Positions 1 to 64,000 of a stretch of 64,000 bases of DNA are shown piece by piece. Made by a program: the position numbers and the translations under genes. Each line of letters opens with the position of its first letter. The first letter of the stretch is position 1. This stretch comes from Guptibacillus hwajinpoensis. Its GTDB lineage: Bacteria; Bacillota; Bacilli; Bacillales; Guptibacillaceae. The DNA lies in assembly GCF_020171785.1 (NCBI RefSeq), contig NZ_JAIVAE010000003.1:544612-608611 (forward strand), read 5' to 3'. Below the pieces are notes generated by a model. That model saw only the letters and a program-made list of their open reading frames with translations. It had not been told where the DNA came from and searched no databases.

Positions 1-227
1 TCCCCGGTAGCTTCTACAATGACATCGATTTCAAATTGATTTAATGCTACTTTCCAATCTTCAAATACAGCTATTCCACTATTACGAGCTTTAAGAATAC
101 CAGGCGCCCCCTGGTAACAATCCACCATCGCAATAACTTTCATCATTTTAGTTTCCTGCAAAATCTGCAAAAGCGCCAATCCGCCTCTTCCAGCACCTAC
201 AATCATACATGTTCGCAACTTTTTCAT
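1..227 (-). CDS. N-terminal part of a BkdR-like sigma-54-type regulator (cut by window edge)
   Basis: An open frame starts with ATG at 227 and runs off the left edge, giving about 75 residues. It begins MKKLRTCMIVGAGRGG, a Rossmann-type GxGxxG nucleotide-binding motif, and continues with acidic and DIIVEATG-like segments (here IDVIVEATG). I recall this N-terminal domain from the sigma-54-dependent activators of the branched-chain keto-acid (bkd) operon in bacilli, and in B. subtilis bkdR is the neighbour of yqzF. A GGGTG Shine-Dalgarno lies 6 nt before the ATG. Without the AAA+ and HTH parts it could also be a stand-alone NAD(P)-binding oxidoreductase, so the name is an inference from synteny and the domain start. 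Confidence 0.55.
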   Translation of the reverse strand, partial: MKKLRTCMIVGAGRGGLALLQILQETKMMKVIAMVDCYQGAPGILKARNSGIAVFEDWKVALNQFEIDVIVEATG

Positions 228-339
228 CACCTGCACCCTATACATGCAATATATTTCATACTAATCATACATCTCTTTTTTAATTTTGACAAATTATGCA
301 CGGTTCTTTTTATCGTTTTATGTAAGTTGCAAACACTAA

Positions 340-368
340 TGGACACTTCATTCCTACTTCGCTACAAT
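340..368 (+). promoter_or_regulatory. SigA promoter of yqzF
   Basis: TGGACA at 340-345 and TACAAT at 363-368 are separated by 17 nt and sit 34 nt before the yqzF start codon. They match the SigA consensus at 5 of 6 positions in each box. Confidence 0.6.
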
Positions 369-402
369 AGCACTAGTGATGTGTAGAAAGGGTGCACCAG
401 TA

Positions 403-642
403 ATGAGGTTAGTTGCTTTACTTGTCGTATTAATTCCAGGAATCATCGGCGTTATCGGTATTAAATTAATGAGAGATGTTCTTTTCGGAGTAGTAAACCC
501 ACCGTTCACTTCTCTTGTTGTTCAATTTATCCTTGGACTCATATTCCTTATCGCTGGCCTCGCTTTCGTTGGTGGATTTATTTTCTACCGTGATCGCAAG
601 CGAAATAAAGTACAGCCAAGGTTTTCCTCTAAAAAACAGTAA
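403..642 (+). CDS. yqzF: YqzF, DUF2627 family small membrane protein
   Basis: A 79-residue protein beginning MRLVALLVVLIPG. Two hydrophobic stretches (about residues 2-20 and 37-60) predict two membrane helices, followed by a basic tail (YRDRKRNK). Length and sequence fit the DUF2627 family, whose function is unknown, and its place next to spo0A and a bkdR-like gene is the B. subtilis order. A frame extends upstream to a GTG at 376, but the Shine-Dalgarno AGAAAGGGTG is correctly spaced only for the ATG at 403. Confidence 0.8.
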   Translation: MRLVALLVVLIPGIIGVIGIKLMRDVLFGVVNPPFTSLVVQFILGLIFLIAGLAFVGGFIFYRDRKRNKVQPRFSSKKQ

Positions 643-701
643 TCTTTCATTGAAAGATTTCGTAAAAGTACAGGTTCACATTGTAGTAATCTCCCAGACA
701 T

Positions 702-742
702 AAAAACAAAGCCCACTTCACAAAAGAAGGGGCTTTGTTTTT
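702..742 (+). terminator. Intrinsic terminator between yqzF and spo0A
   Basis: A 12-bp stem (AAAACAAAGCCC at 703-714 with GGGCTTTGTTTT at 730-741) ends in a T-run. The A-run on the left arm lets it serve yqzF on the plus strand and spo0A on the minus strand. Confidence 0.8.
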
Positions 743-821
743 CCAAATTTAATTTGAAGCATTTCACTAAGCTTTCATCAACTCTGAAATAGAGATAACT
801 TGATTTATGTTTGAATTCGAA

Positions 822-1622
822 TTACCTGCTATGAGAATAATTATCCATGTTGTGCTCAATCCGAAGCTTATCAGCAACCATTGCAATGAACTCTGAATTT
901 GTAGGTTTCGCTTTAGACATACTCACAGTATAACCAAATAAGTTTGAAATAGACTCTACATTACCTCGACTCCAAGCAACCTCAATCGCATGGCGAATCG
1001 CACGTTCTACTCTGGATGAGGTTGTATTGAATTTTTTCGCAATATCAGGATATAGAACCTTCGTGATTGAACCTAATAGTTCAATATCGTTATAAACCAT
1101 CGTAATCGCTTCTCTTAAGTACATATAACCTTTAATATGTGCCGGTACCCCGATTTCATGAATAATACTCGTGATGCTCGCATCAAGGTTTCTAGGGCGA
1201 CTTTCACGCTGAGGACGCTTATACGAGCCATTACTTGTTGTAAATGTTGTTTTCTTACCACTCACTTGCCTTACATGACTTGCTAAATTATCCATATCAA
1301 ACGGTTTTAGTATAAAGTAGGATGCTCCTAAATCTACTGCTTTTTTCGTTACGTCTTCCTGTCCGAAGGCAGTGAGCATAATAACGCTACAAGTATAATT
1401 CATTTCTCTTAAACGTTCGAGAACAGCCAGGCCATCTAAATGCGGCATAATTATATCAAGTACAAGGACATCAGGTTCTTGATCTTCAAGAACTTCTAAG
1501 CATTCCTGTCCATTGGAAGCGGTTCCGACTACCTCCATATCCTCTTGTCGTGACATATATTCCTCAATTAAATTCACCAATTCACGATTATCATCAGCTA
1601 GACATACCTTTATTTTTTGCAC
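822..1622 (-). CDS. spo0A: Spo0A, master response regulator of sporulation
   Basis: A 266-residue response regulator, essentially the length of B. subtilis Spo0A (267). The receiver domain (1-120) shows the acidic pair D10-D11, the phosphorylated aspartate D56 (VLVLDIIMP) and the K in FILKPFD. The C-terminal effector domain (about 140-266) has the conserved [17 protein letters not shown] start and the recognition-helix region [14 protein letters not shown]. It receives phosphate from the Spo0F/Spo0B relay and controls entry into sporulation, competence and biofilm programmes. The start codon is GTG, as in B. subtilis, with GGAAGGAGAG nine nt upstream. It lies downstream of spoIVB, the conserved order. 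Confidence 0.97.
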
Positions 1623-1667
1623 GGCTCCGTCTCTCCTTCCACAAGTTTGGTTACCGTAGTAGTATAG

Positions 1668-1696
1668 AAATTCAACGGAAGTTGTAAATTCCCTCT
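1668..1696 (-). promoter_or_regulatory. SigH-type sporulation promoter of spo0A
   Basis: On the minus strand AGAGGGAAT (1696-1688) and GTTGAATTT (1676-1668) are separated by 11 nt. This matches the SigH consensus RNAGGAWWW-N11/12-RNNGAATWW with one mismatch in the -35. It corresponds to the inducible Ps promoter known for B. subtilis spo0A. Confidence 0.6.
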
Positions 1697-1799
1697 AAAA
1701 TTTCTAAAAACATTTAAAAACAATATTTATTCTTCATCATTCTTTAGCATACTTCAATTTACTACACATAACTACATTTTCTGAATAATCTTTCAATTT

Positions 1800-1806
1800 T
1801 GTCGAA
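1800..1806. promoter_or_regulatory. Spo0A box upstream of spo0A
   Basis: TGTCGAA is an exact 0A box (TGNCGAA), about 105-130 nt upstream of the SigH-type promoter. It is consistent with the known autoregulation of spo0A. It is only 7 nt long, so the support is its position. Confidence 0.5.
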
Positions 1807-1845
1807 TTTTCTTCACCCAAAGTATACCATGCTTTGAAAATGAAA

Positions 1846-1886
1846 GAAAGCGAACATTGAGCTTTTTTAGCTCGCTGTTCGCTTTT
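1846..1886 (-). terminator. Terminator-like hairpin at the end of spoIVB
   Basis: The inverted repeat AAAGCGAACA...GCTC with its partner around 1846-1886 overlaps the spoIVB stop codon. The T-tract after it is interrupted (TTCTTTCATTTTC), so it may be only partly effective. Confidence 0.55.
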
Positions 1887-3162
1887 CATTACGACTTTCT
1901 TCATAAATATTAATACCAGCTTCTTCCAACATCCATTCAATATGAACGCCATAGCCTGAAGTGGAATCATTAACAAACACATGAGTAACCGCTCCAATTA
2001 CTTTTCCATCTTGAATAATGGGGCTTCCACTCATCCCTTGTACAATCCCACCCGTTTCATTTAACAACTGAGGATCAGTTACTTTAATAACCATTCCTTT
2101 TGTAGCAGGAAACTTCTGAGGAATTGAACTGATCACTTCTACATCATATTCTTTTACCTCACTACCTTTTACTACTGTTAAAATTTTAGCAGGACCTTCT
2201 TTCACTTGATGAGATAGCGCAATCGGCATCGGCTTATCATACAGGCCTTTTTTTACTTCCTGGTTCATTTCTCCAAAAATACCGAAAGGACTGTTCCGTG
2301 TTATTGTACCAAGCTTTTGATCTGTCTTAGAAAATCTTGCTAGCTTTTCACCAGGGTGACCGTTGCTACCTTTTTCAATTGATGTTACAGAAGAGGGATA
2401 AATCTCTCCCCGATTAACAACGATTGGCTTCTTCGTATCCATATCAGAAATAACATGTCCTAGAGCACCATATTTTTTCGTATCTGGATGATAAAATGTT
2501 AACGTTCCAACTCCTGCTGCAGAGTCACGAATATACAACCCAATTCTGTATGCTTCATTTTGTTTATCCTTTACAGGAACCAACTTCTTACTAAGTTCTT
2601 CGTTTTCTCTTACAATCGTCACTTCTAATGCTTGGCCATTATTTGCAGCTTTTTTTACAATTGAGCCAATGTCGCTCATTTTTTGAACGGCTTGACCATT
2701 TATCTTAGTAATAATATCGCCTACTTGAATGTCAGCAATTTCTCCTGGTGACCGATCTCCTTGATTCGTATGAATTAAATGGTGACCAACAACAAGTACA
2801 CCACGCGTGTTTAATTTTACACCAATTGATTGCCCACCAGGTATAACTTTAAAATCAGGAAGAACTTTTACATCAACTTTTTTAATTGGAATATTTCCAA
2901 CAGTAAAATCCAGAATATCAGAACCGCTTTTTGCGCCGTTAACCGCAATTTCTTTCCCCGACGGGTTAAGACTTGCCACTTCAGAGCTTCCAAGCGTTGC
3001 AACGGCAGTAGTAACAGAGGATATTGTTGTTTGATCTCCTTCAAACATGATAATCTCATCTGGAATTGATAAAAATAACTGTACTGGTTTTGAAAAACCA
3101 AGTACGATTAAACCTCCAAGGAGAACTACTCCTAACAGCTTCCGAAACATCTCTATCTTCAA
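1867..3162 (-). CDS. spoIVB: SpoIVB, S55 signalling protease of the SigK checkpoint
   Basis: SpoIVB is secreted from the forespore and cleaves SpoIVFA, which releases SpoIVFB to process pro-SigK. The protein has an N-terminal membrane anchor ([15 protein letters not shown]), the [10 protein letters not shown] segment, a PDZ domain ([19 protein letters not shown]) and the S55 peptidase domain. That domain carries the catalytic His in LGHVISDMD and the Ser in QGMSGSP. A frame reaches a GTG at 3189, but GGAGGT directly abuts it. GAGGAG is well spaced for the TTG at 3162, and from there the catalytic Ser is residue 378, its number in B. subtilis. An ATG at 3150 is a further option. Confidence 0.93.
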
Positions 3163-3245
3163 TCCTTCACTCTCCTCGCTCTTGCTCACACCTCCAACAT
3201 GGCTGTATCTATAATTTTGCCTTGAGTGGCCGTTATTATAACCTC

Positions 3246-3280
3246 TAAAAATGAAAATGCTACCCTCAGTTGGATAGCAT
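3246..3280 (-). terminator. Intrinsic terminator of recN
   Basis: ATGCTA-type stem arms at 3257-3264 and 3272-3280 are followed on the minus strand by ATTTTCATTTTT. It lies just after the recN stop codon. Confidence 0.6.
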
Positions 3281-3286
3281 TACATA

Positions 3287-4984
3287 TCATGATTTAATTT
3301 GGTTTGCTTGATATAACAATTCTTTTGCATGTTTCTTTGTAAGCTCTGTCATTTCGGCGCCAGCAATCATTCTTCCAAGTTCTTCTATTTGTTCATCTGT
3401 ACTTAAATTTCCAACACTTGTCTTTGTTCGACCTTCACCCGTTTCTTCTTTTGAAATATAAAGGTGATGATCAGCCATTGCTGCAACTTGAGGAAGGTGA
3501 GTAATAACAAGTACTTGGGACCCGGCGGAAAGACGCTGTATCTTCTCCGCCATCGCTTGAGCAACCCTTCCACTTACACCAGTATCTACTTCGTCAAAAA
3601 TAATTGATGTAATACCTTGATGTTTTGAAAAGATGGACTTCAACGCCAACATGATACGAGATAACTCGCCACCAGAAGCCGTTTTAGAAAGTTCCTTAAG
3701 CGGCTCGCCTGGATTGGTAGAGATCATAAAATCAATATCATCTTGTCCAGATCGATGAAAAAATTCTTTCTTACTTTCATCTCGGTCATTAAAATGAATT
3801 GCAAATTCTGTTTTTTCCATATAAAGATCTCTAAGCTCATGGTGAATTGATTCAACAAGCTCACTAGCAACTTTTTTTCGCAGACCGGTCAAATTATTAG
3901 CCTCTACAGTTAAATCAGCCTTAATCCCTTTTAAGTCAGCCTGTAGCTCGTCTACGCGATCTTCTCTGTTTAATAATTCATCTACTTCATCTTCAATCGA
4001 AGCTGCATATTCCAATATGTCTTCTACAGATTCTCCATACTTTCGCTTTAATAATTGGATTTCGTTTAGTCGTTCTTCTACAAAATCCAATCGTGCGGGA
4101 TCAAATTCAAGTTGATCACGATATGTATTTAATTTACCTGCCGTTTCTTCAAGTAGATAAAATTGATTGGCTACTTCTTCATGGTATCCCTGTAGTTCTT
4201 CATCAAGGTCCGCAACTGACTCGAGTTGTGACATAGCAAGCCCTACCCAGTCTAATCCTTTATTATCTCCATGTAGGGAATCATAAACATCCTGAAGAGC
4301 AGTATATAGTTTCTCAAAATTACCCAATCGTAATTTCTCGTCCATTAACTGATCATCTTCATTAGGAGAAAGCTCAGCTTTCGTGATTTCTTCAAGTTGA
4401 TATTGAATTAAATCCAGCCTATGAGCCATCTGCTGTTCATTCTCAGTTAAATTTTGCATTTGTTGCTGGATTTTTTTGTATCTTTGAAAGATTTCCCTGT
4501 ATTCAAAAAGAGCCGGACCAATTGACCGTTCCCCAAACTGATCGAGCAAAGTAAGATGCTTATCAGATTGCATTAAATCCTGATGTTCATGCTGACCGTG
4601 AATGTCAATAAGTGTTTGACCAATCTCTCGCAAAATTCCAAGCGTCACTAATTTTCCATTTACTCGGCAGATGCTTTTACCTGTATGTGAAATATCACGG
4701 CGCAGTACCACCATGTCATCTGTAAACTCGATTCCGATATCTTCAAGTTTTTGCACTGTTGGATGGTTTGTATCAATATGAAATAACCCTTCAATTTCTG
4801 CTTTTTTCGTTCCATAACGGACGAATTCAGCTGATCCTCTCCCACCAACCAATAGCCCTATGGCATCAATAATGATGGATTTACCAGCACCTGTTTCTCC
4901 AGTAAGAACGGTTAACCCTCGCTCAAATGAAACGGTAATTGCTTCTATGATCGCAAAATTACGAATGGATAGTTCCGCTAACAT
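3287..4984 (-). CDS. recN: RecN, DNA double-strand break repair ATPase
   Basis: A 565-residue SMC-like protein. The N-terminal half-ATPase has Walker A GETGAGKS at residues 29-36. Two long coiled-coil segments follow (about 150-380), and the C-terminal half carries the ABC signature TASGGELSR and Walker B IIFDEVDTGVSG. RecN is among the first proteins recruited to double-strand breaks. Length agrees with B. subtilis RecN (576). The ATG start has GGTGGGAG upstream. It sits between argR and spoIVB as in other bacilli. Confidence 0.96.
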   Translation of the reverse strand: MLAELSIRNFAIIEAITVSFERGLTVLTGETGAGKSIIIDAIGLLVGGRGSAEFVRYGTKKAEIEGLFHIDTNHPTVQKLEDIGIEFTDDMVVLRRDISHTGKSICRVNGKLVTLGILREIGQTLIDIHGQHEHQDLMQSDKHLTLLDQFGERSIGPALFEYREIFQRYKKIQQQMQNLTENEQQMAHRLDLIQYQLEEITKAELSPNEDDQLMDEKLRLGNFEKLYTALQDVYDSLHGDNKGLDWVGLAMSQLESVADLDEELQGYHEEVANQFYLLEETAGKLNTYRDQLEFDPARLDFVEERLNEIQLLKRKYGESVEDILEYAASIEDEVDELLNREDRVDELQADLKGIKADLTVEANNLTGLRKKVASELVESIHHELRDLYMEKTEFAIHFNDRDESKKEFFHRSGQDDIDFMISTNPGEPLKELSKTASGGELSRIMLALKSIFSKHQGITSIIFDEVDTGVSGRVAQAMAEKIQRLSAGSQVLVITHLPQVAAMADHHLYISKEETGEGRTKTSVGNLSTDEQIEELGRMIAGAEMTELTKKHAKELLYQANQIKS

Positions 4985-5017
4985 ATTCTCCCACCTTTAA
5001 AGATCCTCATTCATATT

Positions 5018-5467
5018 CTACAGCATATCAATAAACCGTTGTGATAACATCGGGGCCGCATCGGCGCTCTTACATATAATTAGAATCGTATCATCTCCGC
5101 TTATATTCCCCATAATCTCTTCCCAGTCTAGATTATCGATTAGAGCACCGATAGCATTAGCGTTACCAGGAAGCGTTTTCATTACAATAAGATGATCCGC
5201 ATGATCAATACTAATAAACGCGTCTGTTAAAGTTCTTTTTAATTTTTGCAGCGGGTTAAAGCGCTGATCTGCTGGCAAACTGTATTTATATCTGCCGTCG
5301 ATTGTTGGAACTTTAACAAGATGAAGCTCTTTAATATCTCTCGAAACAGTTGCTTGCGTAACGTTGAATCCTGCACTTTTAAGACAATAGACAAGCTCAT
5401 CCTGCGTCTCTACATCTTGATTGGCAATCATTTCACGTATCTTGATATGACGTTGTCCTTTATTCAT
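5018..5467 (-). CDS. argR: ArgR/AhrC arginine repressor
   Basis: A 149-residue regulator of arginine biosynthesis and catabolism, the usual family length. The N-terminal winged-helix domain carries [18 protein letters not shown]. The C-terminal arginine-binding and hexamerisation domain contains [13 protein letters not shown], the family GTIAGDDT-type motif. GGAGGT lies 7 nt before the ATG. It is followed by recN 33 nt downstream. Confidence 0.95.
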
Positions 5468-5597
5468 TGTATAACCTCCGGCAAGTAAAATCTGACAGCC
5501 TTATTATATAGTCCTATCTCTCTTTTGTATAGACCCTCATAAATATTCACTTACTAAAAGAAAACTTCTCCATTCAGAATTTCGAACAACATGAACG

Positions 5598-5626
5598 AGA
5601 AAAAGGACACACATCGTGTATCCTTT
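5598..5626 (-). terminator. Intrinsic terminator after the tlyA-like gene
   Basis: AAAGGATAC/GTGTCCTTT stem on the minus strand followed by TTCTCG. It overlaps the stop codon of the tlyA-like gene. Confidence 0.6.
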
Positions 5627-6431
5627 ATAATTTCTGATGTGCTTCTTCAACAACTTCTTCTGCAGAAGGAACATTTTCGACTTTGCTCTCCTGTTTCCAG
5701 CCAAGATATAATAGAAATTCGATATTTCCTTCGCCACCAGTTATTGGTGAATATGATATACCGTTTACTTGATATCCTTCTAGTTCAGCAAAATCCATCA
5801 TTTCTTTCAGTACACGATGATGAATTTTTTTATCACGTACAATTCCTTTTTTGCCTATTTCGCCGCGGCCTGCTTCAAATTGCGGTTTGACGAGAGCGAT
5901 AACTTCACCTTTCTCTTTCAAAATCCCTTTTAATACAGGTAGGATTAATTTTAAAGAGATGAATGAGACATCTATTGTGGCAAGATCCGGAAGTCCTTGT
6001 TCAAAATCCTCTCTAACAGCATATCGAAAATTCGTTCTTTCTTTCACAACCACACGATCGTCTACTCGCAGTTTCCAAGCTAATTGATTGTAACCTACAT
6101 CAAGTGCATAAACGAGGGAAGCGCCATTTTGAAGTGCACAGTCTGTAAAACCACCAGTAGACGAACCAATATCTAAAACCACTTTGTTTTCGGGATCGAG
6201 AGAGAAGACGTCAATGGCCTTCTCTAACTTTAAACCCCCACGTCCAACATAACGTAGCGTATCTCCTTTAATCTGAAGAAGAATATCTTCTGGCACTTTC
6301 ATGCCAGGTTTGTCCATCCTTTCCGTCTCTGAAAAGACAAGACCTGCCATAATTGCTCTTTTTGCTTTTTCTCTCGTATCAATTAAACCTCGGTTTACAA
6401 GGAGTACATCTAGTCTTTCTTTTTTTGCCAT
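5625..6431 (-). CDS. yqxC: TlyA family rRNA methyltransferase (YqxC)
   Basis: A 268-residue protein with an N-terminal S4 RNA-binding domain (MAKKERLDVLLVNRGL) and an FtsJ-like methyltransferase domain. The SAM motif is VVLDIGSSTGGFTDCAL (around residues 84-100), and PDLATIDVSFISL and ALVKPQFEAG are family motifs. TlyA proteins 2'-O-methylate cytidines of rRNA in mycobacteria, and some have been called hemolysins. The substrate in bacilli is less certain. It lies 6 nt after dxs, so it is probably cotranscribed, and precedes argR as in B. subtilis. Confidence 0.9.
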   Translation of the reverse strand: MAKKERLDVLLVNRGLIDTREKAKRAIMAGLVFSETERMDKPGMKVPEDILLQIKGDTLRYVGRGGLKLEKAIDVFSLDPENKVVLDIGSSTGGFTDCALQNGASLVYALDVGYNQLAWKLRVDDRVVVKERTNFRYAVREDFEQGLPDLATIDVSFISLKLILPVLKGILKEKGEVIALVKPQFEAGRGEIGKKGIVRDKKIHHRVLKEMMDFAELEGYQVNGISYSPITGGEGNIEFLLYLGWKQESKVENVPSAEEVVEEAHQKL

Positions 6432-6437
6432 GCTTTT

Positions 6438-8330
6438 TTATGCCCTCTTTTGTTTTGCTGGAATCATTTTCTTTGCTTTCTCAGCAATATCATCTGAAGT
6501 TAATCCAATTTCTTTTAATAACTCACTTACACTGCCATGTTCGATATAAGCATCGGGGATTCCCATTCGTTGAATACCACCATGCTGATAGCCACTGTCA
6601 TTAACATATTCTAGAATGGCACTACCAAACCCACCTTGGAGTATAGCTTCTTCAACTGTAAGCATCGGTAACCCTTCTTGCATGAGATCTGCGATCATTT
6701 TCTCATCTAAAGGTTTTATGAAGCGAGCGTTAATCACACGAGCTGAAATACCTTCTTTTTCTAATTTATCCGCAGCACTCAACAGATCTTGTAACGTAGG
6801 GCCAAATGACAAGAGAGCAATATCCGTACCTTCACGAATAACTTCCCAACTACCAATTTGAATTTCTTTTAATTCTTGATCCATCTTTGTACCAATCCCG
6901 TTCCCTCTAGGATAGCGTACAGCAATTGGTCCCTGATTGTACTTCAAACTAGTATAAACCATATGCTGCAATTCATTCTCGTCTTTCGCCATCATAAGAA
7001 CCATATTAGGTAAGTGTCTAAGGAATGAGATATCGAAAACACCTTGGTGCGTTTCACCATCTGCTCCTACAAGTCCGGAACGATCAATCGCTAGGAAAAC
7101 ATTCAAGTTTTGTCGGCAAACGTCATGAACAAGCTGATCATAAGCTCTTTGAAGAAACGTAGAATAAATCGATAAAACCGGTTTTAATTCCTGAGTTGCA
7201 AGTCCTGCAGCCATTGTAGTAGCATGTTGCTCAGCTATACCAACGTCAAAAAGCCTTTCTGGGAATTGTTTTTCAAATGCTTCCCACTTAGAGCCTACTG
7301 TCATTGCTGGTGTGATGACTGAGATGCGATCGTCCTTCTCTGCAAGCTTTCGCACTGTTTCACTAACGACCTTACTATATCCAGGCGCTGCGACCTTCGG
7401 TTTAATTTGTTCACCTGCTTCAATCTTATAAGGACTCACACCGTGCCAAACGCCAATCTGATCGCTTTCTGCGGGTTGATAGCCTTTTCCTTTTTTCGTA
7501 AGTACGTGAATAAGGACCGGTCCTTTTGTCTTCTTAGCATATTTAATGTTTTCCATTAACGCTTCAACGTCATGACCGTCGACTGGTCCAAGATAGGTAA
7601 AACCAAGCTCCTCAAAGAAAATCCCTGAAACCAACAAATATTTCAACGCATCTTTCACGCGCTCAGCGGTTGAAGCTAGCGCTCCGCCAAACGCAGGAAT
7701 TTTTTTAAGTAAATACTCAAGTTCATCTTTTGCTTTATGATATTTCCCAGCTGTGCGGAGCTTTCCTAAAATATTATGAAGAGCACCTACATTTGGAGCA
7801 ATAGACATTTCATTGTCATTTAAGATAACGAGCATATCTTTTTGTTCGTGTCCGATATGATTAAGAGCTTCAAGTGCCATCCCACCTGTAAGAGCCCCAT
7901 CTCCAATAATCGCAACTACACTTTCGTCAGAGCCTTTCATATCTCGAGCAGCCGCCATCCCCATTGCTGCTGATAATGAGGTAGAGCTGTGCCCAGTTTC
8001 CCAGACGTCATGCTCACTTTCATTTCGTTTTGGAAAACCACAAAGACCTTTATATTTACGTAGCGTATCAAATCTCGAAGCTCGTCCAGTGAGAATTTTA
8101 TGGACATAAGCCTGATGGCCAACATCCCAAATAAATTTATCTTTTGGGCTATCATAAATTTTATGAAGCACGATTGTAAGTTCTACTACGCCAAGATTAG
8201 GCCCAAGATGTCCACCAGTTTCGGATAGTTTATTAATTAAAAAGCTTCTAATCTCTTCAGCAAGCTCGGTCATATCGTTCATATCATAATTCTTTAGAAA
8301 CTTAGGATTCTCAATCTTTTCTAAATCCAT
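6438..8330 (-). CDS. dxs: 1-deoxy-D-xylulose-5-phosphate synthase
   Basis: First enzyme of the MEP isoprenoid pathway: it condenses pyruvate and glyceraldehyde 3-phosphate using thiamine diphosphate. The 630-residue length is normal. Visible motifs are GHLGPNLG near residue 40, the ThDP-binding [15 protein letters not shown] near 145-160, and the transketolase domain [15 protein letters not shown] with the catalytic Glu. It begins 18 nt after oapA, with which it probably forms a transcription unit, and follows the OLE RNA locus, the arrangement reported for OLE-containing bacteria. Confidence 0.97.
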
Positions 8331-8348
8331 GGGAATGTCCTCCCCTTC

Positions 8349-8957
8349 TTATTTCGATTTACGGTTTCCCTTTTTCTTTTTGGATTGTTTGTCCACCATC
8401 TTGATCTTAAATGTTTTTTCTACATAGTATAAAAATCTACCTACTTGAAAGATGATACCTGTAGAAAAGTGGATGGCAAACGTTTTTCCGAGCGCTTTTC
8501 CTCCAACCGTTAACGCAGCAATGACGCTTGTAAATACTACTGATATTATATATTGAAACAAAGATCCATCGCTATGTCCAAGCTGAAGTGTTAATTGGAC
8601 GACAACGGTTGCAGAGGCTGTACCGCTTATAATACCCGATATATCACCAATTACATCATTACAGAAGCTTGCTACACGATCTGCGTTACGTGTCACAAAG
8701 ATCGCATGTTTCGCACCAGTAAGACGTTCTGCTGCCATCGCATGAAATGGCACTTCGTTTGCGGCAGTAGAAGCTACCCCAATTGTATCAAAGAATATCC
8801 CAATTAGAACGATCAACAGAACCACAATCATACCAATTGCCCATGAAACTCCACTTAATACCGCTGTTGATATAATTGAAAAAATAGCCGCTAACACAAG
8901 TGTGATAACGGCAATAGCTAAACTCCAGTTTATGGATTTTGATACGGAAGCTTTCAT
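8349..8957 (-). CDS. oapA: OapA, OLE-associated membrane protein
   Basis: A 202-residue integral membrane protein with hydrophobic helices near residues 12-34, 38-57 and 110-150, and a lysine-rich tail (KQSKKKKGNRKSK). Adjacent conserved motifs are GIFFDTIGVASTAANEVPFHAM and KHAIFVTRNADRVASFCNDVIGDI. By position between the OLE RNA and dxs, by size and by topology it is the DUF21-related OLE-associated protein OapA, which in Halalkalibacterium halodurans binds OLE RNA and brings it to the membrane. AAGGAG lies 5 nt before the ATG. A possible promoter lies in the short leader after the OLE terminator. The molecular activity of the complex is unknown. Confidence 0.9.
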   Translation of the reverse strand: MKASVSKSINWSLAIAVITLVLAAIFSIISTAVLSGVSWAIGMIVVLLIVLIGIFFDTIGVASTAANEVPFHAMAAERLTGAKHAIFVTRNADRVASFCNDVIGDISGIISGTASATVVVQLTLQLGHSDGSLFQYIISVVFTSVIAALTVGGKALGKTFAIHFSTGIIFQVGRFLYYVEKTFKIKMVDKQSKKKKGNRKSK

Positions 8958-8972
8958 ATCTACTCCTTGTCC

Positions 8973-9003
8973 ATTATATAATCACATAAAAATAAGTATC
9001 CAA
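8973..9003 (-). promoter_or_regulatory. Candidate promoter for oapA-dxs
   Basis: On the minus strand TTGGAT (9003-8998) is followed after 17 nt by TATATA, or after 19 nt by TATAAT (8978-8973), just before the oapA start. The -35 overlaps the OLE terminator stem. It would let oapA-dxs be expressed independently of OLE read-through. Confidence 0.4.
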
Positions 9004-9059
9004 CTAACAGGACATCAAGGGGTCAGTTCGTTTCCCCCTGTTCCCTGTCAGTTGAATAC
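8988..9059 (-). terminator. OLE RNA 3'-terminal hairpin / intrinsic terminator
   Basis: A perfect 16-bp stem (arms 9044-9059 and 8996-9011, including G-U pairs on the minus strand) continues into an inner GGGG/CCCC stem. It is followed by TTATTTTTA on the minus strand. It marks the likely 3' end of the OLE RNA. Confidence 0.8.
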
Positions 9060-9683
9060 CCCTGTTGTATTATGTATCGCAGAGTGGTCACTTAAAGAGT
9101 AAAGACTGCGGCTTAGGTCCAGTAGGTTTTCCCAGATTGATACCTCAACGTCGCCGTTCAGGCGGTTTCCCTTTACATCAATCTTAGCGTAGTCACCAGG
9201 CGCTAGACTGGATTACCACTTAGTCCGCACTATAATCCCCTTTAAGTGTCACTCGGAACAGTCTAGGAGTTTTCCTCAACAGTTCCACACATTTCCTAGC
9301 CTCTTTTGCAGAGCAGATTTCATATGGGTGGTAGGAAAAAAGCGGCCGGCCGAGCTGCAAATTTCCAATAATCCATAATCCCCTCTAGCTCCACTCAAGG
9401 CAGGCTACGCTGTTCAACTGCGTTCCCATGCAGCTGCAACAGGTTCATACCCCAATTCATAGCAGGCAGCGTTAACCGCTCTGCTACAAGAATGGGCCTC
9501 CGCGGAAGCAGGGTCAACGCCCACATGCCTTTGTGGATCGCCCTGCGACCTTAACTCCCAGCATCGACCCAAGTCTGGGCGACTCAAGCCAACACCAGGA
9601 ACTTCATCGATGTGCCCTATGGCGGATTTTTAGGCCCGCCTTCAGAAATGGCGAACTGACTAGAATACTGCACCACTCAGTCT
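8988..9683 (-). ncRNA. ole: OLE RNA (ornate, large, extremophilic RNA)
   Basis: About 700 nt without a convincing reading frame lie between ispA and oapA-dxs, the exact position reported for OLE RNA, and the size fits the roughly 600-nt family. The stretch is richer in G+C than its flanks and full of self-complementarity. Examples on the plus strand are CTAGACTG (9203-9210) with CAGTCTAG (9259-9266), enclosing CACTTA (9217-9222) with TAAGTG (9243-9248); CAGGG (9509-9513) with CCCTG (9541-9545), enclosing CCACA with TGTGG; and the terminal 16-bp stem. It has its own promoter and terminator. Known OLE RNAs bind OapA at the membrane and OapB and OapC, and affect tolerance of cold, alcohols and metal-ion stress. 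I call it by synteny, size, structure density and the oapA gene; a covariance-model search would be decisive. Confidence 0.9.
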
Positions 9684-9689
9684 TAATTT

Positions 9690-9718
9690 ATTATACCACA
9701 CATTCATTTTATGCTCAA
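9690..9718 (-). promoter_or_regulatory. Extended -10 SigA promoter of OLE RNA
   Basis: On the minus strand TTGAGC (9718-9713), a 17-nt spacer and TATAAT (9695-9690) preceded by TGG form a strong extended -10 promoter. It begins 8 nt after the ispA stop codon, and transcription should start near 9683. Confidence 0.8.
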
Positions 9719-9725
9719 TTATGTG

Positions 9726-10607
9726 TTAGTGGTCCCGCTCTACAATAAATTTCGCAATAGATTGTAACGTGTCCTTTTCTACGTTAGCAGCAGTTAGATG
9801 GGCTAATCCCTCTTTAAAATGATGATTAAGTTTTTCTTTTGCTCCGTCTAGTGTGAGAAGCTTTGGATAAGTACTTTTTTCGTTCGTTTCATCACTACCA
9901 GGAAGTTTTCCAATCTTTCCTTCTTCTCCTTCAACGTCAAGAATATCATCGCTAATTTGGAAGGAAAGGCCTATATGTTCGCCAAAAGCACGTAGATGTT
10001 CACGTTGATGACTTGTTGCATGACCAATTATTGCCCCAGCCATAATAGAAAATACAAGAAGTTTTCCTGTTTTATGATGATGAATGTATTCAAGTTGTTC
10101 TAGCGTTAATTCTTGTTTCTCCCCGTCTAAATCCGCCATTTGTCCTCCTACCATTCCGGAAGGGCCAGCAGCGTGAGATAATAATTTAATCAAGTCAACT
10201 TTTTGTTCACTTGTTAAATTGGAATCTGCAATAAGTTCAAAGCTTTGGGTTAAAAGCGCATCCCCAGCAAGAATCGCAGTTGCCTCTCCAAAAACGATAT
10301 GATTTGTTGGTTTACCTCGACGTAAATCGTCATCATCCATTGCAGGCAAGTCATCATGAATCAATGAGTACGTGTGAATCATCTCAACCGCACACGCCAC
10401 CGGAATGGCTTCTTTAATAGAATGACCAAATGCTTCTACGGTAGCGAGCATTAATATTGGACGAATGCGTTTTCCACCTGCGTGAATGGAATACAACATC
10501 GCATCCTTCAATGATTCCGGCATCTCCAAGCGGTCAATGTATGCGGGAAGTTCTTCATCCAACAGTTTCTTACATTCGTTCATATAGGAACTGAGATCTG
10601 AAGTCAC
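9726..10607 (-). CDS. ispA: Farnesyl/geranyl diphosphate synthase
   Basis: A 293-residue trans-prenyltransferase that condenses IPP with DMAPP and GPP. The first aspartate-rich motif is [15 protein letters not shown], with the extra residues typical of bacterial short-chain (FPP) synthases. The second is SDDILD, with the SFQI segment before it. The family GGKRIRP motif is present near residue 45. ATG overlaps the xseB stop codon by 4 nt (translational coupling). The OLE promoter begins directly after its stop codon. Confidence 0.96.
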
Positions 10608-10840
10608 GCTTCATCCTCCTGGACAGAAAAACGTTTAATTTCACCGTTTTCTTCAACAATTTGATCCATTTTACCCTCAACGGATTGCAGTTTCTCATGG
10701 CATACATTTGATAAATTCATTCCTTCTTGAAAGAGTGAAATCGCTTTTTCAAGAGGTACGTTACCTTCTTCCAATGCTCCGACAATTTGTTCTAACTTTT
10801 CCATCGCTTCTTCAAATGTTACGTTCTCATTTTTCTCCAT
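10604..10840 (-). CDS. xseB: Exodeoxyribonuclease VII small subunit
   Basis: A 78-residue helical protein starting [26 protein letters not shown], the XseB family signature, and continuing [13 protein letters not shown]. It forms exonuclease VII with XseA, degrading single-stranded DNA. The ATG at 10840 has AGAGGAGAG suitably upstream. The frame extends 9 nt further to 10849 without a better ribosome site. It overlaps the end of xseA by 14 nt and ispA by 4 nt. Confidence 0.93.
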
Positions 10841-12185
10841 TCGAATCACTCTCCTCTAATCCCCATACATGGCAATCAATTTTCCCATCTGTCATTTCAA
10901 GTTTTAGAATATCTCCAGGTTGAACCTGATGAACAGATTTAATGAGTTCTTCTTCTTTATATGCAAGGCTATAGCCACGCTCCATTACTTTTAATGGACT
11001 TAAAGCATTCAGTTTCCCTGCAGCAAGCGAAAAATCACGTTGTTTTCCCAGTAGAACACGCTGCATTTCTTTATTTAAAGAAAGTTTAAGCTCTTCAAGC
11101 TCCTGGCTCGCTTCTTTAAGAAGTTTTTGTGGATGCTGCTTCACTAGCTGCTTATGATTTCGTTCTACTCGCTCTGTGGTATATGATAGCAATCGCTTCA
11201 TATTTCGTTGCATTCGTTCAACTTGCATATCAAGCTCTTGTTCCTTTTGTTTCAATAATTGATCAGGATAACGAAAGGCATATGACTTCTGGAGGTTTGA
11301 TAATCGATCTCGATCCGTAGCTAACGTTTCTTGCATGACTCTCATTAACCTATGTACTCGTTGGTCAACCCGCTCTTTTAATTCTACTACGCTGGATACT
11401 GCCAGTTCAGCTGCTCCAGTTGGCGTTGGTGCTCTTAAATCTGAAACAAAATCAGCAATAGTAAAATCGGTCTCATGGCCAACAGCTGATATAATTGGCA
11501 CTCTTGAATTTGCTATACTTCTGGCAACTTCTTCTTCGTTAAATGCCCATAACTCTTCAATTGACCCTCCACCTCTACCAACAATCAGCACATCAATCAT
11601 TTTCATAGCATTTGCCATCTCGATCGCCTGAACAATTGACCCCTTAGCACGATTCCCCTGAACAAGAACGGGAAACACCGTTATCCTAGCAGCCGGATAA
11701 CGTCTTTTGATCGTTGTAAAAATATCTCGAATAGCTGCTCCAGTTGGGGAGGTAATCACTCCAATTTCTGTAGGATATCGGGGTATTTGCTGTTTGAGGT
11801 TTTCTGAAAACAACCCTTCAAATTCGAGTTTTCGTTTCAATTCTTCATAAGCTAAATATAAATTCCCAATTCCATCAGGCTGCATTTCTTTTGCATAGAG
11901 CTGATATTGACCATACGGTTCAAACACTGATATCTCGCCTCGAATTAGGACTTTCATACCGCTTTCCGGCTTGAATTTCATATGTCGATTGTTTCCAGCA
12001 AACATCACTGCCTGAACACGCGACTTATCATCTTTTACAGTAAAATAAAGATGCCCTCGATTGTGAAGCTTCACATTCGATAGTTCACCACGTAACCAGA
12101 CATCTTGAAGTGCTGGCTCATTATCAATCATCCGCTTCACTTGTCTCGTAAGGGCTGTAACCGATATATAGCGATCAGCTTTCAC
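10827..12185 (-). CDS. xseA: Exodeoxyribonuclease VII large subunit
   Basis: A 452-residue catalytic subunit. The N-terminal OB-fold contains [10 protein letters not shown] and [10 protein letters not shown]. The catalytic domain shows [33 protein letters not shown] and [23 protein letters not shown], all characteristic of XseA. A coiled-coil region spans about 290-400. It begins 21 nt after nusB. In B. subtilis folD lies between these two genes, and here it is missing. Confidence 0.97.
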
Positions 12186-12206
12186 AACGTTCCCCTCCTC
12201 ATTGAA

Positions 12207-12593
12207 TTAGCTTTTTTGTATGATTTTAGAGAGGACTCCATTTACAAAGCGTCCCGATTCTTCTCCACCGAACAATTTTGCTAGTTCAACGGCTTCATTT
12301 AAACTAACATTTACTGGTATATCATCTCTCATCACTATTTCATACGAAGCCATTCGAAGAACAGAACGGTCTACATTACCAATTCGGCTAAAGGTCCAGT
12401 TAACAAGGTTCTCTTTAATGACTGCATCAATCTTTTCGAGATTCTCAAGCGTTCCGAAGACAAGCTCAGATAGAAACTCGTCACCTTCTCCCTCATTTAA
12501 AACGTGTTGCAGGGCCTCACGTGGATCGGTGTCTGTTACATCTATTTGAAACAATACCTGGATGGCTTTTTCTCTTGCATGTCTTCTTTTCAT
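12207..12593 (-). CDS. nusB: NusB transcription antitermination factor
   Basis: A 128-residue all-helical protein beginning MKRRHAREKAIQVLFQIDVT, with VDRSVLRMASYE and NEAVELAKLFGGEESGRFVNGVLSKI, the classical NusB segments. With NusE (S10) it binds boxA RNA in rRNA leaders. AAAGGGAG lies 7 nt before the ATG. About 200 nt separate it from asp23, containing the asp23 terminator and an extended -10-like TGCTATTAT. Confidence 0.96.
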   Translation of the reverse strand: MKRRHAREKAIQVLFQIDVTDTDPREALQHVLNEGEGDEFLSELVFGTLENLEKIDAVIKENLVNWTFSRIGNVDRSVLRMASYEIVMRDDIPVNVSLNEAVELAKLFGGEESGRFVNGVLSKIIQKS

Positions 12594-12769
12594 TGCTATA
12601 CTCCCTTTACGCTTATATTGCTATACCAATAAATAATAGCATAATGTTGAGGACAAATACAGGTTTTGCAATGTCCAATTGTTTTCATAAACTTAGTAAG
12701 GTTCGTGAAAGTTGCTCCGATGCGTAAAATTCATTTCATTCATGAGTGGAGTCACATTCGTAAAAAAAG

Positions 12770-12806
12770 CAAAAAAACAAGCAGAGGGGACATGCCCCGC
12801 TGCTTA
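12770..12806 (-). terminator. Intrinsic terminator after asp23 (yqhY)
   Basis: AAGCAG-GGGG (12779-12789) pairs with CCCC-CTGCTT (12795-12805). On the minus strand it runs into GTTTTTTTGC. It overlaps the end of the coding region and separates accB-accC-yqhY from nusB. Confidence 0.75.
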
Positions 12807-13208
12807 TTCTTCGTCTTCAGTTTCTTTTTTATCAAACGTGATTCCAACAACGCTCACATTAACCGCGCTGATTTCTAGCGCAGTCATTGTTAGAAGCGCC
12901 TGTCGAATGTTTTCTTGTACCTTCTCACACACTTCAGGAATGGATAAACCATAGCTTACTACAACGTATGCATCCAAAATGATGCCATCCTCATCAAGCT
13001 CTACCTTGACACCTTTTCGATGATCTTTTCGTCCAAAGCGTTCCACAACACCTGAAGCGAAATTCCCTCTCATTTCTGCAACACCGTCAACTTCTGAAGC
13101 AGCAATACTACCGATTACTTCAATAACTTCTGGTGATATTTCGACTTTTCCAAGTCCAGTATCGTGCTCTTCCATTTCAAATGATTGAAGTTCATTCATA
13201 TTGAACAC
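12804..13208 (-). CDS. yqhY: Asp23/Gls24 family protein YqhY
   Basis: A 134-residue protein of the Asp23 (DUF322) family. It shows GKVEISPEVIEVIGSIAASEVDGVAEMRG, the typical N-terminal segment, then DAYVVVSYGLSIPEVCEKVQENIRQAL, and ends in an acidic tail (KKETEDEE). It lies directly behind accC (1 nt apart), a linkage conserved across bacilli. In B. subtilis loss of YqhY destabilises acetyl-CoA carboxylase regulation, so a role in controlling fatty-acid synthesis is likely; the biochemical mechanism is not visible here. Confidence 0.92.
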   Translation of the reverse strand: MFNMNELQSFEMEEHDTGLGKVEISPEVIEVIGSIAASEVDGVAEMRGNFASGVVERFGRKDHRKGVKVELDEDGIILDAYVVVSYGLSIPEVCEKVQENIRQALLTMTALEISAVNVSVVGITFDKKETEDEE

Positions 13209-13209
13209 C

Positions 13210-14577
13210 TCACTTAGAATTCGTTGATTGTTCTGTTAAATCGTATTTCTCAAGAAACTTAGTGTTGAAGTCGCCGCTTACAAATTTCTCGTGACTCATT
13301 AAACGCATATGGAATGGAATGGTCGTTTTGACACCTTCCACCACAAACTCTCCAAGAGCCCGCTTCATTCTAGCAATCGCTTCTTCTCTTGTATCAGCGT
13401 AAGTAATGAGCTTTGCTACCATTGAATCATAGAAAGGCAAAATATCATAACCAGGATAGACAGCAGAATCTACACGAACGCCAAACCCACCTGGAGGGAG
13501 GTACATGTCGACCTTCCCTGGAGATGGCATGAATTTCTTGTCAGGGTCTTCTGCATTAATGCGACATTCAATCGCCCATCCTTTGAACGTTACATCTTCC
13601 TGCGTGTACCGCAACGTTTCATCAGAAGCTGCTCGAATTTGCTCTTTAATTAAATCAATACCCGTTACCATTTCTGTCACAGGATGCTCAACCTGAATAC
13701 GTGTATTCATTTCCATAAAATAAAATTTCCCTGTTGGCTCAAAAATAAACTCAACAGTTCCTGCACCAGAATATTGGACGGCTTTCGCAGCACGAACGGC
13801 AGCATCGCCCATTTTTTTTCTGATGGTTTCATCAAGAGCTGGGGAAGGCGTTTCCTCTACAAGCTTTTGCAAACGTCTTTGGATTGAGCAATCTCGCTCT
13901 CCAAGATGGATCGCATTCCCATGATTATCAGCAAGGACCTGAATTTCCACATGGCGAAAATCTTCGATAAACTTCTCAATGTAGACCCCAGGATTACCAA
14001 ATGCAGTCGATGCTTCCTGCTGGGTAATGTTAATTCCTTTTACTAATTCGTTTTCATCCTTAGCAATCCGGATACCTTTACCACCACCGCCAGCGGTCGC
14101 TTTAATAATGACAGGATACCCCATCTCATTAGCCAGAGCTACCGCTTCGTCTGCATCCTTCACGATGCCCTCAGAACCGGGTACAATCGGCACTCCCGCT
14201 TCCTTCATCGTTGTTCTAGCAACGTCCTTGGTACCCATACGACTAATCGCTTCAGGGCTTGGTCCAATGAACGTAATATTGCACTCTCTACATAACTCTG
14301 CAAAGTCTGCGTTTTCCGAAAGAAATCCATAACCAGGATGAATCGCATCAACACCGGTTACCGTTGCAATACTCATAATATTGGTGAAGTTTAAATAGCT
14401 GTCTTTTGAAGCAGTTGGTCCAATACAATAAGCTTCATCTGCTAACCTAACATGCAGGGCTTCTTTATCGGCTTGAGAATACACAGCAACCGTTTCAATG
14501 CCAAGCTCTTCACAAGCACGGATAATTCGAACAGCAATTTCTCCTCGATTGGCTACAAGTACTTTCTTAATCTCCAT
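13210..14577 (-). CDS. accC: Biotin carboxylase subunit of acetyl-CoA carboxylase
   Basis: A 455-residue ATP-grasp enzyme that carboxylates biotin on AccB in the first step of fatty-acid synthesis. Motifs are [19 protein letters not shown] at the N-terminus, [14 protein letters not shown], the ATP loop [23 protein letters not shown], and the catalytic [18 protein letters not shown]. Length is normal. It lies 11 nt after accB and 1 nt before yqhY, forming the accBC-yqhY unit. Confidence 0.97.
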
Positions 14578-14588
14578 ACCATCATCAC

Positions 14589-15077
14589 CTATGCTTTCAC
14601 TAAAAACAGAGGTTGTCCGTATTCAACTAGCTGTCCATCCTCAACTAGCATTTCAACGATTTCTCCATTTACCTCTGCTTCTATTTCATTAAAAAGCTTC
14701 ATTGCTTCAATGATGCAGACTACGCTATCTTCTGAAACTTTCTCTCCAGTTTTTACGTAAAGTTCCGATTCTGGATTCGGACGAGCATAGAACGTTCCCA
14801 CCATTGGTGATTCGATTTTATGTAATGATTCATCTTGTACTTCTTCTTTTTCAGCCGCTTTAGGTTCTTCTTTAACAGGAGAAGAAGCCGGCATCGTTTG
14901 ATCAACAGGCTGTTGTGCAATGGTTTGCTGTACAGGTTGTTGAACAGGTGCCTCTGCATATTGCACTTCATTTTTCTTTAATACAATCTTAGATCCATCA
15001 CTTTCATATTCAAATTCATCAATGCTTGATTGATCAATTAGTTTGATCAATTCGCGAATTTCTTGAACTTTTAACAA
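14589..15077 (-). CDS. accB: Biotin carboxyl carrier protein
   Basis: A 162-residue carrier. The N-terminal helix is [22 protein letters not shown], then a Pro/Gln/Glu-rich flexible linker (about 45-85), then the biotinyl domain with [15 protein letters not shown]. The biotinylated lysine is K127. The frame extends upstream to 15152, but the homologous N-terminus and the Shine-Dalgarno GGGAGTGG support the TTG at 15077. It is cotranscribed with accC. Confidence 0.95.
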
Positions 15078-15380
15078 GATTTCCACTCCCTGTCGTCTTT
15101 TTGCTAATTTTGGATAGTAAAGGAGGTTTTCTGTATAGAAGACACTCTCCAACCTATAGTGATTATAGCATAATAATAATGACCATTAGTATCTCCCGTA
15201 AAACTTACAGTCAATCAAACCTCATGGTTAAGACCATTATATAACAGCTGGTCCTAAGCCTATTTATCATATCATATCTTACGGTTACTTGGTAGAAGTC
15301 AACTTTGCATGACCTCCTCCACTAAGGGTAACAAATAAAGAAATCGTTTTCACTAGTATTTTAGAAAACGCGCCTAATTA
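15078..15380 (-). promoter_or_regulatory. Leader and promoter region of accB-accC-yqhY
   Basis: There is no gene in these 300 nt. On the minus strand an extended -10 TGCTATAAT (TATAAT at 15167-15162) lies about 85 nt before the accB start, and further upstream TTGACT followed by TATGAT-like boxes could form a second promoter. I do not see a clear FapR operator. The rest is AT-rich and unassigned. Confidence 0.45.
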
Positions 15381-15414
15381 TAAAAAAAAAAGAGATGGAG
15401 TAATCTCCATCTCT
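15380..15414 (-). terminator. Intrinsic terminator of the spoIIIA operon
   Basis: A perfect 10-bp stem (AGAGATGGAG 15391-15400 with CTCCATCTCT 15405-15414) is followed on the minus strand by ten T. It includes the spoIIIAH stop codon. Confidence 0.9.
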
Positions 15415-15970
15415 ACTTTGCCACAGGCTGAAATTCTACAGCGATTCTATGACCTTCCCCTAACTGTTCTTCTGCTAGTACCATAATGTTATTTGCTTCT
15501 TCATTTGATAGCTGATCCGCTTTAACAATTACTCTTACTTTCTCGTCTTCAAGAGTATAAACCACTGCATCGCTATACCCTTCTGACTTGATCACATTTT
15601 CTAGAACTGATTCCTTTTGAGACAATGCCATTAATTCTTGACGCTGTTCGTGTGCTTCATTTCGTAAATCTGCTGATGCTTCACTTGCTATCACAGCCGT
15701 GTAATCTTCAATCGCTGCATCTCGCTTTTCTTGAATTTCAAGTCTTAGCGCCGCAAAGACTTCATCACCAGAAACATTCATCGAAACAGACTTATCTTCA
15801 ACACCATTCGTTTCTTTTGCTTCTTCTCCTTTCGCCCCTTCCTCGCTTTGCTCCTGATCTCCCACATAGGCTACATTGTTCGAACCAGGTGTCATGATGT
15901 AATAAGCTGATAAAACAATAATTAAACTTAGCATTGTCAATAACCATACCGTTTGCTTTTTTAAGACCAT
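15413..15970 (-). CDS. spoIIIAH: SpoIIIAH, mother-cell component of the SpoIIIA-SpoIIQ channel
   Basis: A 185-residue protein with an N-terminal membrane helix (TVWLLTMLSLIIVLSAYYIM), an acidic low-complexity linker and a C-terminal domain (about 85-185) resembling the YscJ/FliF ring-building fold. There EANNIMVLAEEQLG is typical. It binds SpoIIQ across the intermembrane space of the engulfed forespore. The length is below that of B. subtilis AH (218), mostly in the linker. It is the last gene of the operon, 1 nt after spoIIIAG. Confidence 0.93.
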   Translation of the reverse strand: MVLKKQTVWLLTMLSLIIVLSAYYIMTPGSNNVAYVGDQEQSEEGAKGEEAKETNGVEDKSVSMNVSGDEVFAALRLEIQEKRDAAIEDYTAVIASEASADLRNEAHEQRQELMALSQKESVLENVIKSEGYSDAVVYTLEDEKVRVIVKADQLSNEEANNIMVLAEEQLGEGHRIAVEFQPVAK

Positions 15971-15971
15971 T

Positions 15972-16610
15972 TTATGATTCCCCCTTTAGTTTTTTCGGCA
16001 AAACCATCACCCGATGACTTTTCACATCAAGTAGTCTCGTCACTGCATCGACAATCATTTTTTTTACTTCCATGTTTTCCGCTCCGGCTGCTACGACAAC
16101 TACACCTCTCACCACCGGTTTCTTCGTACTTACTACGATCGGTCCTTGACCATTATCATTCTGAACAATAACGACTTGTTCATCGCTTGATTGTTCTTCA
16201 ATCTTTCTCGAACCTCCATCGTTTGGAGATTCATAAGTATATTTATCAGTAGAAGTGCTGTTTTTCTCCACAACTTTTTGCTCTGTAGAATCTAAATTAA
16301 CAATGACAGTGGCATCTGACACTCCAGCCACTTCGTCTAACGCTTCCTTTAATTGAGTTTCATACATATTTTCATATTCTGACATTGACGAGGGACTGGA
16401 CTTTTTTTGACTAAAAGCGGCTTCACTTTCCGATGAGCTTTCCTGCTCACTGAACACTTGCTGGCCAGGGTCAGGCGTCGAGAAGAAACTACCGGAAAAC
16501 ATGAAGATGACACCAAGCCCTGCTGCAATCATTAAATAATAAAGCGGGATTCCTTTTTTCTTCTTCGGTTTTTTCAATTGATCTAGCCAGCTTGTTGGTT
16601 TTTCATCCAT
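15972..16610 (-). CDS. spoIIIAG: SpoIIIAG, ring-forming stage III sporulation protein
   Basis: A 212-residue protein with a single membrane helix (IPLYYLMIAAGLGVIFMFSG) after a basic cytoplasmic start, then a Ser/Glu-rich linker and a ring-building domain with LKEALDEVAGVSDATVIVNLDSTEQK and GVVVVAAGAENMEVKKMIVDAV. SpoIIIAG homologues form large rings resembling secretion-system rings. The ATG at 16610 follows AGGAGAG by 8 nt and lies 5 nt after the spoIIIAF stop; an upstream extension to 16667 lacks this signal. Confidence 0.93.
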   Translation of the reverse strand: MDEKPTSWLDQLKKPKKKKGIPLYYLMIAAGLGVIFMFSGSFFSTPDPGQQVFSEQESSSESEAAFSQKKSSPSSMSEYENMYETQLKEALDEVAGVSDATVIVNLDSTEQKVVEKNSTSTDKYTYESPNDGGSRKIEEQSSDEQVVIVQNDNGQGPIVVSTKKPVVRGVVVVAAGAENMEVKKMIVDAVTRLLDVKSHRVMVLPKKLKGES

Positions 16611-16615
16611 GTTAC

Positions 16616-17218
16616 CTACTCTCCTCCCTTCACCTGAACGCCAACCTGGTTTGGATATAATCCCCATTCATCAGCTAGAAAATAAGCGACTTTTTTTGAC
16701 TGTGCATCTGATGATTGAACCTCTTCTTCCGAAAGTTCAAATGATACCGATACGGCTTCGACGTCCTGAACATCTTTTTCTACTACCTTACTTACCGTTA
16801 CTGCAATTTGTTCAATATTCTTTTCTCCCTCTGCATCTTTTAGCTCAAGACCTACATGTGTAATTTCAAGGTTAAACTGGTCTCTCAACTCCTTTTCAAC
16901 CTGGCTTTTCATTTGGACAGCCATTTGTTCTTCAATATATGCAGCATTGGATGCTTGTATTTCACTTTTCTTTGATTCTATCTGATTTTCCATCCTTACA
17001 TCCGGAGTCATATCTGTGAGAGCTGCTGATCTTAACATTGAATCAAAATCTTTTGTGAAGATTGTTAGAATAGGCGATAGAATAACAGCCATTAACATTA
17101 ATCCGATGACCATTTTGACATATCGCTGCATATTGGAATTTGGCAACAACAATTCAAGCACGGTAGCGAGTAAAATAAGAACAATGATATTCGTGATCCA
17201 TCCCGTAATAACTGCCAC
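16616..17218 (-). CDS. spoIIIAF: SpoIIIAF, stage III sporulation membrane protein
   Basis: A 200-residue protein with two N-terminal membrane helices (about 7-28 and 33-52; VMIGLMLMAVILSPI) and a soluble C-terminal domain with VEKDVQDVEAVSVSFELSEEE and VAYFLADEWGLYPNQVGV. It is the sixth gene of the spoIIIA operon, which builds the mother-cell side of the feeding channel. It lies 10 nt after spoIIIAE. Confidence 0.93.
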   Translation of the reverse strand: MAVITGWITNIIVLILLATVLELLLPNSNMQRYVKMVIGLMLMAVILSPILTIFTKDFDSMLRSAALTDMTPDVRMENQIESKKSEIQASNAAYIEEQMAVQMKSQVEKELRDQFNLEITHVGLELKDAEGEKNIEQIAVTVSKVVEKDVQDVEAVSVSFELSEEEVQSSDAQSKKVAYFLADEWGLYPNQVGVQVKGGE

Positions 17219-17228
17219 TTCAAACCTC

Positions 17229-18422
17229 CTAACGCACCATTAGCGTAATATTTCCAGATGCTATAATAATTGTTACCGCTAAGAAAAACATCAATGAAAC
17301 AATGGCAAGAGCTGCAAAAATAAACAAAATACTTTTTGATATTACATTAAGAGACTGGATAATTGGTCCTCCTCCTAATGGTTGAATGACTGCTGCCGCA
17401 ATGTTATAAATCAGCACTAGTGATAAAACTTTTAGTGCAGGGAAGGCACATATCATTAGTAAAATGACAACCCCAGCTAGTCCAACCGTATTTTTCAAAA
17501 GCACCGATGCACTTAGTACGGTATCTGTTGCGTCCGTAAACATCCGCCCTACAACAGGTATAAAATTACCAGTTACAAATTTAGCCGCACGAATCGTTAC
17601 ACCATCTGCTACGGCGGTTGAGGCGCCCTGCACTGAAATCACACCTAAAAATACTGCAAAAAATACGCCTAGTGTACCGATTGCTATATTTCGTAGTAAA
17701 TTAGAAAGCTGGGTAACTTTGTACTGCTCACTAATCGTACTTACAATCGCAAGAACTGCGGATAGAAAAAGCATTGGTAGTACAAACTTCTGGATAAGCA
17801 ATCCACCAGTGTTAACTAAAAACAGGACGATTGGGTGAAAAAAAGCTACAGAAGCCATCCCACCAACAGAAGCAATCAATGCTAAAAGTAGCGGAATTAA
17901 CGCTAAGAGAAACCCCATCATATTTGCTATCGCGCTTTCAGTATATTGAATTGCCACGTGAAAACTATTAAGTGCAAGAATAATTAGAACCATGTAGATA
18001 ATGCCATACGCCACTGTGCTTACTGCTTTATGTTCAAAGGCATTTTGCATGTTTTGTAACAGTATGCTGAAAATAGTTAACAGTATTAAACTACCAAGCA
18101 ATTTACCATGAACAAGTAATTCATGAAAAAGAAATTTCAATAAACCTAATAAATAAGCTTTTAAAGAAAATTGCTTTTCTCCTTTTATAAATTCCAAGAA
18201 GGAACCTTTCTGACTTTCAGGCAAAAAGCCGCCATACTCTTCGATCACTTCGTTCCAATAGGCCTGAATCTCTTGTAATCCGAGCGTGTTTAACTGCTTG
18301 TCTACAATTTGAGTTGTTAGCGGCTCATTCTCTTCGCCTTGAGCAAGTACAGTAGATTGAAATTGCAATAAGGTGAAGCAGAGGAATAGTAGCATCAACA
18401 TCGTTTTTTTCATGTGAGGCAT
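17229..18422 (-). CDS. spoIIIAE: SpoIIIAE, polytopic membrane protein
   Basis: A 397-residue protein with an N-terminal signal sequence (MKKTMLMLLFLCFTLLQFQSTVLAQG) and roughly seven further membrane helices. Conserved segments are FVTGNFIPVVGRMFTDATDTVLSAS and AAVIQPLGGGPI, typical of AE. It probably forms the membrane core of the SpoIIIA complex. GGGAGGAG 6 nt before ATG 18422 decides the start over a longer frame reaching 18470. Confidence 0.94.
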   Translation of the reverse strand: MPHMKKTMLMLLFLCFTLLQFQSTVLAQGEENEPLTTQIVDKQLNTLGLQEIQAYWNEVIEEYGGFLPESQKGSFLEFIKGEKQFSLKAYLLGLLKFLFHELLVHGKLLGSLILLTIFSILLQNMQNAFEHKAVSTVAYGIIYMVLIILALNSFHVAIQYTESAIANMMGFLLALIPLLLALIASVGGMASVAFFHPIVLFLVNTGGLLIQKFVLPMLFLSAVLAIVSTISEQYKVTQLSNLLRNIAIGTLGVFFAVFLGVISVQGASTAVADGVTIRAAKFVTGNFIPVVGRMFTDATDTVLSASVLLKNTVGLAGVVILLMICAFPALKVLSLVLIYNIAAAVIQPLGGGPIIQSLNVISKSILFIFAALAIVSLMFFLAVTIIIASGNITLMVR

Positions 18423-18438
18423 GTCCTGCTCCTCCCTC

Positions 18439-18837
18439 TTATGATGGTAAAAGTTTAAGCACCGTTTCAATAATCAGGGTGAGAATCGGTATGGCCATCG
18501 CTAAGATTAATAATTTTCCAGCAAGTTCAATCTTCGAAGCAATCGCCCCTTGACCAGCATCTCTCACAATTTGGGCACCGAATTCAGCTATATACGCAAT
18601 TCCTATAATCTTTAATACCGTTTCGATATAGACAATTTCGACATTTGCTTTTGACGCCAAGCTTTCTAACATTTGAATAATATGTTGAATTTCTCCTATT
18701 AAATAAAGAAAAATCAAAGCGCCTGTGAAAACCGTAATCGTAAAGGCAAACACAGGCTTTTGTTCTTTGACAACAATAACAAGGAAGGTAGCGATTAATC
18801 CCAATCCAACGATTTGTAAAATATCAATCGCAGTCAC
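18439..18837 (-). CDS. spoIIIAD: SpoIIIAD
   Basis: A 132-residue membrane protein with four hydrophobic helices. It has the conserved IVYIETVLKIIGIAYIAEFGAQIVRDAGQGAIASKIELAGK segment shared with SpoIIIAC. Part of the SpoIIIA transenvelope complex needed for SigG activity in the engulfed forespore. It follows spoIIIAC by 3 nt. Confidence 0.94.
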   Translation of the reverse strand: MTAIDILQIVGLGLIATFLVIVVKEQKPVFAFTITVFTGALIFLYLIGEIQHIIQMLESLASKANVEIVYIETVLKIIGIAYIAEFGAQIVRDAGQGAIASKIELAGKLLILAMAIPILTLIIETVLKLLPS

Positions 18838-18840
18838 CCC

Positions 18841-19047
18841 CTAACCCTGGAAAAGGAAGACCCCTCGTATTTTCTGAAAAAGATCATCAATGATCGTGAT
18901 CACCATATAAAGGACAACAATAAAACCAATTAAAGTAACCCAATGGGCGTACTCTTCTTTCCCCATTTGCTTGAGAATGGTATGAAGCATGGCTACAATG
19001 ATACCGATACCCGCAATTTGGAATATTGTATTTACATCATGATTCAT
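18841..19047 (-). CDS. spoIIIAC: SpoIIIAC
   Basis: A 68-residue small membrane protein with two helices and the motif FQIAGIGIIVAMLHTILKQMGKEEYAHW, standard for SpoIIIAC. Its length equals that of B. subtilis AC. It lies between spoIIIAB and spoIIIAD. Confidence 0.94.
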   Translation of the reverse strand: MNHDVNTIFQIAGIGIIVAMLHTILKQMGKEEYAHWVTLIGFIVVLYMVITIIDDLFQKIRGVFLFQG

Positions 19048-19066
19048 TTCCGTTTCCTCCCAATGA

Positions 19067-19579
19067 CTAAATCAATAGTATGACAAGAAGAATCCCCCCA
19101 AGAACACCAAGACTCTTAAACATCCGCTCATACTTCATTTGATTGTCTCTCGCTTCTCGCTCTTCTCTTTCCAAATGAATCAAGGCAAGTTTAATTTGTT
19201 TTTGTTCATGTTCTCGATCGTGTTGACCTATTGTGGCACCAAGTTGTTTCATTACTTCCTTCTCTTCTTGTTTAAAAGCCGTATACTTCCAAACCTCTTC
19301 CATGCTTTCCATCCATGCTTCATAAGCTGTGCCTTGTCCAGCATCGAGCTTTTTCCGAAATGAATCGAAAAACCAGGAAATAGGGTGACCTACCTGTCTA
19401 CAAATGTGACTACAGGCAACACTGAGTGGTGTCATTCCATACACAATTTCAGCTTCCAATGACTGAAGGGCTGCTTTTAACTGCCGCAACTGTCGAGATC
19501 GTTCGCTCACAGTTCTTGACCATTCCACACCTGCCCACGTACTCGCTAAAATAATAAGCACTGCACCTAGTAGCTTCAT
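19067..19579 (-). CDS. spoIIIAB: SpoIIIAB
   Basis: A 170-residue protein with an N-terminal and a C-terminal hydrophobic helix (LLGAVLIILASTWAGVEW and LGVLGGILLVILLI) around a helical cytoplasmic domain (RQLRQLKAALQSLEAEIVYG, LGATIGQHDREHEQKQIKLA). It resembles type II secretion F-domain proteins and is thought to dock the AA ATPase. It is separated from spoIIIAA by 1 nt. Confidence 0.94.
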   Translation of the reverse strand: MKLLGAVLIILASTWAGVEWSRTVSERSRQLRQLKAALQSLEAEIVYGMTPLSVACSHICRQVGHPISWFFDSFRKKLDAGQGTAYEAWMESMEEVWKYTAFKQEEKEVMKQLGATIGQHDREHEQKQIKLALIHLEREEREARDNQMKYERMFKSLGVLGGILLVILLI

Positions 19580-19580
19580 G

Positions 19581-20516
19581 CTAGATCACCTTTTTACGTC
19601 GAATTTCCTTACCTGTTTTATCTTTGATCGCATGAATCGTTCCCGGACCATCTTTCCGTGACAGTTCGACTATTCGTTCAAAAGATCCAGAGTTGATTAA
19701 ACCTTGCATACTTGGTCTACGGTGTAAATCATCCATACTCGTTCCGTGCACAGTGACAACAAGCTTAATTCCTGCATTTATCGCTTCAACTATAGCTTCA
19801 CTATCTTCTTTTCGACCAATTTCATCAACGACCAATATTTCTGGACTCATGGATCGGATCATCATCATCATTCCTTCTGCTTTAGGACAAGCATCCAAAA
19901 CATCAACACGATCACCAAGTCGATGTTGAGGAACCCCTAAAACACAACCAGCAATTTCAGATCGTTCATCAACAATACCAACTTTGGCTGATGGAATTCT
20001 TCTTACGTTATCACCTTCAGCCATAATTCGAGTTAAGTCACGAAGCATCGTCGTTTTACCGGACTGTGGCGGTCCTAAGATAATTGTATTTGTCCATCCC
20101 CCTGCATAAAGATATGATACAAGCGGTACAGCTATTCCAAGCTTTTGTTTTGCAATTCTTACGTTAAAAGATGCAATGTCCCGGATCGCTTTAACATGTC
20201 CGTTTAGCGTAATGACTTTTCCTGCAAGACCGACGCGGTGCCCACCTTCAATCGTGACAAATCCCTTTTTTAATTCTTCTTCTAGCGCGTACAGGGAATA
20301 ATGGCTAAGTTTATTTATCATTTGTGAACTATCATCTTTTGAAATGAAGTATGTTTGACCGTTTAAGAGAGGAAAATTCGGTTTTCCATTGATCATTATT
20401 TCAAGCGGACGGTTAATGCGCATTCGAATTTCTTCAATCGTTGATCTTTCCATTTCTGTGTATTGACACAGTATTTCCCTTACATTTTCCGGAAGCACGC
20501 GAAGAGCTTCTTCCAC
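19581..20516 (-). CDS. spoIIIAA: SpoIIIAA, ATPase of the SpoIIIA complex
   Basis: A 311-residue AAA/secretion-type ATPase with Walker A ILGPPQSGKTTMLRD, Walker B ILVVDEIGRKED and the VVTVHG segment. It powers the SpoIIIA apparatus from the mother-cell cytoplasm. The frame reaches a GTG at 20534, but GGAGGAGGG lies inside it, and the GTG at 20516 is 6 nt after that site and is preferred. It is the first gene of the operon and has a SigE-like promoter upstream. Confidence 0.95.
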   Translation of the reverse strand: MEEALRVLPENVREILCQYTEMERSTIEEIRMRINRPLEIMINGKPNFPLLNGQTYFISKDDSSQMINKLSHYSLYALEEELKKGFVTIEGGHRVGLAGKVITLNGHVKAIRDIASFNVRIAKQKLGIAVPLVSYLYAGGWTNTIILGPPQSGKTTMLRDLTRIMAEGDNVRRIPSAKVGIVDERSEIAGCVLGVPQHRLGDRVDVLDACPKAEGMMMMIRSMSPEILVVDEIGRKEDSEAIVEAINAGIKLVVTVHGTSMDDLHRRPSMQGLINSGSFERIVELSRKDGPGTIHAIKDKTGKEIRRKKVI

Positions 20517-20553
20517 GAATGTCCCTCCTCCCACTGCTTGTTTCTCTCTACAC

Positions 20554-20581
20554 TACTATTCCTATTTTGATCGAAATATGT
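20554..20581 (-). promoter_or_regulatory. Candidate SigE promoter of spoIIIA operon
   Basis: On the minus strand ACATATT (20581-20575), a 14-nt spacer and AATAGTA (20560-20554) resemble SigE boxes (TCATATT and CATACANT). The -10 match is partial; the position and the known SigE control of spoIIIA in B. subtilis support it. Confidence 0.4.
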
Positions 20582-20592
20582 CTCTATCAAAT

Positions 20593-20856
20593 CTATGAGA
20601 GAGTGCCAATTAAAATAAAGCCTACACCAATTACAATGAATAGAATTTTTGTGATTGATAGATCTCCTGCTAGACCAATTAGTCCAGCTGTCATCGTAAC
20701 GACAAGGATAATAGGCCCGACAATGGCTAAAAATGCATTGATCAACATTGCGGTTTTAAGATCACGAAAAACTAGAATTAATACACCTGCAATTAGCTCA
20801 ATAACACCTGAGAGTATGCGAAGTAAACCCATTACAAGAACCGAATGAATCATCAT
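20593..20856 (-). CDS. yqhV: YqhV, DUF2619 membrane protein
   Basis: An 87-residue protein with three hydrophobic helices (about 4-29, 36-58 and 67-86). It is of the YqhV/DUF2619 family and sits immediately upstream of spoIIIAA as in B. subtilis, where it belongs to the SigE regulon. AGGGAGGGTT precedes tandem ATG codons at 20856 and 20853. Function is unknown. Confidence 0.85.
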   Translation of the reverse strand: MMIHSVLVMGLLRILSGVIELIAGVLILVFRDLKTAMLINAFLAIVGPIILVVTMTAGLIGLAGDLSITKILFIVIGVGFILIGTLS

Positions 20857-20934
20857 AACCCTCCCTAATCAGTACAACTTATGATGACACCATCTATTTC
20901 AGAAGACTAAGTTATGGGGCAGTCTTTAAAAGAC

Positions 20935-20962
20935 ACAAAAAAACCACCCTAATGTGGGTGGT
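20935..20962 (-). terminator. Terminator of the tetR/ABC cassette
   Basis: ACCACCC (20943-20949) pairs with GGGTGGT (20956-20962), followed on the minus strand by TTTTTTTGTG. It overlaps the tetR-family stop codon and closes the cassette. Confidence 0.85.
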
Positions 20963-21621
20963 TATCTTGCTTTTAAACCATGTAATATGAATTGAACAGT
21001 TATTTCAATTTCTTTCTCATCATCCCAATCACGGTCCGGAACCATAATATATCTTGCTAGAAAAAAACCGAGAATGGCGGTTAATGAAAGTCGAATGGCA
21101 GAGGAAGAGGGGATTTCAATCAATTCTCCTTTTTCTTGAAAGTGAACGACTACTTTTCCAAATCGATCAAATAAATCTTTCGCTATATGCTCGATAAATT
21201 GTGTGCGAAGTTCTTCATGAAAAGGAATTTCCTGAATAAGAATTTTCACAATCGGTAAGTGCTTACGAATAAATGTTTGTCTATTTCTTACAACCGCCTT
21301 TAAAAAATCTTCATAGTGCTCATAATCTTGTTCTAGTACTTTATCTAAATCTTTAACGATAAAAGGAGCAACAAGATGACTCATGACAGGTGTAACAATA
21401 GCTAGAAGCAACTCTTTTTTCGTGCGATAGTGTCGAAATATCGTTCCTTCTGCTACACCAGCACGTCTGGCAATTTCGCTAGTTGATGAAGCAGAAAATC
21501 CCTTTTCCTGAAACATCTCAACCGCTGCTTTTACGATGCGCTTTTGTTTCTCAGTTAAATCTCCGGAATCGCTCACTTCTTCATCAAAAAGCCATCCCAT
21601 GTTATTCTCTTCCTTCTTCAT
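20962..21621 (-). CDS. TetR/AcrR family repressor of the adjacent ABC exporter
   Basis: A 219-residue regulator. The N-terminal HTH region reads TEKQKRIVKAAVEMFQEKGFSASSTSEIARRAGVAEGTIFRHYRTKKELL, a classical TetR motif, and the C-terminal ligand domain is specific to the subfamily. It is the last gene of a three-gene operon (ATPase, permease, regulator). Two 19-bp operators in front of the operon suggest autoregulation. Inducer unknown. A start at the internal ATG 7 codons later (behind AAGGAAGAG) is equally possible. Confidence 0.85.
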   Translation of the reverse strand: MKKEENNMGWLFDEEVSDSGDLTEKQKRIVKAAVEMFQEKGFSASSTSEIARRAGVAEGTIFRHYRTKKELLLAIVTPVMSHLVAPFIVKDLDKVLEQDYEHYEDFLKAVVRNRQTFIRKHLPIVKILIQEIPFHEELRTQFIEHIAKDLFDRFGKVVVHFQEKGELIEIPSSSAIRLSLTAILGFFLARYIMVPDRDWDDEKEIEITVQFILHGLKAR

Positions 21622-21636
21622 ATGCTCCCCCTGATT

Positions 21637-22650
21637 CTAAATTCGTCGATGTTTTTTTAGTGCATATATGTTTAAAATCATAAAAACGATTGAAAATCCA
21701 AGTAAAACAAGTAAATCAATCCATATATCTGTTAATCCTTGTCCTTTAATCATAACACTTCTTAAAGCATCAGCTCCATAATACAAAGGAGTTAACGGAC
21801 CTATCCAGCTAAGATAGTTTGAGATCGTATCAAGATTAAACAACCCAGAGAAAAAGATTTGGGGAACGACCACAAGAGGAATGAATTGAATCATTTGCAA
21901 TTCATTTTTTGCGAATGAAGAGAGTAAAGTTCCCAACGTTAGTGCACTTAACGCTAGCATAAGTGTAATCAACAAGACGTAAAGAAAAGCTCCTTCCATC
22001 ATGAGATCAATCACATAAATACTATATAATGCTATTATGGCGGATTGAAGCATTGTAAATAATCCAAAACCAATTACATAACCTGTTACAAGTTCCCACC
22101 TTTTTATTGGGGTAGCCAAAACTCGTTCAAGCGTCCCTTGTGTCCTCTCTCTCAAGAAAGAGACTCCAGCAATTAAAAACACAAAGAAGAATATAAAGAA
22201 ACCTACTAAAACAGGTCCAAAGTGATCAAATGAACTCATATCGTTCGAACCAAACAAATAGGACACTTCCAAATCCACTTCTTGATTTTTTCCCATTGAA
22301 CTACTTTGAACCATATTGATGACTGCTCGATTAATAGAAGGATCGCTCCCCTCAAGATATAGCTTTTTCGCACCGTTCCCAAAATCAATCACAGCATCAT
22401 AATCGTTTTTCAAAGTAGATTCAATTGGTTCATCTGAAGCGATGGGTTTTACATTAGCGTGTTTTTCCATTTGTTCAACGATCGATTCAGGGGCGTTTCG
22501 TACGCCTAGTTTCAATTCCAGATCTTCTCCGTTAAAGACAAGAGATAGCATGGTTAAAATAATAATAGGCGCGACAATCATTAAAGCCATCGTTCGTTTA
22601 TCACTTATAAACTGCCTCAATATTCTTATTACAACTGCAATTATCCTCAT
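21637..22650 (-). CDS. ABC-2 type exporter permease
   Basis: A 337-residue permease with one N-terminal helix (MALMIVAPIIILTMLSLVF), a roughly 150-residue extracellular domain, and five C-terminal helices including VGFFIFFFVFLIAGVSFLRERTQGTLERVLATPIKRWEL, the ABC-2 signature. It overlaps the ATPase gene by 4 nt. Such pairs export drugs or lipophilic peptides; the substrate cannot be read from the sequence. Confidence 0.88.
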   Translation of the reverse strand: MRIIAVVIRILRQFISDKRTMALMIVAPIIILTMLSLVFNGEDLELKLGVRNAPESIVEQMEKHANVKPIASDEPIESTLKNDYDAVIDFGNGAKKLYLEGSDPSINRAVINMVQSSSMGKNQEVDLEVSYLFGSNDMSSFDHFGPVLVGFFIFFFVFLIAGVSFLRERTQGTLERVLATPIKRWELVTGYVIGFGLFTMLQSAIIALYSIYVIDLMMEGAFLYVLLITLMLALSALTLGTLLSSFAKNELQMIQFIPLVVVPQIFFSGLFNLDTISNYLSWIGPLTPLYYGADALRSVMIKGQGLTDIWIDLLVLLGFSIVFMILNIYALKKHRRI

Positions 22651-23369
22651 TCGCCCCCTCCTCCAAATGAAAGAAACGCTTCCTCGATTGTTACTGAGTC
22701 AGTTTGTTTTTTTAATTCCTCCGGTGTGCCGACTGCAATCAATTGACCATTTTGGATCATACCAAGCCTTGAACATCTTTCAGCTTCATCCATTACATGA
22801 GTTGTTACCAATATAAGGACTCCATTGCTTCTTAGTTTTTCAAATGTCCACCAAATTTTTTGTCTAAGTGAAGGGTCAATTCCAACAGTTGGCTCATCTA
22901 ACAGTAAAATATCAGGATTGTGTAACAAAGCAATGGCGAGGGATAAGCGTCGCTTCATTCCACCCGAAAAATCTTCTACGTTCTTTTGAAGTTCATTTTC
23001 TAAATTAACGAGCTGCATTACCTCTATAATCCGTTCTTTTTGATCACGTCGATGGACACCGCTTAGAGTTGCAAAAAACTTCAGGTTCTCATAAGCGGTT
23101 AATTCACCATACAAAGCATCCGCCTGCGCCATATAACCAACTTTCTTCATCATACTAAGATTGGGCATTTTCGTATCGAGCACCTTCACCTCACCTTCAG
23201 AAGCCTCTTCAATACCACATAAAAGTTTCACTAAGGTTGTCTTACCAGAGCCGGATGGTCCTAAAAGACCGAATATCTCACCGCGTTTTAGTGAAAGATT
23301 AACATGATCTAAAATGGTAGTTTTGCCGTAGTTCTTCGTAACATTTGCTTCAATTGCACCTTTGGGCAT
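22647..23369 (-). CDS. ABC exporter ATP-binding protein
   Basis: A 240-residue ATPase with Walker A GLLGPSGSGKTTLVKLLCG, signature FSGGMKRRLSLAIALLH and Walker B DILLLDEPTVGIDPSLR, plus the switch histidine in TTHVMDEAE. The fold is that of CcmA/drug-export ATPases. AGGAGGGG lies 4 nt before the ATG. First gene of the cassette, transcribed from the operator-bearing promoter upstream. Confidence 0.92.
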   Translation of the reverse strand: MPKGAIEANVTKNYGKTTILDHVNLSLKRGEIFGLLGPSGSGKTTLVKLLCGIEEASEGEVKVLDTKMPNLSMMKKVGYMAQADALYGELTAYENLKFFATLSGVHRRDQKERIIEVMQLVNLENELQKNVEDFSGGMKRRLSLAIALLHNPDILLLDEPTVGIDPSLRQKIWWTFEKLRSNGVLILVTTHVMDEAERCSRLGMIQNGQLIAVGTPEELKKQTDSVTIEEAFLSFGGGGE

Positions 23370-23382
23370 GTGACCCCTCCTA

Positions 23383-23449
23383 AAATGAGTGATTACTCAC
23401 TATATTTTATCATGAAATCACTCATTGTAAAGTGAGTAATCACTCATTT
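23383..23449 (-). promoter_or_regulatory. Paired 19-bp operators around the ABC/tetR promoter
   Basis: AAATGAGTGATTACTCACT (23383-23401) and its exact reverse complement (23431-23449) flank 29 nt. Each contains the palindrome TGAGT-N4-ACTCA. A third half-like ATCACTCAT lies at 23417-23425. On the minus strand TTTACA and TAAAAT, 16 nt apart, lie between the two operators, so a bound TetR dimer pair would cover the promoter from both sides. Confidence 0.8.
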
Positions 23450-23458
23450 TTAAAGTAA

Positions 23459-23488
23459 ACAAAAAAACCGCTCATACAGAGCGGTTTT
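23459..23488 (-). terminator. Intrinsic terminator of efp
   Basis: AACCGCTC (23466-23473) pairs with GAGCGGTT (23479-23486), with a T-run on the minus strand. It insulates efp from the ABC cassette. Confidence 0.9.
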
Positions 23489-23502
23489 TAAAAATCACTT
23501 CA

Positions 23503-24060
23503 CTATCCCCTTGATACATATTCACCTTTAGAAGTATCAATAATGAGAATGTCTCCCTGGTTCACAAAGAACGGCACTTGAACCGTTAAACCAGTTTCAA
23601 CAGTTGCAGGCTTTGTTCCTCCTGAAGCTGTATCACCTTTAATACCAGGCTCAGTTTCAGTAACAACGAGTTCAACAGTATTTGGTAATTCCACACCGAT
23701 GGTTTCTTCACCATAAGTACGAATCGAAATTTCCATGTTTTCCTTCAGGAATTTTAGTTCATAATTAATTTGCTCTGTAGGAAGTTCCACTTGCTCATAT
23801 GTTGTTGTATCCATAAATGTGTGCATATCTCCACTTGCATAAAGATATTGCATTTTACGATTTTCAATATGAGCTTTTGAAACCTTTTCTCCAGCACGAA
23901 ACGTTTTTTCTTGAATTCCACCCGTACGAAGGTTGCGTAGCTTTGTTCTTACGAAAGCTGCTCCTTTACCAGGTTTCACGTGTTGAAATTCCATTACTGT
24001 CCAGATCCCATTATCCACTTCAATTGTAAGACCAGTTTTTAAATCGTTAACAGAAATCAT
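23503..24060 (-). CDS. efp: Translation elongation factor P
   Basis: A 185-residue three-domain protein that relieves ribosome stalling at polyproline. The tip lysine is K32 in VKPGKGAAF, the residue that carries the 5-aminopentanol modification in B. subtilis. The C-terminal signature [23 protein letters not shown] is complete. It follows papA by 18 nt, probably in one transcript. Confidence 0.97.
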
Positions 24061-24078
24061 TGTAGTCCCTCACTTTCA

Positions 24079-25146
24079 TTATTCGCCGAGAATCAGCAAT
24101 TCCTTTGTGGAATGAGACAATGTCTCATTTCCTGTCTCGGTGATGACTGTATCATCTTCTATTCGTACTCCGCCCTTACCAGAGAGGTAAATACCTGGTT
24201 CAACGGTAACAACCATACCCGGTTCTAACACTGTATCAGATTTTGTTGAAAGCGCTGGTCCTTCATGTACTTCTAGACCAACACCATGCCCCAATGTATG
24301 ACCAAAGTAGTCACCATAACCTTTTGCAGCAATGAGATCCCTGGATATAGCATCAGCTTCTTTGCCGCTCATTCCAGGCTTGATTTCTTCCATTGCCTTA
24401 AGCTGAGCTTCAAGAACCGTGTGGTAAATACCTTTCAGCTCTTCTCCAGGATCTCCAACAGCCACTGTACGTGTTATATCAGAACAATATCCTTTATAAT
24501 AAGCGCCAAAATCAAGTGTGATTAGTTCGTTCTTTCCAATGACTTTATCACTTGCAACACCGTGGGGAAGGCTTGAGCGAATACCCGACGCAACTATAAT
24601 ATCAAAAGAAGATGAGGTTGCGCCATTTTTTCTCATAAAAAACTCAAGCTCGTTGGATACGTCAAGCTCTGTAATACCCGTTCTGATATAGTTTGTAATA
24701 TGTTGAAAAGCAGCATCCGCTATTTCAGTAGCTTCTTTCAATACGTTTAATTCACTAGAGTCTTTAATCATACGATGTTTTTCAAGAAGGCCATTGATAG
24801 GTACAAGACTAGCTTCAACTTTGGCTTCATATGCTTTAAAGACCTGGTATGTAACTTGCGTTTCTTCAAAACCTAGCTTCTTTACGCCTAGTGCATTAGC
24901 TAATTTAGCAACTTCTTCTACAATAGGACCCTTGTGTTGTACAATCTCAAAACCCTTTGCTTGCTCCTGTGCCTGATCAACATAACGAAAGTCTGTTATA
25001 AACTTCGCTTCTTTCTCAGTTATTAGGACAACTCCTGAGCTTCCGGTGAACTGCGAAATATATCTGCGATTGCTTGCTGAGGTAATTAACATCGCATCAA
25101 TATCATACTCTTTAAATGACTGACGTAGATTCTCAATACGTTTCAC
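24079..25146 (-). CDS. papA: M24 family Xaa-Pro aminopeptidase (YqhT)
   Basis: A 355-residue metallopeptidase. The N-terminal creatinase-like domain is about 1-125. The pita-bread catalytic domain shows metal ligands in TLDFGAYYKGYCSDITR (two Asp), the His in FGHTLGHGVGLEVHE, and Glu in VVTVEPGIYL and RIEDDTVIT. It cleaves N-terminal residues preceding proline. It lies between aroQ and efp as in B. subtilis yqhT. Confidence 0.93.
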   Translation of the reverse strand: MKRIENLRQSFKEYDIDAMLITSASNRRYISQFTGSSGVVLITEKEAKFITDFRYVDQAQEQAKGFEIVQHKGPIVEEVAKLANALGVKKLGFEETQVTYQVFKAYEAKVEASLVPINGLLEKHRMIKDSSELNVLKEATEIADAAFQHITNYIRTGITELDVSNELEFFMRKNGATSSSFDIIVASGIRSSLPHGVASDKVIGKNELITLDFGAYYKGYCSDITRTVAVGDPGEELKGIYHTVLEAQLKAMEEIKPGMSGKEADAISRDLIAAKGYGDYFGHTLGHGVGLEVHEGPALSTKSDTVLEPGMVVTVEPGIYLSGKGGVRIEDDTVITETGNETLSHSTKELLILGE

Positions 25147-25166
25147 AACTTCGTCCTCCTTTAGAA

Positions 25167-25586
25167 TTATAAAAATGACTGCAATGCTAGTTCATAACCC
25201 TTTAATCCAAATCCTACAATTTGACCTGTAGTGACAGGGGAAATCACAGACGTGTGTCGAAAAGGCTCTCGCTTATGTACATTTGAAATATGTACCTCTA
25301 CCACTGAAACAGGAACACTAGCAATTGCATCACGGATTGCATAACTATAATGAGTGAAGGCGCCTGGATTTAGAATAATACCCGAAGCATGCTCTGCTTC
25401 ATGAATCCAATCAATTAGATCGCCTTCGTGATTTGATTGACGAAAAATTACAGTGGCCTCATTTTCACTAGCTAATTGAGATATTCGCTGCTCCACATTT
25501 TCAAGCGTTTCGTTCCCATAAATGTCAGGTTCACGTTTACCCAGTCGATTTAAATTAGGTCCGTTAAGCACATAGAATGTTTTCAT
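25167..25586 (-). CDS. aroQ: Type II 3-dehydroquinate dehydratase
   Basis: A 139-residue enzyme of the shikimate pathway. It has the type II motifs LNGPNLNRLGKREPDIYG, ILNPGAFTHYSYAIRDAI and VHISNVHKREPFRHTSVIS with the catalytic His. The ATG at 25586 follows AAGGAG by 6 nt and matches the family N-terminus; an upstream extension to 25604 is unlikely. B. subtilis counterpart is yqhS. Confidence 0.95.
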   Translation of the reverse strand: MKTFYVLNGPNLNRLGKREPDIYGNETLENVEQRISQLASENEATVIFRQSNHEGDLIDWIHEAEHASGIILNPGAFTHYSYAIRDAIASVPVSVVEVHISNVHKREPFRHTSVISPVTTGQIVGFGLKGYELALQSFL

Positions 25587-25641
25587 GCCAGTCTCCTTAC
25601 TCATGACGATTCGGCAGTTCTCTCTAACTCAGATGATGCAT

Positions 25642-25671
25642 AAAAAAAGAGAATGTTCCATGAACATTCTA
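25642..25671 (-). terminator. Intrinsic terminator of yqhR
   Basis: AGAATGTTC (25650-25658) pairs with GAACATTCT (25662-25670), followed on the minus strand by CTTTTTTTA. Confidence 0.85.
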
Positions 25672-25679
25672 CCATAGCT

Positions 25680-26210
25680 TCATTTGTTTGAATAGGAAGT
25701 GCCCTTTTGCTGGTTCTCATGATACTCAAATGAGATCGAATAGCCAATGAATACTCCATAGAGTAAATAGAGGCAGATAGTTGTAATAACTGTATTGCGA
25801 TCTAGTTTTGTAATTGTTGGCAAGTCAATAAACATTGGATTAAGCAAGTAGAATACAATGATCCATAGTACAACCCCATAAGCAAGCCCTGCCAGCATAT
25901 TATTGATTTTCACAAGCGTTATTTTATATAAAAATGCAACGAGAATGGAAACAAGTCCAATTGAAAGGATACCTATCCATTGACCTAGCTGTTCATTCTT
26001 CCACTCTCCAAGTGCCCACGGTGAAAGGATTAACGAAGGCGGTATTTTCGTAAACTTAAACAAATAAGTCAAGTACCCAATAAGTCCCCAAAACAGTCCC
26101 CCCGCTATTCCGATCGTAACAATTTTTGATGTGAAAGAAAGAGGTTGTTCTTGTTTATTCTGTTCAAGCTGCTCGTTTTCTTTTGAGTCCTGCTGCTTTT
26201 CTTTTTCCAT
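25680..26210 (-). CDS. yqhR: YqhR/FigP, membrane partner of SpoVAF
   Basis: A 176-residue protein: a charged Glu/Gln/Lys-rich N-terminal 25 residues, then four hydrophobic helices (about 27-48, 71-90, 98-120 and 140-160). It belongs to the YqhR family. In B. subtilis YqhR was recently shown, to my recollection, to form a germination ion channel with SpoVAF and renamed FigP; spoVAF is also present in this window. GAGGTG 6 nt before ATG 26210 selects that start over a GTG at 26219. It is divergent from yqhQ. Confidence 0.82.
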   Translation of the reverse strand: MEKEKQQDSKENEQLEQNKQEQPLSFTSKIVTIGIAGGLFWGLIGYLTYLFKFTKIPPSLILSPWALGEWKNEQLGQWIGILSIGLVSILVAFLYKITLVKINNMLAGLAYGVVLWIIVFYLLNPMFIDLPTITKLDRNTVITTICLYLLYGVFIGYSISFEYHENQQKGTSYSNK

Positions 26211-26433
26211 TAGATTCACCTCATACCTAGCATTTCCTACTGTACACGAAATTATTTATTAGAAAATATGTGTATTGGTGAGATTAAAATCGCTAACGTT
26301 GGGGAAAATGATTATTAACATCTCCCATCTAGAGGTTTTTGCCTATTTCTTGTAGAATGGTATTAAATACATTTAAACAAGAGTATAATCGTTTCAAAAC
26401 ATTCTACTTCATACTATAGGTTGGTGAGAGATA

Positions 26434-27381
26434 TTGTCAGATACTAACAAGCCTGCATATGGCGGGCAAGCAGTTGTGGAAGGCGTCATGTTTCAGGGGA
26501 AACATACATCTGTAACTGCTATTCGGCGAAAGGATGGATCGATTGATTATCTAGAAGTTCCCAAACAGCCGAAACCAATACGAACAAAACTTAAGAAGAT
26601 TCCCTTTATACGCGGAGTTGTCGCAATCATTGATGCTAGTGGAAATGGGACGAAGCATTTAAATTTCTCTAGCGAGCGTTACGATGTTGATCCTTCTGAA
26701 GATGAGGAAGTCCTTGGAAAAGATGAGCCTTCTAAACTAACTCTTTTATTAGGTGCTGCTGCTATAGGCGTTATTTCTTTCGCTTTTGTGAAAACGATTT
26801 TCACCTTATTACCAGCATTAGCTGCAGCTTCACTGGAGTTTATATTTCCAGGTCACGTGGTCCAGAATTTAATAGAAGGCTTCATTAAATTGATTCTACT
26901 GCTCGGCTATATTTATTTCATTTCACTCACACCTATCGTTAAAAGAGTGTTTCAGTATCATGGTGCAGAGCACAAAGTAATTAATGCTTATGAGGCTGGA
27001 TTACCCATTACAATCGATAATGTCCAGAAACAATCACGACTGCATTACCGATGCGGAAGTAGCTTTATTCTTTTCACAGTCGTCATTGGAGTGTTTATTT
27101 ATCTATTAGTTCCCACTGACCCTTTATGGGTCAGGTTAGTATATCGTGTTGCATTAATACCAGTTGTTCTTGGTGTCTCTTTTGAAGTTCTTCAGCTAAC
27201 GAACAAAGTGAGAGACATTCCAGTTTTGAAAGGACTTGGCTATCCAGGATTGTGGGTACAGCTCCTTACGACGAAGAATCCTGATGATAAACAAGTAGAT
27301 GTAGCCATTCACTCATTTAAAGAACTACTTTCTCGAGATAAATTACGAGAGGAAGATGATTCAAGCACAAAAGTTGTGTAA
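26434..27381 (+). CDS. yqhQ: YqhQ, DUF1385 membrane protein
   Basis: A 315-residue protein starting at TTG, with GGTGAGAG upstream. It has the DUF1385 hallmarks YGGQAVVEGVMFQG, FQYHGAEHKVINAYEAG and SRLHYRCGSSFILFT, and about five membrane helices. In other bacteria DUF1385 proteins have been linked to early envelope and cell-separation processes. The function in bacilli is not settled. It is followed by yqhP in the same direction. Confidence 0.9.
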   Translation: MSDTNKPAYGGQAVVEGVMFQGKHTSVTAIRRKDGSIDYLEVPKQPKPIRTKLKKIPFIRGVVAIIDASGNGTKHLNFSSERYDVDPSEDEEVLGKDEPSKLTLLLGAAAIGVISFAFVKTIFTLLPALAAASLEFIFPGHVVQNLIEGFIKLILLLGYIYFISLTPIVKRVFQYHGAEHKVINAYEAGLPITIDNVQKQSRLHYRCGSSFILFTVVIGVFIYLLVPTDPLWVRLVYRVALIPVVLGVSFEVLQLTNKVRDIPVLKGLGYPGLWVQLLTTKNPDDKQVDVAIHSFKELLSRDKLREEDDSSTKVV

Positions 27382-27403
27382 AGATGAACAGGAGGTGAAT
27401 CAT

Positions 27404-27790
27404 TTGTCGCGCCGTGTTGTTCAACCTCTGATTTATTTATTAATAGGTCTTGCAGCTATTGGTTTTTTATGGAAAATACTCACAGATCCAAGCGGACTTT
27501 TCAAGCAGCTTCTTATCACTGCAGCAATTGCCGTCGTGATCATCTTTATTGCCAAAAAATTAATGGCAAAAAAAATGGGGCAACAATCAACTGCCTATCA
27601 AAGAGCTGCAAAACAATCTTCAAAACTAAAAAAGAAAAAAGCTACGCCTAGAAGAAATGCCACTCACCTACGAGTCATCCCATCTAAACGACTTACGCCT
27701 AAGAAGCGTTCATTACAAGATAAGAAAGAAAATCCTTTTACGGTCATTGAAGGACGTAAAGGCAAGAAGAAAAACAGAGCTCTTTTTTAA
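27404..27790 (+). CDS. yqhP: YqhP, SA1362 family protein
   Basis: A 128-residue protein: two hydrophobic helices (about 7-27 and 37-55) and then a very basic tail (KKLMAKKMGQ, KKKKATPRRN, KRLTPKKRS, GRKGKKKNR). A TTG start at 27404 is preceded by AGGAGGTGA; the frame extending to 27356 overlaps yqhQ and lacks a ribosome site. The B. subtilis counterpart is 133 residues. Function unknown; the tail could bind nucleic acid or phospholipids (inference). Confidence 0.82.
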   Translation: MSRRVVQPLIYLLIGLAAIGFLWKILTDPSGLFKQLLITAAIAVVIIFIAKKLMAKKMGQQSTAYQRAAKQSSKLKKKKATPRRNATHLRVIPSKRLTPKKRSLQDKKENPFTVIEGRKGKKKNRALF

Positions 27791-27845
27791 AATTGTGGTT
27801 CTAAAGTTAGCAAGAGTTTTCAATTCAATTTTTAAGTCTTTAAAT

Positions 27846-27885
27846 AAGAAAGGATGGCTGATATTCAGCCATCCTTTCTTTGTAT
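27846..27885. terminator. Bidirectional terminator between yqhP and yqhO
   Basis: A perfect 16-bp stem: AAGAAAGGATGGCTGA (27846-27861) with TCAGCCATCCTTTCTT (27865-27880), loop of 3 nt. The second arm is the last five codons of yqhO. Confidence 0.8.
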
Positions 27886-28779
27886 TTCGGGCATTTTCCG
27901 CCACGTATTGAGGAATTGAGAAGTTCGTTCCTTACCTAACATGATTAATTTCTTCTGCCCTTGTCTCTCTAATTTAAATGCAGTGGTAATATCCTGATTA
28001 ATCGGAATAAATACGATGTTTTGAGCTTTTTGATCTTCAATGTATCGTGCATCATGAGCTCGTTTCATTGTTTCAAAGAGAGCCTGATACATGTCAACGG
28101 CATTTGATATTTTATTTTCAGGTATTTGATTAAAGTTTGCACTCAGTTGAAACCCGAGCACAGGGCGAAGTGGTTTTTTATGATCAGGCGGTTGAAAAAC
28201 CCACAGTGGAAAATTACTCAATATCCCCCCATCTACCATGTAATGTTTTTTTCCATTTATGGAATAGAGAGGCTGAGGCTTAAAAAAGAATGGCAAACTT
28301 GCACTCATACGCACTGCTTTAGCAACTGAAAATTGCTCTGGCACGAATCCATAATGTGCAAGGTCATCAGGTAATACAACAAGCCTTCCTTTCGTAATAT
28401 CTGATACAATAATCTTAAGGGAACCTTCGGGCAGATCTCCAAAAGTTGAAATTCCCTTCTTTTTTAATAATTCCCCCACCCAAATTTCTAGGTCCTTTCC
28501 AGAATAAAGACCAAGGTTCCAATATAACATCAACCAGCGAAGAAGCGGGAACGTAAAACCTGAATTCTTCTCTAAAAGTGAAGTCAAATCTGTATCAAGC
28601 AATGTGTTTTCTAACTCATTCCCCTTATAACCTGCCATGATCAGTGCAGCAATAAGAGCGCCAGCACTCGTTCCAGCTGTTCTCTTAAATGAAAGCCCTC
28701 TTTTCTCCACAGCTTGAAGTGCTCCCACAAGTGCAATTCCTTTTACTCCCCCTCCTGAAAACACTCCGTCAATATACAC
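27865..28779 (-). CDS. yqhO: Patatin-like phospholipase YqhO
   Basis: A 304-residue hydrolase with the oxyanion motif GGGVKGIAL, the nucleophile elbow GTSAGALIAAL (Ser about residue 38) and the DGG motif (MVDGGILSNFPLW) holding the catalytic Asp: a complete Ser-Asp dyad. It starts at GTG with AGGAGG 9 nt upstream. Substrate is unproven. It sits between yqhP and mntR as in B. subtilis. Confidence 0.9.
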   Translation of the reverse strand: MYIDGVFSGGGVKGIALVGALQAVEKRGLSFKRTAGTSAGALIAALIMAGYKGNELENTLLDTDLTSLLEKNSGFTFPLLRWLMLYWNLGLYSGKDLEIWVGELLKKKGISTFGDLPEGSLKIIVSDITKGRLVVLPDDLAHYGFVPEQFSVAKAVRMSASLPFFFKPQPLYSINGKKHYMVDGGILSNFPLWVFQPPDHKKPLRPVLGFQLSANFNQIPENKISNAVDMYQALFETMKRAHDARYIEDQKAQNIVFIPINQDITTAFKLERQGQKKLIMLGKERTSQFLNTWRKMPEIQRKDG

Positions 28780-28880
28780 AGAGCCCTACCTCCTTCCAAC
28801 CTTATTAAAGCCTAAGCTTATAAGCTAAAATTTAGTACAGAAAAAAGATATTGTTTCATATCGATAAAACCTTTATTAAT

Positions 28881-28920
28881 AAAAAAGGAACAATCCGATT
28901 AAACCTCGGATTGTTCCTCG
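28881..28920 (-). terminator. Intrinsic terminator of mntR
   Basis: GGAACAATCCGA (28888-28898 region) pairs with TCGGATTGTTCC (28907-28918), with TTTTTT on the minus strand. The mntR stop codon lies in the loop. Confidence 0.85.
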
Positions 28921-29345
28921 TGAGCTTCTTCATTTTTCCGCTGGACTTCCCTAAGTTCATCCACTCGTCCATTCGTTTCTTCAAAATATTGGACTAAATC
29001 TCCAATTCGATCAATAGCATCCCAACTTAAATGATGCTCGATCCCTTCAACGTCTTCGTATATGTTCTCTTCATTAACCCCGATAACACCTAGAAATTGT
29101 TCAAGCAAAGCATGGCGATCAACGAGTCGCTTGCCTAGCTTTTTCCCTTTGGGAGTAAGCATGAAGCCGCGATACTTTTCGTAAACGACATATTTACCTT
29201 TATCTAATTTTTGAATCATTTTTGTTACCGAGGAGGGATGTACCTCTAGTGCTTCCGCAATATCTGATACGCGAGCATACCCTTTTCCGTCTATTAGTGC
29301 ATAAATACGTTCAATATAATCTTCCATACTTGGAGTAGTGGCCAT
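28899..29345 (-). CDS. mntR: MntR, manganese-responsive DtxR-type repressor
   Basis: A 148-residue regulator of manganese transporters. The winged helix region is [42 protein letters not shown]. The metal-site residues D and E at the N-terminus (MEDYIER) and [15 protein letters not shown] match B. subtilis MntR (D8, E11, H77, E99, E102, H103 region). Length and sequence support the ATG at 29345; the frame extends to 29417 without reason. Acidic C-terminal tail. Confidence 0.95.
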
Positions 29346-29526
29346 TGGATTCCCTCCATCTTTTATTCCATTTAAGCCAGTTAATAAAAGCATACACCAT
29401 AGTATGGGCGGATACAAGGAAAGGTTCCATATGCTTTTATTAAGAGGCTAACCTTAGTGAACTAGCTAAAGGAGATCACAAAAAGATGAAGGATAAACGT
29501 TTCCGCTTACCCTTCACTACCTGATC

Positions 29527-32091
29527 CTAAAGTCCGCACTTCAGCTGTGCACTACAATTATCACATGTGTTACATCCACCGATTTCTTTTATTTGTCCTT
29601 TCCGACATACTGGACACGTATTGCCTACTTCTGAGCCGATCGTCACATCAGTTGAACGAAGGTCAGTGATTGTATCAACAAGAACAACTTGTTTCTTTTC
29701 TTGCATACCGTCTTCAAATTCAAGCTGCTCAAATGAATTATCTTCTGCTTTAAGAGTTAGAACTTGAGAATCACGGCTACCGTCTACATAAACGGTGCCT
29801 CCCTTAGCGCCGCCATTGTAAAGACGCTCATAAACAGCTTCTACTTGCTTTACAGAATACCCTTTTGGCGCATTTACCGTTTTAGAGATCGAACTATCTA
29901 CCCAGCGCTGAATCACACATTGCGTATCAGCATGATCTTCAGGCGCAAGTTCCATTGCAGACACAAACCATTCTGGCAACTTCTCTGGATCTGCTTCTGG
30001 ATTTTTCTCGTAGTATTCTGCTAGTATATCTGCTTTCACTTCGATAAATTTACCGAGGCGACCACTGCGGAAATAAGAGAACGAGAAGTATGGTTCAAGA
30101 CCGGTTGAAACGCCAACCATCGTCCCTGTACTACCCGTAGGCGCTACAGTTAGTAGATGTGAGTTACGAATACCATAATCCATAATGCTGTCTCGTAAAT
30201 CATTCGGCATTTGTTGCATATACCCTGTGTTAACAAAAGCTTCACGTAAACGATTTGTTTCTTCTGCTGTTTCACCTTCAAGGAACGGGAAACTGCCTTT
30301 TTCCTTAGCTAAGTCAACTGAAGCACGATAAGCCGTTGTCGCGATGGTTTCAAATATTTGATCAGTTAACTTATTTCCATCTTCTGAGCCGTACACTGTT
30401 TCGCAATAGATCAATAAATCATGAAGTCCCATTACTCCTAGACCCACGCGACGCTCACCGAGAGCTTGTTTTTCGTTTTCTTTTAAGAAATAAGGCGTAG
30501 CATCAATAACATTATCTTGCATTCTTACGCCTACTTCGACAGTTTCTCTCAATTTTTCGAAATCAACTGTTTTCGTCTCCTTATTTGCCATTTCAGCAAG
30601 GTTTACAGCCGCAAGGTTACAAACTGAATAAGGGGCTAACGGTTGCTCTCCACAAGGATTCGTTGCTACCACTTTTTGGCCATAAGATGTAGCGTTTGTT
30701 TTTTCATTAGCATTATCAATAAAGAAGATTCCTGGTTCTGCGGAATATGTTGCACAAATATTGATAAGATCCCATAGCTCTTTCGCCTGAACTTTACGAT
30801 ACGTTCTTACAGGGAATCCTTGTTCTTTCCAATCACGAACATCACCTGATTCGTGCCAATTCTCATTGTAGAAACTCATTTGTTCTTTCGTATAGTTCTC
30901 TACATCAGGAAAGCGAAGTTCATACTCAGCATCATTTTCGACTGCATCCATGAAATCCTTCGTGAGACAAACAGAAATATTTGCTCCAGTTAAAAAGTCT
31001 GGATTATGAACGGAATACGTACCACCAGTCGCTAATTTCTCCTGTGCGTCTTGCATCACTTTTTCTTCAAACCCACCTGTACCAGGGATACTACGATAAT
31101 TTAGAATGCTTTGGTACATCGATCTCTCAGAATCAGAAAGAGGTGTGAATTTAAGTTTATCTTCTGCAAGCTTTTTAATTTGCTCGTCTTTTGTGTTTTC
31201 CACAAGAAAACGAAGGATACGTGGGTTTTGCATTTTTGAAATGATGAATTCAATAATATCAGGATGCCAATCTGCAAGCATGATCATCTGTGCACCGCGA
31301 CGTGATCCGCCCTGCTCTACGAGATGTGTAAGCTTTGCAATATCATCAAGCCATGAAACGGACCCCGATGACTTTCCATTAACTCCTCTTGCAAGAGTAT
31401 TCCTCGGACGAAGCGTTGAGCCATTTGTTCCTACCCCGCCTCCGCGACTCATAATTTCCATTACCTGTTTGCGGTGTTCCGAAATGCCTTCTCTTGAATC
31501 TTGTGGAAACGGCATAACATAACAATTGAAATAAGTTACTTCGGTATCAGCACCTGCACCATACAATACTCTACCGGCAGGAACAAAATTCATTGATGAA
31601 AGTTCATTATAGAAACGATCTTCCCAATATTTCTTTTCACCATCCGTTTTCTCAACATCTGCCAAGCCCCGAGCGTTCCGTCGTGCAATTTGCTCATAGT
31701 AAACTTCAAGGGGCTTCTCAATAACGTCCAATGAACGTACAATTAAGCCAGTTTCTCTCTCTTCTTCAGTATCCAGTACACCGACATAGTCTTCATGCAC
31801 AGCAACAGTCGCTTTCTTTGAAGCTAGATCCAGTTTTTCAATATACCCAAGACCTCTTGCTGGGAACTTTGGATCTTCCTTAATCGTTAAGACAACAAAA
31901 TCACCTTTTTGTAACGTCTTTTTTTCAGTATCTTTAAAGGCATAGCGATCCAGCATAACAAGACGACTTACACCTTTGTGGGTAAGGTGCATATCTTCTG
32001 TAATAGGATGAACCTGCGCGAACATCTCAATATCTTTATTTAACTGTGCGATGTTAATGGACCTTCTTTTTTCATTGGTTTGTATTGTCAT
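29527..32091 (-). CDS. nrdJ: Class II (adenosylcobalamin-dependent) ribonucleoside reductase
   Basis: An 854-residue single-chain reductase that makes deoxynucleotides using vitamin B12. Motifs are NPCGEQPLAPYSVCNLAAVNL (active-site Cys, Asn and Glu), TVAPTGSTGTMVGVSTGLEP, GGGVGTNGSTLRPR, and a C-terminal Cys-rich tail (CPVCRKG, CNTCDNC, CGL) that re-reduces the active site. There is no NrdB-like partner next to it, as expected for class II. GGAGGGG 5 nt before ATG 32091 fixes the start. It lies between mntR and lipM, where B. subtilis has no such gene. Two NrdR-box-like palindromes precede it. Confidence 0.95.
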   Translation of the reverse strand: MTIQTNEKRRSINIAQLNKDIEMFAQVHPITEDMHLTHKGVSRLVMLDRYAFKDTEKKTLQKGDFVVLTIKEDPKFPARGLGYIEKLDLASKKATVAVHEDYVGVLDTEEERETGLIVRSLDVIEKPLEVYYEQIARRNARGLADVEKTDGEKKYWEDRFYNELSSMNFVPAGRVLYGAGADTEVTYFNCYVMPFPQDSREGISEHRKQVMEIMSRGGGVGTNGSTLRPRNTLARGVNGKSSGSVSWLDDIAKLTHLVEQGGSRRGAQMIMLADWHPDIIEFIISKMQNPRILRFLVENTKDEQIKKLAEDKLKFTPLSDSERSMYQSILNYRSIPGTGGFEEKVMQDAQEKLATGGTYSVHNPDFLTGANISVCLTKDFMDAVENDAEYELRFPDVENYTKEQMSFYNENWHESGDVRDWKEQGFPVRTYRKVQAKELWDLINICATYSAEPGIFFIDNANEKTNATSYGQKVVATNPCGEQPLAPYSVCNLAAVNLAEMANKETKTVDFEKLRETVEVGVRMQDNVIDATPYFLKENEKQALGERRVGLGVMGLHDLLIYCETVYGSEDGNKLTDQIFETIATTAYRASVDLAKEKGSFPFLEGETAEETNRLREAFVNTGYMQQMPNDLRDSIMDYGIRNSHLLTVAPTGSTGTMVGVSTGLEPYFSFSYFRSGRLGKFIEVKADILAEYYEKNPEADPEKLPEWFVSAMELAPEDHADTQCVIQRWVDSSISKTVNAPKGYSVKQVEAVYERLYNGGAKGGTVYVDGSRDSQVLTLKAEDNSFEQLEFEDGMQEKKQVVLVDTITDLRSTDVTIGSEVGNTCPVCRKGQIKEIGGCNTCDNCSAQLKCGL

Positions 32092-32205
32092 ATAAACCCC
32101 TCCGTTTCGACATTTATACATATAAGAGCAACTCTAGATGTATGTAACTGTGATAAATCGTCTTGATTAATAGTAGCACATGTCCATCATGCAGACAATC
32201 ATTTT

Positions 32206-32254
32206 AAACCATATATAGTGTTCAGAATTCTTTACCCAATACTACATATAGTAA
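32206..32254 (-). promoter_or_regulatory. Pair of NrdR-box-like sites and promoter of nrdJ
   Basis: AAACCATATATAGTGT (32206-32221) and ATACTACATATAGTAA (32239-32254) match the 16-bp palindrome ACACTATATATAGTGT at 14 and 12 positions. They are 33 bp apart start to start, about three helical turns as usual for NrdR box pairs. On the minus strand TTGGGT and TATATA, 16 nt apart, form a candidate promoter whose -10 lies in the first box. Confidence 0.65.
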
Positions 32255-32482
32255 AACGGCGGATGTGCGTTTAATTTGTCAACTTTCAAATTAAGTGAAA
32301 ATACGAGATTACACTCGATAAATCAAGGTTGAATTACAAGAACAGAGAAAAAAGAGGAATTTTGTCTATTGCACATTTATCCACATTCTGTCTTTTAATC
32401 TTAGCCTATCTTTAAATAAAGAATGCATTTAGTTAATGCAACAAGAATAACTTTAGAACATTTGTTCCTCTGTAGTCAATAG
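32255..32482. other. AT-rich intergenic stretch upstream of nrdJ
   Basis: No reading frame or known RNA recognised. A short inverted repeat GCATTTAGTTAATGC is visible near 32425. I looked for a cobalamin riboswitch because nrdJ needs B12 and did not find its conserved B12 box. Confidence 0.4.
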
Positions 32483-32507
32483 GAAAAAGCACCCATGGCA
32501 GGTGCTC
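32483..32507 (-). terminator. Intrinsic terminator of lipM
   Basis: AGCACC stem (32488-32494 with 32501-32506) followed by TTTTTCC on the minus strand, overlapping the lipM stop codon. Confidence 0.75.
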
Positions 32508-33336
32508 ATTTACTAAAGTTCCATTCGTTACTTGCATACTTATCCATTGCCAAATCGTTCACGTAAGCTTCTTGTTCTTCTGATAGCTCAAATGGGACTA
32601 GCTCAATGTTAAGGCCTTTTTGAAATCCATCATAAAAGGCTTTAATCGCTTCTGAAATTGATACTGGTGTATCGCGAAGTGCATTAATAGCCACCGCTTT
32701 GTTTCTGAATCCTCTTTGCATCCGTTCACGAATACGATCATTTTTAAATTTAAAGCAATCAAACAATTTATCTTCATCAATATCTAGCAAAATAGATCCA
32801 TGCTGGAGGATGACACCTTTTTGGCGCGTTTGAGCACTCCCAGCCACTTTCCGTCCTTCTACAACAAGTTCATAATACGAGGGAGAATCAAAGCATACAC
32901 CAGACCTCGGAGCTCTAAGTTCCTCTTTTTCTTTCTCAGTTTCAGGAACAGAGAAGTAAGCATTTAAACCAAGTTGTTGAAAACCAATCAATAGGCCTTC
33001 AGAAATAACACGGTATGCTTCCCTTACCGTAGTTGGCATATCAGGATAATCTTCAGATACAATAACGCTGTATGTAACCTCTTTATCATGAAGAACGGCT
33101 CTTCCACCTGTAGGTCTTCTTACAAAGCCCAATCCATAGTTCTCTACGGCTTCCATATTTATATCTTTTTCAATACGTTGGAAGTAACCGATTGATAGGG
33201 TTGGAGGATTCCACCCGTAAAATCGAATGACTGGAGGTATGCTCCCTTCACTGTGCCATTTCAACAACGCTTCATCTAGTGCCATGTTATATGCTGGAGA
33301 ACGTTCTCCCGAATCAATAAATGCCCATTGCTTCAT
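32506..33336 (-). CDS. lipM: LipM octanoyltransferase
   Basis: A 276-residue octanoyl-[acyl carrier protein]:GcvH transferase of lipoate synthesis. It has the BPL/LPL fold with [19 protein letters not shown], the catalytic Cys in [26 protein letters not shown], and [10 protein letters not shown]. In B. subtilis LipM charges GcvH, which fits the neighbouring glycine cleavage genes. ATG 33336 follows AAAGGAG by 8 nt and gives the family length (278 in B. subtilis). Confidence 0.94.
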
Positions 33337-33632
33337 TATCGGTACTCCTTTATCACAGTTAATTTCTAACACCTCTCCTATTCTAGCAGAGGTGAAAATG
33401 GATGACCAATGAACACTCTCTTATTTTACAAAAGGTAGATCGCTACGTGACGAACAAAAATAAATGACGAACAATCTCTGATTACCTACCGGAACTAGAA
33501 AATATTATTTCGCATTTCATTCGGTAACCTTCTGGTAAATTTTTTATTTATTCTTTTTTTCTTTTGCGGAAAGGGGAAAAGACGTGTAAACTTAAGGTTG
33601 TCGATTTTACTTGAAAGGGTGTAACAAAGTAT

Positions 33633-34004
33633 ATGGAATGGATTATCGCAATACTTGTCGCGATCATTGTGTATGTTGTCATTACTCGCTACATACAGAA
33701 AAGAAATTTGAAAACGTTAACGGAGGAAGAATTCCGAGCGGGCTACCGTAAAGCCCAACTGATTGATGTTCGTGAACCAAACGAATTTGATAACGGTCAT
33801 ATTCTTGGCGCAAGAAATATTCCTGTTAGTCAACTCAAAATGCGTATTAAAGAAATTCGCAAAGACCAGCCAGTCTATATGTATGATTACAATGGAATCA
33901 TTGTCGCTCGTGCTGCAAGCATCCTTAGAAAGCACGGGATTAAGGACCTTTATCAATTAAAAGGCGGCTTCAAAAAATGGGGCGGAAAAGTAAAGAAGAA
34001 GTAA
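33633..34004 (+). CDS. yqhL: YqhL, membrane-anchored rhodanese-like protein without the catalytic Cys
   Basis: A 123-residue protein: one N-terminal membrane helix (IIAILVAIIVYVVITRYI) and a rhodanese domain with QLIDVREPNEFDNGHILGARNIPVS and LKGGFKKWGGK. The active-site loop reads VYMYDYNGIIVARAA, so the usual nucleophilic Cys is Asp and sulfurtransferase activity is unlikely. Possibly a binding or regulatory domain. It is divergent from lipM, as in B. subtilis. Confidence 0.88.
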   Translation: MEWIIAILVAIIVYVVITRYIQKRNLKTLTEEEFRAGYRKAQLIDVREPNEFDNGHILGARNIPVSQLKMRIKEIRKDQPVYMYDYNGIIVARAASILRKHGIKDLYQLKGGFKKWGGKVKKK

Positions 34005-34034
34005 AAAGCAGCTGCGTGGCAGCTGCTTTTTTAT
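34004..34034. terminator. Bidirectional terminator between yqhL and gcvPB
   Basis: AAGCAGCTGC (34006-34015) pairs with GCAGCTGCTT (34019-34028), with T-runs on both strands. Confidence 0.85.
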
Positions 34035-34068
34035 TTCCGAAAAGTATTTCATTACGCTGATAGGCAGA

Positions 34069-35526
34069 TTACGCTTTTTGGTATCGTAAGATTGGTTTTC
34101 TAGCAGCGGTCGTTTCATCCAGTCGACCAATGACAGTTGTATGAGGAGCTTCCTGAACGATTTCAGGGTTATCTTCTGCTTCTTTAGCAATCTGAAGCAG
34201 TACATCACAGAATTCATCAAGCGTTTCTTTTGATTCAGTTTCTGTAGGTTCAATCATCATACACTCTTCGACATTAATAGGGAAATAAATCGTAGGTGGA
34301 TGATACCCAAAATCAAGCAAACGCTTGGCCATATCTAACGTTCGAACGCCCAGTTTCTTTTGTTTCTTACCAGAAATAACGAATTCGTGCTTACAATGCT
34401 GTTCATACGGCAACACAAAAGCATCTTGAAGACGTCTCATCATATAATTTGCGTTCAAAACTGCGTTTTCAGATACTTGCTTTAGTCCTTCTGGCCCCAT
34501 CGTACGAATGTACGAGTAAGCACGGACGTTAATCCCAAAGTTTCCATAATAAGGTTTCACTCGTCCAATCGATTGAGGACGATCATAGTCAAAACGATAC
34601 GCATCATTTTCTTTTACAAGAACTGGTTTCGGAAGATATGGAATTAAATCTGATTTAACGCCCACAGGTCCCGAACCAGGTCCTCCTCCACCGTGTGGTC
34701 CAGTAAAGGTTTTGTGTAAATTTAAATGCACTACATCAAAGCCCATATCCCCCGGGCGAGCTGCCCCCATAATGGCATTCATATTCGCACCATCATAATA
34801 GAGTTTTCCACCGGCATCATGAATAATTGTCGCCATCTCGGTAATTTGCTCTTCAAACAGACCAAGGGTATTGGGATTTGTAAGCATAAGAGCTGCGGTG
34901 TCATGATTGACAACACGCTTTAGATCTTCAAGATCAACAAGCCCTTTTTCATTTGATTTAACGGTCACTGCCTCAAAACCAGCAACGGTGGCAGATGCGG
35001 GATTTGTACCGTGGGCAGAGTCTGGGACAATGACTTTTGTACGATTAAAATCCCCATTTGCTTCATGATAGGCACGAATCATCATTAATCCTGTCCACTC
35101 GCCATGAGCACCTGCAGCAGGTTGTAGGGTCACTTCGTCCATACCTGTTACAGCGACAAGGTTTTCCTGCAGGTTGTACATCATTTCTAGTGCACCCTGA
35201 ACAGTCTCCTCTTCTTGAAGCGGATGAACAAAAGCAAAACCAGGATACCTTGCCACATCTTCGTTAATTTTTGGATTATATTTCATCGTACATGATCCAA
35301 GCGGATAAAATCCAGAATCCACCCCATGATTACGTTTCGATAAGGCGGTATAGTGACGCATTAGCTGCAGCTCCGAAACTTCTGGTAGCTCCGGCTCAGT
35401 TTTGCGATTAAATTCCTCCGGTAACCATTCATCTAAATCAATGTCAGGAACATCAAGTTCAGGAAGACTGTATGAAATACGCTCCGGTTCACTTAGCTCA
35501 AATATTAACGCCTGGTCTTTACTCAT
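34069..35526 (-). CDS. gcvPB: Glycine decarboxylase subunit 2 (P protein)
   Basis: A 485-residue PLP enzyme. It carries the Schiff-base Lys in [22 protein letters not shown] and the conserved [18 protein letters not shown]. With GcvPA it decarboxylates glycine and passes aminomethyl to GcvH. ATG overlaps the gcvPA stop by 4 nt. Last gene of the gcvT-PA-PB operon. Confidence 0.97.
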
Positions 35527-36866
35527 TTTGCTCCCCCCACTTCTTCTACAAACATATCAATTTCCGCTTTTGTACGATTTTCTGTTACTGCGACAAGCAT
35601 GTGATTGTTAAGTTCAGGATAATCGCGACCAAGATCATACCCACCGATGATTCCTTTGGTTAATAACTTGCGATTCAATTCCTTGATTGGTCCGTTAACC
35701 TTAATAACAAATTCATTGAAATAGACGCCATTAAACACAGTCTCTACACCAGCTTCTTCAAGACGCGTTTTCGCATAATGAGCTTTTTTTATATTTTGCT
35801 CTGCCATTTTGCGTACGCCTTTCTTTCCGAGCGCGCTCATAGCAACTGAGGAAGCTAGCGCATTTAGTGCCTGGTTTGAACATATATTGGACGTCGCTTT
35901 ATCCCGACGAATATGCTGTTCTCTTGCTTGTAACGTAAGTACAAAACCACGCTGTCCATTCTCATCAGTTGTTTGTCCAATCAAACGTCCTGGAACTTTC
36001 CGCATTAGTTTTTTTGTCACTGCGAAATATCCACAGTGAGGCCCCCCAAATTGAGCTGGGATACCAAACGGCTGACAATCTCCCACAACAATATCCGCAC
36101 CCAACTCACCAGGTGGCGTTAAGCGGCCAAGCGCCAGTGGGTTACTTGAAACGACGAACATTGCTTTTTGCTCATGTACAAGCTTTTCAATATCTGGCAA
36201 TGGTTCAAGTTGCCCGAAAAAGTTCGGATACTGAACCATCACACAAGCAGTATTTTCGTCAATTTCTTGCTTCAACTTATCTAAGTCTGTAACTCCATTG
36301 CTCGAATCGACTTCTACCACGGATAAGCGTTGCCCTCTAGCATAAGTATCAATGACGGCACGCGCTTCTGGGTGAACCGTTTTAGATACGATGATTTTTT
36401 TCTTTTTTGTTTGTCCGGCACTTAGCAGACCCGCTTCAGCTAGTGCCGTAGGACCATCGTACATCGAGGAATTCGCTACTTCCATTCCTGTTAATTCACT
36501 AATCATCGTTTGAAACTCAAAAATAGCTTGCAATTCACCTTGAGAAATTTCAGGTTGATACGGCGTGTAGGCCGTATAAAACTCAGATCGACGAATAACG
36601 TGATCTACGACAGAAGGAATGGCATGATCATAAACGCCAGCACCGAGGAAAGACGCATTTTCGAGAGTATTCGCATTTTGGGATGATAGCTTTGACATGT
36701 AACGAATCAATTCCGATTCAAAAAGCTGCTTTTCCACCTTAAGTTCGCCTTTAAAACGAATGGCTTCTGGAATATCCTCAAAAAGATCCTGAACAGAGTC
36801 CACCCCAATCGTTTCAAGCATTTCTTTCCTGTCCTGGTCAGTCGTTGGCAAATAGCGATGTTTCAT
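35523..36866 (-). CDS. gcvPA: Glycine decarboxylase subunit 1 (P protein)
   Basis: A 447-residue subunit starting [22 protein letters not shown], with [39 protein letters not shown] and [12 protein letters not shown], all typical. The enzyme is split into two subunits in bacilli. It follows gcvT by 26 nt. Confidence 0.97.
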
Positions 36867-36892
36867 ATGTTCATTTCCTCCTCAGTATCCGT

Positions 36893-37993
36893 TTATTTCT
36901 GACGTTTATAGAATGGTGATGGAATAACTTTAGCTGGTACACGCTTATTTCGAATTTCCACATCTAGCTCAGTATCCATTTCTGTATACTCTTTCTTAAT
37001 TAGCGCAAGACCTACGTTCTTTTTTAAAGTTGGAGATTGTGTACCTGTTGTCACTTCTCCAATCAGTTGTTCCCCTTTATAAACAGGGTAGTTCGTACGA
37101 GGAATACCCCTCCCGATCATTTCAATACCAACTAATTTTCGATCCAAGCTATTTTCACGCTGACGAAGGAGAGCAGATTTACCAATAAAATCAGCCTCTT
37201 TACTAGTTTTTACAGCAAAACCGATTCCCGCTTCAAGCGGAGAGATATCCTTCGTTAGCTCCTGTCCGTAAAGAGCTAGCTTAGCTTCAAATCGAAGAGT
37301 ATCACGAGCTCCCAAGCCGCAAGGTAAGATATTTTCAGGTTCACCCGCAGCTAAAATTGCCTTCCAAAGAGCAGGGGCATCTTCTGAAGCGGTATATAGT
37401 TCAAATCCATCTTCACCTGTGTAACCAGTTCGAGAAACTAACGTTTTAATTCCCGCAATCATAAGATCAGCCTGAAACTTAAAGAAACCAATTGATGAAA
37501 GATCTGTATTTGTGAGACGCTGCAGAATGACCTCTGCTTTAGGACCTTGAATCGCTAGTTGTGCCATCTCATTCGATATATTGTTAAGGGATACACCTTC
37601 AATGATGTGCTCCTTAAGCCAGTCAAAATCCTTCACGGTATTCGCTGCATTTACGACTAATAAGTAATGTTCCTCCGAGTATTTGTAAACGAGAAGGTCG
37701 TCTACCGTCCCACCATCCTCATAGCACATCGCAGTATACTGGGCTCCATCTACTTTCAGTTTGCTAACATCATTTGTCATCATCTTCTGAAGATAATCAA
37801 GAGCTTTTTCACCTTTGACATCAATTTCTCCCATATGAGAAACATCAAATAATCCAGCTCTTGTTCTCACAGCTTCATGCTCTTCCTTAATACTAGAAAA
37901 TTGAACAGGAAGTGCCCATCCACCAAAATCAATCGTTTTAGCACCCATTGACTTATACGTTTCAAATAACGGGGTTTTCAATAACTCGCTCAT
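36893..37993 (-). CDS. gcvT: Aminomethyltransferase (T protein)
   Basis: A 366-residue THF-dependent enzyme, of normal length. It shows [21 protein letters not shown], the [16 protein letters not shown] segment, and [14 protein letters not shown]. It transfers the methylene group from the H protein to tetrahydrofolate, releasing ammonia. First gene of the operon, about 90 nt downstream of the glycine-riboswitch terminator. Confidence 0.97.
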
Positions 37994-38076
37994 CTTGTTC
38001 CCTCCTATAACATCGAAATCAAAATCGTTTCATTTAACCCTAACCAACTATGCAAACCAAACCATGTCTAGCCATT

Positions 38077-38123
38077 AAAAAAAGACAGAGAAAACCCGCT
38101 GTCAGTAGCGCGTTTTCTCTGTC
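38077..38123 (-). terminator. Expression-platform terminator of the glycine riboswitch
   Basis: GACAGAGAAAACC (38084-38096) pairs with the arm at 38111-38123, followed by seven T on the minus strand. The 3' arm of aptamer 2 (GGACAGAG) is shared with this stem, which is how binding would prevent termination. Confidence 0.85.
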
Positions 38124-38290
38124 CTTTTGACCTGAAAGTTTCTCCTCACATCAAAGTGCGAGGATTACATCTTTGGCGGCTTAAAGAAGCTCTCTCCAGA
38201 GGTGCGTCTAACAAGAGTCTTTTTGCCTGAGAGATTCACAACTTTGCTTGCTCCTTCGGCGCTGCATCTAGCAGTCTCTCCTCTTGCCTT
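38077..38290 (-). promoter_or_regulatory. Tandem glycine riboswitch of gcvT-PA-PB
   Basis: On the minus strand the sequence carries two glycine aptamers. The first has GGAGAGAC, CGCCGAAGGAGCAAGC and AATCTCTCAGGCAAAAAGAC. The second has CTCTGGAGAGAG, GCCGCCAAAGATG and ACTTTCAGGTCAAAAGGACAGAG. A terminator follows immediately, so this is probably an ON switch that lets gcv be read when glycine is high. Confidence 0.93.
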
Positions 38291-38335
38291 CATTCGCTTA
38301 TTTTCAGTTTTAAGGTATTGGATTGTACGGATTGA

Positions 38336-38363
38336 TTCATACTATTAATGCTTTCGATTTCAA
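38336..38363 (-). promoter_or_regulatory. Candidate promoter of the gcv operon
   Basis: TTGAAA (38363-38358), a 16-nt spacer and TATGAA (38341-38336) lie about 50 nt before the first aptamer. Moderate match only. Confidence 0.35.
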
Positions 38364-38502
38364 TCCTACCACTACCATAGGAGCGTTGGCAACAATCTTT
38401 TTAATAATAAAAGTATTTTAACTACTATATTAAACACGAACAATATTATACATCAAACTTATTTCATTCGTAAATAACAGTTTTAAAGAGAGGGTTTTCA
38501 TT

Positions 38503-40173
38503 TTGAGGACTGAATTACAATTCGATCAAGAGTGGACAAACAACTTTCTCAAACAAATTGAAGAGGATGGACCATGGGCTAATTGGGAGCTTTTTAAACT
38601 GGCTATCGAAGCTGAACAACATCGGGCTATCCCATCGTTTAAAGGATTACAAGCTCCTACTTACCTTCCTGACTTAACACCTCACCCTTATCAACTCGAA
38701 GCTGCACGGCGAGTCGTTGAGGAGATGAATGGAAAGGCAATTCTAGCAGATGAGGTTGGTCTCGGAAAGACAATCGAAGCTGGTCTTATAATTAAAGAAT
38801 ATATGATTCGTGGGTTAGTAAAAAAAGTTCTTATTCTTGTCCCAGCCTCGTTAGTGTCTCAATGGGCTATCGAGCTTAACACAAAGTTTTATATACCTGC
38901 TGTTGTTCAACGAAAAAGCTATGTTTGGGATCAGTGTGATGTTGTCGTATCCTCGATTGATACAGCAAAACGTGAGCCCCATCGGTCAATTGTTTATGAG
39001 CAACATTATGATATGGTCATCATCGATGAAGCGCATCGTTTAAAAAACAACCGAACAAAAAACTATGAATTTGTCCAACATTTGCCTAAGAAGTTCTGCC
39101 TTCTATTAACAGCTACTCCCGTTCAAAACCGTCTTGATGAAGTTTTCAACCTAGTATCATTACTAAAACCAGGTCATCTCGGCAGCTTTGAGAATTTCGA
39201 AAAGGATTACAAAGGAAAAGAAAAAAATGCTGAAGACGAAGAGAGACTTCGCACACTTATACAAAAAGTAATGGTAAGGAATCGCCGTGAGGATACTGGT
39301 ATGGATTGGCCTGAACGCATTGTACAAACGGTACCGATTACTTTCTCACCTGAAGAAGAAGATCTTTATCGTTCAGTTGAAGCATTGAAAAAAGAACCGA
39401 TTTCAACCCGTAGTCAATTTTCGATTATTACTTTATTAAGGGAAATTTGCTCAAGTCGTGAAGCTGCCTATATGACGTTAAAAAAAATGCTTGAAAAAGA
39501 TTCTCTTGATGAAGTCACACAAACCTTCATCCACTCCTTAATTAAAAAAATTGAAGGTGTACCAACAAATTCAAAAGCACAAAAAGCCCTTGAACTAATA
39601 CAATCAATTGAAGGAAAAGTCATTATCTTCACGGAATATCGGGCGACACAGCTATATTTACAATGGTTTTTAAAAGAGCACGGTATTACTTCCGTTCCTT
39701 TTCGAGGTGGGTTTAAACGCGGAAAGAAAGATTGGATGAGAGAGTTATTTAAAAATCACGCTAAAGTTCTTATTGCCACAGAAGCTGGTGGCGAAGGGAT
39801 CAACCTTCAATTTTGTCAGCACGTCATTAACTATGACCTTCCATGGAATCCTATGAGGATTGAGCAACGGATCGGCCGCATTCACCGACTCGGACAAGAA
39901 GGGGATGTTCACATTTATAATTTTGCAACAAAACATACGGTTGAAGAACATATACTTACCCTGTTATACGAAAAGATCCAGCTGTTTGAAAGTGTCATAG
40001 GTCAATTAGATGAGATCTTAACTCGCCTTGGGATGCGTGATATTGAAAAACATATTTCTGACATTCTCCTTCATTCCGAAAGTGAAGGAGAAATAAAAAT
40101 TAAGATGGATAATATTAAAGAACTAATCAATTATCAAAAGGAGGATTCAGATGCATCAAGAAAATATTCATAA
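38503..40173 (+). CDS. yqhH: YqhH, SNF2/Rad54-type helicase
   Basis: A 556-residue SF2 ATPase. It has Q-motif-like HPYQLEAARRVV, Walker A ILADEVGLGKTIEAGLI, DEAH box (VIIDEAHRLKN), LLTATPVQNR, and in the second lobe VLIATEAGGEGINLQFCQHVINYDLPWNP and RIGRIHRLGQ. Such proteins remodel DNA- or RNA-bound complexes; the target is unknown. It starts at TTG with GAGAGGG 8 nt upstream and overlaps yqhG by 23 nt. The pair lies between gcv and the com region as in B. subtilis. Confidence 0.93.
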   Translation: MRTELQFDQEWTNNFLKQIEEDGPWANWELFKLAIEAEQHRAIPSFKGLQAPTYLPDLTPHPYQLEAARRVVEEMNGKAILADEVGLGKTIEAGLIIKEYMIRGLVKKVLILVPASLVSQWAIELNTKFYIPAVVQRKSYVWDQCDVVVSSIDTAKREPHRSIVYEQHYDMVIIDEAHRLKNNRTKNYEFVQHLPKKFCLLLTATPVQNRLDEVFNLVSLLKPGHLGSFENFEKDYKGKEKNAEDEERLRTLIQKVMVRNRREDTGMDWPERIVQTVPITFSPEEEDLYRSVEALKKEPISTRSQFSIITLLREICSSREAAYMTLKKMLEKDSLDEVTQTFIHSLIKKIEGVPTNSKAQKALELIQSIEGKVIIFTEYRATQLYLQWFLKEHGITSVPFRGGFKRGKKDWMRELFKNHAKVLIATEAGGEGINLQFCQHVINYDLPWNPMRIEQRIGRIHRLGQEGDVHIYNFATKHTVEEHILTLLYEKIQLFESVIGQLDEILTRLGMRDIEKHISDILLHSESEGEIKIKMDNIKELINYQKEDSDASRKYS

Positions 40174-40951
40174 CTATTTGCGTTCGTATTTTCTCGCGAA
40201 TGATTGTCGTATTCTACACGAAAAACCTGGCCTCCTCGATGTACAACTAACCATTGAACTTGATAAAGAGTTAATGAACAGACCATTTTATTGGCATTAC
40301 CTTGAAAAGACAGGCGGAACGCCAAGACCGATGACACTTACGTTAATTACAAATCAAACTATTGAAGAGAAAGGTGAGTTTGTTCATTTTGGAGCACCAA
40401 GACTGCATCAAATCTTTTCCTCCACCAAAAAACTCGCCTCTTCCATTCGTCTATATGAGGATGTACAAACGAATCAGCAACAGCAATATCCTCTTCATCC
40501 CTGGCTTTGTCTTAATATAAAAATCTCTTATCAATGTGATAGAAAAAAACACCGTCTTCTTTCACTCGGTCTTCACCTTGTTAGTGGAGCGGTAGTCGAT
40601 GACTTTCACAATTTGTTACTAAAAAAGTCGCTTACCCCAAAAATTCCTGACTATGCTTTTACCGTAACACCTATCATAAAACCAGAAAGTGGATTAAAAA
40701 GACTCGAATCTGTTGTAGAAATGCTGCTCACAAAAGAAGACGTACAGTGGGCCGAAGAGGCAAGGGTAAGGTGGGCTTCTGACCAGCACCTTCTTGATCA
40801 ATTTTACGAGGGCAATACGAATGATCAACGATATGAAGTAGAAAAAGAGGCACTAAGGAAACAGTATGAGCCAATCATTACTGCAGAAATTATTAATGGA
40901 GGTATTTTTCACCTTGTTCCCGGTATCGAATCACAACCGTATCCCACTTAA
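40151..40951 (+). CDS. yqhG: YqhG family protein
   Basis: A 266-residue soluble protein beginning MHQENIHNYLRSYFLANDCRI, with PFYWHYLEKTGGTPRPMTLTLI and FHFGAPRLHQIF-like segments. It is the family partner encoded with the YqhH helicase (23-nt overlap, AAGGAGG inside yqhH). No catalytic motif is visible. A joint role with YqhH is an inference. Confidence 0.86.
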   Translation: MHQENIHNYLRSYFLANDCRILHEKPGLLDVQLTIELDKELMNRPFYWHYLEKTGGTPRPMTLTLITNQTIEEKGEFVHFGAPRLHQIFSSTKKLASSIRLYEDVQTNQQQQYPLHPWLCLNIKISYQCDRKKHRLLSLGLHLVSGAVVDDFHNLLLKKSLTPKIPDYAFTVTPIIKPESGLKRLESVVEMLLTKEDVQWAEEARVRWASDQHLLDQFYEGNTNDQRYEVEKEALRKQYEPIITAEIINGGIFHLVPGIESQPYPT

Positions 40952-40982
40952 AAAAGCTCGGACTCAACTGTCCGAGCTTTCA
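40950..40982. terminator. Bidirectional terminator between yqhG and yqzE
   Basis: AAGCTCGGAC (40954-40963) pairs with GTCCGAGCTT (40970-40979). T-run on the minus strand after the stem. The yqzE stop codon lies in the loop. Confidence 0.8.
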
Positions 40983-41161
40983 CGCTTCTTTTTCTTCATG
41001 AACATCGCTACCGACATTGGAATGATACCAAACCATCGAAACAAAAAAGGCTGCTTTTTTGCTTTTCTTACAGCACGCTGCTGCTGTCTTTCTTCTTTTG
41101 GTTGATCGATATATGAGACAACTTGTTGTGTCATATATTTCACTAAATCATTCGATGACAT
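40964..41161 (-). CDS. yqzE: YqzE family small protein
   Basis: A 65-residue basic protein: MSSNDLVKYMTQQVVSYIDQPKEERQQ, then RKAKKQPF and a hydrophobic stretch (WFGIIPMSVAMFM). It is the YqzE family, encoded next to comGG in bacilli. The frame runs to 41206, but ATG 41161 with AGGGTG matches the family length. Function unknown. Confidence 0.82.
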   Translation of the reverse strand: MSSNDLVKYMTQQVVSYIDQPKEERQQQRAVRKAKKQPFLFRWFGIIPMSVAMFMKKKKRESSDS

Positions 41162-41218
41162 CTTAATCACCCTTTTATCATTGTCTTCATTATTAAGGGT
41201 GTCCAAATACTTAGTTTC

Positions 41219-41716
41219 TTATCCTATGCGTTGACATATTTCGGCGACAATGTCTTGTACCGAACGATTCGTCGTTTCAATTTCATAATCTGCTTCACGG
41301 TATAGCGGCAGCCTTTCTGTGAAGATAGTGTTAATTTTATTTTGCTTGTTATCTCCAGCAAGCAATGGCCTTGAAGTATCGCCTTCTAATCGCTTAACAA
41401 TTTCTTCGGGCTCACAGTGTAAATAGATCATTGTGCCATTCTGCTTCATATAAGATCGATTTTTTTCACTTAAGACGATCCCACCGCCTGTACTAATAAT
41501 AATATTTTCAGTCGGAAGATTTTTGAGAGACGCTGTCTCATATGATCGAAACGCTTTCTCCCCCTCACTTTCAAAGATAACTGGAATTTCTCGTCCTTGC
41601 ATTTTCGTTATATGCTTATCCGTATCCTCTGAAGGAAGAGCTAACGCTTTTGATAACTCTTCAGCAACAGTTGTTTTCCCTGATCCCATAAAACCTGTTA
41701 AATAGATCGCTTTCAT
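41219..41716 (-). CDS. aroK: Shikimate kinase
   Basis: A 165-residue P-loop kinase starting MKAIYLTGFMGSGKTTVAEELSKAL (Walker A GFMGSGKT), with EDTDKHI (Asp binding shikimate/Mg), STGGGIV and RPLL, the AroK motifs. It phosphorylates shikimate. It begins 2 nt after the comGG stop codon, so it is likely read with the comG operon or coupled to it, which is worth noting because comG is competence-specific in B. subtilis. Confidence 0.94.
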   Translation of the reverse strand: MKAIYLTGFMGSGKTTVAEELSKALALPSEDTDKHITKMQGREIPVIFESEGEKAFRSYETASLKNLPTENIIISTGGGIVLSEKNRSYMKQNGTMIYLHCEPEEIVKRLEGDTSRPLLAGDNKQNKINTIFTERLPLYREADYEIETTNRSVQDIVAEICQRIG

Positions 41717-41718
41717 GT

Positions 41719-42138
41719 TTATCCCTCACTCCATTCTACGACTTCTTTCAATGTTTGATTGTATTGGAACAGCGCAAAAACCTTCGTCGCATTTTGAGTT
41801 GTTCCATTTAGCGTGATGTAAATAACTTCTGAAGGAGAAAACTGAATCGCAGCGTGAACCGTGCCTTCTTCATAAATAAATGTTTTTTCAGTAGTTTCGA
41901 CATCGTTTTTTTGTATATATGAAATTGTATCTTTCATTCCTAACACTAGCAAGGAATGCTTTTTGAATTGTTCCTCTTCACGATCTAGAAATGCTCGTTC
42001 GTTCATTGTTACATAGCATAAATGAAAAATGAACCCAAGAAGAAGTGTGCTAATTAGCATCATCATAGCAGTCATATAGCCTTGGTCATCCAGTTGCTTA
42101 AGACATTTGAAAACTAACTTGTTTCTCCGTGTTCCCAT
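41719..42138 (-). CDS. comGG: ComGG, competence pseudopilus component
   Basis: A 139-residue protein with one N-terminal membrane helix (MTAMMMLISTLLLGFIFHLCYV) and a divergent C-terminal domain. ComGG is the most variable minor pseudopilin and usually lacks the prepilin cleavage motif, as here. Assignment rests on position, last in comGA-GG, and topology. It overlaps comGF by 41 nt. Confidence 0.82.
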   Translation of the reverse strand: MGTRRNKLVFKCLKQLDDQGYMTAMMMLISTLLLGFIFHLCYVTMNERAFLDREEEQFKKHSLLVLGMKDTISYIQKNDVETTEKTFIYEEGTVHAAIQFSPSEVIYITLNGTTQNATKVFALFQYNQTLKEVVEWSEG

Positions 42139-42511
42139 TATTTAGATCCACCTCGATCATTACTCTCCTACCGGAGATTTGAACTGTAAAATCTCTAATG
42201 TTTTGTAAGACAATTTCATGACCGGTATTATTGACGCGGCGACGTATGGAAGATCCATACCGTTCATACTTAACGATCGCTCCATCTTTTTTCGTTAGTT
42301 CAATACTTCCCTTACTAAGTATAATTTGAGTGGCTTCTCGAACTTCTTTAGAAAACAAGTGGAAAAACAAGCGTGTTTCTTCTTGCTGAAAATCTGCCCC
42401 TGAATTTTGGATGGCAGCGCTCATAAGTAAAGGAAGCGTCCAAATAATAGCCAGTAATATGGTCAAGGTTAGCATTAGTTCAAGTAACGTGATCCCTTTT
42501 TCACTACTCAT
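42098..42511 (-). CDS. comGF: ComGF, minor pseudopilin
   Basis: A 137-residue protein with a prepilin-type start: SEKGITLLELMLTLTILLAIIWTLPLLM, with the cleavage site before I/F and the Glu at +5. Part of the pseudopilus that moves DNA through the wall during transformation. It overlaps comGE by 8 nt. Confidence 0.88.
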   Translation of the reverse strand: MSSEKGITLLELMLTLTILLAIIWTLPLLMSAAIQNSGADFQQEETRLFFHLFSKEVREATQIILSKGSIELTKKDGAIVKYERYGSSIRRRVNNTGHEIVLQNIRDFTVQISGRRVMIEVDLNNGNTEKQVSFQMS

Positions 42512-42854
42512 GAGGCAAGCTTCTACATATCAATAATTCATCCTTTTTCTCCTCAATGTAAGAAATGCACAACCCATTCGCTGTTTCAGTTAAGTAAAAT
42601 TCAGTGCCTTCCACGAATTCTTGCTTGGGAGGTACTACATTGTTTAATACAAAGTCATTCCAATATTGATCGAGCAAATGTATCGCTTCCTTTCTCGTTT
42701 GAATGCTCATTCGCTCTTCATAAAGTTGTACATAAATTGGCAATGCACCGGAAGATAAAAGAGTAAGTATAGAAAGGGCTATCAAACCATCAAGTAGCGA
42801 GTAACCATTACAATTTTTTAATATAGAAGCGACCTGCTCCCACCTGTACAACAA
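42504..42854 (-). CDS. comGE: ComGE, minor pseudopilin
   Basis: A 116-residue protein with a weak prepilin motif (NCNGYSLLDGLIALSILTLLSSGALPIYV). TTG codons at 42854 and 42851 lie 7 nt after AAGGAGGAG, so translation starts at one of them. Overlaps comGD by 47 nt. B. subtilis ComGE has a similar size. Confidence 0.83.
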   Translation of the reverse strand: MLYRWEQVASILKNCNGYSLLDGLIALSILTLLSSGALPIYVQLYEERMSIQTRKEAIHLLDQYWNDFVLNNVVPPKQEFVEGTEFYLTETANGLCISYIEEKKDELLICRSLPHE

Positions 42855-43260
42855 GCTTATACTCCTCCTTACCCGACTTCATATAAAGGGTACCTGCCTT
42901 TTGAACATTTCCATTACCGCCATAAACAATTTGATACCCCATTGTTCCTTCATCGATTGTGATGTGATCTGGAATCTCGTTTGTTCTCACTACCGTCGAT
43001 GCATTACCTTGGATACTATAAATACCTTTACTTGGTGAAATCAAAAACCGATAAGAAGAACCATTTACATAAGCGAGTTCTTGAGTATACCTAAGATCCG
43101 ATTGAATCTCTTCTAGGAAATGTTTTGTTACAGAAGCATTTTGCGTAGGCGTAATGTGAAGAAAAACCAGGGTTAAGAGAATCGACAATAGAGAAAGTAC
43201 GATCATCATCTCAATTAAGGTATAGCCAAAAGAATTTATGATGAAATGAAACCTTTTCAT
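42808..43260 (-). CDS. comGD: ComGD, minor pseudopilin
   Basis: A 150-residue prepilin-like protein: NSFGYTLIEMMIVLSLLSILLTLVFLHI, with the conserved Glu in the helix. The ATG at 43260 overlaps the comGC stop codon (TAATG), which is the usual coupling. A longer frame to 43317 lies inside comGC and is rejected. Confidence 0.9.
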   Translation of the reverse strand: MKRFHFIINSFGYTLIEMMIVLSLLSILLTLVFLHITPTQNASVTKHFLEEIQSDLRYTQELAYVNGSSYRFLISPSKGIYSIQGNASTVVRTNEIPDHITIDEGTMGYQIVYGGNGNVQKAGTLYMKSGKEEYKLVVQVGAGRFYIKKL

Positions 43261-43589
43261 TACTCGGCTAAATTCACTTTTCCATCGGTGATCGTTAATT
43301 CCTCTCCACCGGGACAAGTGGTTTCATCCATATCGAGATAGCCATCTGTAACAAGATCAGCAATTGTAGTTGGAAATTCTTTTTTATTCGCTTTGTATGC
43401 TGCTACCTGTGTTTGAGCGACTTTAATCGTTGCTTCACAACTTTTATCTTCAACGACTTCGTTATTTTTCGTTAAACCTGGGACAGCAATTAAAAGAAGA
43501 ACGGAAATAATCATAATAACGATCATCATTTCAATGAGCGTAAATCCCTTTTCTTGTTTAAATAAGCTTATCCATTTTCTTAATTTCAT
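43260..43589 (-). CDS. comGC: ComGC, major pseudopilin
   Basis: A 109-residue prepilin with KGFTLIEMMIVIMIISVLLLIAVPGL: cleavage after Gly and before Phe by ComC, Glu at +5. Two Cys (SCEAT and TTCPGG) match the intramolecular disulfide of ComGC. The mature protein is the main subunit of the transformation pseudopilus. Length close to B. subtilis (98). Confidence 0.95.
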   Translation of the reverse strand: MKLRKWISLFKQEKGFTLIEMMIVIMIISVLLLIAVPGLTKNNEVVEDKSCEATIKVAQTQVAAYKANKKEFPTTIADLVTDGYLDMDETTCPGGEELTITDGKVNLAE

Positions 43590-43603
43590 TCATAACTTCC
43601 CCC

Positions 43604-44632
43604 TTAAATGTTTTGCAAATAATAAAACATCGGCATTAGAATAGACATAAACATCAACATGACGACAAGACCAACACCAACAAAACTAACAGGCTGCAAA
43701 ATCATAAACCCCTTCTTGACAAGCTCTTCAAATCGTTCGCCAACCACCTCCCCATACAGAATAAGCTCCCTGCCGAGATTACCACTTACTTGTCCATGCA
43801 TTAAAATTTCTTTGAACTCAGGTACATATAAACTAGCGTGATCAAATAAAGCTTCTAACTTTTCCCCGCGCATCAACGACAGTGAAACCCGATTAGCTTC
43901 CTCTTGAAAAAAAACAAAATGCGATTGCTTTGTTAATAGCGAAAAAGCCTCGGCAATGGAAAGACCACTTTGAAGTAATAAACCTAAATGAAGGGAGGTA
44001 TGATGAGTAAGGTAGAGAGGGATAAAGAGGTGAACGAATGGTACTTTACTATAAATAATCATTTTCTGTACTGCAGAACTAGGTTTGTTTTTCACAAACG
44101 TAGTAAGATAAATTGCAATGGAAAGACCAATAACACCTACAACAATAGCTGGCATAAACCGAACAAGCTCCATAAAAAACTTCGAAATAAATGGGAGAGG
44201 AACATCAAGCGTTTGGTACAACGTATTAAATTGAGGCAATAAGTACTTTCCTACCACAAATAACATGATGGCAGTCATCCAAAATAGAAAGATTGGATAA
44301 GCAAGCGTACTGCGTAGACGTTTTTGCCATTCACTTCTCGTTTTCATTAACTGTCCAGATGCAGATATGCCTGTCGCAAAATCACGCTGTTCAGACATAT
44401 ACAAGTAAGATAATATATCTCCTGGGAAGTGAAAATCAGCTAAAACATCATGAAAGGAGTCCCCACCTTTTAACCTTACAATAATCATTTCAATGTTAGC
44501 TCGAATGTGATCATTTTGATATAAAGCATAAACCTCCAGACATTTTGCGAGCGAATACCCCTCTTCAAGCATCTTCCCTACCCGACAAAGAAAGTCTGCT
44601 TTTCGATCAAGCTTCCATTTGAATCGTCTCAC
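43604..44632 (-). CDS. comGB: ComGB, pseudopilus platform protein
   Basis: A 342-residue inner-membrane GspF family protein with two T2SSF domains and three membrane helices (around 110-135, 160-180 and 315-340). Motif-like LLQSGLSIAEAFSLL. It is the platform on which ComGA acts. It overlaps comGA by 26 nt. Confidence 0.93.
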   Translation of the reverse strand: MRRFKWKLDRKADFLCRVGKMLEEGYSLAKCLEVYALYQNDHIRANIEMIIVRLKGGDSFHDVLADFHFPGDILSYLYMSEQRDFATGISASGQLMKTRSEWQKRLRSTLAYPIFLFWMTAIMLFVVGKYLLPQFNTLYQTLDVPLPFISKFFMELVRFMPAIVVGVIGLSIAIYLTTFVKNKPSSAVQKMIIYSKVPFVHLFIPLYLTHHTSLHLGLLLQSGLSIAEAFSLLTKQSHFVFFQEEANRVSLSLMRGEKLEALFDHASLYVPEFKEILMHGQVSGNLGRELILYGEVVGERFEELVKKGFMILQPVSFVGVGLVVMLMFMSILMPMFYYLQNI

Positions 44633-45689
44633 GGTTAAATAATCCCAACTCCTTCTCTACGGTTTCTTTTTGAATATAGCCTAAGGCATAGGCTCTAAGA
44701 ATGTAATCTTTAATTGTGGCTTGACCTGGTATGGTTAAGAGATCTGGGTAATCGAGGGCTTTCTGAAGGTGGAGTCCTGCGAGAATTTCAACAACAGCAA
44801 GCTTTCTACGAGTTCTCCTTTTAAGACATTCAAGAGAACACACATCACAATAGGGACACTTTAAAGGAACTAACCGCTGAGTTGCAACGCCTCTTAATGT
44901 TTGAGTGATGTTATGAAGTGGGATACCGAACTCCAGTAATCTTGGAATGCATTCAAGTGTACTTCCCGTATGGAGTGTGGAGACAACCAAATGACCAGTC
45001 ATACTAGCTCTTATTGCGAGTTGAGCCGTTTGTTCATCACGTATCTCTCCTACAACAAGAATATCAGGATCATGCCTTAATCCGGCTTTGAAACCCTCAT
45101 AATACGAAAGTCCAGCCTTCTCGTTCACTTCCATTTGAATAAAATCAGGATTTCTCTTTTCGATCGGATCTTCTATTGTGAGAACACGGCGATGTCGTTT
45201 TACACTTAACGTTTGAAGTAAGGAATACATGGTTGTCGTTTTACCTGATCCAGTAGGGCCTGTAATCATAAATAAACCACTGTTACAACTAACAATCTGA
45301 AGAAGTCGGTTTGCAATTGAGGGAAAAAGAAAAAGTTCTTTAAAGGAGTGAGTTTCATCTTGTGGCAAAATACGAATAACGAGACTTTCGTGGTACGGAG
45401 TTGGAATTGTAGAGAGACGGAGATGAAGTTTTCTTGGGTAAAGAATCATATCCATTGCACCATTTTGAGGACGACGTTTTTCACCGATGTCCATTCCACT
45501 CAAAAATTTAAAATGAGACAATAGCTTTTCAGCGACACTCATTGGTAACCATAAAGCATCGTAAAGACGATTATCCACGCGAAATTGAATGGCTGCCCCT
45601 TTCTCCTTTGGGTGAAAATGTACATCAGATGCTCCCACTTCCATCGCTTGTTTGATAATGTCTTTCCCCTTTTCTTCAATATTCAGCAA
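44607..45689 (-). CDS. comGA: ComGA, traffic ATPase for DNA uptake
   Basis: A 360-residue GspE/PilB-type ATPase: ASDVHFHPKEKGAAIQFRVD, Walker A MITGPTGSGKTTTMYSL, Asp box (LTIEDPIEKRNPDFIQMEV), Walker B DILVVGEIRDEQTAQ and His box (SMTGHLVVSTLHTGS), plus a Cys-rich CPYCDVCSLEC. Start is a TTG with AAGGAAGGTG upstream. First gene of comGA-GG. I see no canonical ComK box (AAAA-N5-TTTT pairs), only the palindrome ACGATTTTAAAATCGT at 45716-45731. Confidence 0.95.
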   Translation of the reverse strand: MLNIEEKGKDIIKQAMEVGASDVHFHPKEKGAAIQFRVDNRLYDALWLPMSVAEKLLSHFKFLSGMDIGEKRRPQNGAMDMILYPRKLHLRLSTIPTPYHESLVIRILPQDETHSFKELFLFPSIANRLLQIVSCNSGLFMITGPTGSGKTTTMYSLLQTLSVKRHRRVLTIEDPIEKRNPDFIQMEVNEKAGLSYYEGFKAGLRHDPDILVVGEIRDEQTAQLAIRASMTGHLVVSTLHTGSTLECIPRLLEFGIPLHNITQTLRGVATQRLVPLKCPYCDVCSLECLKRRTRRKLAVVEILAGLHLQKALDYPDLLTIPGQATIKDYILRAYALGYIQKETVEKELGLFNRETIQMEA

Positions 45690-45733
45690 AACACACCTTC
45701 CTTTCGTCTAAATTCACGATTTTAAAATCGTAA

Positions 45734-45764
45734 AGAAAAGGATTCGCCAGGTCACTGGTAAATC
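45734..45764 (-). terminator. Intrinsic terminator of the alpha/beta hydrolase gene
   Basis: GGATTTACCAG pairs with CTGGCGAATCC (11 bp with one mismatch), followed by TTTTCTTT on the minus strand. It separates the hydrolase from comGA. Confidence 0.65.
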
Positions 45765-45789
45765 CTTCTTGGTAAAGTTAAATATTTAT

Positions 45790-46626
45790 TTATTTAAGTA
45801 AAAACTCTTGAATACTTAATTCAAACAAACACTCTTCTTCAAGGAATGGATAATGGTTGCTTTCTTCAAAAACAACCAATTTGGCATTAGGAATTGCACT
45901 CGCCATTTCTTCGGAATAAGAAAGCGGACATTGCACATCATATCTGCCGCAAGCAATAAGAGTAGGGGTTGTGATAGCAGTAAGCTGTTTTATGACATTA
46001 AACTGTAAAATTTCTCTTGCGAAGAAATTCATTCGAGCTACCGCCATCTTTTTATGTATAGGTTTTGAAAATAAAATCTTATATAGCTCTGGTCGATAAA
46101 GAGAAAGTTTCGTCCTTTTTTCAGTTATTTTTTTTCGTTCATCTTGCTCAAGATCGGGGTCTTTTAACCGCTCAATAAGTTGCTGCATCAGCTCATGTTG
46201 AGGATGATCGACATGATAGATACAAGCGGGAGAAGAAGAGGCGTATTCCCTAGCAGCAGCCCCTACAATGATTAAACCTTTTAGTGAGTTTGATGCATGA
46301 ATTCCATATACGCAAGCCAGCATTCCGCCTGTGGAATGCCCAGCGAAAACCCATTTTCGAATTTTCATCTTTTCGCGTATACTTTCAAGATCAAATACCG
46401 TTTCAATCATAAAAAATTCGTGCGGTGAGTTTACAGAATCTGTGTTTCCTGCTTCTTTAAGATTCACTAAATATACCGTATAGTACTTTGTGAATACATC
46501 TGCAAAATAATCACCGCTGTTATTAAATTGAGAATAAAGATGGGTCACGCAAAGTGGTGGACCATTACCTTTTACAAAAACCTCAAACTTACCTCGTTCG
46601 GTTTTAACGATAAGTTGTTTCCACAT
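45790..46626 (-). CDS. Alpha/beta-hydrolase fold protein
   Basis: A 278-residue alpha/beta hydrolase with nucleophile elbow GHSTGGMLA (Ser about residue 97), a cap region (about 140-200) and the catalytic His in ESNHYPFLEE; ACGRYDVQCP holds the likely Asp. It is near proline iminopeptidase and lipase-like members. Substrate unknown. It lies between the competence operon and the mgsR region, a position where B. subtilis has no such gene. Confidence 0.85.
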   Translation of the reverse strand: MWKQLIVKTERGKFEVFVKGNGPPLCVTHLYSQFNNSGDYFADVFTKYYTVYLVNLKEAGNTDSVNSPHEFFMIETVFDLESIREKMKIRKWVFAGHSTGGMLACVYGIHASNSLKGLIIVGAAAREYASSSPACIYHVDHPQHELMQQLIERLKDPDLEQDERKKITEKRTKLSLYRPELYKILFSKPIHKKMAVARMNFFAREILQFNVIKQLTAITTPTLIACGRYDVQCPLSYSEEMASAIPNAKLVVFEESNHYPFLEEECLFELSIQEFLLK

Positions 46627-46672
46627 TAAGACTCCCCCAAACGGTACTTATTATTCATAAAGAAATGAAAGG

Positions 46673-46990
46673 CTACTCTAGTATGACAGCCGTACCGTAG
46701 GCAATGATTTCTGATGCACTCGTCATAACGGCTGAGGACTGTAACCGAAAAGCAACGATTGCATTAGCACCCTTACTTTCTGCATCCTTTACCATTCTCG
46801 CAATTGCTCTCTGTCTAGCTTCTGTCATCATTTCGGTATACTCAGTAATTTCACCACCAACAATTGTCCGAAGGCTTGCAAGAATGTCCTTCCCTACGTG
46901 CTTAGACTGAACAGTGCTTCCTCTAACATAACCAATCACTTCCTTAATATTTTTGTTTGCGACTTGATCAGTAGTTACGATTATCATCAT
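46673..46990 (-). CDS. YbjQ family (UPF0145) protein
   Basis: A 105-residue protein with VIGYVRGSTVQSKHVGKDILASLRTIVGGEITEYTEMMTEARQRAIARMVKDAESKGANAIVAFR, the heavy-metal-binding-domain signature of UPF0145. GGAGG lies 6 nt before the first of two ATG codons. It overlaps the small membrane protein upstream by 23 nt. Function is not established. Confidence 0.88.
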   Translation of the reverse strand: MMIIVTTDQVANKNIKEVIGYVRGSTVQSKHVGKDILASLRTIVGGEITEYTEMMTEARQRAIARMVKDAESKGANAIVAFRLQSSAVMTSASEIIAYGTAVILE

Positions 46991-47162
46991 TCTGTTCCTC
47001 CTTTTCCCTTTTCCTTCGATCTTTAATTAGCAAATAAATCAAGACAGCAAGCGAAAGCGCATATCCGACCATAACGAGCGGAACCCATGAAGCATTGATA
47101 AAAAACATAACGACAATCAGAACTTGAAAGAGGGAAGCACCTATTAACAATAATATTTTCAT
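46968..47162 (-). CDS. Small two-helix membrane protein
   Basis: 64 residues: two hydrophobic helices (about 3-24 and 28-47) then a charged tail (KDRRKREKEEQNDDNRNY). Starts at ATG 47162. It overlaps the YbjQ-like gene by 23 nt, so the two are probably translated together. I do not recognise the family; an accessory role to the YbjQ-like protein is an inference. Confidence 0.6.
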   Translation of the reverse strand: MKILLLIGASLFQVLIVVMFFINASWVPLVMVGYALSLAVLIYLLIKDRRKREKEEQNDDNRNY

Positions 47163-47249
47163 TGCGCCTATCACCGGCTTTCTACATCTAACATAAGAAT
47201 ACATTATTTTGCGTGATTTTTCTTGTCCTGTTTTGCCAAATCAATTCCA

Positions 47250-47290
47250 CATAAAAAAGCGATACGCAGAGTCATTTCCGCATATCGCTG
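47250..47290 (-). terminator. Terminator on the minus strand beyond tRNA-Gln
   Basis: GCGATATGCG pairs with a GCGTATCGC arm around a loop of about 11 nt, followed by TTTTTTA on the minus strand. The nearest gene upstream on that strand is mgsR, across the tRNA gene. Confidence 0.65.
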
Positions 47291-47339
47291 TGACATGGAT
47301 TATGATGTTATCTTATTCAACCAATTGCCCGGGCATTCC

Positions 47340-47345
47340 TATAAT
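47340..47345 (+). promoter_or_regulatory. Candidate -10 of tRNA-Gln promoter
   Basis: TATAAT lies 80 nt before the tRNA, with a weak TTCAAC 18 nt upstream. The spacer includes the palindrome TGCCCGGGCA (47326-47335). A short inverted repeat AGTATAAG/CTTATACT (47378-47385, 47400-47407) lies in the leader. Confidence 0.35.
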
Positions 47346-47425
47346 GAAGGTGATTTTTTTGCCTTCTGCTAAAAATAAGTATAAGTATCTAAACCGCTGC
47401 TTATACTACTAGAGCACGAAACCAT

Positions 47426-47497
47426 TGGGCTATAGCCAAGCGGTAAGGCAACGGATTTTGATTCCGTCATGCGCTGGTTCGAATCCAGCTAGCCCAG
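47426..47497 (+). tRNA. trnQ: tRNA-Gln (anticodon TTG)
   Basis: A 72-nt cloverleaf: acceptor stem TGGGCTA (47426-47432) with TAGCCCA (47490-47496), D loop AGCGGTAAGGC, anticodon loop ttTTGat giving UUG, and T arm GGTTCGAATCC. No CCA is encoded. It is a solitary tRNA. Confidence 0.95.
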
Positions 47498-47881
47498 TTA
47501 AGATACAACAGCAAGCTTCTTTTTACGTTGTTTTAAATTTTGCAAACCCGACTTATTGTAACCTACAATTAATTTCTTTCCGTTAGTCACGATAGGACGT
47601 CTTAGAAGCTTTGGTTCATTATGCATTAGTTCAAGCATTTCAGAAAGGGTAAGATCATCAATTTCAACATTTAGCTTTTTGAATGAAGTACTTCTTCTCG
47701 CAAGAATTTCTTCAATACCATCTGTAGATAAGGTAATGATTTCTTTTAATTCATCAATTGAAGGTGTATCTTTAAATAAATGACGCTCTTCAAAATCAAC
47801 ACCATTTTCTTTTAACCATGCTTTTGTTTTTCTACAAGATGTACAACTTGGATAAGTATAAAACAATAATTTATCTTCCAA
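47498..47881 (-). CDS. mgsR: MgsR, Spx/ArsC family stress regulator (YqgZ)
   Basis: A 127-residue Spx-like protein beginning LEDKLLFYTYPSCTSCRKTKAWLKENGVDF. It has the redox CXXC motif (CTSC) and PKLLRRPIV. MgsR modulates part of the SigB general stress regulon in B. subtilis (126 residues). TTG 47881 after GGGGAGGA gives the family length; the frame extends to 47941. A SigB-type promoter lies 41-66 nt upstream. The stop codon is adjacent to the 3' end of the opposite tRNA-Gln. Confidence 0.93.
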   Translation of the reverse strand: MEDKLLFYTYPSCTSCRKTKAWLKENGVDFEERHLFKDTPSIDELKEIITLSTDGIEEILARRSTSFKKLNVEIDDLTLSEMLELMHNEPKLLRRPIVTNGKKLIVGYNKSGLQNLKQRKKKLAVVS

Positions 47882-47921
47882 TTTAAATCCTCCCCGATTC
47901 GTTTTCCGTTGATAACTAACT

Positions 47922-47947
47922 TTACCCATATTATACAACACTTAAAC
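47922..47947 (-). promoter_or_regulatory. SigB promoter of mgsR
   Basis: On the minus strand GTTTAA (47947-47942) and GGGTAA (47927-47922) are separated by 14 nt, a full match to the SigB consensus GTTTAA-N12/15-GGGWAW. Confidence 0.75.
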
Positions 47948-48129
47948 AAATATTGTACAAGAAAAAGATTTGTATTTTTGTGAACGATTTGGGATAATAA
48001 ATTGGAACCCTTTTCAAGGTTAAATAAGGAAAGTCATTATTTTGCCATGAGACTAGCATTTACTTTTCCACAAGAACTCATATATAATACGATATGTATG
48101 GGGAATGAACGAGCAAGGGAGGAACTTTT

Positions 48130-48375
48130 ATGCCTAGAATGTACCGAGTTTTAGCTTTCTGGACCGGCATTTTCTCACTCATGGGCTTTGTTGGTGAGAT
48201 GCCAGTATTAGGATTGCTGTTCCTTGGCCAGGCCGGCATGTTTTTAGCGTTAAGTTATCTAAACTTAACAGAACGTACTTATTTGTATATTTTTGGTGTA
48301 TACTTAACTTTGTTTATGGTCGGTTTTTCCTACTGGTCAGTGTTCATGATGACGCCTGGATCAGGCGGACATTAA
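48130..48375 (+). CDS. yqgY: YqgY, DUF2626 membrane protein
   Basis: An 81-residue protein with two to three hydrophobic helices and an ending GSGGH. It is of the DUF2626 family and the same length as B. subtilis YqgY. A TATAAT preceded by TTTACT (18 nt) lies upstream. Function unknown. Confidence 0.84.
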   Translation: MPRMYRVLAFWTGIFSLMGFVGEMPVLGLLFLGQAGMFLALSYLNLTERTYLYIFGVYLTLFMVGFSYWSVFMMTPGSGGH

Positions 48376-48383
48376 TCCGAACG

Positions 48384-48417
48384 CAAAAAAGACGATGCTT
48401 ACGCATCGTCTTTTTTT
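48384..48417. terminator. Bidirectional terminator between yqgY and the methyltransferase gene
   Basis: AAAAGACGATGC (48387-48398) pairs with GCATCGTCTTTT (48403-48414); T-run on the plus strand. One arm includes the last codons of the methyltransferase. Confidence 0.85.
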
Positions 48418-49487
48418 GGGCACTTTTCTTGAATCATTACTAAAAATTGATTCGACTGAGCCAGCCACCTTACTGCTCGATTTTGTTTATGCTCTCTAGA
48501 AAAAGGATTATCCGGAGTCGTTTGCTGAAGAAATTGAAGCAAACCCTCTTTTAAAAGAAAGTGTCCTTGTGGGAGACAATCGACCCACTGAATCCCGTGA
48601 CTTAGACCAATGTTTCGAATAGCGTCTACATGAACATGAGTTGTGATATCCATTTCCCCAGGGAACTGTAAAACGTTTTCTATGAGCTGATGATTGTAGT
48701 ATCCCCTAAGACTGCCTCGTCTCCTTCCAGGTTTTCCCCACTCCTCATTTGTATATCCATAATCTACTGTAAAGACTTTTCCATGAGATAGCCAAATTCC
48801 TATCTCATCCAACCATTCTCCCATTGCAAGCGGAATTTCGATCCGTTGTCCATCACTAATCTGTAGTTCGTGACACGCTAACCAGTTCAGAATTTCGGGG
48901 TCTGTACAGGGAATGTACACCTCCTCAAAACAATCATAATCATTTAAACCAACACAGACTTCAAGAAGTTCACGTTGTTTTTCAATAACACGTACAGGAA
49001 ACGCATCAAGCAATTCATTTGAGAATAGAATGCCATTTAACTTCGGTAGCTCTTCCTTAATTGTAGAAAGTGAAGGATAAATCAGCACGTTATGATGCTT
49101 AGTGCGCTCAGCAATTAATTGCTGATGATAAGGACTGGATTCCAGTACAAAATAAGTTAACTTTTTATAAAACTTATGATCCACCGTTTTTACTTCATCA
49201 AGAAAGGAAGAAATGAAGTTACCATCACCTGAACCCGCATCGACAATTACCGGTGCATACGCGTTTTTTTGTATTTCTTTTATAAGCACTCGGGCCATTA
49301 CGCGAGAAAAAACGTCACCTACACTTGTTGAGGTAATGAAATCACCTCTTTTCCCCGTCTTTGGTGCATGCTTCTGATAATACCCATACTTATGATGATA
49401 AAGAGACAATGTCATAAACCGCTCGAAAGTGATTGAACTATTTGAGCTCTGTTCAATTTCATTTTTAATGACAGTTTTTAACGACAT
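48399..49487 (-). CDS. MidA/NDUFAF7-type SAM-dependent methyltransferase
   Basis: A 362-residue class I methyltransferase of the DUF185 family. GDFITSTSVGDVFSRVMARVL and VIVDAGSGDGNFISSFLDEV (SAM motif I) are family features, as are FSNELLDAFPVRV and GRRRGSLRGYYNHQL. In mitochondria the relative NDUFAF7 methylates a complex I arginine; the bacterial substrate is unknown. It follows yqgX by 3 nt. Confidence 0.88.
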   Translation of the reverse strand: MSLKTVIKNEIEQSSNSSITFERFMTLSLYHHKYGYYQKHAPKTGKRGDFITSTSVGDVFSRVMARVLIKEIQKNAYAPVIVDAGSGDGNFISSFLDEVKTVDHKFYKKLTYFVLESSPYHQQLIAERTKHHNVLIYPSLSTIKEELPKLNGILFSNELLDAFPVRVIEKQRELLEVCVGLNDYDCFEEVYIPCTDPEILNWLACHELQISDGQRIEIPLAMGEWLDEIGIWLSHGKVFTVDYGYTNEEWGKPGRRRGSLRGYYNHQLIENVLQFPGEMDITTHVHVDAIRNIGLSHGIQWVDCLPQGHFLLKEGLLQFLQQTTPDNPFSREHKQNRAVRWLAQSNQFLVMIQEKCPKKDDA

Positions 49488-49490
49488 TGC

Positions 49491-50132
49491 CTATAAAGAA
49501 AAGCCATTTAGAAATGGATTTTCAGTCATCTCAGTTTCAATAGTTGTAGCCCCTCCATGTCCAGATGCTACGATCGTATGTTCAGGTAGCACAAGTAGGC
49601 GATTATGTATGCTCTTAAGCAATTGTTTTTGATTCCCGCCTGGAAGATCTGTTCTTCCTATACTTCCGGCAAACAGAGCATCACCGGAAAAGACGATATT
49701 CGCGTCTTTGAAATAAAATGATACGCTGCCAGGTGAGTGTCCCGGCGTCTCTAGAACCGTAAAATTAAATGAACCGATTGTCATATCTCCTTCTCCCTCA
49801 ATGAGATGGTCAGCGGGTTTACCAGAAATGTTATCAACAACTGGAAAAAGTTTTGAGCCGTTTAAAGAAGGATCTGAAAGCCAATTTGATTCATATGCAT
49901 GCAAATAGACTGGAGCTTGATAAGTTTCTCTTAGTAAATCAACGGCACCGATATGATCAAAATGAGCATGAGTTAAAAGAATAGCCAATGGTTTTAACTC
50001 CATCTTTTCGATTTTTCTCTTGATTCGTCCTCCCTCAGCACCTGGATCTATAACAAGAGCTTCTTTATTTTCATTCCATATCAGTGCTGCATTTGCTTGC
50101 ACAGGTCCAACAGCCATTTGTTTCCATTCCAT
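49491..50132 (-). CDS. yqgX: YqgX, metallo-beta-lactamase-fold hydrolase (glyoxalase II-like)
   Basis: A 213-residue hydrolase with LTHAHFDHIGAVD (HXHXDH), FTVLETPGHSPGSVSFY, and FSGDALFAGSIGRTDLPGG, all metal-binding motifs of the glyoxalase II subgroup. Substrate may be a thioester. ATG 50132 chosen; the frame extends to 50147. Confidence 0.9.
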   Translation of the reverse strand: MEWKQMAVGPVQANAALIWNENKEALVIDPGAEGGRIKRKIEKMELKPLAILLTHAHFDHIGAVDLLRETYQAPVYLHAYESNWLSDPSLNGSKLFPVVDNISGKPADHLIEGEGDMTIGSFNFTVLETPGHSPGSVSFYFKDANIVFSGDALFAGSIGRTDLPGGNQKQLLKSIHNRLLVLPEHTIVASGHGGATTIETEMTENPFLNGFSL

Positions 50133-50146
50133 AACATTCGCCTCCA

Positions 50147-50175
50147 TTGAAAGATTATGCTTCTTATTCTACACT
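50147..50175 (+). promoter_or_regulatory. Candidate promoter of the unrecognised 161-residue gene
   Basis: TTGAAA (50147-50152), 17 nt and TACACT (50170-50175). It lies in the divergent region shared with yqgX. Confidence 0.4.
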
Positions 50176-50199
50176 ATAAAAAAGAGCGAATAAAAGGAG

Positions 50200-50685
50200 A
50201 TGTTTCTACTGAACTTCGTGTATGGTGTTGAAATGAAACCACCTGTTAATAAACTACCTGGGTTCATAGCGCAAATTGTCAAAAAAACGGCTGATCTTGC
50301 TAACGTGATGGATCGTGATAAACAACTTGTTATCATTTCAGATCGAATCGAAGCTGAAGCACTTCAGAACTACTATCAGTCCAAAGGTGTTCTCGAAGAC
50401 GTTCATCCACTCATTCATCTTTCTCAAGCATCTGATTGTAAACTTTCTTTCACAGACTACGGCTTCAATTCTCAAAACAACGAACATTATCTCTACAAAG
50501 AAATGGTTGCGTGGTTCAGGATACTTAAAGGAGACGACCAACAAAAAAAAATGGCGCTTTTACAAATGGAAGAACATTTCATTTGTCGGGATGATCAGGT
50601 TTTTTATATTGATCGAATGCACATAAAATTAATGCAGGGTATCGCTCGAGCTTACGACATTGAACTTACATTTTCGAGTGAATAA
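50200..50685 (+). CDS. Unrecognised protein between yqgX and yqgW
   Basis: A soluble-looking protein of about 150-161 residues; I do not recognise a family. Segments are KLPGFIAQIVKKTADLANVMD, LVIISDRIEAEALQNYYQSKG, and MVAWFRILKGDDQQKKMALLQMEEHF. It has no membrane helix, catalytic motif or Cys pair beyond two scattered Cys. The start is unclear: AAAAGGAG directly abuts the ATG at 50200, is 9 nt before an in-frame CTG (50209), and far from ATG 50233. Codon use is like that of the neighbours. The frame is 486 nt with no stop, so I believe it is real. Confidence 0.65.
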   Translation: MFLLNFVYGVEMKPPVNKLPGFIAQIVKKTADLANVMDRDKQLVIISDRIEAEALQNYYQSKGVLEDVHPLIHLSQASDCKLSFTDYGFNSQNNEHYLYKEMVAWFRILKGDDQQKKMALLQMEEHFICRDDQVFYIDRMHIKLMQGIARAYDIELTFSSE

Positions 50686-50828
50686 CACCTCGACAAACGA
50701 AAAGAAAACGGTTAAAATAAGAAAGGACTTATCGTACATACCATTCAAGAAAAATTTACGATTCAACCATGCAACAGTCATTTTACGGGTATACTGATAA
50801 TGAGTGCATGGATAGGGAGGTATTCCAA

Positions 50829-51014
50829 ATGGGATTAGCAATTATTTTTGCAATCGTTACTTTATTTTGCGTATGGGGTGTTTTTCGTTCCCTTCGTGAA
50901 AAGAACTTTATGGGCCTTGCCTTTGCAGGATTAACAGTGCTTGTATTCGGCGCCTTTACTGTTGCTACAATGATCGATATTCTTTTCGGATCTGGTGGCG
51001 GCGGAGGCCACTAA
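50829..51014 (+). CDS. yqgW: YqgW, DUF2759 membrane protein
   Basis: A 61-residue protein with two hydrophobic helices and a glycine-rich end (GSGGGGGH). DUF2759 family. AGGGAGGT lies 7 nt before ATG 50829; the longer frame from 50769 is not supported. Function unknown. Confidence 0.85.
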   Translation: MGLAIIFAIVTLFCVWGVFRSLREKNFMGLAFAGLTVLVFGAFTVATMIDILFGSGGGGGH

Positions 51015-51041
51015 AAAAACAGCCATTTCGGCTGTTTTTTT
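51013..51041. terminator. Terminator between yqgW and yqgV
   Basis: AAACAGCC (51017-51024) with GGCTGTTT (51030-51037) and T-runs on both strands. Confidence 0.85.
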
Positions 51042-51075
51042 ATGTCTTAGAAGCACATGATACGTCATGTTACTT

Positions 51076-51381
51076 TTATTTTAAATGTCTTTTAACTGAT
51101 TCGAGTTTATCTTCCATATTCACCTTTTTATCACGACGATCATCGATTCGTAGATTCGTGGCTACACGCTCAATACCTGCTTGAAAGGGCGCTTCATGAA
51201 TCGCTTTAACAACGTCTAGGAGATCTGAAATATCTCCTTCAATAAGAGTACTCATAGGTGTTAAACGATATGTAATCCGATCAGAAAACGATTCTAGAAC
51301 CTCCTGTACATCCGCTACATACTTACTAACACTTGGTGTTTCCGTTCCAATTGGGATCACTGTAACATCTACAATTGCCAT
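51076..51381 (-). CDS. yqgV: YqgV, MTH1187 family thiamine-binding protein
   Basis: A 101-residue protein starting MAIVDVTVIPIGTETPSVSKYVADVQ, with the MTH1187/YkoF-like fold signature YRLTPMSTLIEGD and ATNLRIDDRRDK. Members bind thiamine or the pyrimidine moiety. It stands next to fetB (overlap at 51381) and a few kilobases from the thiamine operon. Confidence 0.87.
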   Translation of the reverse strand: MAIVDVTVIPIGTETPSVSKYVADVQEVLESFSDRITYRLTPMSTLIEGDISDLLDVVKAIHEAPFQAGIERVATNLRIDDRRDKKVNMEDKLESVKRHLK

Positions 51382-52154
51382 TATTTTTTTCCTCCCTTTT
51401 CTTCAAGTAACTGCATTTTTCGATTAAAGAAAAAGCGATACGTCACCAATGAAATAATCATCGCACAAATGGACACAGATGAAAAGATGCTAATCGAAAT
51501 GACGATCTGATAGCGAATGGCTTCAATTGGCGAAGCTCCACCAAGAATTAGTCCTGTCATCATCCCTGGCAATTGCACAAGTCCAATCGTTTTTAATCCA
51601 TCTACATTAGGAATCATTGCTGCGCGAATCGTTTTTCTAATAATCATTTGAGAAGCTTGTGAAGCATTTGCTCCAAGCGATAATGCTGCAAGAATTTCTC
51701 CTTTACTATCGTGAAACTCGTTCTTCATTCTCTCAAATGCAAGACCAGTTGCCACCATACTATTACCAATAATCATTCCACTCATCGGAATAACCTGTTC
51801 GGATCGAAAAGGAATAATATCAAATACGATCCATAATGACAATACAAACACTTCAATAAGAATAAGCGAAGAGAACGACAGGAGAAAAGCATACGGAATC
51901 CCTTTTCCTCTCTTTGATGCTTGAAGAGAAGCAATGACTAGCATGACAGCTACCCATAATCCTACCCCCTGCCAATCTGGAATAGAAAAGAGAAATGTGA
52001 GAACATAACCTATAAAAAACAATTGAACGACGCCGCGGATAGAAGACCATATAGCTGATTTGCCGATCCCAAGCGAAAACAAATAAGAAAGCGAAACAGG
52101 AATCATGACAAATAGAATCATTGTAAGCAATGAAAGATTCGATATGTTCGTCAT
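51381..52154 (-). CDS. FetB-like ABC permease (UPF0014)
   Basis: A 257-residue permease with seven hydrophobic helices, GKSAIWSSIRGVVQLFFIGYVL and VDGLKTIGLVQLPGMMTGLILGG, the UPF0014/FetB signatures. In E. coli FetAB exports iron and helps oxidative-stress resistance; B. subtilis YjkA is the relative. Adjacent to the ATPase (3 nt) and yqgV. Confidence 0.87.
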   Translation of the reverse strand: MTNISNLSLLTMILFVMIPVSLSYLFSLGIGKSAIWSSIRGVVQLFFIGYVLTFLFSIPDWQGVGLWVAVMLVIASLQASKRGKGIPYAFLLSFSSLILIEVFVLSLWIVFDIIPFRSEQVIPMSGMIIGNSMVATGLAFERMKNEFHDSKGEILAALSLGANASQASQMIIRKTIRAAMIPNVDGLKTIGLVQLPGMMTGLILGGASPIEAIRYQIVISISIFSSVSICAMIISLVTYRFFFNRKMQLLEEKGGKK

Positions 52155-52157
52155 AAA

Positions 52158-52853
52158 TTATCCTTCGAGAAAGTGCTTTAACGTAGCGGATTTTGGTTGA
52201 TAAAACAATTCGGTTGTTTTTCCTTGCTCTTCAACTCTACCTTCATTCATAAATAGGGTATAGCTACCAAGTCTTTCTGCTTGCTTAAGGTCATGTGTAA
52301 TCATCAAAATTGTCTTCCCTTCTTCATTCACGAGCTTATGTAACAAATCTTCCATCAAATCCACTGTCCGCATATCAAGTGCACTGGTCACTTCGTCTAA
52401 TAACAATACCTCGGGATTATTAGCAAGCGTTCTTGCAAATGCCACTCGCTGCTGTTCGCCACCAGATAAATTTTCTACTTCTTTCGTTAAAAACTCTTTA
52501 GGCAACTGTACTTTTTCCAATAGCTTTACCCCTTCATTGGGCTCCCACTTTTTTTGAAGAGAAGGACCAAACTTTAAATTATCTTCTACCGTTCCATCAA
52601 ATAAATGAGCCTGTTGAAACACCATTCCAATGTTTCTACGCAGCTCTGATATAGGAAAATCGCTAATATTTTTCCCTTTAAAGTGAATCTTACCCTCATC
52701 TGGATCTTCTAGTCTATTTAACAAAAGTAATAAACTACTCTTCCCTGCACCTGAGGGTCCGATGATTGTCGTTAAACTGCCTTCCATTAATGAAAATTGA
52801 ACACCCGTTACACGTTCATTGGATACATTTTCTACTTCGATTAGTTTATTCAT
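52158..52853 (-). CDS. FetA-like ABC ATPase
   Basis: A 231-residue ATPase: Walker A IIGPSGAGKSSLLLLLNRL, signature LSGGEQQRVAFARTLANNP, Walker B VLLLDEVTSALD and switch His in MITHDLKQAE. It pairs with the FetB-like permease. ATG 52853 begins the conserved MNKLIEVENV; an upstream extension to 52895 is not needed. No promoter motif clearly seen. Confidence 0.88.
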   Translation of the reverse strand: MNKLIEVENVSNERVTGVQFSLMEGSLTTIIGPSGAGKSSLLLLLNRLEDPDEGKIHFKGKNISDFPISELRRNIGMVFQQAHLFDGTVEDNLKFGPSLQKKWEPNEGVKLLEKVQLPKEFLTKEVENLSGGEQQRVAFARTLANNPEVLLLDEVTSALDMRTVDLMEDLLHKLVNEEGKTILMITHDLKQAERLGSYTLFMNEGRVEEQGKTTELFYQPKSATLKHFLEG

Positions 52854-52960
52854 TGAACTTCCTTTCTTGAAATCGAATTGCTTCATTAACACCATTCTAA
52901 AAGTTCCTTGCTTAGTCTATGTATTTTTCCCCTCCTCATTCGAATAGCAAACTTATTCAC

Positions 52961-52988
52961 ATAAAAAAACCCTGCAGAAGCAGGGTTA
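52961..52988 (-). terminator. Terminator of the thiamine operon
   Basis: AACCCTG (52968-52974) pairs with CAGGGTT (52981-52987), followed by TTTTTTTATG on the minus strand; includes the thiD stop codon. Confidence 0.85.
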
Positions 52989-53798
52989 AGTTTTCATAAC
53001 GGAAGGTTGTATTTGTCGATAAGCAGCATGATTTGTTGGCCCAATTCCTTTTCCTATTGGGAGAGCGTGTGTAATAGCAGCCGTAATATATTCTTTTGCG
53101 ATAGCTATAGCCTCGGGGATCGGCCTCCCCTTAGCAAGCTCAGCTGCGATACAAGCTGAATACGTGCAACCAGTTCCGTGGGTGTGTTTTGTTTCAATAC
53201 GCTCTGATTCATAATGGTAAAAGCGGTCGTTTACATACAGAACATCTACAGCAGTATTACTCGTCATATGTCCACCTTTAACAAGTACAGCTTTTGCACC
53301 ACTTGCATGTAGGGCCTTTGCCGCCTCCTCCATACCCTTGATAGAAGTAATAGCTTTACAATTTAGCAATTCAGCTGTTTCAGGAAGATTAGGCGTAATA
53401 ACAGCCCCTAGCGGAAAAAGCTTTTCTTTCATAGCCAATTTTGCTTCATTTTGCAAAAGAGACGCCCCACCTTTTGCGATCATCACAGGATCAATAACAA
53501 GATTTGAGACATTGTAGTCCCTTATCTTTTCCGATACCGCCAGAATGATGTCACTCGAAAAAAGCATCCCGGTTTTTACTGCGTCCGCCCCAATATCTGA
53601 GAGAACAGCATCAAGCTGTGATTGCACCGCTTCGATTGTTTGCGGGAACACATGATGAACGCCAAGCGTGTTCTGAGCTGTAAGTGCTGTAATCGCACTC
53701 ATTCCAAACACGTCGCGCTCTTGAAACGTTTTTAAATCAGCTTGAATTCCAGCTCCGCCACCACTATCTGAACCAGCAATCGTCAGTGCTTTATACAT
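52986..53798 (-). CDS. thiD: Hydroxymethylpyrimidine/phosphomethylpyrimidine kinase
   Basis: A 270-residue ribokinase-fold enzyme with AGSDSGGGAGIQADLKTFQ, AITALTAQNTLGVH, VIDPVMIAKGGA and the C-terminal THGTGCTYSACIAAELAKG. It phosphorylates HMP twice for thiamine synthesis. Last gene of the thi operon, 15 nt after thiO. Confidence 0.95.
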   Translation of the reverse strand: MYKALTIAGSDSGGGAGIQADLKTFQERDVFGMSAITALTAQNTLGVHHVFPQTIEAVQSQLDAVLSDIGADAVKTGMLFSSDIILAVSEKIRDYNVSNLVIDPVMIAKGGASLLQNEAKLAMKEKLFPLGAVITPNLPETAELLNCKAITSIKGMEEAAKALHASGAKAVLVKGGHMTSNTAVDVLYVNDRFYHYESERIETKHTHGTGCTYSACIAAELAKGRPIPEAIAIAKEYITAAITHALPIGKGIGPTNHAAYRQIQPSVMKT

Positions 53799-53813
53799 TA
53801 GATCCTCTCCTTA

Positions 53814-54905
53814 TTAGATAGCCTGAAAACGATCAGGACGAAATTGACCAATTGCAATTTGTTGGGGAACTTGATCTATTTCATCGGCTACGATTTTTGC
53901 CGTAATTGGGCTTAGTAAAATTCCATTTCGATAATGTCCGGTCGCCAAAATAACCTCCGGTTTCTTAATTAACTTTCCGATTAGTGGAAAACCATCCTGT
54001 GTAGCTGGCCTTAACCCGGCCCATTTATGAAATGGATCCATCTTCTCGAGCACAGGCATCACCTTCTTACTCCACTTTTCGAGACGACCAATCCCATGTT
54101 CTGTTACGTTCGTATCAAAATCAGCGATATCCTCTGAGGCACCGACCACAACGGAACCATTCGCTTTAGCTACCAAATACCCCTGGCTTGTAAAAACAAT
54201 GTGGTTTAAAGGTGGAGCTTCATATGCACAAATTTGTCCGCGGATCGGATATACGGGCAATGTGCAACCAAGCTCTTTTTCCCAATACATTGACCAGGCT
54301 CCTGCTGCAAGAACAACCTGATCACTGTCAATTCGCTCCTGCTTAGTTATGACAGCATACCCGTCCAGCGTTGCATCTCCTACATTTTCGATGACATGAA
54401 CACCTAGATTGCGGCAGGCTTGTAAAAGAGCCGCCACATAGCCAGGGGCATAAATATGAGACTCTTCAGGACACCATAAAGCGGCAACAACATCTCTAGA
54501 GAGCCCTGGTTCTTTAACTCTTACTTCTTTAGCACTTAAAATCGTCGATTCAACGTTAAACTTTCTTTGCCATGCCTGTTTTGTTTCAAGAGAAAGAAGG
54601 TCGGCTTCATGATAGATACAATACAAACTACCGCTTTCATTGTACTCAAAATCAATATCCGAATGACGTTTGACCTCTTCTTGCCATTCAGGAAAAATCT
54701 GCAAGCTCTTTTGGCATAGTCGGAAAAAATCGTCAGGGTCTTCTTCAATTTCAGAATACGGAGCAAGCATTCCTGCTGCTGCACCAGAAGCCTGTCCACC
54801 ACATTGCTGCGCTTCGACCACAGTAACGTTATGTCCTCTTCTTTGACATTCAAATGCAATGGATAAACCGATCACTCCACCACCAATAATCGTGATTCTA
54901 GCCAT
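53814..54905 (-). CDS. thiO: Glycine oxidase
   Basis: A 363-residue FAD enzyme of the DAO family. FAD motif ITIIGGGVIGLSIAFECQRRG at the N-terminus, with GQASGAAAGMLAPYSE, PIRGQICAYE, and ATGHYRNGILLSPITAKIVADEI. It oxidises glycine to the iminoglycine used by ThiG for thiazole. It follows thiG by 14 nt. Confidence 0.95.
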   Translation of the reverse strand: MARITIIGGGVIGLSIAFECQRRGHNVTVVEAQQCGGQASGAAAGMLAPYSEIEEDPDDFFRLCQKSLQIFPEWQEEVKRHSDIDFEYNESGSLYCIYHEADLLSLETKQAWQRKFNVESTILSAKEVRVKEPGLSRDVVAALWCPEESHIYAPGYVAALLQACRNLGVHVIENVGDATLDGYAVITKQERIDSDQVVLAAGAWSMYWEKELGCTLPVYPIRGQICAYEAPPLNHIVFTSQGYLVAKANGSVVVGASEDIADFDTNVTEHGIGRLEKWSKKVMPVLEKMDPFHKWAGLRPATQDGFPLIGKLIKKPEVILATGHYRNGILLSPITAKIVADEIDQVPQQIAIGQFRPDRFQAI

Positions 54906-54919
54906 ATCGATCCCCTTTC

Positions 54920-55681
54920 TTAGCTTTGTATCGGACTACTAGCCGTCGCATACTTCTTTTTAGAGATTCTACCTGCGCTATAGGACAACCTTCCAGCATG
55001 AATCGCATGTTTGACAGCCTCTGCCATCATAACGGGGTTTCTCGCTTTAGCTATCGCTGTATTTAACAACACACCATCTGCGCCGAGTTCCATTGCCTGT
55101 GTAACATCAGCAGCACTTCCAAGGCCAGCATCTACGATCACCGGCACTGTAAGCTTCTCAGTAATCCGTTCAATATTATAAGGATTTAAAATACCTAGAC
55201 CCGTACCAATGGGAGACCCACCTGGCATCACTGCCGAAGCACCCGCTTCTTGTAATCGATAACAGAGTGCGGGATCATCTGATGTGTACGGCAATACAAT
55301 AAACCCTTCGTTCGCTAAGATTTCTGTTGCTTTTAGAGTTTCGATTGGATCAGGAATGAGCATCTTTTCATCTTGGCTCACTTCGATCTTAATCCAATCA
55401 CTTAGTCCAGATGCCTTTGCTAAACGAGCGATTCGAATCGCTTCTTCTGCTGATGTAGCACCTGAAGTATTCGGTAAATATTGAAATGGTTTTTCGATGT
55501 GTTGAAGGATCGCATCTTCGTCTGGTGCTGAAAGATTCACTCTTCGAATCGCAAACGTCAAAACTTCCGCTTCAGAAACCTCAATCGCCTTATTTTGAAC
55601 ATATGGATTCGGGTATCTTCCTGTCCCTAGAAAAAGCCTCGATGATAATTGTTTACCAGCTATTGTTAATTTGTTAGTCAT
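54920..55681 (-). CDS. thiG: Thiazole synthase
   Basis: A 253-residue TIM-barrel enzyme. [28 protein letters not shown] (Schiff-base Lys), [13 protein letters not shown] and [27 protein letters not shown] are family motifs. With ThiS it makes the thiazole phosphate. Separated from thiS by 4 nt. Confidence 0.96.
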
Positions 55682-55685
55682 TTAC

Positions 55686-55883
55686 TCAACCTCCACCTAC
55701 AAAGTGAACAAGCTCAATTTTCATGCCATCTTGTACATTGATATCTTTCCAGTTCGATCGATCAACTATTGCCCCATCTACCTCTGTTACAACCAGACCT
55801 TCTTGCAAACCAAAATGCTTCACAACATCCTTCAACGTAACCACATCTAGATCGTGCTCATCGCCATTTATTTGCAATCTCAC
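55686..55883 (-). CDS. thiS: ThiS, sulfur carrier protein
   Basis: A 65-residue ubiquitin-fold carrier: MRLQINGDEHDLDVVTLKDVVKHFG, ending ELVHFVGGG. The terminal GG (here GGG) is adenylated and thiocarboxylated, normally by ThiF, whose gene is absent from this cluster. ATG overlaps the thiE stop codon. Confidence 0.93.
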   Translation of the reverse strand: MRLQINGDEHDLDVVTLKDVVKHFGLQEGLVVTEVDGAIVDRSNWKDINVQDGMKIELVHFVGGG

Positions 55884-56515
55884 TTCTCGATCACCTCACT
55901 CTTGATCACTTGCTGAAATGATTCACATGTTCCTTTCACATCGTCACTTCCTACTACTTCGCTGATCACACAAATCCTTTTCGCCCCCGCACGTAAGACT
56001 TCTGAAACATTGTGTAGTTTTATACCTCCAATGGCGACAAATGGAATGGAAATTTCAGAAATCACTTCCTTGATATATTCAGTAGTAACAGGCGCTACCA
56101 CGTCACTTTTACTGTTAGTAGGAAAAATTGGACCTACCCCGATGTAATCAGCTCCCCCCTTTTCTGCAGCACGCGCTTCTTCAATTCGATGAGTTGAGAT
56201 TCCGATTATTTTACCTGGTCCAATGATTTTTCTTGCCGTTTCTAAAGGCAAATCATCTTGCCCTAAATGAATGCCGTCTGCATCAACAGCTAGAGCGACA
56301 TCAAGATGATCATTAACGATAAACGGTATACTGTATTTTTTTGTTAACGCTTTTAACTTTAGTGCTTTTTCAAGCACTACTTTTTTTGAATTGGTTTTAT
56401 CACGTAGCTGAATGATATCCGCTCCACCTCGAATGGCTTCCTCCATTACGTCGACCAAATCTCGATCTTGATGAAATTCCTCTCCTGTAATCACATATAA
56501 TTGAAACTGCTTCAT
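55880..56515 (-). CDS. thiE: Thiamine phosphate synthase
   Basis: A 211-residue TIM-barrel protein. QLRDKTNSKKV, FIVNDHLDVALAVDADGIHLGQDDLP, IGISTHRIEEA and ADYIGVGPIFPTNSKSD match ThiE; these complete motifs favour ThiE over the TenI thiazole tautomerase. It joins thiazole and pyrimidine phosphates. First gene of the operon, behind the TPP riboswitch. Confidence 0.92.
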   Translation of the reverse strand: MKQFQLYVITGEEFHQDRDLVDVMEEAIRGGADIIQLRDKTNSKKVVLEKALKLKALTKKYSIPFIVNDHLDVALAVDADGIHLGQDDLPLETARKIIGPGKIIGISTHRIEEARAAEKGGADYIGVGPIFPTNSKSDVVAPVTTEYIKEVISEISIPFVAIGGIKLHNVSEVLRAGAKRICVISEVVGSDDVKGTCESFQQVIKSEVIEK

Positions 56516-56586
56516 GATTGATTCCCTCCATCGCTATGACTTACTTCACATTTCTACAAAATGAGATAAAAGACGCTAGAACGTGA

Positions 56587-56618
56587 AAAACCCCCATTCC
56601 GCGTATGGAATGGGGGTA
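56587..56618 (-). terminator. Expression-platform terminator of the TPP riboswitch
   Basis: ACCCCCATTCC pairs with GGAATGGGGGT around ATACGC, followed by TTTTTCAC on the minus strand. Confidence 0.88.
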
Positions 56619-56735
56619 GTATAAAAACACCGCTACCGACTTCCCTACGCTGGTATCAACCAGATCAGGTTCAAGGGTAAAAGAAATAACGGTTTCTTTT
56701 TCTCAGCCTTCCCTAACTTGAAGGCACCCCTAGTC
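56619..56735 (-). promoter_or_regulatory. TPP riboswitch aptamer of the thi operon
   Basis: On the minus strand the conserved thi-box segments are in order: GGGGTGCCT, GGCTGAGA, ACCCTTGAACCTGATCTGGTTGATACCAGCGTAGGGAAG (split by P4/P5), ending in AGCGGTG-like pairing. The terminator just after it indicates an OFF switch at the level of transcription. Confidence 0.95.
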
Positions 56736-56792
56736 TCAGAAAATATGAAATTACTTTTATTATGACAAAAAAGCTCTTAGAGTTCAAGCTCA

Positions 56793-57980
56793 CTACATGT
56801 ATAGGGTAGACAGAAAGATCCCTATTGTATTTTGATAAATCTCGTTAAATTGGCTAACTGGTAAAGGATTCTCTCCTTTCCCGATTTCAACAGTGAAACC
56901 AGGTCTTCTAAAATCCTGTATAAACCAATCCTTGTAACCTGCAAAACTATCAACATACCGAATGGGGAGATAGCCACTTAAGCGAGAAAATTCTGTTACA
57001 AGAATTTCTGACTCAGGGGGTTCAAGCCCTTCAAATCCCCAAAAAATCACTTCTCCCTGTGAATGGAATGCTAGCGCTCTGTCAAATTTCTTTCTTCTAG
57101 TTAAATCAGCAATTGCAATTGCTTCCGGTTCAGTAAGCGGGGCTTTTCCCGGGTAATTTCTTGGAGATGGCTTTGTTGGTTTACGCTCAGCTTCTACTTC
57201 CCATTTGGCCGGGTATTGATTATTTAAGTCGACACCTCGAATGTTCGCCTTCCAACGACTAAATTGGTCACTCCCATTGTTAATCTCATTTGCAAGAGAA
57301 CGATACGGTTCCTCTTCAGGTAAACCATTAATGACAAGATCAACTCCATCTGGATTGACCATTGGCACGAGTGACAAAGAAGTGGATTCATAAAGCGGGG
57401 GGAGATAGACACCGCTAAGCTGCTGGCTACTTGTTAATTCACGTGCATAATCATCGATAAATTTCATGATTAAAGTTGTCGTTAACCATTCATTTGCGTG
57501 GAATGAGCCATTCATGTGAACTTTTTTCGCGCCAGTTCCTACCACTAATTCCGGAATTGGTTTTCCCATTACTGTCTCACCAATTAGACCTCTTTTAATA
57601 AATGGGTAGACACCAAGGATTTTGCGGATATCCTTCACAAGCGTCCCATAATCATAAGCTTGGTTGGGATTTATCAGTGACCAAGTGACACGAATGGGAA
57701 TATTCACTTTCTCACCCGGCTTTAGTGAAAATGGATTTTGATCATTTAACAATAAAACACCGTCTAAAGGCGCACCATACCAACCCGCTAATTTCCATAA
57801 TGTATCCCCTTGTTTAATCGTATAACTTTTTGTTACATAACCAGGGATCTGTATTTGTTCTCCAATCATCAACTGATCAGGATCTTCAAGATTGTTGCTA
57901 TCTAAAATGAGACGGAGCGGTATTTGAAAGACACGACTATATTTCCAAAGGCTGTCCCCACTTTTCACTCTAATTTTCAT
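56793..57980 (-). CDS. yqgT: YqgT, LysM-M14 peptidoglycan peptidase
   Basis: A 395-residue protein: two LysM repeats (KIRVKSGDSLWKYSRVF and YTIKQGDTLWKLAGWYG, about 1-95) and an M14 carboxypeptidase domain. HMNGSFHANEWL (HXXE zinc motif), GVDLNNQYPAKW and FTVEIGKG (catalytic Glu) are present. The B. subtilis relative is a gamma-D-glutamyl-L-diamino acid endopeptidase. No signal peptide, so it probably acts during spore-wall or cell-wall recycling inside (inference). Second ATG (57980) has the better GGAGGG spacing. Confidence 0.9.
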   Translation of the reverse strand: MKIRVKSGDSLWKYSRVFQIPLRLILDSNNLEDPDQLMIGEQIQIPGYVTKSYTIKQGDTLWKLAGWYGAPLDGVLLLNDQNPFSLKPGEKVNIPIRVTWSLINPNQAYDYGTLVKDIRKILGVYPFIKRGLIGETVMGKPIPELVVGTGAKKVHMNGSFHANEWLTTTLIMKFIDDYARELTSSQQLSGVYLPPLYESTSLSLVPMVNPDGVDLVINGLPEEEPYRSLANEINNGSDQFSRWKANIRGVDLNNQYPAKWEVEAERKPTKPSPRNYPGKAPLTEPEAIAIADLTRRKKFDRALAFHSQGEVIFWGFEGLEPPESEILVTEFSRLSGYLPIRYVDSFAGYKDWFIQDFRRPGFTVEIGKGENPLPVSQFNEIYQNTIGIFLSTLYM

Positions 57981-58107
57981 CATTCACCCTCCCACAAGTC
58001 ATCTCCCTCTTACAATAATATGACTAGAAGGATGGCCTATGCTTCGTGAATAAAGCTTTTCTCAAAAGAAGATGTTTATTATCTCTACTTTTATGTTTAA
58101 ATGCGTA

Positions 58108-58141
58108 TAAAAAAACCACGCTTTAAAAGCGTGGTTTTTCT
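58108..58141 (-). terminator. Terminator of yqgS
   Basis: AAAACCACGCTTT pairs with AAAGCGTGGTTTT (58112-58138) followed by TTTTTT on the minus strand. Confidence 0.88.
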
Positions 58142-58147
58142 AGTGGT

Positions 58148-60016
58148 TTATTTTATCTCGGCATCTTGCTGCTCTTCATGCTTTCCTAAGAAACGAAGCA
58201 GATCGCCGTACACAATTTTATCTGAGTAAGCAAGGTCTGTTTTTGCCTTTTCCATGTATGGTTCACAGGCAGCTTTATCCGTTTCATCACCGGTTTCCTT
58301 ATCATAACAAACATTTTTCGTATAAAGGTTATTTTCTGTAATGAAACTTCCATCACGAAGTATCGTGAAATTATCCTGTTCTTCTGCAAACAGGTCATTA
58401 CCAAACTTAATCATATCTTTTGTTTCAATTCCGAGAAGGTGCATGATTGTAGGCTTCAAATCAATTTGTCCACCCACTTGATCCATTACTTCTCCCTCCT
58501 GGCCAGGGATATGGATAATAAGAGGAACCTTTTGTAGCTCTGTCGATTCAAATGGTGTGATTTCCTTCCCTAGAAACTCACCCATTGCTTTATTATGGTT
58601 CTCAGAGATACCATAGTGATCCCCATACATAACAAAAATTGAATCTTCATATAGTCCTTCTTCTTTCATGCGCTCAAAGAATTTTTTAACAGCTTCATCC
58701 TGATAGCGAACCGTTGTGAAAAATCGGTTTACAGTACCATCGTCTGAAGTCCACTCTGGAATATATTCATCTTCTGATTCAAGCGTGAAAGGAAAATGAT
58801 TCGTCAGGGTAATATATTTAGCATAGTAAGGTTCTGGCATTGTTTCTAAATACTTAATGGATTGATCAAAGAAATATTCGTCTTTCAATCCCCAACCGAT
58901 TGAATTATCAGGTGTGACCGTAAAGTCATTAATATCATAGAACTTATCGTATTTAAGGGCATCATACATAACGTCGCGATTCCAAAAACTTTTATTATTG
59001 GCATGGAAAACGGCATTATAGTAGCCATTTTCACTTAAAATTTCTGGAGACGCATTGTATTCATTTCCTGAGTGGGTAAAGAACACCGCACCGCTCGGTA
59101 GCCCATAAAGAGAATTCTCAAGAATAAACTCAGAGTCAGAAGTTTTCCCCTGTGCTGTTTGATGATAGAAATTAGGGAAATAATAACTTTCATCAATAAG
59201 ATCATTAAGGAACGGGGTAATTTCTTTTCCATCAACCTCTTCGTTTATCACGAAACTTTGCGTGGACTCTAAAGAGACGAGAATAATGTTTTTGCCTTCT
59301 GCTTTACCAAACATTTCAGGGTTTGGTTCAACATGGTTCGCTTTCACATAGTTTTCAATATCAACAATTTCACTACCGTCGGCAAATGCTCGTTGTGCCT
59401 TTGCTCTCGATTGTAGAACAGCATCATAAACATGATAGTTGTAAGTACCGATATATTTAATAAGCATTTCACGATCAAACGTCCGAGTTAAGAGTTGAGG
59501 ACGCTCTGTTTCAGCAAGGCCGACGTTAATAGCGAAAAGGGCGATGGCACTCGCAAATACAATAGCGATTTCTTTTTTCTTGACTGCGTAGGTTTTAGTT
59601 TTACGTACAAATAGGTAAGCTGAGAGAAGAATGATATCTATAAATAACAAGAAATCATAACCGCTTACTAGCTCTGCGATACTGTTACCAAGTTCACCCA
59701 TGTTATTCGTTTGAAAGAGAAGCGGTATCGTAATAAAGTCTGTAAATTCTCGATAGTAGACAACATTTGCAAATAAAATAAATGACCCGACAAAATTAAT
59801 GATCAGCAATACTCTGTTGCGATACTTGGGTGAGGCAAATAATGCAAAACCGAGGAATAACAAGACAGAACTAATCGGGTTTAACAATAAGATAAACCCC
59901 TCCATTTTATTTTCAGGTTCAATGTTAAACGCAAATTCATACACCAAATACGTTTTTAACCACAGCAAAAATGCTACGACTAGAAAAAACGAATACTTAT
60001 TTTGTAGCTTTTTCAT
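58148..60016 (-). CDS. yqgS: YqgS, lipoteichoic acid synthase family
   Basis: A 622-residue protein: five membrane helices (about 8-155) and an extracellular sulfatase-type domain. Catalytic-site motifs are ILVSLESTQSF and YHQTAQGKTSDSEFILENSLYGLPSG, with the Thr nucleophile in QGKTSDSE; FVMYGDHYG holds metal ligands. Members polymerise glycerol phosphate onto glycolipid; YqgS of B. subtilis is a minor LtaS paralogue expressed at vegetative and sporulation stages. Length close to that of LtaS proteins (about 640). Confidence 0.93.
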   Translation of the reverse strand: MKKLQNKYSFFLVVAFLLWLKTYLVYEFAFNIEPENKMEGFILLLNPISSVLLFLGFALFASPKYRNRVLLIINFVGSFILFANVVYYREFTDFITIPLLFQTNNMGELGNSIAELVSGYDFLLFIDIILLSAYLFVRKTKTYAVKKKEIAIVFASAIALFAINVGLAETERPQLLTRTFDREMLIKYIGTYNYHVYDAVLQSRAKAQRAFADGSEIVDIENYVKANHVEPNPEMFGKAEGKNIILVSLESTQSFVINEEVDGKEITPFLNDLIDESYYFPNFYHQTAQGKTSDSEFILENSLYGLPSGAVFFTHSGNEYNASPEILSENGYYNAVFHANNKSFWNRDVMYDALKYDKFYDINDFTVTPDNSIGWGLKDEYFFDQSIKYLETMPEPYYAKYITLTNHFPFTLESEDEYIPEWTSDDGTVNRFFTTVRYQDEAVKKFFERMKEEGLYEDSIFVMYGDHYGISENHNKAMGEFLGKEITPFESTELQKVPLIIHIPGQEGEVMDQVGGQIDLKPTIMHLLGIETKDMIKFGNDLFAEEQDNFTILRDGSFITENNLYTKNVCYDKETGDETDKAACEPYMEKAKTDLAYSDKIVYGDLLRFLGKHEEQQDAEIK

Positions 60017-60233
60017 GTTTTCTTAGTACCTCCTTAGTTGGATATAAGGAAAAGCTACCATATCTTTCTACGACCATACATAATCGCTATGATAGTATGT
60101 TTTCGAAATTTAATCAACTAACTTTTGTCCTTATTTTAGTATTTCTTTCAACAATTTTTTTGATTCTATTTTGTGCGGCCATTAGTAATAACGAATAAGT
60201 CGTCCAAAAAGTTTCGTCTGTGCAAAATAATCA

Positions 60234-60274
60234 TAAAAAAAGAAGAGATCAGACTCCACTGATCTCTTCTTTAC
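60234..60274 (-). terminator. Terminator of glcK
   Basis: AAGAAGAGATCAG pairs with CTGATCTCTTCTT, followed by T-run on the minus strand. It lies about 40 nt after the glcK stop. Confidence 0.9.
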
Positions 60275-60310
60275 CCCTATCATGACAGGGATAAACGCGA
60301 ACAACTAGGA

Positions 60311-61282
60311 CTATTTCACTAATTTAGTTTTAACAAGCCAGGCCCCACCTATAACACCAGCATCATTGCCAAGAGTAGCAATTGCGAAATCTGAGCCTTC
60401 TTTCACCCTCGGTAAAGCATATTTTTCAAATTGATGCTTTAAGGGTTTCAACAAAGCTTCCCCCGCTTTAGAAACGCCACCTCCAATGACAATCTTAGAT
60501 GGATTTAAGGCGTTTGCTAAATTAGCAATAGCCAAACCAAGATAGAACGTAACTTTTTCAACTACTTCTTCAGCGTAAGAATCCTTCGCTTCTGCAGCTT
60601 CAAAAATGTCACGAGAAGTAAGCTGATTCTGCTCCATATATGTATGATAAAGAATGCTTTCTTGATTAGATGTAAGATTTTCCATTGCAATCCGAACAAT
60701 ACCAGTTGCAGAAGCAACGGTTTCAAGACAACCCGTTTTACCACAGTTACATGAAGCACCCGCTTCAGGAACAGAGGTAATATGTCCAATCTCTCCTGCC
60801 ATTCCGTTCGTTCCGTGAATAATCGTACCATTTGTAATAATGCCGCCGCCTACTCCAGTTCCAAGCGTTACGCAAAGCAAATCACGAGCACCATCACCTG
60901 CACCTCGCCACATTTCTCCAAGCGCAGCAATATTAGCATCATTATCAATAATAACCGGTAATCCTGTTTCAACTTCTAGCTTATCTTTTAAAGGAAAGTT
61001 CCGCCATCCGATATTAACAGCATGGTAGATAAAGCCTGTCTCCATCTCAATGAACCCTGGGGCTCCCATGCCAATTCCAGCAAATTTCTCTTTGGCTATC
61101 TCCATTTCTTCCATTTTATCGTCGATTGCTCTTGCAATATGCATCGTAATATGTCGACCCGCTTCTGATTTATCCGTCGGAATTTCCCATTTCTTTTTAA
61201 TTTCTCCGTAAAAATCAAGGAAAGCAAGCTTGATTGTTGTGCCTCCAAGATCCACACCTATAAACCATTTTTCTTCTTTCAT
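60311..61282 (-). CDS. glcK: Glucokinase
   Basis: A 323-residue ROK family kinase: IGVDLGGTTIKLAF (phosphate motif), VIIDNDANIAALGE, GTGVGGGIITNG, EIGHITSVPEAGASCNCGKTGCLETVAS with the CXCGXXGCXE zinc motif. It phosphorylates glucose. Three ATGs are in a row after AAAGGTGG; the third is best spaced. Downstream of yqgQ and the nitroreductase as in B. subtilis (without the nitroreductase). Confidence 0.94.
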   Translation of the reverse strand: MKEEKWFIGVDLGGTTIKLAFLDFYGEIKKKWEIPTDKSEAGRHITMHIARAIDDKMEEMEIAKEKFAGIGMGAPGFIEMETGFIYHAVNIGWRNFPLKDKLEVETGLPVIIDNDANIAALGEMWRGAGDGARDLLCVTLGTGVGGGIITNGTIIHGTNGMAGEIGHITSVPEAGASCNCGKTGCLETVASATGIVRIAMENLTSNQESILYHTYMEQNQLTSRDIFEAAEAKDSYAEEVVEKVTFYLGLAIANLANALNPSKIVIGGGVSKAGEALLKPLKHQFEKYALPRVKEGSDFAIATLGNDAGVIGGAWLVKTKLVK

Positions 61283-61309
61283 CATCATCCACCTTTCATA
61301 ACCCTGATT

Positions 61310-62059
61310 TTATTTTAAAGGAAAACCTTTCTTTTCCAGAAACTTTTTCATGTATGTTCGAACAGGACTCGTTAATTTATGAGCCATCATCGCTGTCCAA
61401 CCACCTGTGCGCTGTCCAGCCGTTCGATCTGTATAATAAGATGAAATCACTTCATCATATTTGGTTAACTCACCTTTAAAAACTTTTTCATTTTGTTCAT
61501 ATTCATCTACGTGATAAATGTTTTCTAGAGGCAAACGCGGTTTAATATCAGGTTCCTGATTAGGATATCCTACGCAAAGACCGAACAATGGAATCACATA
61601 TTGTGGTAGATTCAATAAATCATTTACTTTTTCTAGATCATTTCGAATACCACCAATATAACAAATTCCAAGACCCATTGATTCTGCAGCAACGCTTGCA
61701 TTTTGTGCTGCAAGAGCTGCGTCAATTAATCCTACCATGAATTTTTCAGTAGATTGCACCGTTTCTGTGACATCAGTTCCGTGCATTTCTGCCGTAGCAT
61801 GATGACGATTAAAATCGGCACAGAATACGAAGAAATGGCCATTCTCTTCAACGTAACTCTGTCCCCCTGCGAGCTCTGCTAATTGTTTTTTCTTCTCTCT
61901 ATCTTTCACACCGATAATAGAGTATGCCTGAATATAACTTGACGTTGACGCAGACTGGGCCGCTTTGACAAGTATATTAATTTGTTCTTCTGTTAGTGGC
62001 GTATCTTTAAACGCTCGAATAGATCGATGAGCGAGCATCGTTTCAATGGTTTCATTCAT
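61310..62059 (-). CDS. NADPH-dependent nitroreductase (NfrA/NfsA family)
   Basis: A 249-residue FMN flavoprotein. MLAHRSIRAFKDTPLTEEQIN, SIIGVKD, GLIDAALAAQNASVAAESMGLGICYIGGIRND and LFGLCVGYPNQEPDIKPRLPLE are NfsA/NfrA features. Oxygen-insensitive reduction of nitro compounds, flavin or disulfides. ATG 62059 after AAGGAGAGAG; overlaps yqgQ by 8 nt. Confidence 0.9.
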   Translation of the reverse strand: MNETIETMLAHRSIRAFKDTPLTEEQINILVKAAQSASTSSYIQAYSIIGVKDREKKKQLAELAGGQSYVEENGHFFVFCADFNRHHATAEMHGTDVTETVQSTEKFMVGLIDAALAAQNASVAAESMGLGICYIGGIRNDLEKVNDLLNLPQYVIPLFGLCVGYPNQEPDIKPRLPLENIYHVDEYEQNEKVFKGELTKYDEVISSYYTDRTAGQRTGGWTAMMAHKLTSPVRTYMKKFLEKKGFPLK

Positions 62060-62255
62060 TTTTGTCTCTCTCCTTGTTGATTTCATTTCGTAAGATCATT
62101 CTGGCGACGAGGTAATCTTCTTTTTCGAGAATCTTCATATCATATAATTCTTGTACCTCATCTTCCATTAATTCAAGATCTCCAAGTCTACTACCTGTAT
62201 AGACAATCATGCCATAGCGTTTTAAAAGTTGTTGTATATCATAAAATGTTTTCAT
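62052..62255 (-). CDS. yqgQ: YqgQ family small protein
   Basis: A 67-residue protein: MKTFYDIQQLLKRYGMIVYTGSRLGDLELMEDEVQELYDMKILEKEDYLVARMILRNE, the YqgQ (DUF910) family, next to glcK in bacilli. Likely a small helical nucleic-acid-binding protein according to structural annotation; role unproven. Overlaps the nitroreductase start by 8 nt. Confidence 0.86.
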   Translation of the reverse strand: MKTFYDIQQLLKRYGMIVYTGSRLGDLELMEDEVQELYDMKILEKEDYLVARMILRNEINKERDKNE

Positions 62256-62311
62256 TTTCCTCACCATTGCTATTATAGCAATCCATACTCTTAAAAAAAA
62301 TAAATAAGCAC

Positions 62312-62348
62312 AAAAAAGGACACATTCTTTAGTAAAGAACGTGTCCCT
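62312..62348 (-). terminator. Terminator of spoVAF
   Basis: GGACACGTTCTTT/AAAGAATGTGTCC stem with one G-U pair, then TTTTTTG on the minus strand. Confidence 0.88.
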
Positions 62349-63811
62349 TAACGATCTGGATCTTTTGTATGAAGAACTGTTGGCCTTCGATTTTTAAGAG
62401 GCATCGGCGCTCGGAAAATAACATCGCGAAAAGCACGATATGAAAACGGAATAAACGGCCACAGGTATGGAATATGAAATGATTTTGTACGAATAAGAAG
62501 GACCATCCAAAGAGTAAAGCCGACAACAAAACCGATGACTCCAAAGGCTGCTGTTACGACTAGTAATAGTAGTCGTAACAATCGGTTGGCAAGACTCAAT
62601 TCATAAGATGGCGTTGCAAAGGTACCTAAAGCGGCAAGAGCTAAATATAAAATAACCTCATTAATAAATAATCCTACCTCAACAGCTACTTGTCCTATTA
62701 ATATAGCTGATACAAGACCAAGCGCTGTCGCTAAAGACGTTGGTGTATGAATCGTTGCCATTCTAAGAATATCAATTCCTATTTCAATAAGTAAAAATTG
62801 AACAAATAACGGCAGGGTTCCCCCTTGATCAACGCCAATAAATTGCATATTCGACCCTAATAACCTTGGATTTGTAGCAAATAAATACCAGAGCGGTAAG
62901 ATGAAAATCCCGATCCATACAGCAATAAAACGGACAAGCCTCAAATAAGCGCCTACAAGCGGTTTTTGGCGATACTCTTCCGCATGCTGCAAGTGATGCC
63001 AAAATGTCGTTGGTGTGATAAGCACACTAGGGGATCCATCAACATAAATCAAAACGTGACCTTCATAAAGATGAATGGCAGCAGTATCTGGTCGCTCTGT
63101 ATACCGAACAAGAGGATACGGATTTAAATGCCTACCACAAATAAACTCTTCAATTGTTTTTTCACCCATCGGTAAACCATCTGTATCGATATTACTAACC
63201 GATTCCTTGATTCTCTTAACGATTTCTGGATCCGCAATATCCTCAATGTAACTAATACAAATATCTGTTTTAGACCTTCTACCAACCTGCATATATTCCA
63301 TTCTTAATGTTTTGTCTCTAACTCTTCTCCTAGTCAATGACGTATTAAATACAATTGTTTCAACAAATCCATCTCTTGCCCCTCTCGTTACACGTTCCAA
63401 ATCTGGCTCTTGTGGTCCACGAACTGGATAGGTTCGTGCATCAATCATGATAATTTCGCTCATGCCTTCTACAACAAGAGCCGTTGGACCCGCTAGAACA
63501 AGGTCCATTACGACATCAAGGTCGTTCTGTCGATCAATTTCAACATAAGGAATATGAACTTTCATGAGTTTTTCAAGCGGATCTGGATCAAGTTGTTCTG
63601 GCTCAAGTCTTGATAATAATTTCATTAAATAATGCAGAATATCATCTTTTACAAAACCATCAATTAAGAACATCGCCATTTTCCGACCTGCATAGTCGAG
63701 ATCAAGTTGAATCACATCAAAGCTTTTACCGACTCCTAATTCTTTATGAAGAAAATCTATATTTTTTTCAAATGAATGACTAACTGGATGAATAATCTTT
63801 TTTTGAGACAT
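62348..63811 (-). CDS. spoVAF: SpoVAF, GerA-A-type spore germination channel subunit
   Basis: A 487-residue protein (B. subtilis SpoVAF 493) of the GerA/SpoVAF family. The N-terminal soluble domain (1-270) has NDLDVVMDLVLAGPTALVVEG and TRGARDGFVETIVFNTSLTRRRVRD. The C-terminal part has six hydrophobic helices with IGVDQGGTLPLF and MATIHTPTSLATALGLVSAILIG. In B. subtilis it lies in the spoVA operon and, with FigP (YqhR), amplifies germinant response. Here it is alone beside yqgQ, with no gerAB or gerAC partners. GGAGGG lies 6 nt before the ATG. Confidence 0.92.
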   Translation of the reverse strand: MSQKKIIHPVSHSFEKNIDFLHKELGVGKSFDVIQLDLDYAGRKMAMFLIDGFVKDDILHYLMKLLSRLEPEQLDPDPLEKLMKVHIPYVEIDRQNDLDVVMDLVLAGPTALVVEGMSEIIMIDARTYPVRGPQEPDLERVTRGARDGFVETIVFNTSLTRRRVRDKTLRMEYMQVGRRSKTDICISYIEDIADPEIVKRIKESVSNIDTDGLPMGEKTIEEFICGRHLNPYPLVRYTERPDTAAIHLYEGHVLIYVDGSPSVLITPTTFWHHLQHAEEYRQKPLVGAYLRLVRFIAVWIGIFILPLWYLFATNPRLLGSNMQFIGVDQGGTLPLFVQFLLIEIGIDILRMATIHTPTSLATALGLVSAILIGQVAVEVGLFINEVILYLALAALGTFATPSYELSLANRLLRLLLLVVTAAFGVIGFVVGFTLWMVLLIRTKSFHIPYLWPFIPFSYRAFRDVIFRAPMPLKNRRPTVLHTKDPDR

Positions 63812-63915
63812 TGGTCGCCCTCCTCGTTTCCATCATTCACCAATCTCATTCGTTACATACCTATCAAATAATTGGGCAAAGAAAGAGGCTGGGACATAAC
63901 TAGCCTGAAATCGAT

Positions 63916-63958
63916 AAAAAGGTTCCGTTCATCGTTTTTGATGAACGGAACCTTTTTT
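63916..63958. terminator. Strong 18-bp terminator right of spoVAF
   Basis: A perfect 18-bp stem (63916-63933 with 63940-63957) with a loop of 6 nt and T-runs on both sides. It probably ends a gene on the plus or minus strand beyond the window. Confidence 0.85.
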
Positions 63959-64000
63959 GTTTGGTTATTCCTAAGATTATTGGATCACTCCGCACTCATG

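What the first reader, a model, noticed from the sequence alone, without database searches (positions are those of the whole stretch)
8988..9683. OLE ribonucleoprotein locus between ispA and dxs
A gene-free, structure-rich stretch of about 700 nt sits exactly where OLE RNA is known to lie, followed by oapA and dxs. I see multiple inverted repeats, a private promoter and a terminator. OLE is one of the largest bacterial structured RNAs with no clear biochemical function, so a new natural variant is valuable.
Basis: partly seen in the sequence, partly recalled or inferred. Interest (0 to 1): 0.95.

Follow-up and report, generated by a model that had tools for sequence, protein, structure and literature searches.

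The report
OLE RNA with EndoA cut site
This stretch is the gene for the large bacterial OLE RNA, and just after it lies a six-letter sequence, shared by most of the close relatives examined, at which the RNA-cutting toxin EndoA (MazF) likely cuts, which would tie this long-mysterious RNA to a toxin-antitoxin system.

Summary
The finding is right. The minus strand of 9692-9068 matches the whole Rfam OLE model (528.9 bits), between ispA and oapA-dxs, in a Pseudalkalibacillus. OapB, OapC and bS21 are in the genome. The RNA itself is an ordinary full-length OLE.

What I add is a motif at the OLE-oapA junction. UACAUA lies 3-40 nt after the OLE core in 72 of 80 oapA loci; it is rare in OLE, in oapA and on the other strand. 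It is again the top hexamer after 130 OLEs of other classes (44 against 2.9 by shuffling). UACAUA is the published site of B. subtilis EndoA/MazF, required last A included. Among 207 further OLE loci it occurs in 50 of 172 with a strong MazF and 1 of 35 without. I infer that EndoA cuts OLE from its tail and from the oapA message. No cleavage was observed. Three searches of open-licence PMC showed no report of this link.

The parts
9726..10607 (-). ispA (farnesyl diphosphate synthase family), gene upstream of ole
   Evidence: Pfam PF00348 and NCBIfam NF045485 above cut-off
9690..9718 (-). ole promoter: TTGAGC (9718-9713), 17 nt, TATAAT (9695-9690) with TG before it; start predicted near 9683
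   Evidence: scan; TTGAG, spacing and TGnTATAAT kept in 14 of 14 genus genomes with a variable spacer
9068..9692 (-). OLE RNA (RF01071), full length
   Evidence: 528.9 bits, E 2.7e-152, model 1-616 of 616
9348..9352 (-). predicted L9.3 loop CGGCC with the palindrome GGCC, candidate self-kissing contact of the OLE dimer
   Evidence: fold of the window's hairpin; palindrome in 136 of 140 parsed OLE loops; contact described in PMC12286853 (passages)
9071..9076 (-). UACAUA, predicted EndoA/MazF cut between U9076 and A9075
   Evidence: position; kept in 14 of 14 genus genomes and in 72 of 80 oapA loci; matches the published EndoA hexamer (PMC11780869, passages)
8995..9060 (-). long interrupted hairpin, likely leaky terminator between OLE and oapA; one copy in the genome
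   Evidence: fold z -4.6; covariation; single copy
8988..8994 (-). UAUUUUU run after the hairpin, predicted transcript end
   Evidence: sequence; a T-run at this place in 14 of 14 genus genomes
8973..9002 (-). weak candidate oapA promoter TGGATA-18-TATAAT
   Evidence: scan, 10 of 12 matches; TATAATGG kept in 12 of 14 aligned sequences; not shown to work
8349..8957 (-). oapA, OLE-associated membrane protein A (202 aa)
   Evidence: 99% identical to Pseudalkalibacillus relatives and 69% to the H. halodurans protein next to ole; no Pfam or NCBIfam match
6438..8330 (-). dxs
   Evidence: TIGR00204, 943 bits
5625..6431 (-). tlyA
   Evidence: TIGR00478, 290 bits
5018..5467 (-). argR
   Evidence: PF01316 and PF02863

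Best explanation
The window carries a full-length OLE RNA gene (minus strand, Rfam extent 9692-9068) and, at 9076-9071, the hexamer UACAUA, where the endoribonuclease EndoA/MazF is predicted to cut, which would free the OLE core from its tail and from the oapA message. Shown by sequence: the OLE match, the conserved promoter motif, the covarying hairpin with a U-run, the gene order, the partner genes, the hexamer and its conservation, and an EndoA gene in the same genome. Inferred: RNA polymerase starts near 9683; most transcripts likely stop at the hairpin (about 696 nt) and some read through into oapA-dxs. When stress frees EndoA from its antitoxin, it would cut between U9076 and A9075 and leave an OLE of about 608 nt whose 3' end is likely guarded by the terminal stem. 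In read-through transcripts the same cut would part OLE from the oapA-dxs message and so change the ratio of RNA to membrane anchor. Which of the two, trimming or uncoupling, matters more is not decided.
For: OLE identity. TACATA is the commonest hexamer of the OLE-oapA linker, in 72 of 80 loci, against 5 OLE sequences (all starting within the first 7 nt) and 3 of the 80 oapA stretches (first 600 nt); the base after TACAT is A in 76 of 80 linker sites, 5 of 22 OLE sites and 3 of 43 oapA sites. It is strand-specific: reverse complement in 2 of 80 and 2 of 130 linkers; 13.7 per kb in linkers, 0.31 per kb in the rest of the loci outside OLE. Replicated in 130 OLE loci of other classes: top hexamer, 44 of 130, shuffles mean 2.94, maximum 8. 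B. subtilis EndoA is reported to cut only UACAU followed by A (PMC11780869, passages), and Symbiobacterium MazF prefers UACAUA (PMC10893535, passages). The genome has a 116-aa EndoA matching solved EndoA chains over its whole length. Site presence goes with MazF: 50 of 172 against 1 of 35, Fisher 4e-4; with A+T in the model 4e-4; one locus per family median p 0.039. In 29 OLE-less genomes no TACATA lies in the last 110 nt before dxs.
Against: No cleavage was observed here. In B. subtilis the EndoA cuts appeared in exonuclease-deficient strains and not in wild type. 8 of 80 linkers lack the hexamer although all 8 genomes have a strong MazF; 156 of 207 further loci lack it, and 69 of 100 families. 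With the laxer MazF cut-off the tie is weaker (50 of 182 against 1 of 25, p 0.011; per family 0.067); the cut-offs were set after seeing the data, and the first 130 loci alone gave p 0.063. One locus without a good MazF (L209) has the site. Predicted openness is moderate: mean unpaired probability 0.60 against 0.46 for the whole linker, only 25 of 72 sites above 0.7, and 0.12 in H. halodurans and 0.09-0.33 in three of the window's closest relatives. Avoidance of the hexamer inside OLE is not beyond chance: 8 of 60 letter permutations are as rare. The published H. halodurans full-length construct (1-637) runs 13 nt past the hexamer, so the standard RNA may keep it.
Confidence: 0.55

Rival explanations
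1. UACAUA is a binding element in the OLE 3' tail for another protein or RNA: a conserved linear motif of the RNP, whose match to the EndoA site is a coincidence.
For: The hexamer lies inside the published 637-nt H. halodurans construct. All 8 genomes that lack it in the first set still have a strong MazF.
Against: The match includes the sixth letter that EndoA requires, the site goes with MazF in other classes, and its distance from the core varies from 3 to 40 nt.
Confidence: 0.2
2. OLE is a decoy: an abundant RNA with one exposed UACAUA soaks up free EndoA and so buffers the toxin, and the cut itself matters little for OLE.
For: OLE is described as one of the most abundant RNAs in H. halodurans (PMC12265935 and PMC9723947); the OLE core itself lacks the hexamer in 80 of 80 loci once the first 12 nt are left out.
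Against: The site sits at one defined junction rather than anywhere in the RNA, and a decoy would need it open, which the fold predicts only in part.
Confidence: 0.1
3. An ordinary OLE gene: the hexamer is a shared-ancestry relic of the linker with no role.
For: Many of the 80 loci are close relatives, and many families lack the hexamer altogether.
Against: In the window's genus the letters around the hexamer change while it stays, 14 of 14. It recurs in 31 of 100 families outside the first set and far above shuffles.
Confidence: 0.13

Closest known systems
OLE RNA of Halalkalibacterium halodurans (Rfam RF01071)
   Same: Full-length fold, own promoter, oapA directly downstream, partners OapA, OapB, OapC and bS21, L9.3 palindrome; UACAUA also present there, at 619-624 of the published 637-nt construct
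   Different: Here a covarying terminator-like hairpin separates OLE from oapA; the H. halodurans linker folds only weakly (-10.3 kcal/mol). Published work seen describes presumed processing without naming a nuclease at this site
EndoA/NdoA (MazF) target sites of Bacillus subtilis
   Same: Exact hexamer UACAUA with the required last A; EndoA-like enzyme in the genome
   Different: The targets named in the passages I read are mRNAs; here the site marks the end of a structured noncoding RNA
MpfA-type Mg2+ exporters (CNNM-CBS-CorC)
   Same: Reported as weakly homologous to OapA and as anticorrelated with OLE (PMC11332333)
   Different: This genome has OLE and two such proteins, more than the 'no more than one' described as typical for OLE genomes

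Membership tests
OLE RNA (RF01071) | Covariance-model score above the gathering score over the full model | tested here: met
   528.9 bits against 50, 616 of 616 positions
OLE RNA (RF01071) | oapA directly downstream | tested here: met
   OapA 8349-8957, 69% identical to the H. halodurans protein at its ole locus
OLE RNA (RF01071) | Partner genes OapB, OapC and bS21 in the genome | tested here: met
   OapB E 8.6e-38 to 7k9b; OapC/YbxF E 1.5e-26 to 4lck; bS21 PF01165
OLE RNA (RF01071) | Palindromic L9.3 loop for dimer contact | tested here: met
   GGCC in the predicted loop of the window's RNA
OLE RNA (RF01071) | Abundant membrane-bound RNA with stress phenotypes | not testable with these tools
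   Needs northern blot, localisation and knock-out
EndoA/MazF target | Hexamer UACAUA | tested here: met
   9076-9071 minus; conserved
EndoA/MazF target | UACAU-type EndoA in the same genome | tested here: met
   116 aa, E about 1e-66 to chains named EndoA, 4me7 and 4mdx; its specificity is inferred from that similarity
EndoA/MazF target | Site single-stranded | tested here: inconclusive
   mean unpaired probability 0.60 over 72 loci, 0.09-0.33 in three of the window's closest relatives; the window's own RNA was not among those computed
EndoA/MazF target | Cut observed, and lost without the enzyme | not testable with these tools
   Needs RNA-end data with and without ndoA

The most novel reading that the evidence does not exclude
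OLE RNA is a built-in target of the MazEF toxin-antitoxin system in much of its range: EndoA, released by stress, cuts at a conserved UACAUA just after the OLE core, which switches the particle by freeing OLE from its tail and from the oapA-dxs message and links the bacterial 'bTOR' RNA to stress sensing by a toxin.
Probability: 0.45. Interest if true: 0.9.

Novelty: new variant of a known kind. Interest (0 to 1): 0.72.

Why it matters
What OLE does biochemically, and how the cell engages it under ethanol, cold or Mg2+ stress, has been open for nearly 20 years (PMC11332333). A conserved cut site for a toxin nuclease gives a concrete upstream signal and a one-base experiment (UACAUA to UACAUG). 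It would also give MazF, whose physiological role is described as debated (PMC6562991, passages), a conserved noncoding target. The RNA core in this window adds little by itself; the junction is what is new.

Tried and rejected
A mobile repeat as the source of the hairpin: rejected, one copy in the genome. OLE in phages or viruses: no match in 50,697 phage records and none for one conserved OLE pattern in viral contigs (one of 8 possible scans). UACAUA as a promoter element or DNA site: judged unlikely, because it is strand-specific and at variable distance from oapA. A second cut site before OLE as a rule: not supported. UACAU lies within 60 nt upstream in 11 of 62 anchored loci (18 of 80 were not anchored), TACATA starts within the first 7 nt of 5 OLE sequences and is in 5 of 129 5' flanks of the second set. 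Avoidance of the hexamer inside OLE: below mononucleotide shuffles but not beyond the permutation control, so not claimed. MazF absence as the reason for missing sites in Bacillaceae: rejected, 51 of 51 genomes tested have a strong match (50 of the 80 named loci plus the window's own genome, because a call takes at most 50 such loci). MazF E-value as a graded predictor in the 130 set: no difference (Mann-Whitney p 0.27). An oapA relic upstream of dxs in OLE-less genomes: suspected in L341 by eye, not supported by tblastn (one weak match in L345 inside the dxs side of the locus). Pairing of the site with a downstream UAUGUG in read-through RNA of the window's genus: seen in folds, kept only as an idea.

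Full report
What is there. The minus strand of window 9692-9068 is an OLE RNA. Rfam RF01071 matches over all 616 model positions with 528.9 bits, and the genome has a single copy. The gene order is ispA, ole, oapA, dxs, tlyA, argR. OapA has no Pfam or NCBIfam match, but it is 99% identical to proteins of Pseudalkalibacillus spartinae and P. hwajinpoensis and 69% identical to that of Halalkalibacterium halodurans, so the window is from a Pseudalkalibacillus of that group. One search returned the best 80 of 339 oapA relatives; 80 of 80 have an OLE upstream. 15 of 15 genomes of the family have OLE.

Promoter and terminator. The scan gives TTGAGC, 17 nt, TATAAT with TG before it, on the minus strand. 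In 14 of 14 genus genomes TTGAG, the 17-nt spacing and TGnTATAAT are kept while the spacer letters change. After the core, a hairpin of 18 outer and 7 inner pairs is followed by UAUUUUU. A T-run at this place is in 14 of 14 genus genomes; the sister-genus genome L092 has a short linker without the hairpin. On 14 aligned sequences (13 distinct) 91% of cells pair, 4 pairs change on both sides, and the covariation score was reached by 0 of 500 shuffles. I read it as a terminator that lets some polymerase through; that is inference.

Partners and dimer. OapB (L086:1703-2023, minus) matches the solved OLE-associated protein B (E 8.6e-38). OapC (L085:1495-1758, minus) matches solved YbxF. bS21 is present. 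The predicted L9.3 loop carries GGCC, the palindrome of the self-kissing contact described in PMC12286853 (passages). Of 210 OLE RNAs my pattern parsed 140 (68 failed the pattern, 2 gave no loop); 136 of 140 have a palindromic 4-mer in that loop, against 58.3 by shuffling the loops. The core is therefore an ordinary full-length OLE.

The unexpected part. While reading the linkers between OLE and oapA I saw one word again and again, TACATA. In the 80 loci it is the commonest hexamer of the linker, in 72. It is in 5 OLE sequences (all starting within the first 7 nt) and in 3 of the 80 oapA stretches (first 600 nt). The letter after TACAT is A in 76 of 80 linker sites, 5 of 22 OLE sites and 3 of 43 oapA sites. 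Its reverse complement is in 2 of 80 linkers; its density is 13.7 per kb in linkers and 0.31 per kb in the rest of the loci outside OLE. For the pentamer TACAT the linkers have 81 sites where dinucleotide shuffles give 14.9; OLE (21 against 22.9), oapA (43 against 55.8) and the dxs side (118 against 124.2) are at or below expectation; the ispA side has 150 against 75.2, which I put down to coding sequence without testing it. The distance from the core is 3 to 40 nt, most often 7. Many of the 80 loci are close relatives, so I looked further afield.

Why EndoA. B. subtilis EndoA (NdoA, MazF) is reported to cut at U/ACAUA, and only where UACAU is followed by A (PMC11780869, passages). Symbiobacterium MazF prefers UACAUA (PMC10893535, passages). 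The window's genome has an EndoA-like protein of 116 aa (L132:1492-1842) that matches chains named EndoA (4me7, 4mdx) over its whole length. The genes before it look like alr and mazE (named by eye, not tested). 51 of 51 genomes tested have a strong MazF match, including the 8 whose linker lacks the hexamer, so that set cannot test co-occurrence.

Replication and co-occurrence. In an even sample of 398 genomes of the phylum, 290 have OLE. I took 130 of the 150 listed best places, so this set leans to high-scoring OLE. TACATA is again the top hexamer in the 60 nt after the core: 44 of 130, shuffles mean 2.94, maximum 8 of 200. Within 48 nt it is 41 of 130, in 23 of 48 families. Of the same 398 genomes 353 have a MazF-family match. 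I then chose 80 further OLE genomes, 19 of them without a MazF match or with only a poor one, and got 77 loci (three genomes with only partial OLE were left out): 10 of 58 with MazF have the site, 0 of 19 without. Together, 50 of 172 loci with MazF at E<1e-33 and 1 of 35 without have it, Fisher 4e-4; with A+T content in the model 4e-4; with one locus per family median p 0.039. With the laxer cut-off 1e-20 it is 50 of 182 against 1 of 25, p 0.011, per family 0.067. The cut-offs were set after seeing the data, and the first 130 loci alone gave p 0.063, with no difference in graded E-value. I call this support, not proof. As a negative control, 29 of 30 OLE-less genomes gave a dxs; 6 of 29 have the word within 200 nt upstream, 0 of 29 within the last 110 nt.

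Mechanism. The predicted cut after U9076 leaves 608 nt from the predicted start. In 72 named loci the same arithmetic gives 588-657 nt. In H. halodurans the hexamer is at 619-624 of the published 637-nt construct, and the RNA is described as about 630 nt, with its own promoter and presumed processing (PMC9723947, passages). So the hexamer sits close to where processing has been presumed, but a 630-nt band does not tell a cut end from an uncut one. The cut would trim terminated OLE, and in read-through RNA it would separate OLE from oapA-dxs. OLE is reported to rise with ethanol and to act in stress, and MazF is discussed as a stress nuclease. This step is inference.

Limits. EndoA cuts in B. 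subtilis appeared in exonuclease-deficient strains and not in wild type. Predicted openness of the site is moderate, and low in H. halodurans and in three of the window's closest relatives. 69 of 100 families sampled showed no site. A Pfam match to MazF does not show its specificity. That the link is unreported rests on three searches of open-licence PMC: 'OLE RNA' with 'MazF' gave one paper on a staphylococcal phage transcriptome, 'OLE RNA' with 'toxin-antitoxin' gave four, and 'UACAUA' gave 28, of which 15 were listed. Of these I saw only the listings, apart from passages of PMC10893535, PMC11780869 and PMC8634880. Subscription papers were not searched, nor were the supplements of the OLE papers, where consensus alignments may show the motif.

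Papers, what I saw: PMC12265935, parts 1 and 2 of 5 of the text; PMC11332333, abstract and parts 1 and 2 of 3 of Results; PMC12054373, abstract, section 6 and passages; PMC12286853, PMC9723947, PMC11780869, PMC6562991, PMC10893535, PMC8634880 and PMC10898510, passages only. That solved chains 4me7 and 4mdx are from B. subtilis is recalled.

Noticed in passing
L088:817-2133:- and L089:781-2064:- (own genome): Two CNNM-CBS-CorC proteins of MpfA architecture in a genome with OLE, where the literature describes typically none or one (PMC11332333).
   Followed up: partly
L082:7983-8647 (NZ_AP023421.1, Pusillibacter faecalis): A full-length OLE (399.8 bits) with a CNNM-domain gene and dxs on a 504-kb plasmid typed as conjugative; no TACATA in the stretch read between it and the next gene.
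   Followed up: partly
L043, L065, L066, L068, L070, first nucleotides of OLE: These five loci carry TACATA at the extreme 5' end of OLE as well, so EndoA could cut on both sides; four are Thalassobacillus.
   Followed up: no
L011, L014, L016 linkers (Fictibacillus): A different 9-bp terminator-like hairpin between OLE and oapA, after TACATA: the same layout with an unrelated hairpin.
   Followed up: no
window 8958-9076, minus: In read-through RNA of several genus members UACAUA can pair with UAUGUG just after the U-run, which could hide the site from EndoA unless transcription ends at the hairpin.
   Followed up: no
window 38205-38293 and 56625-56741, minus: A glycine and a TPP riboswitch above gathering score.
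   Followed up: no
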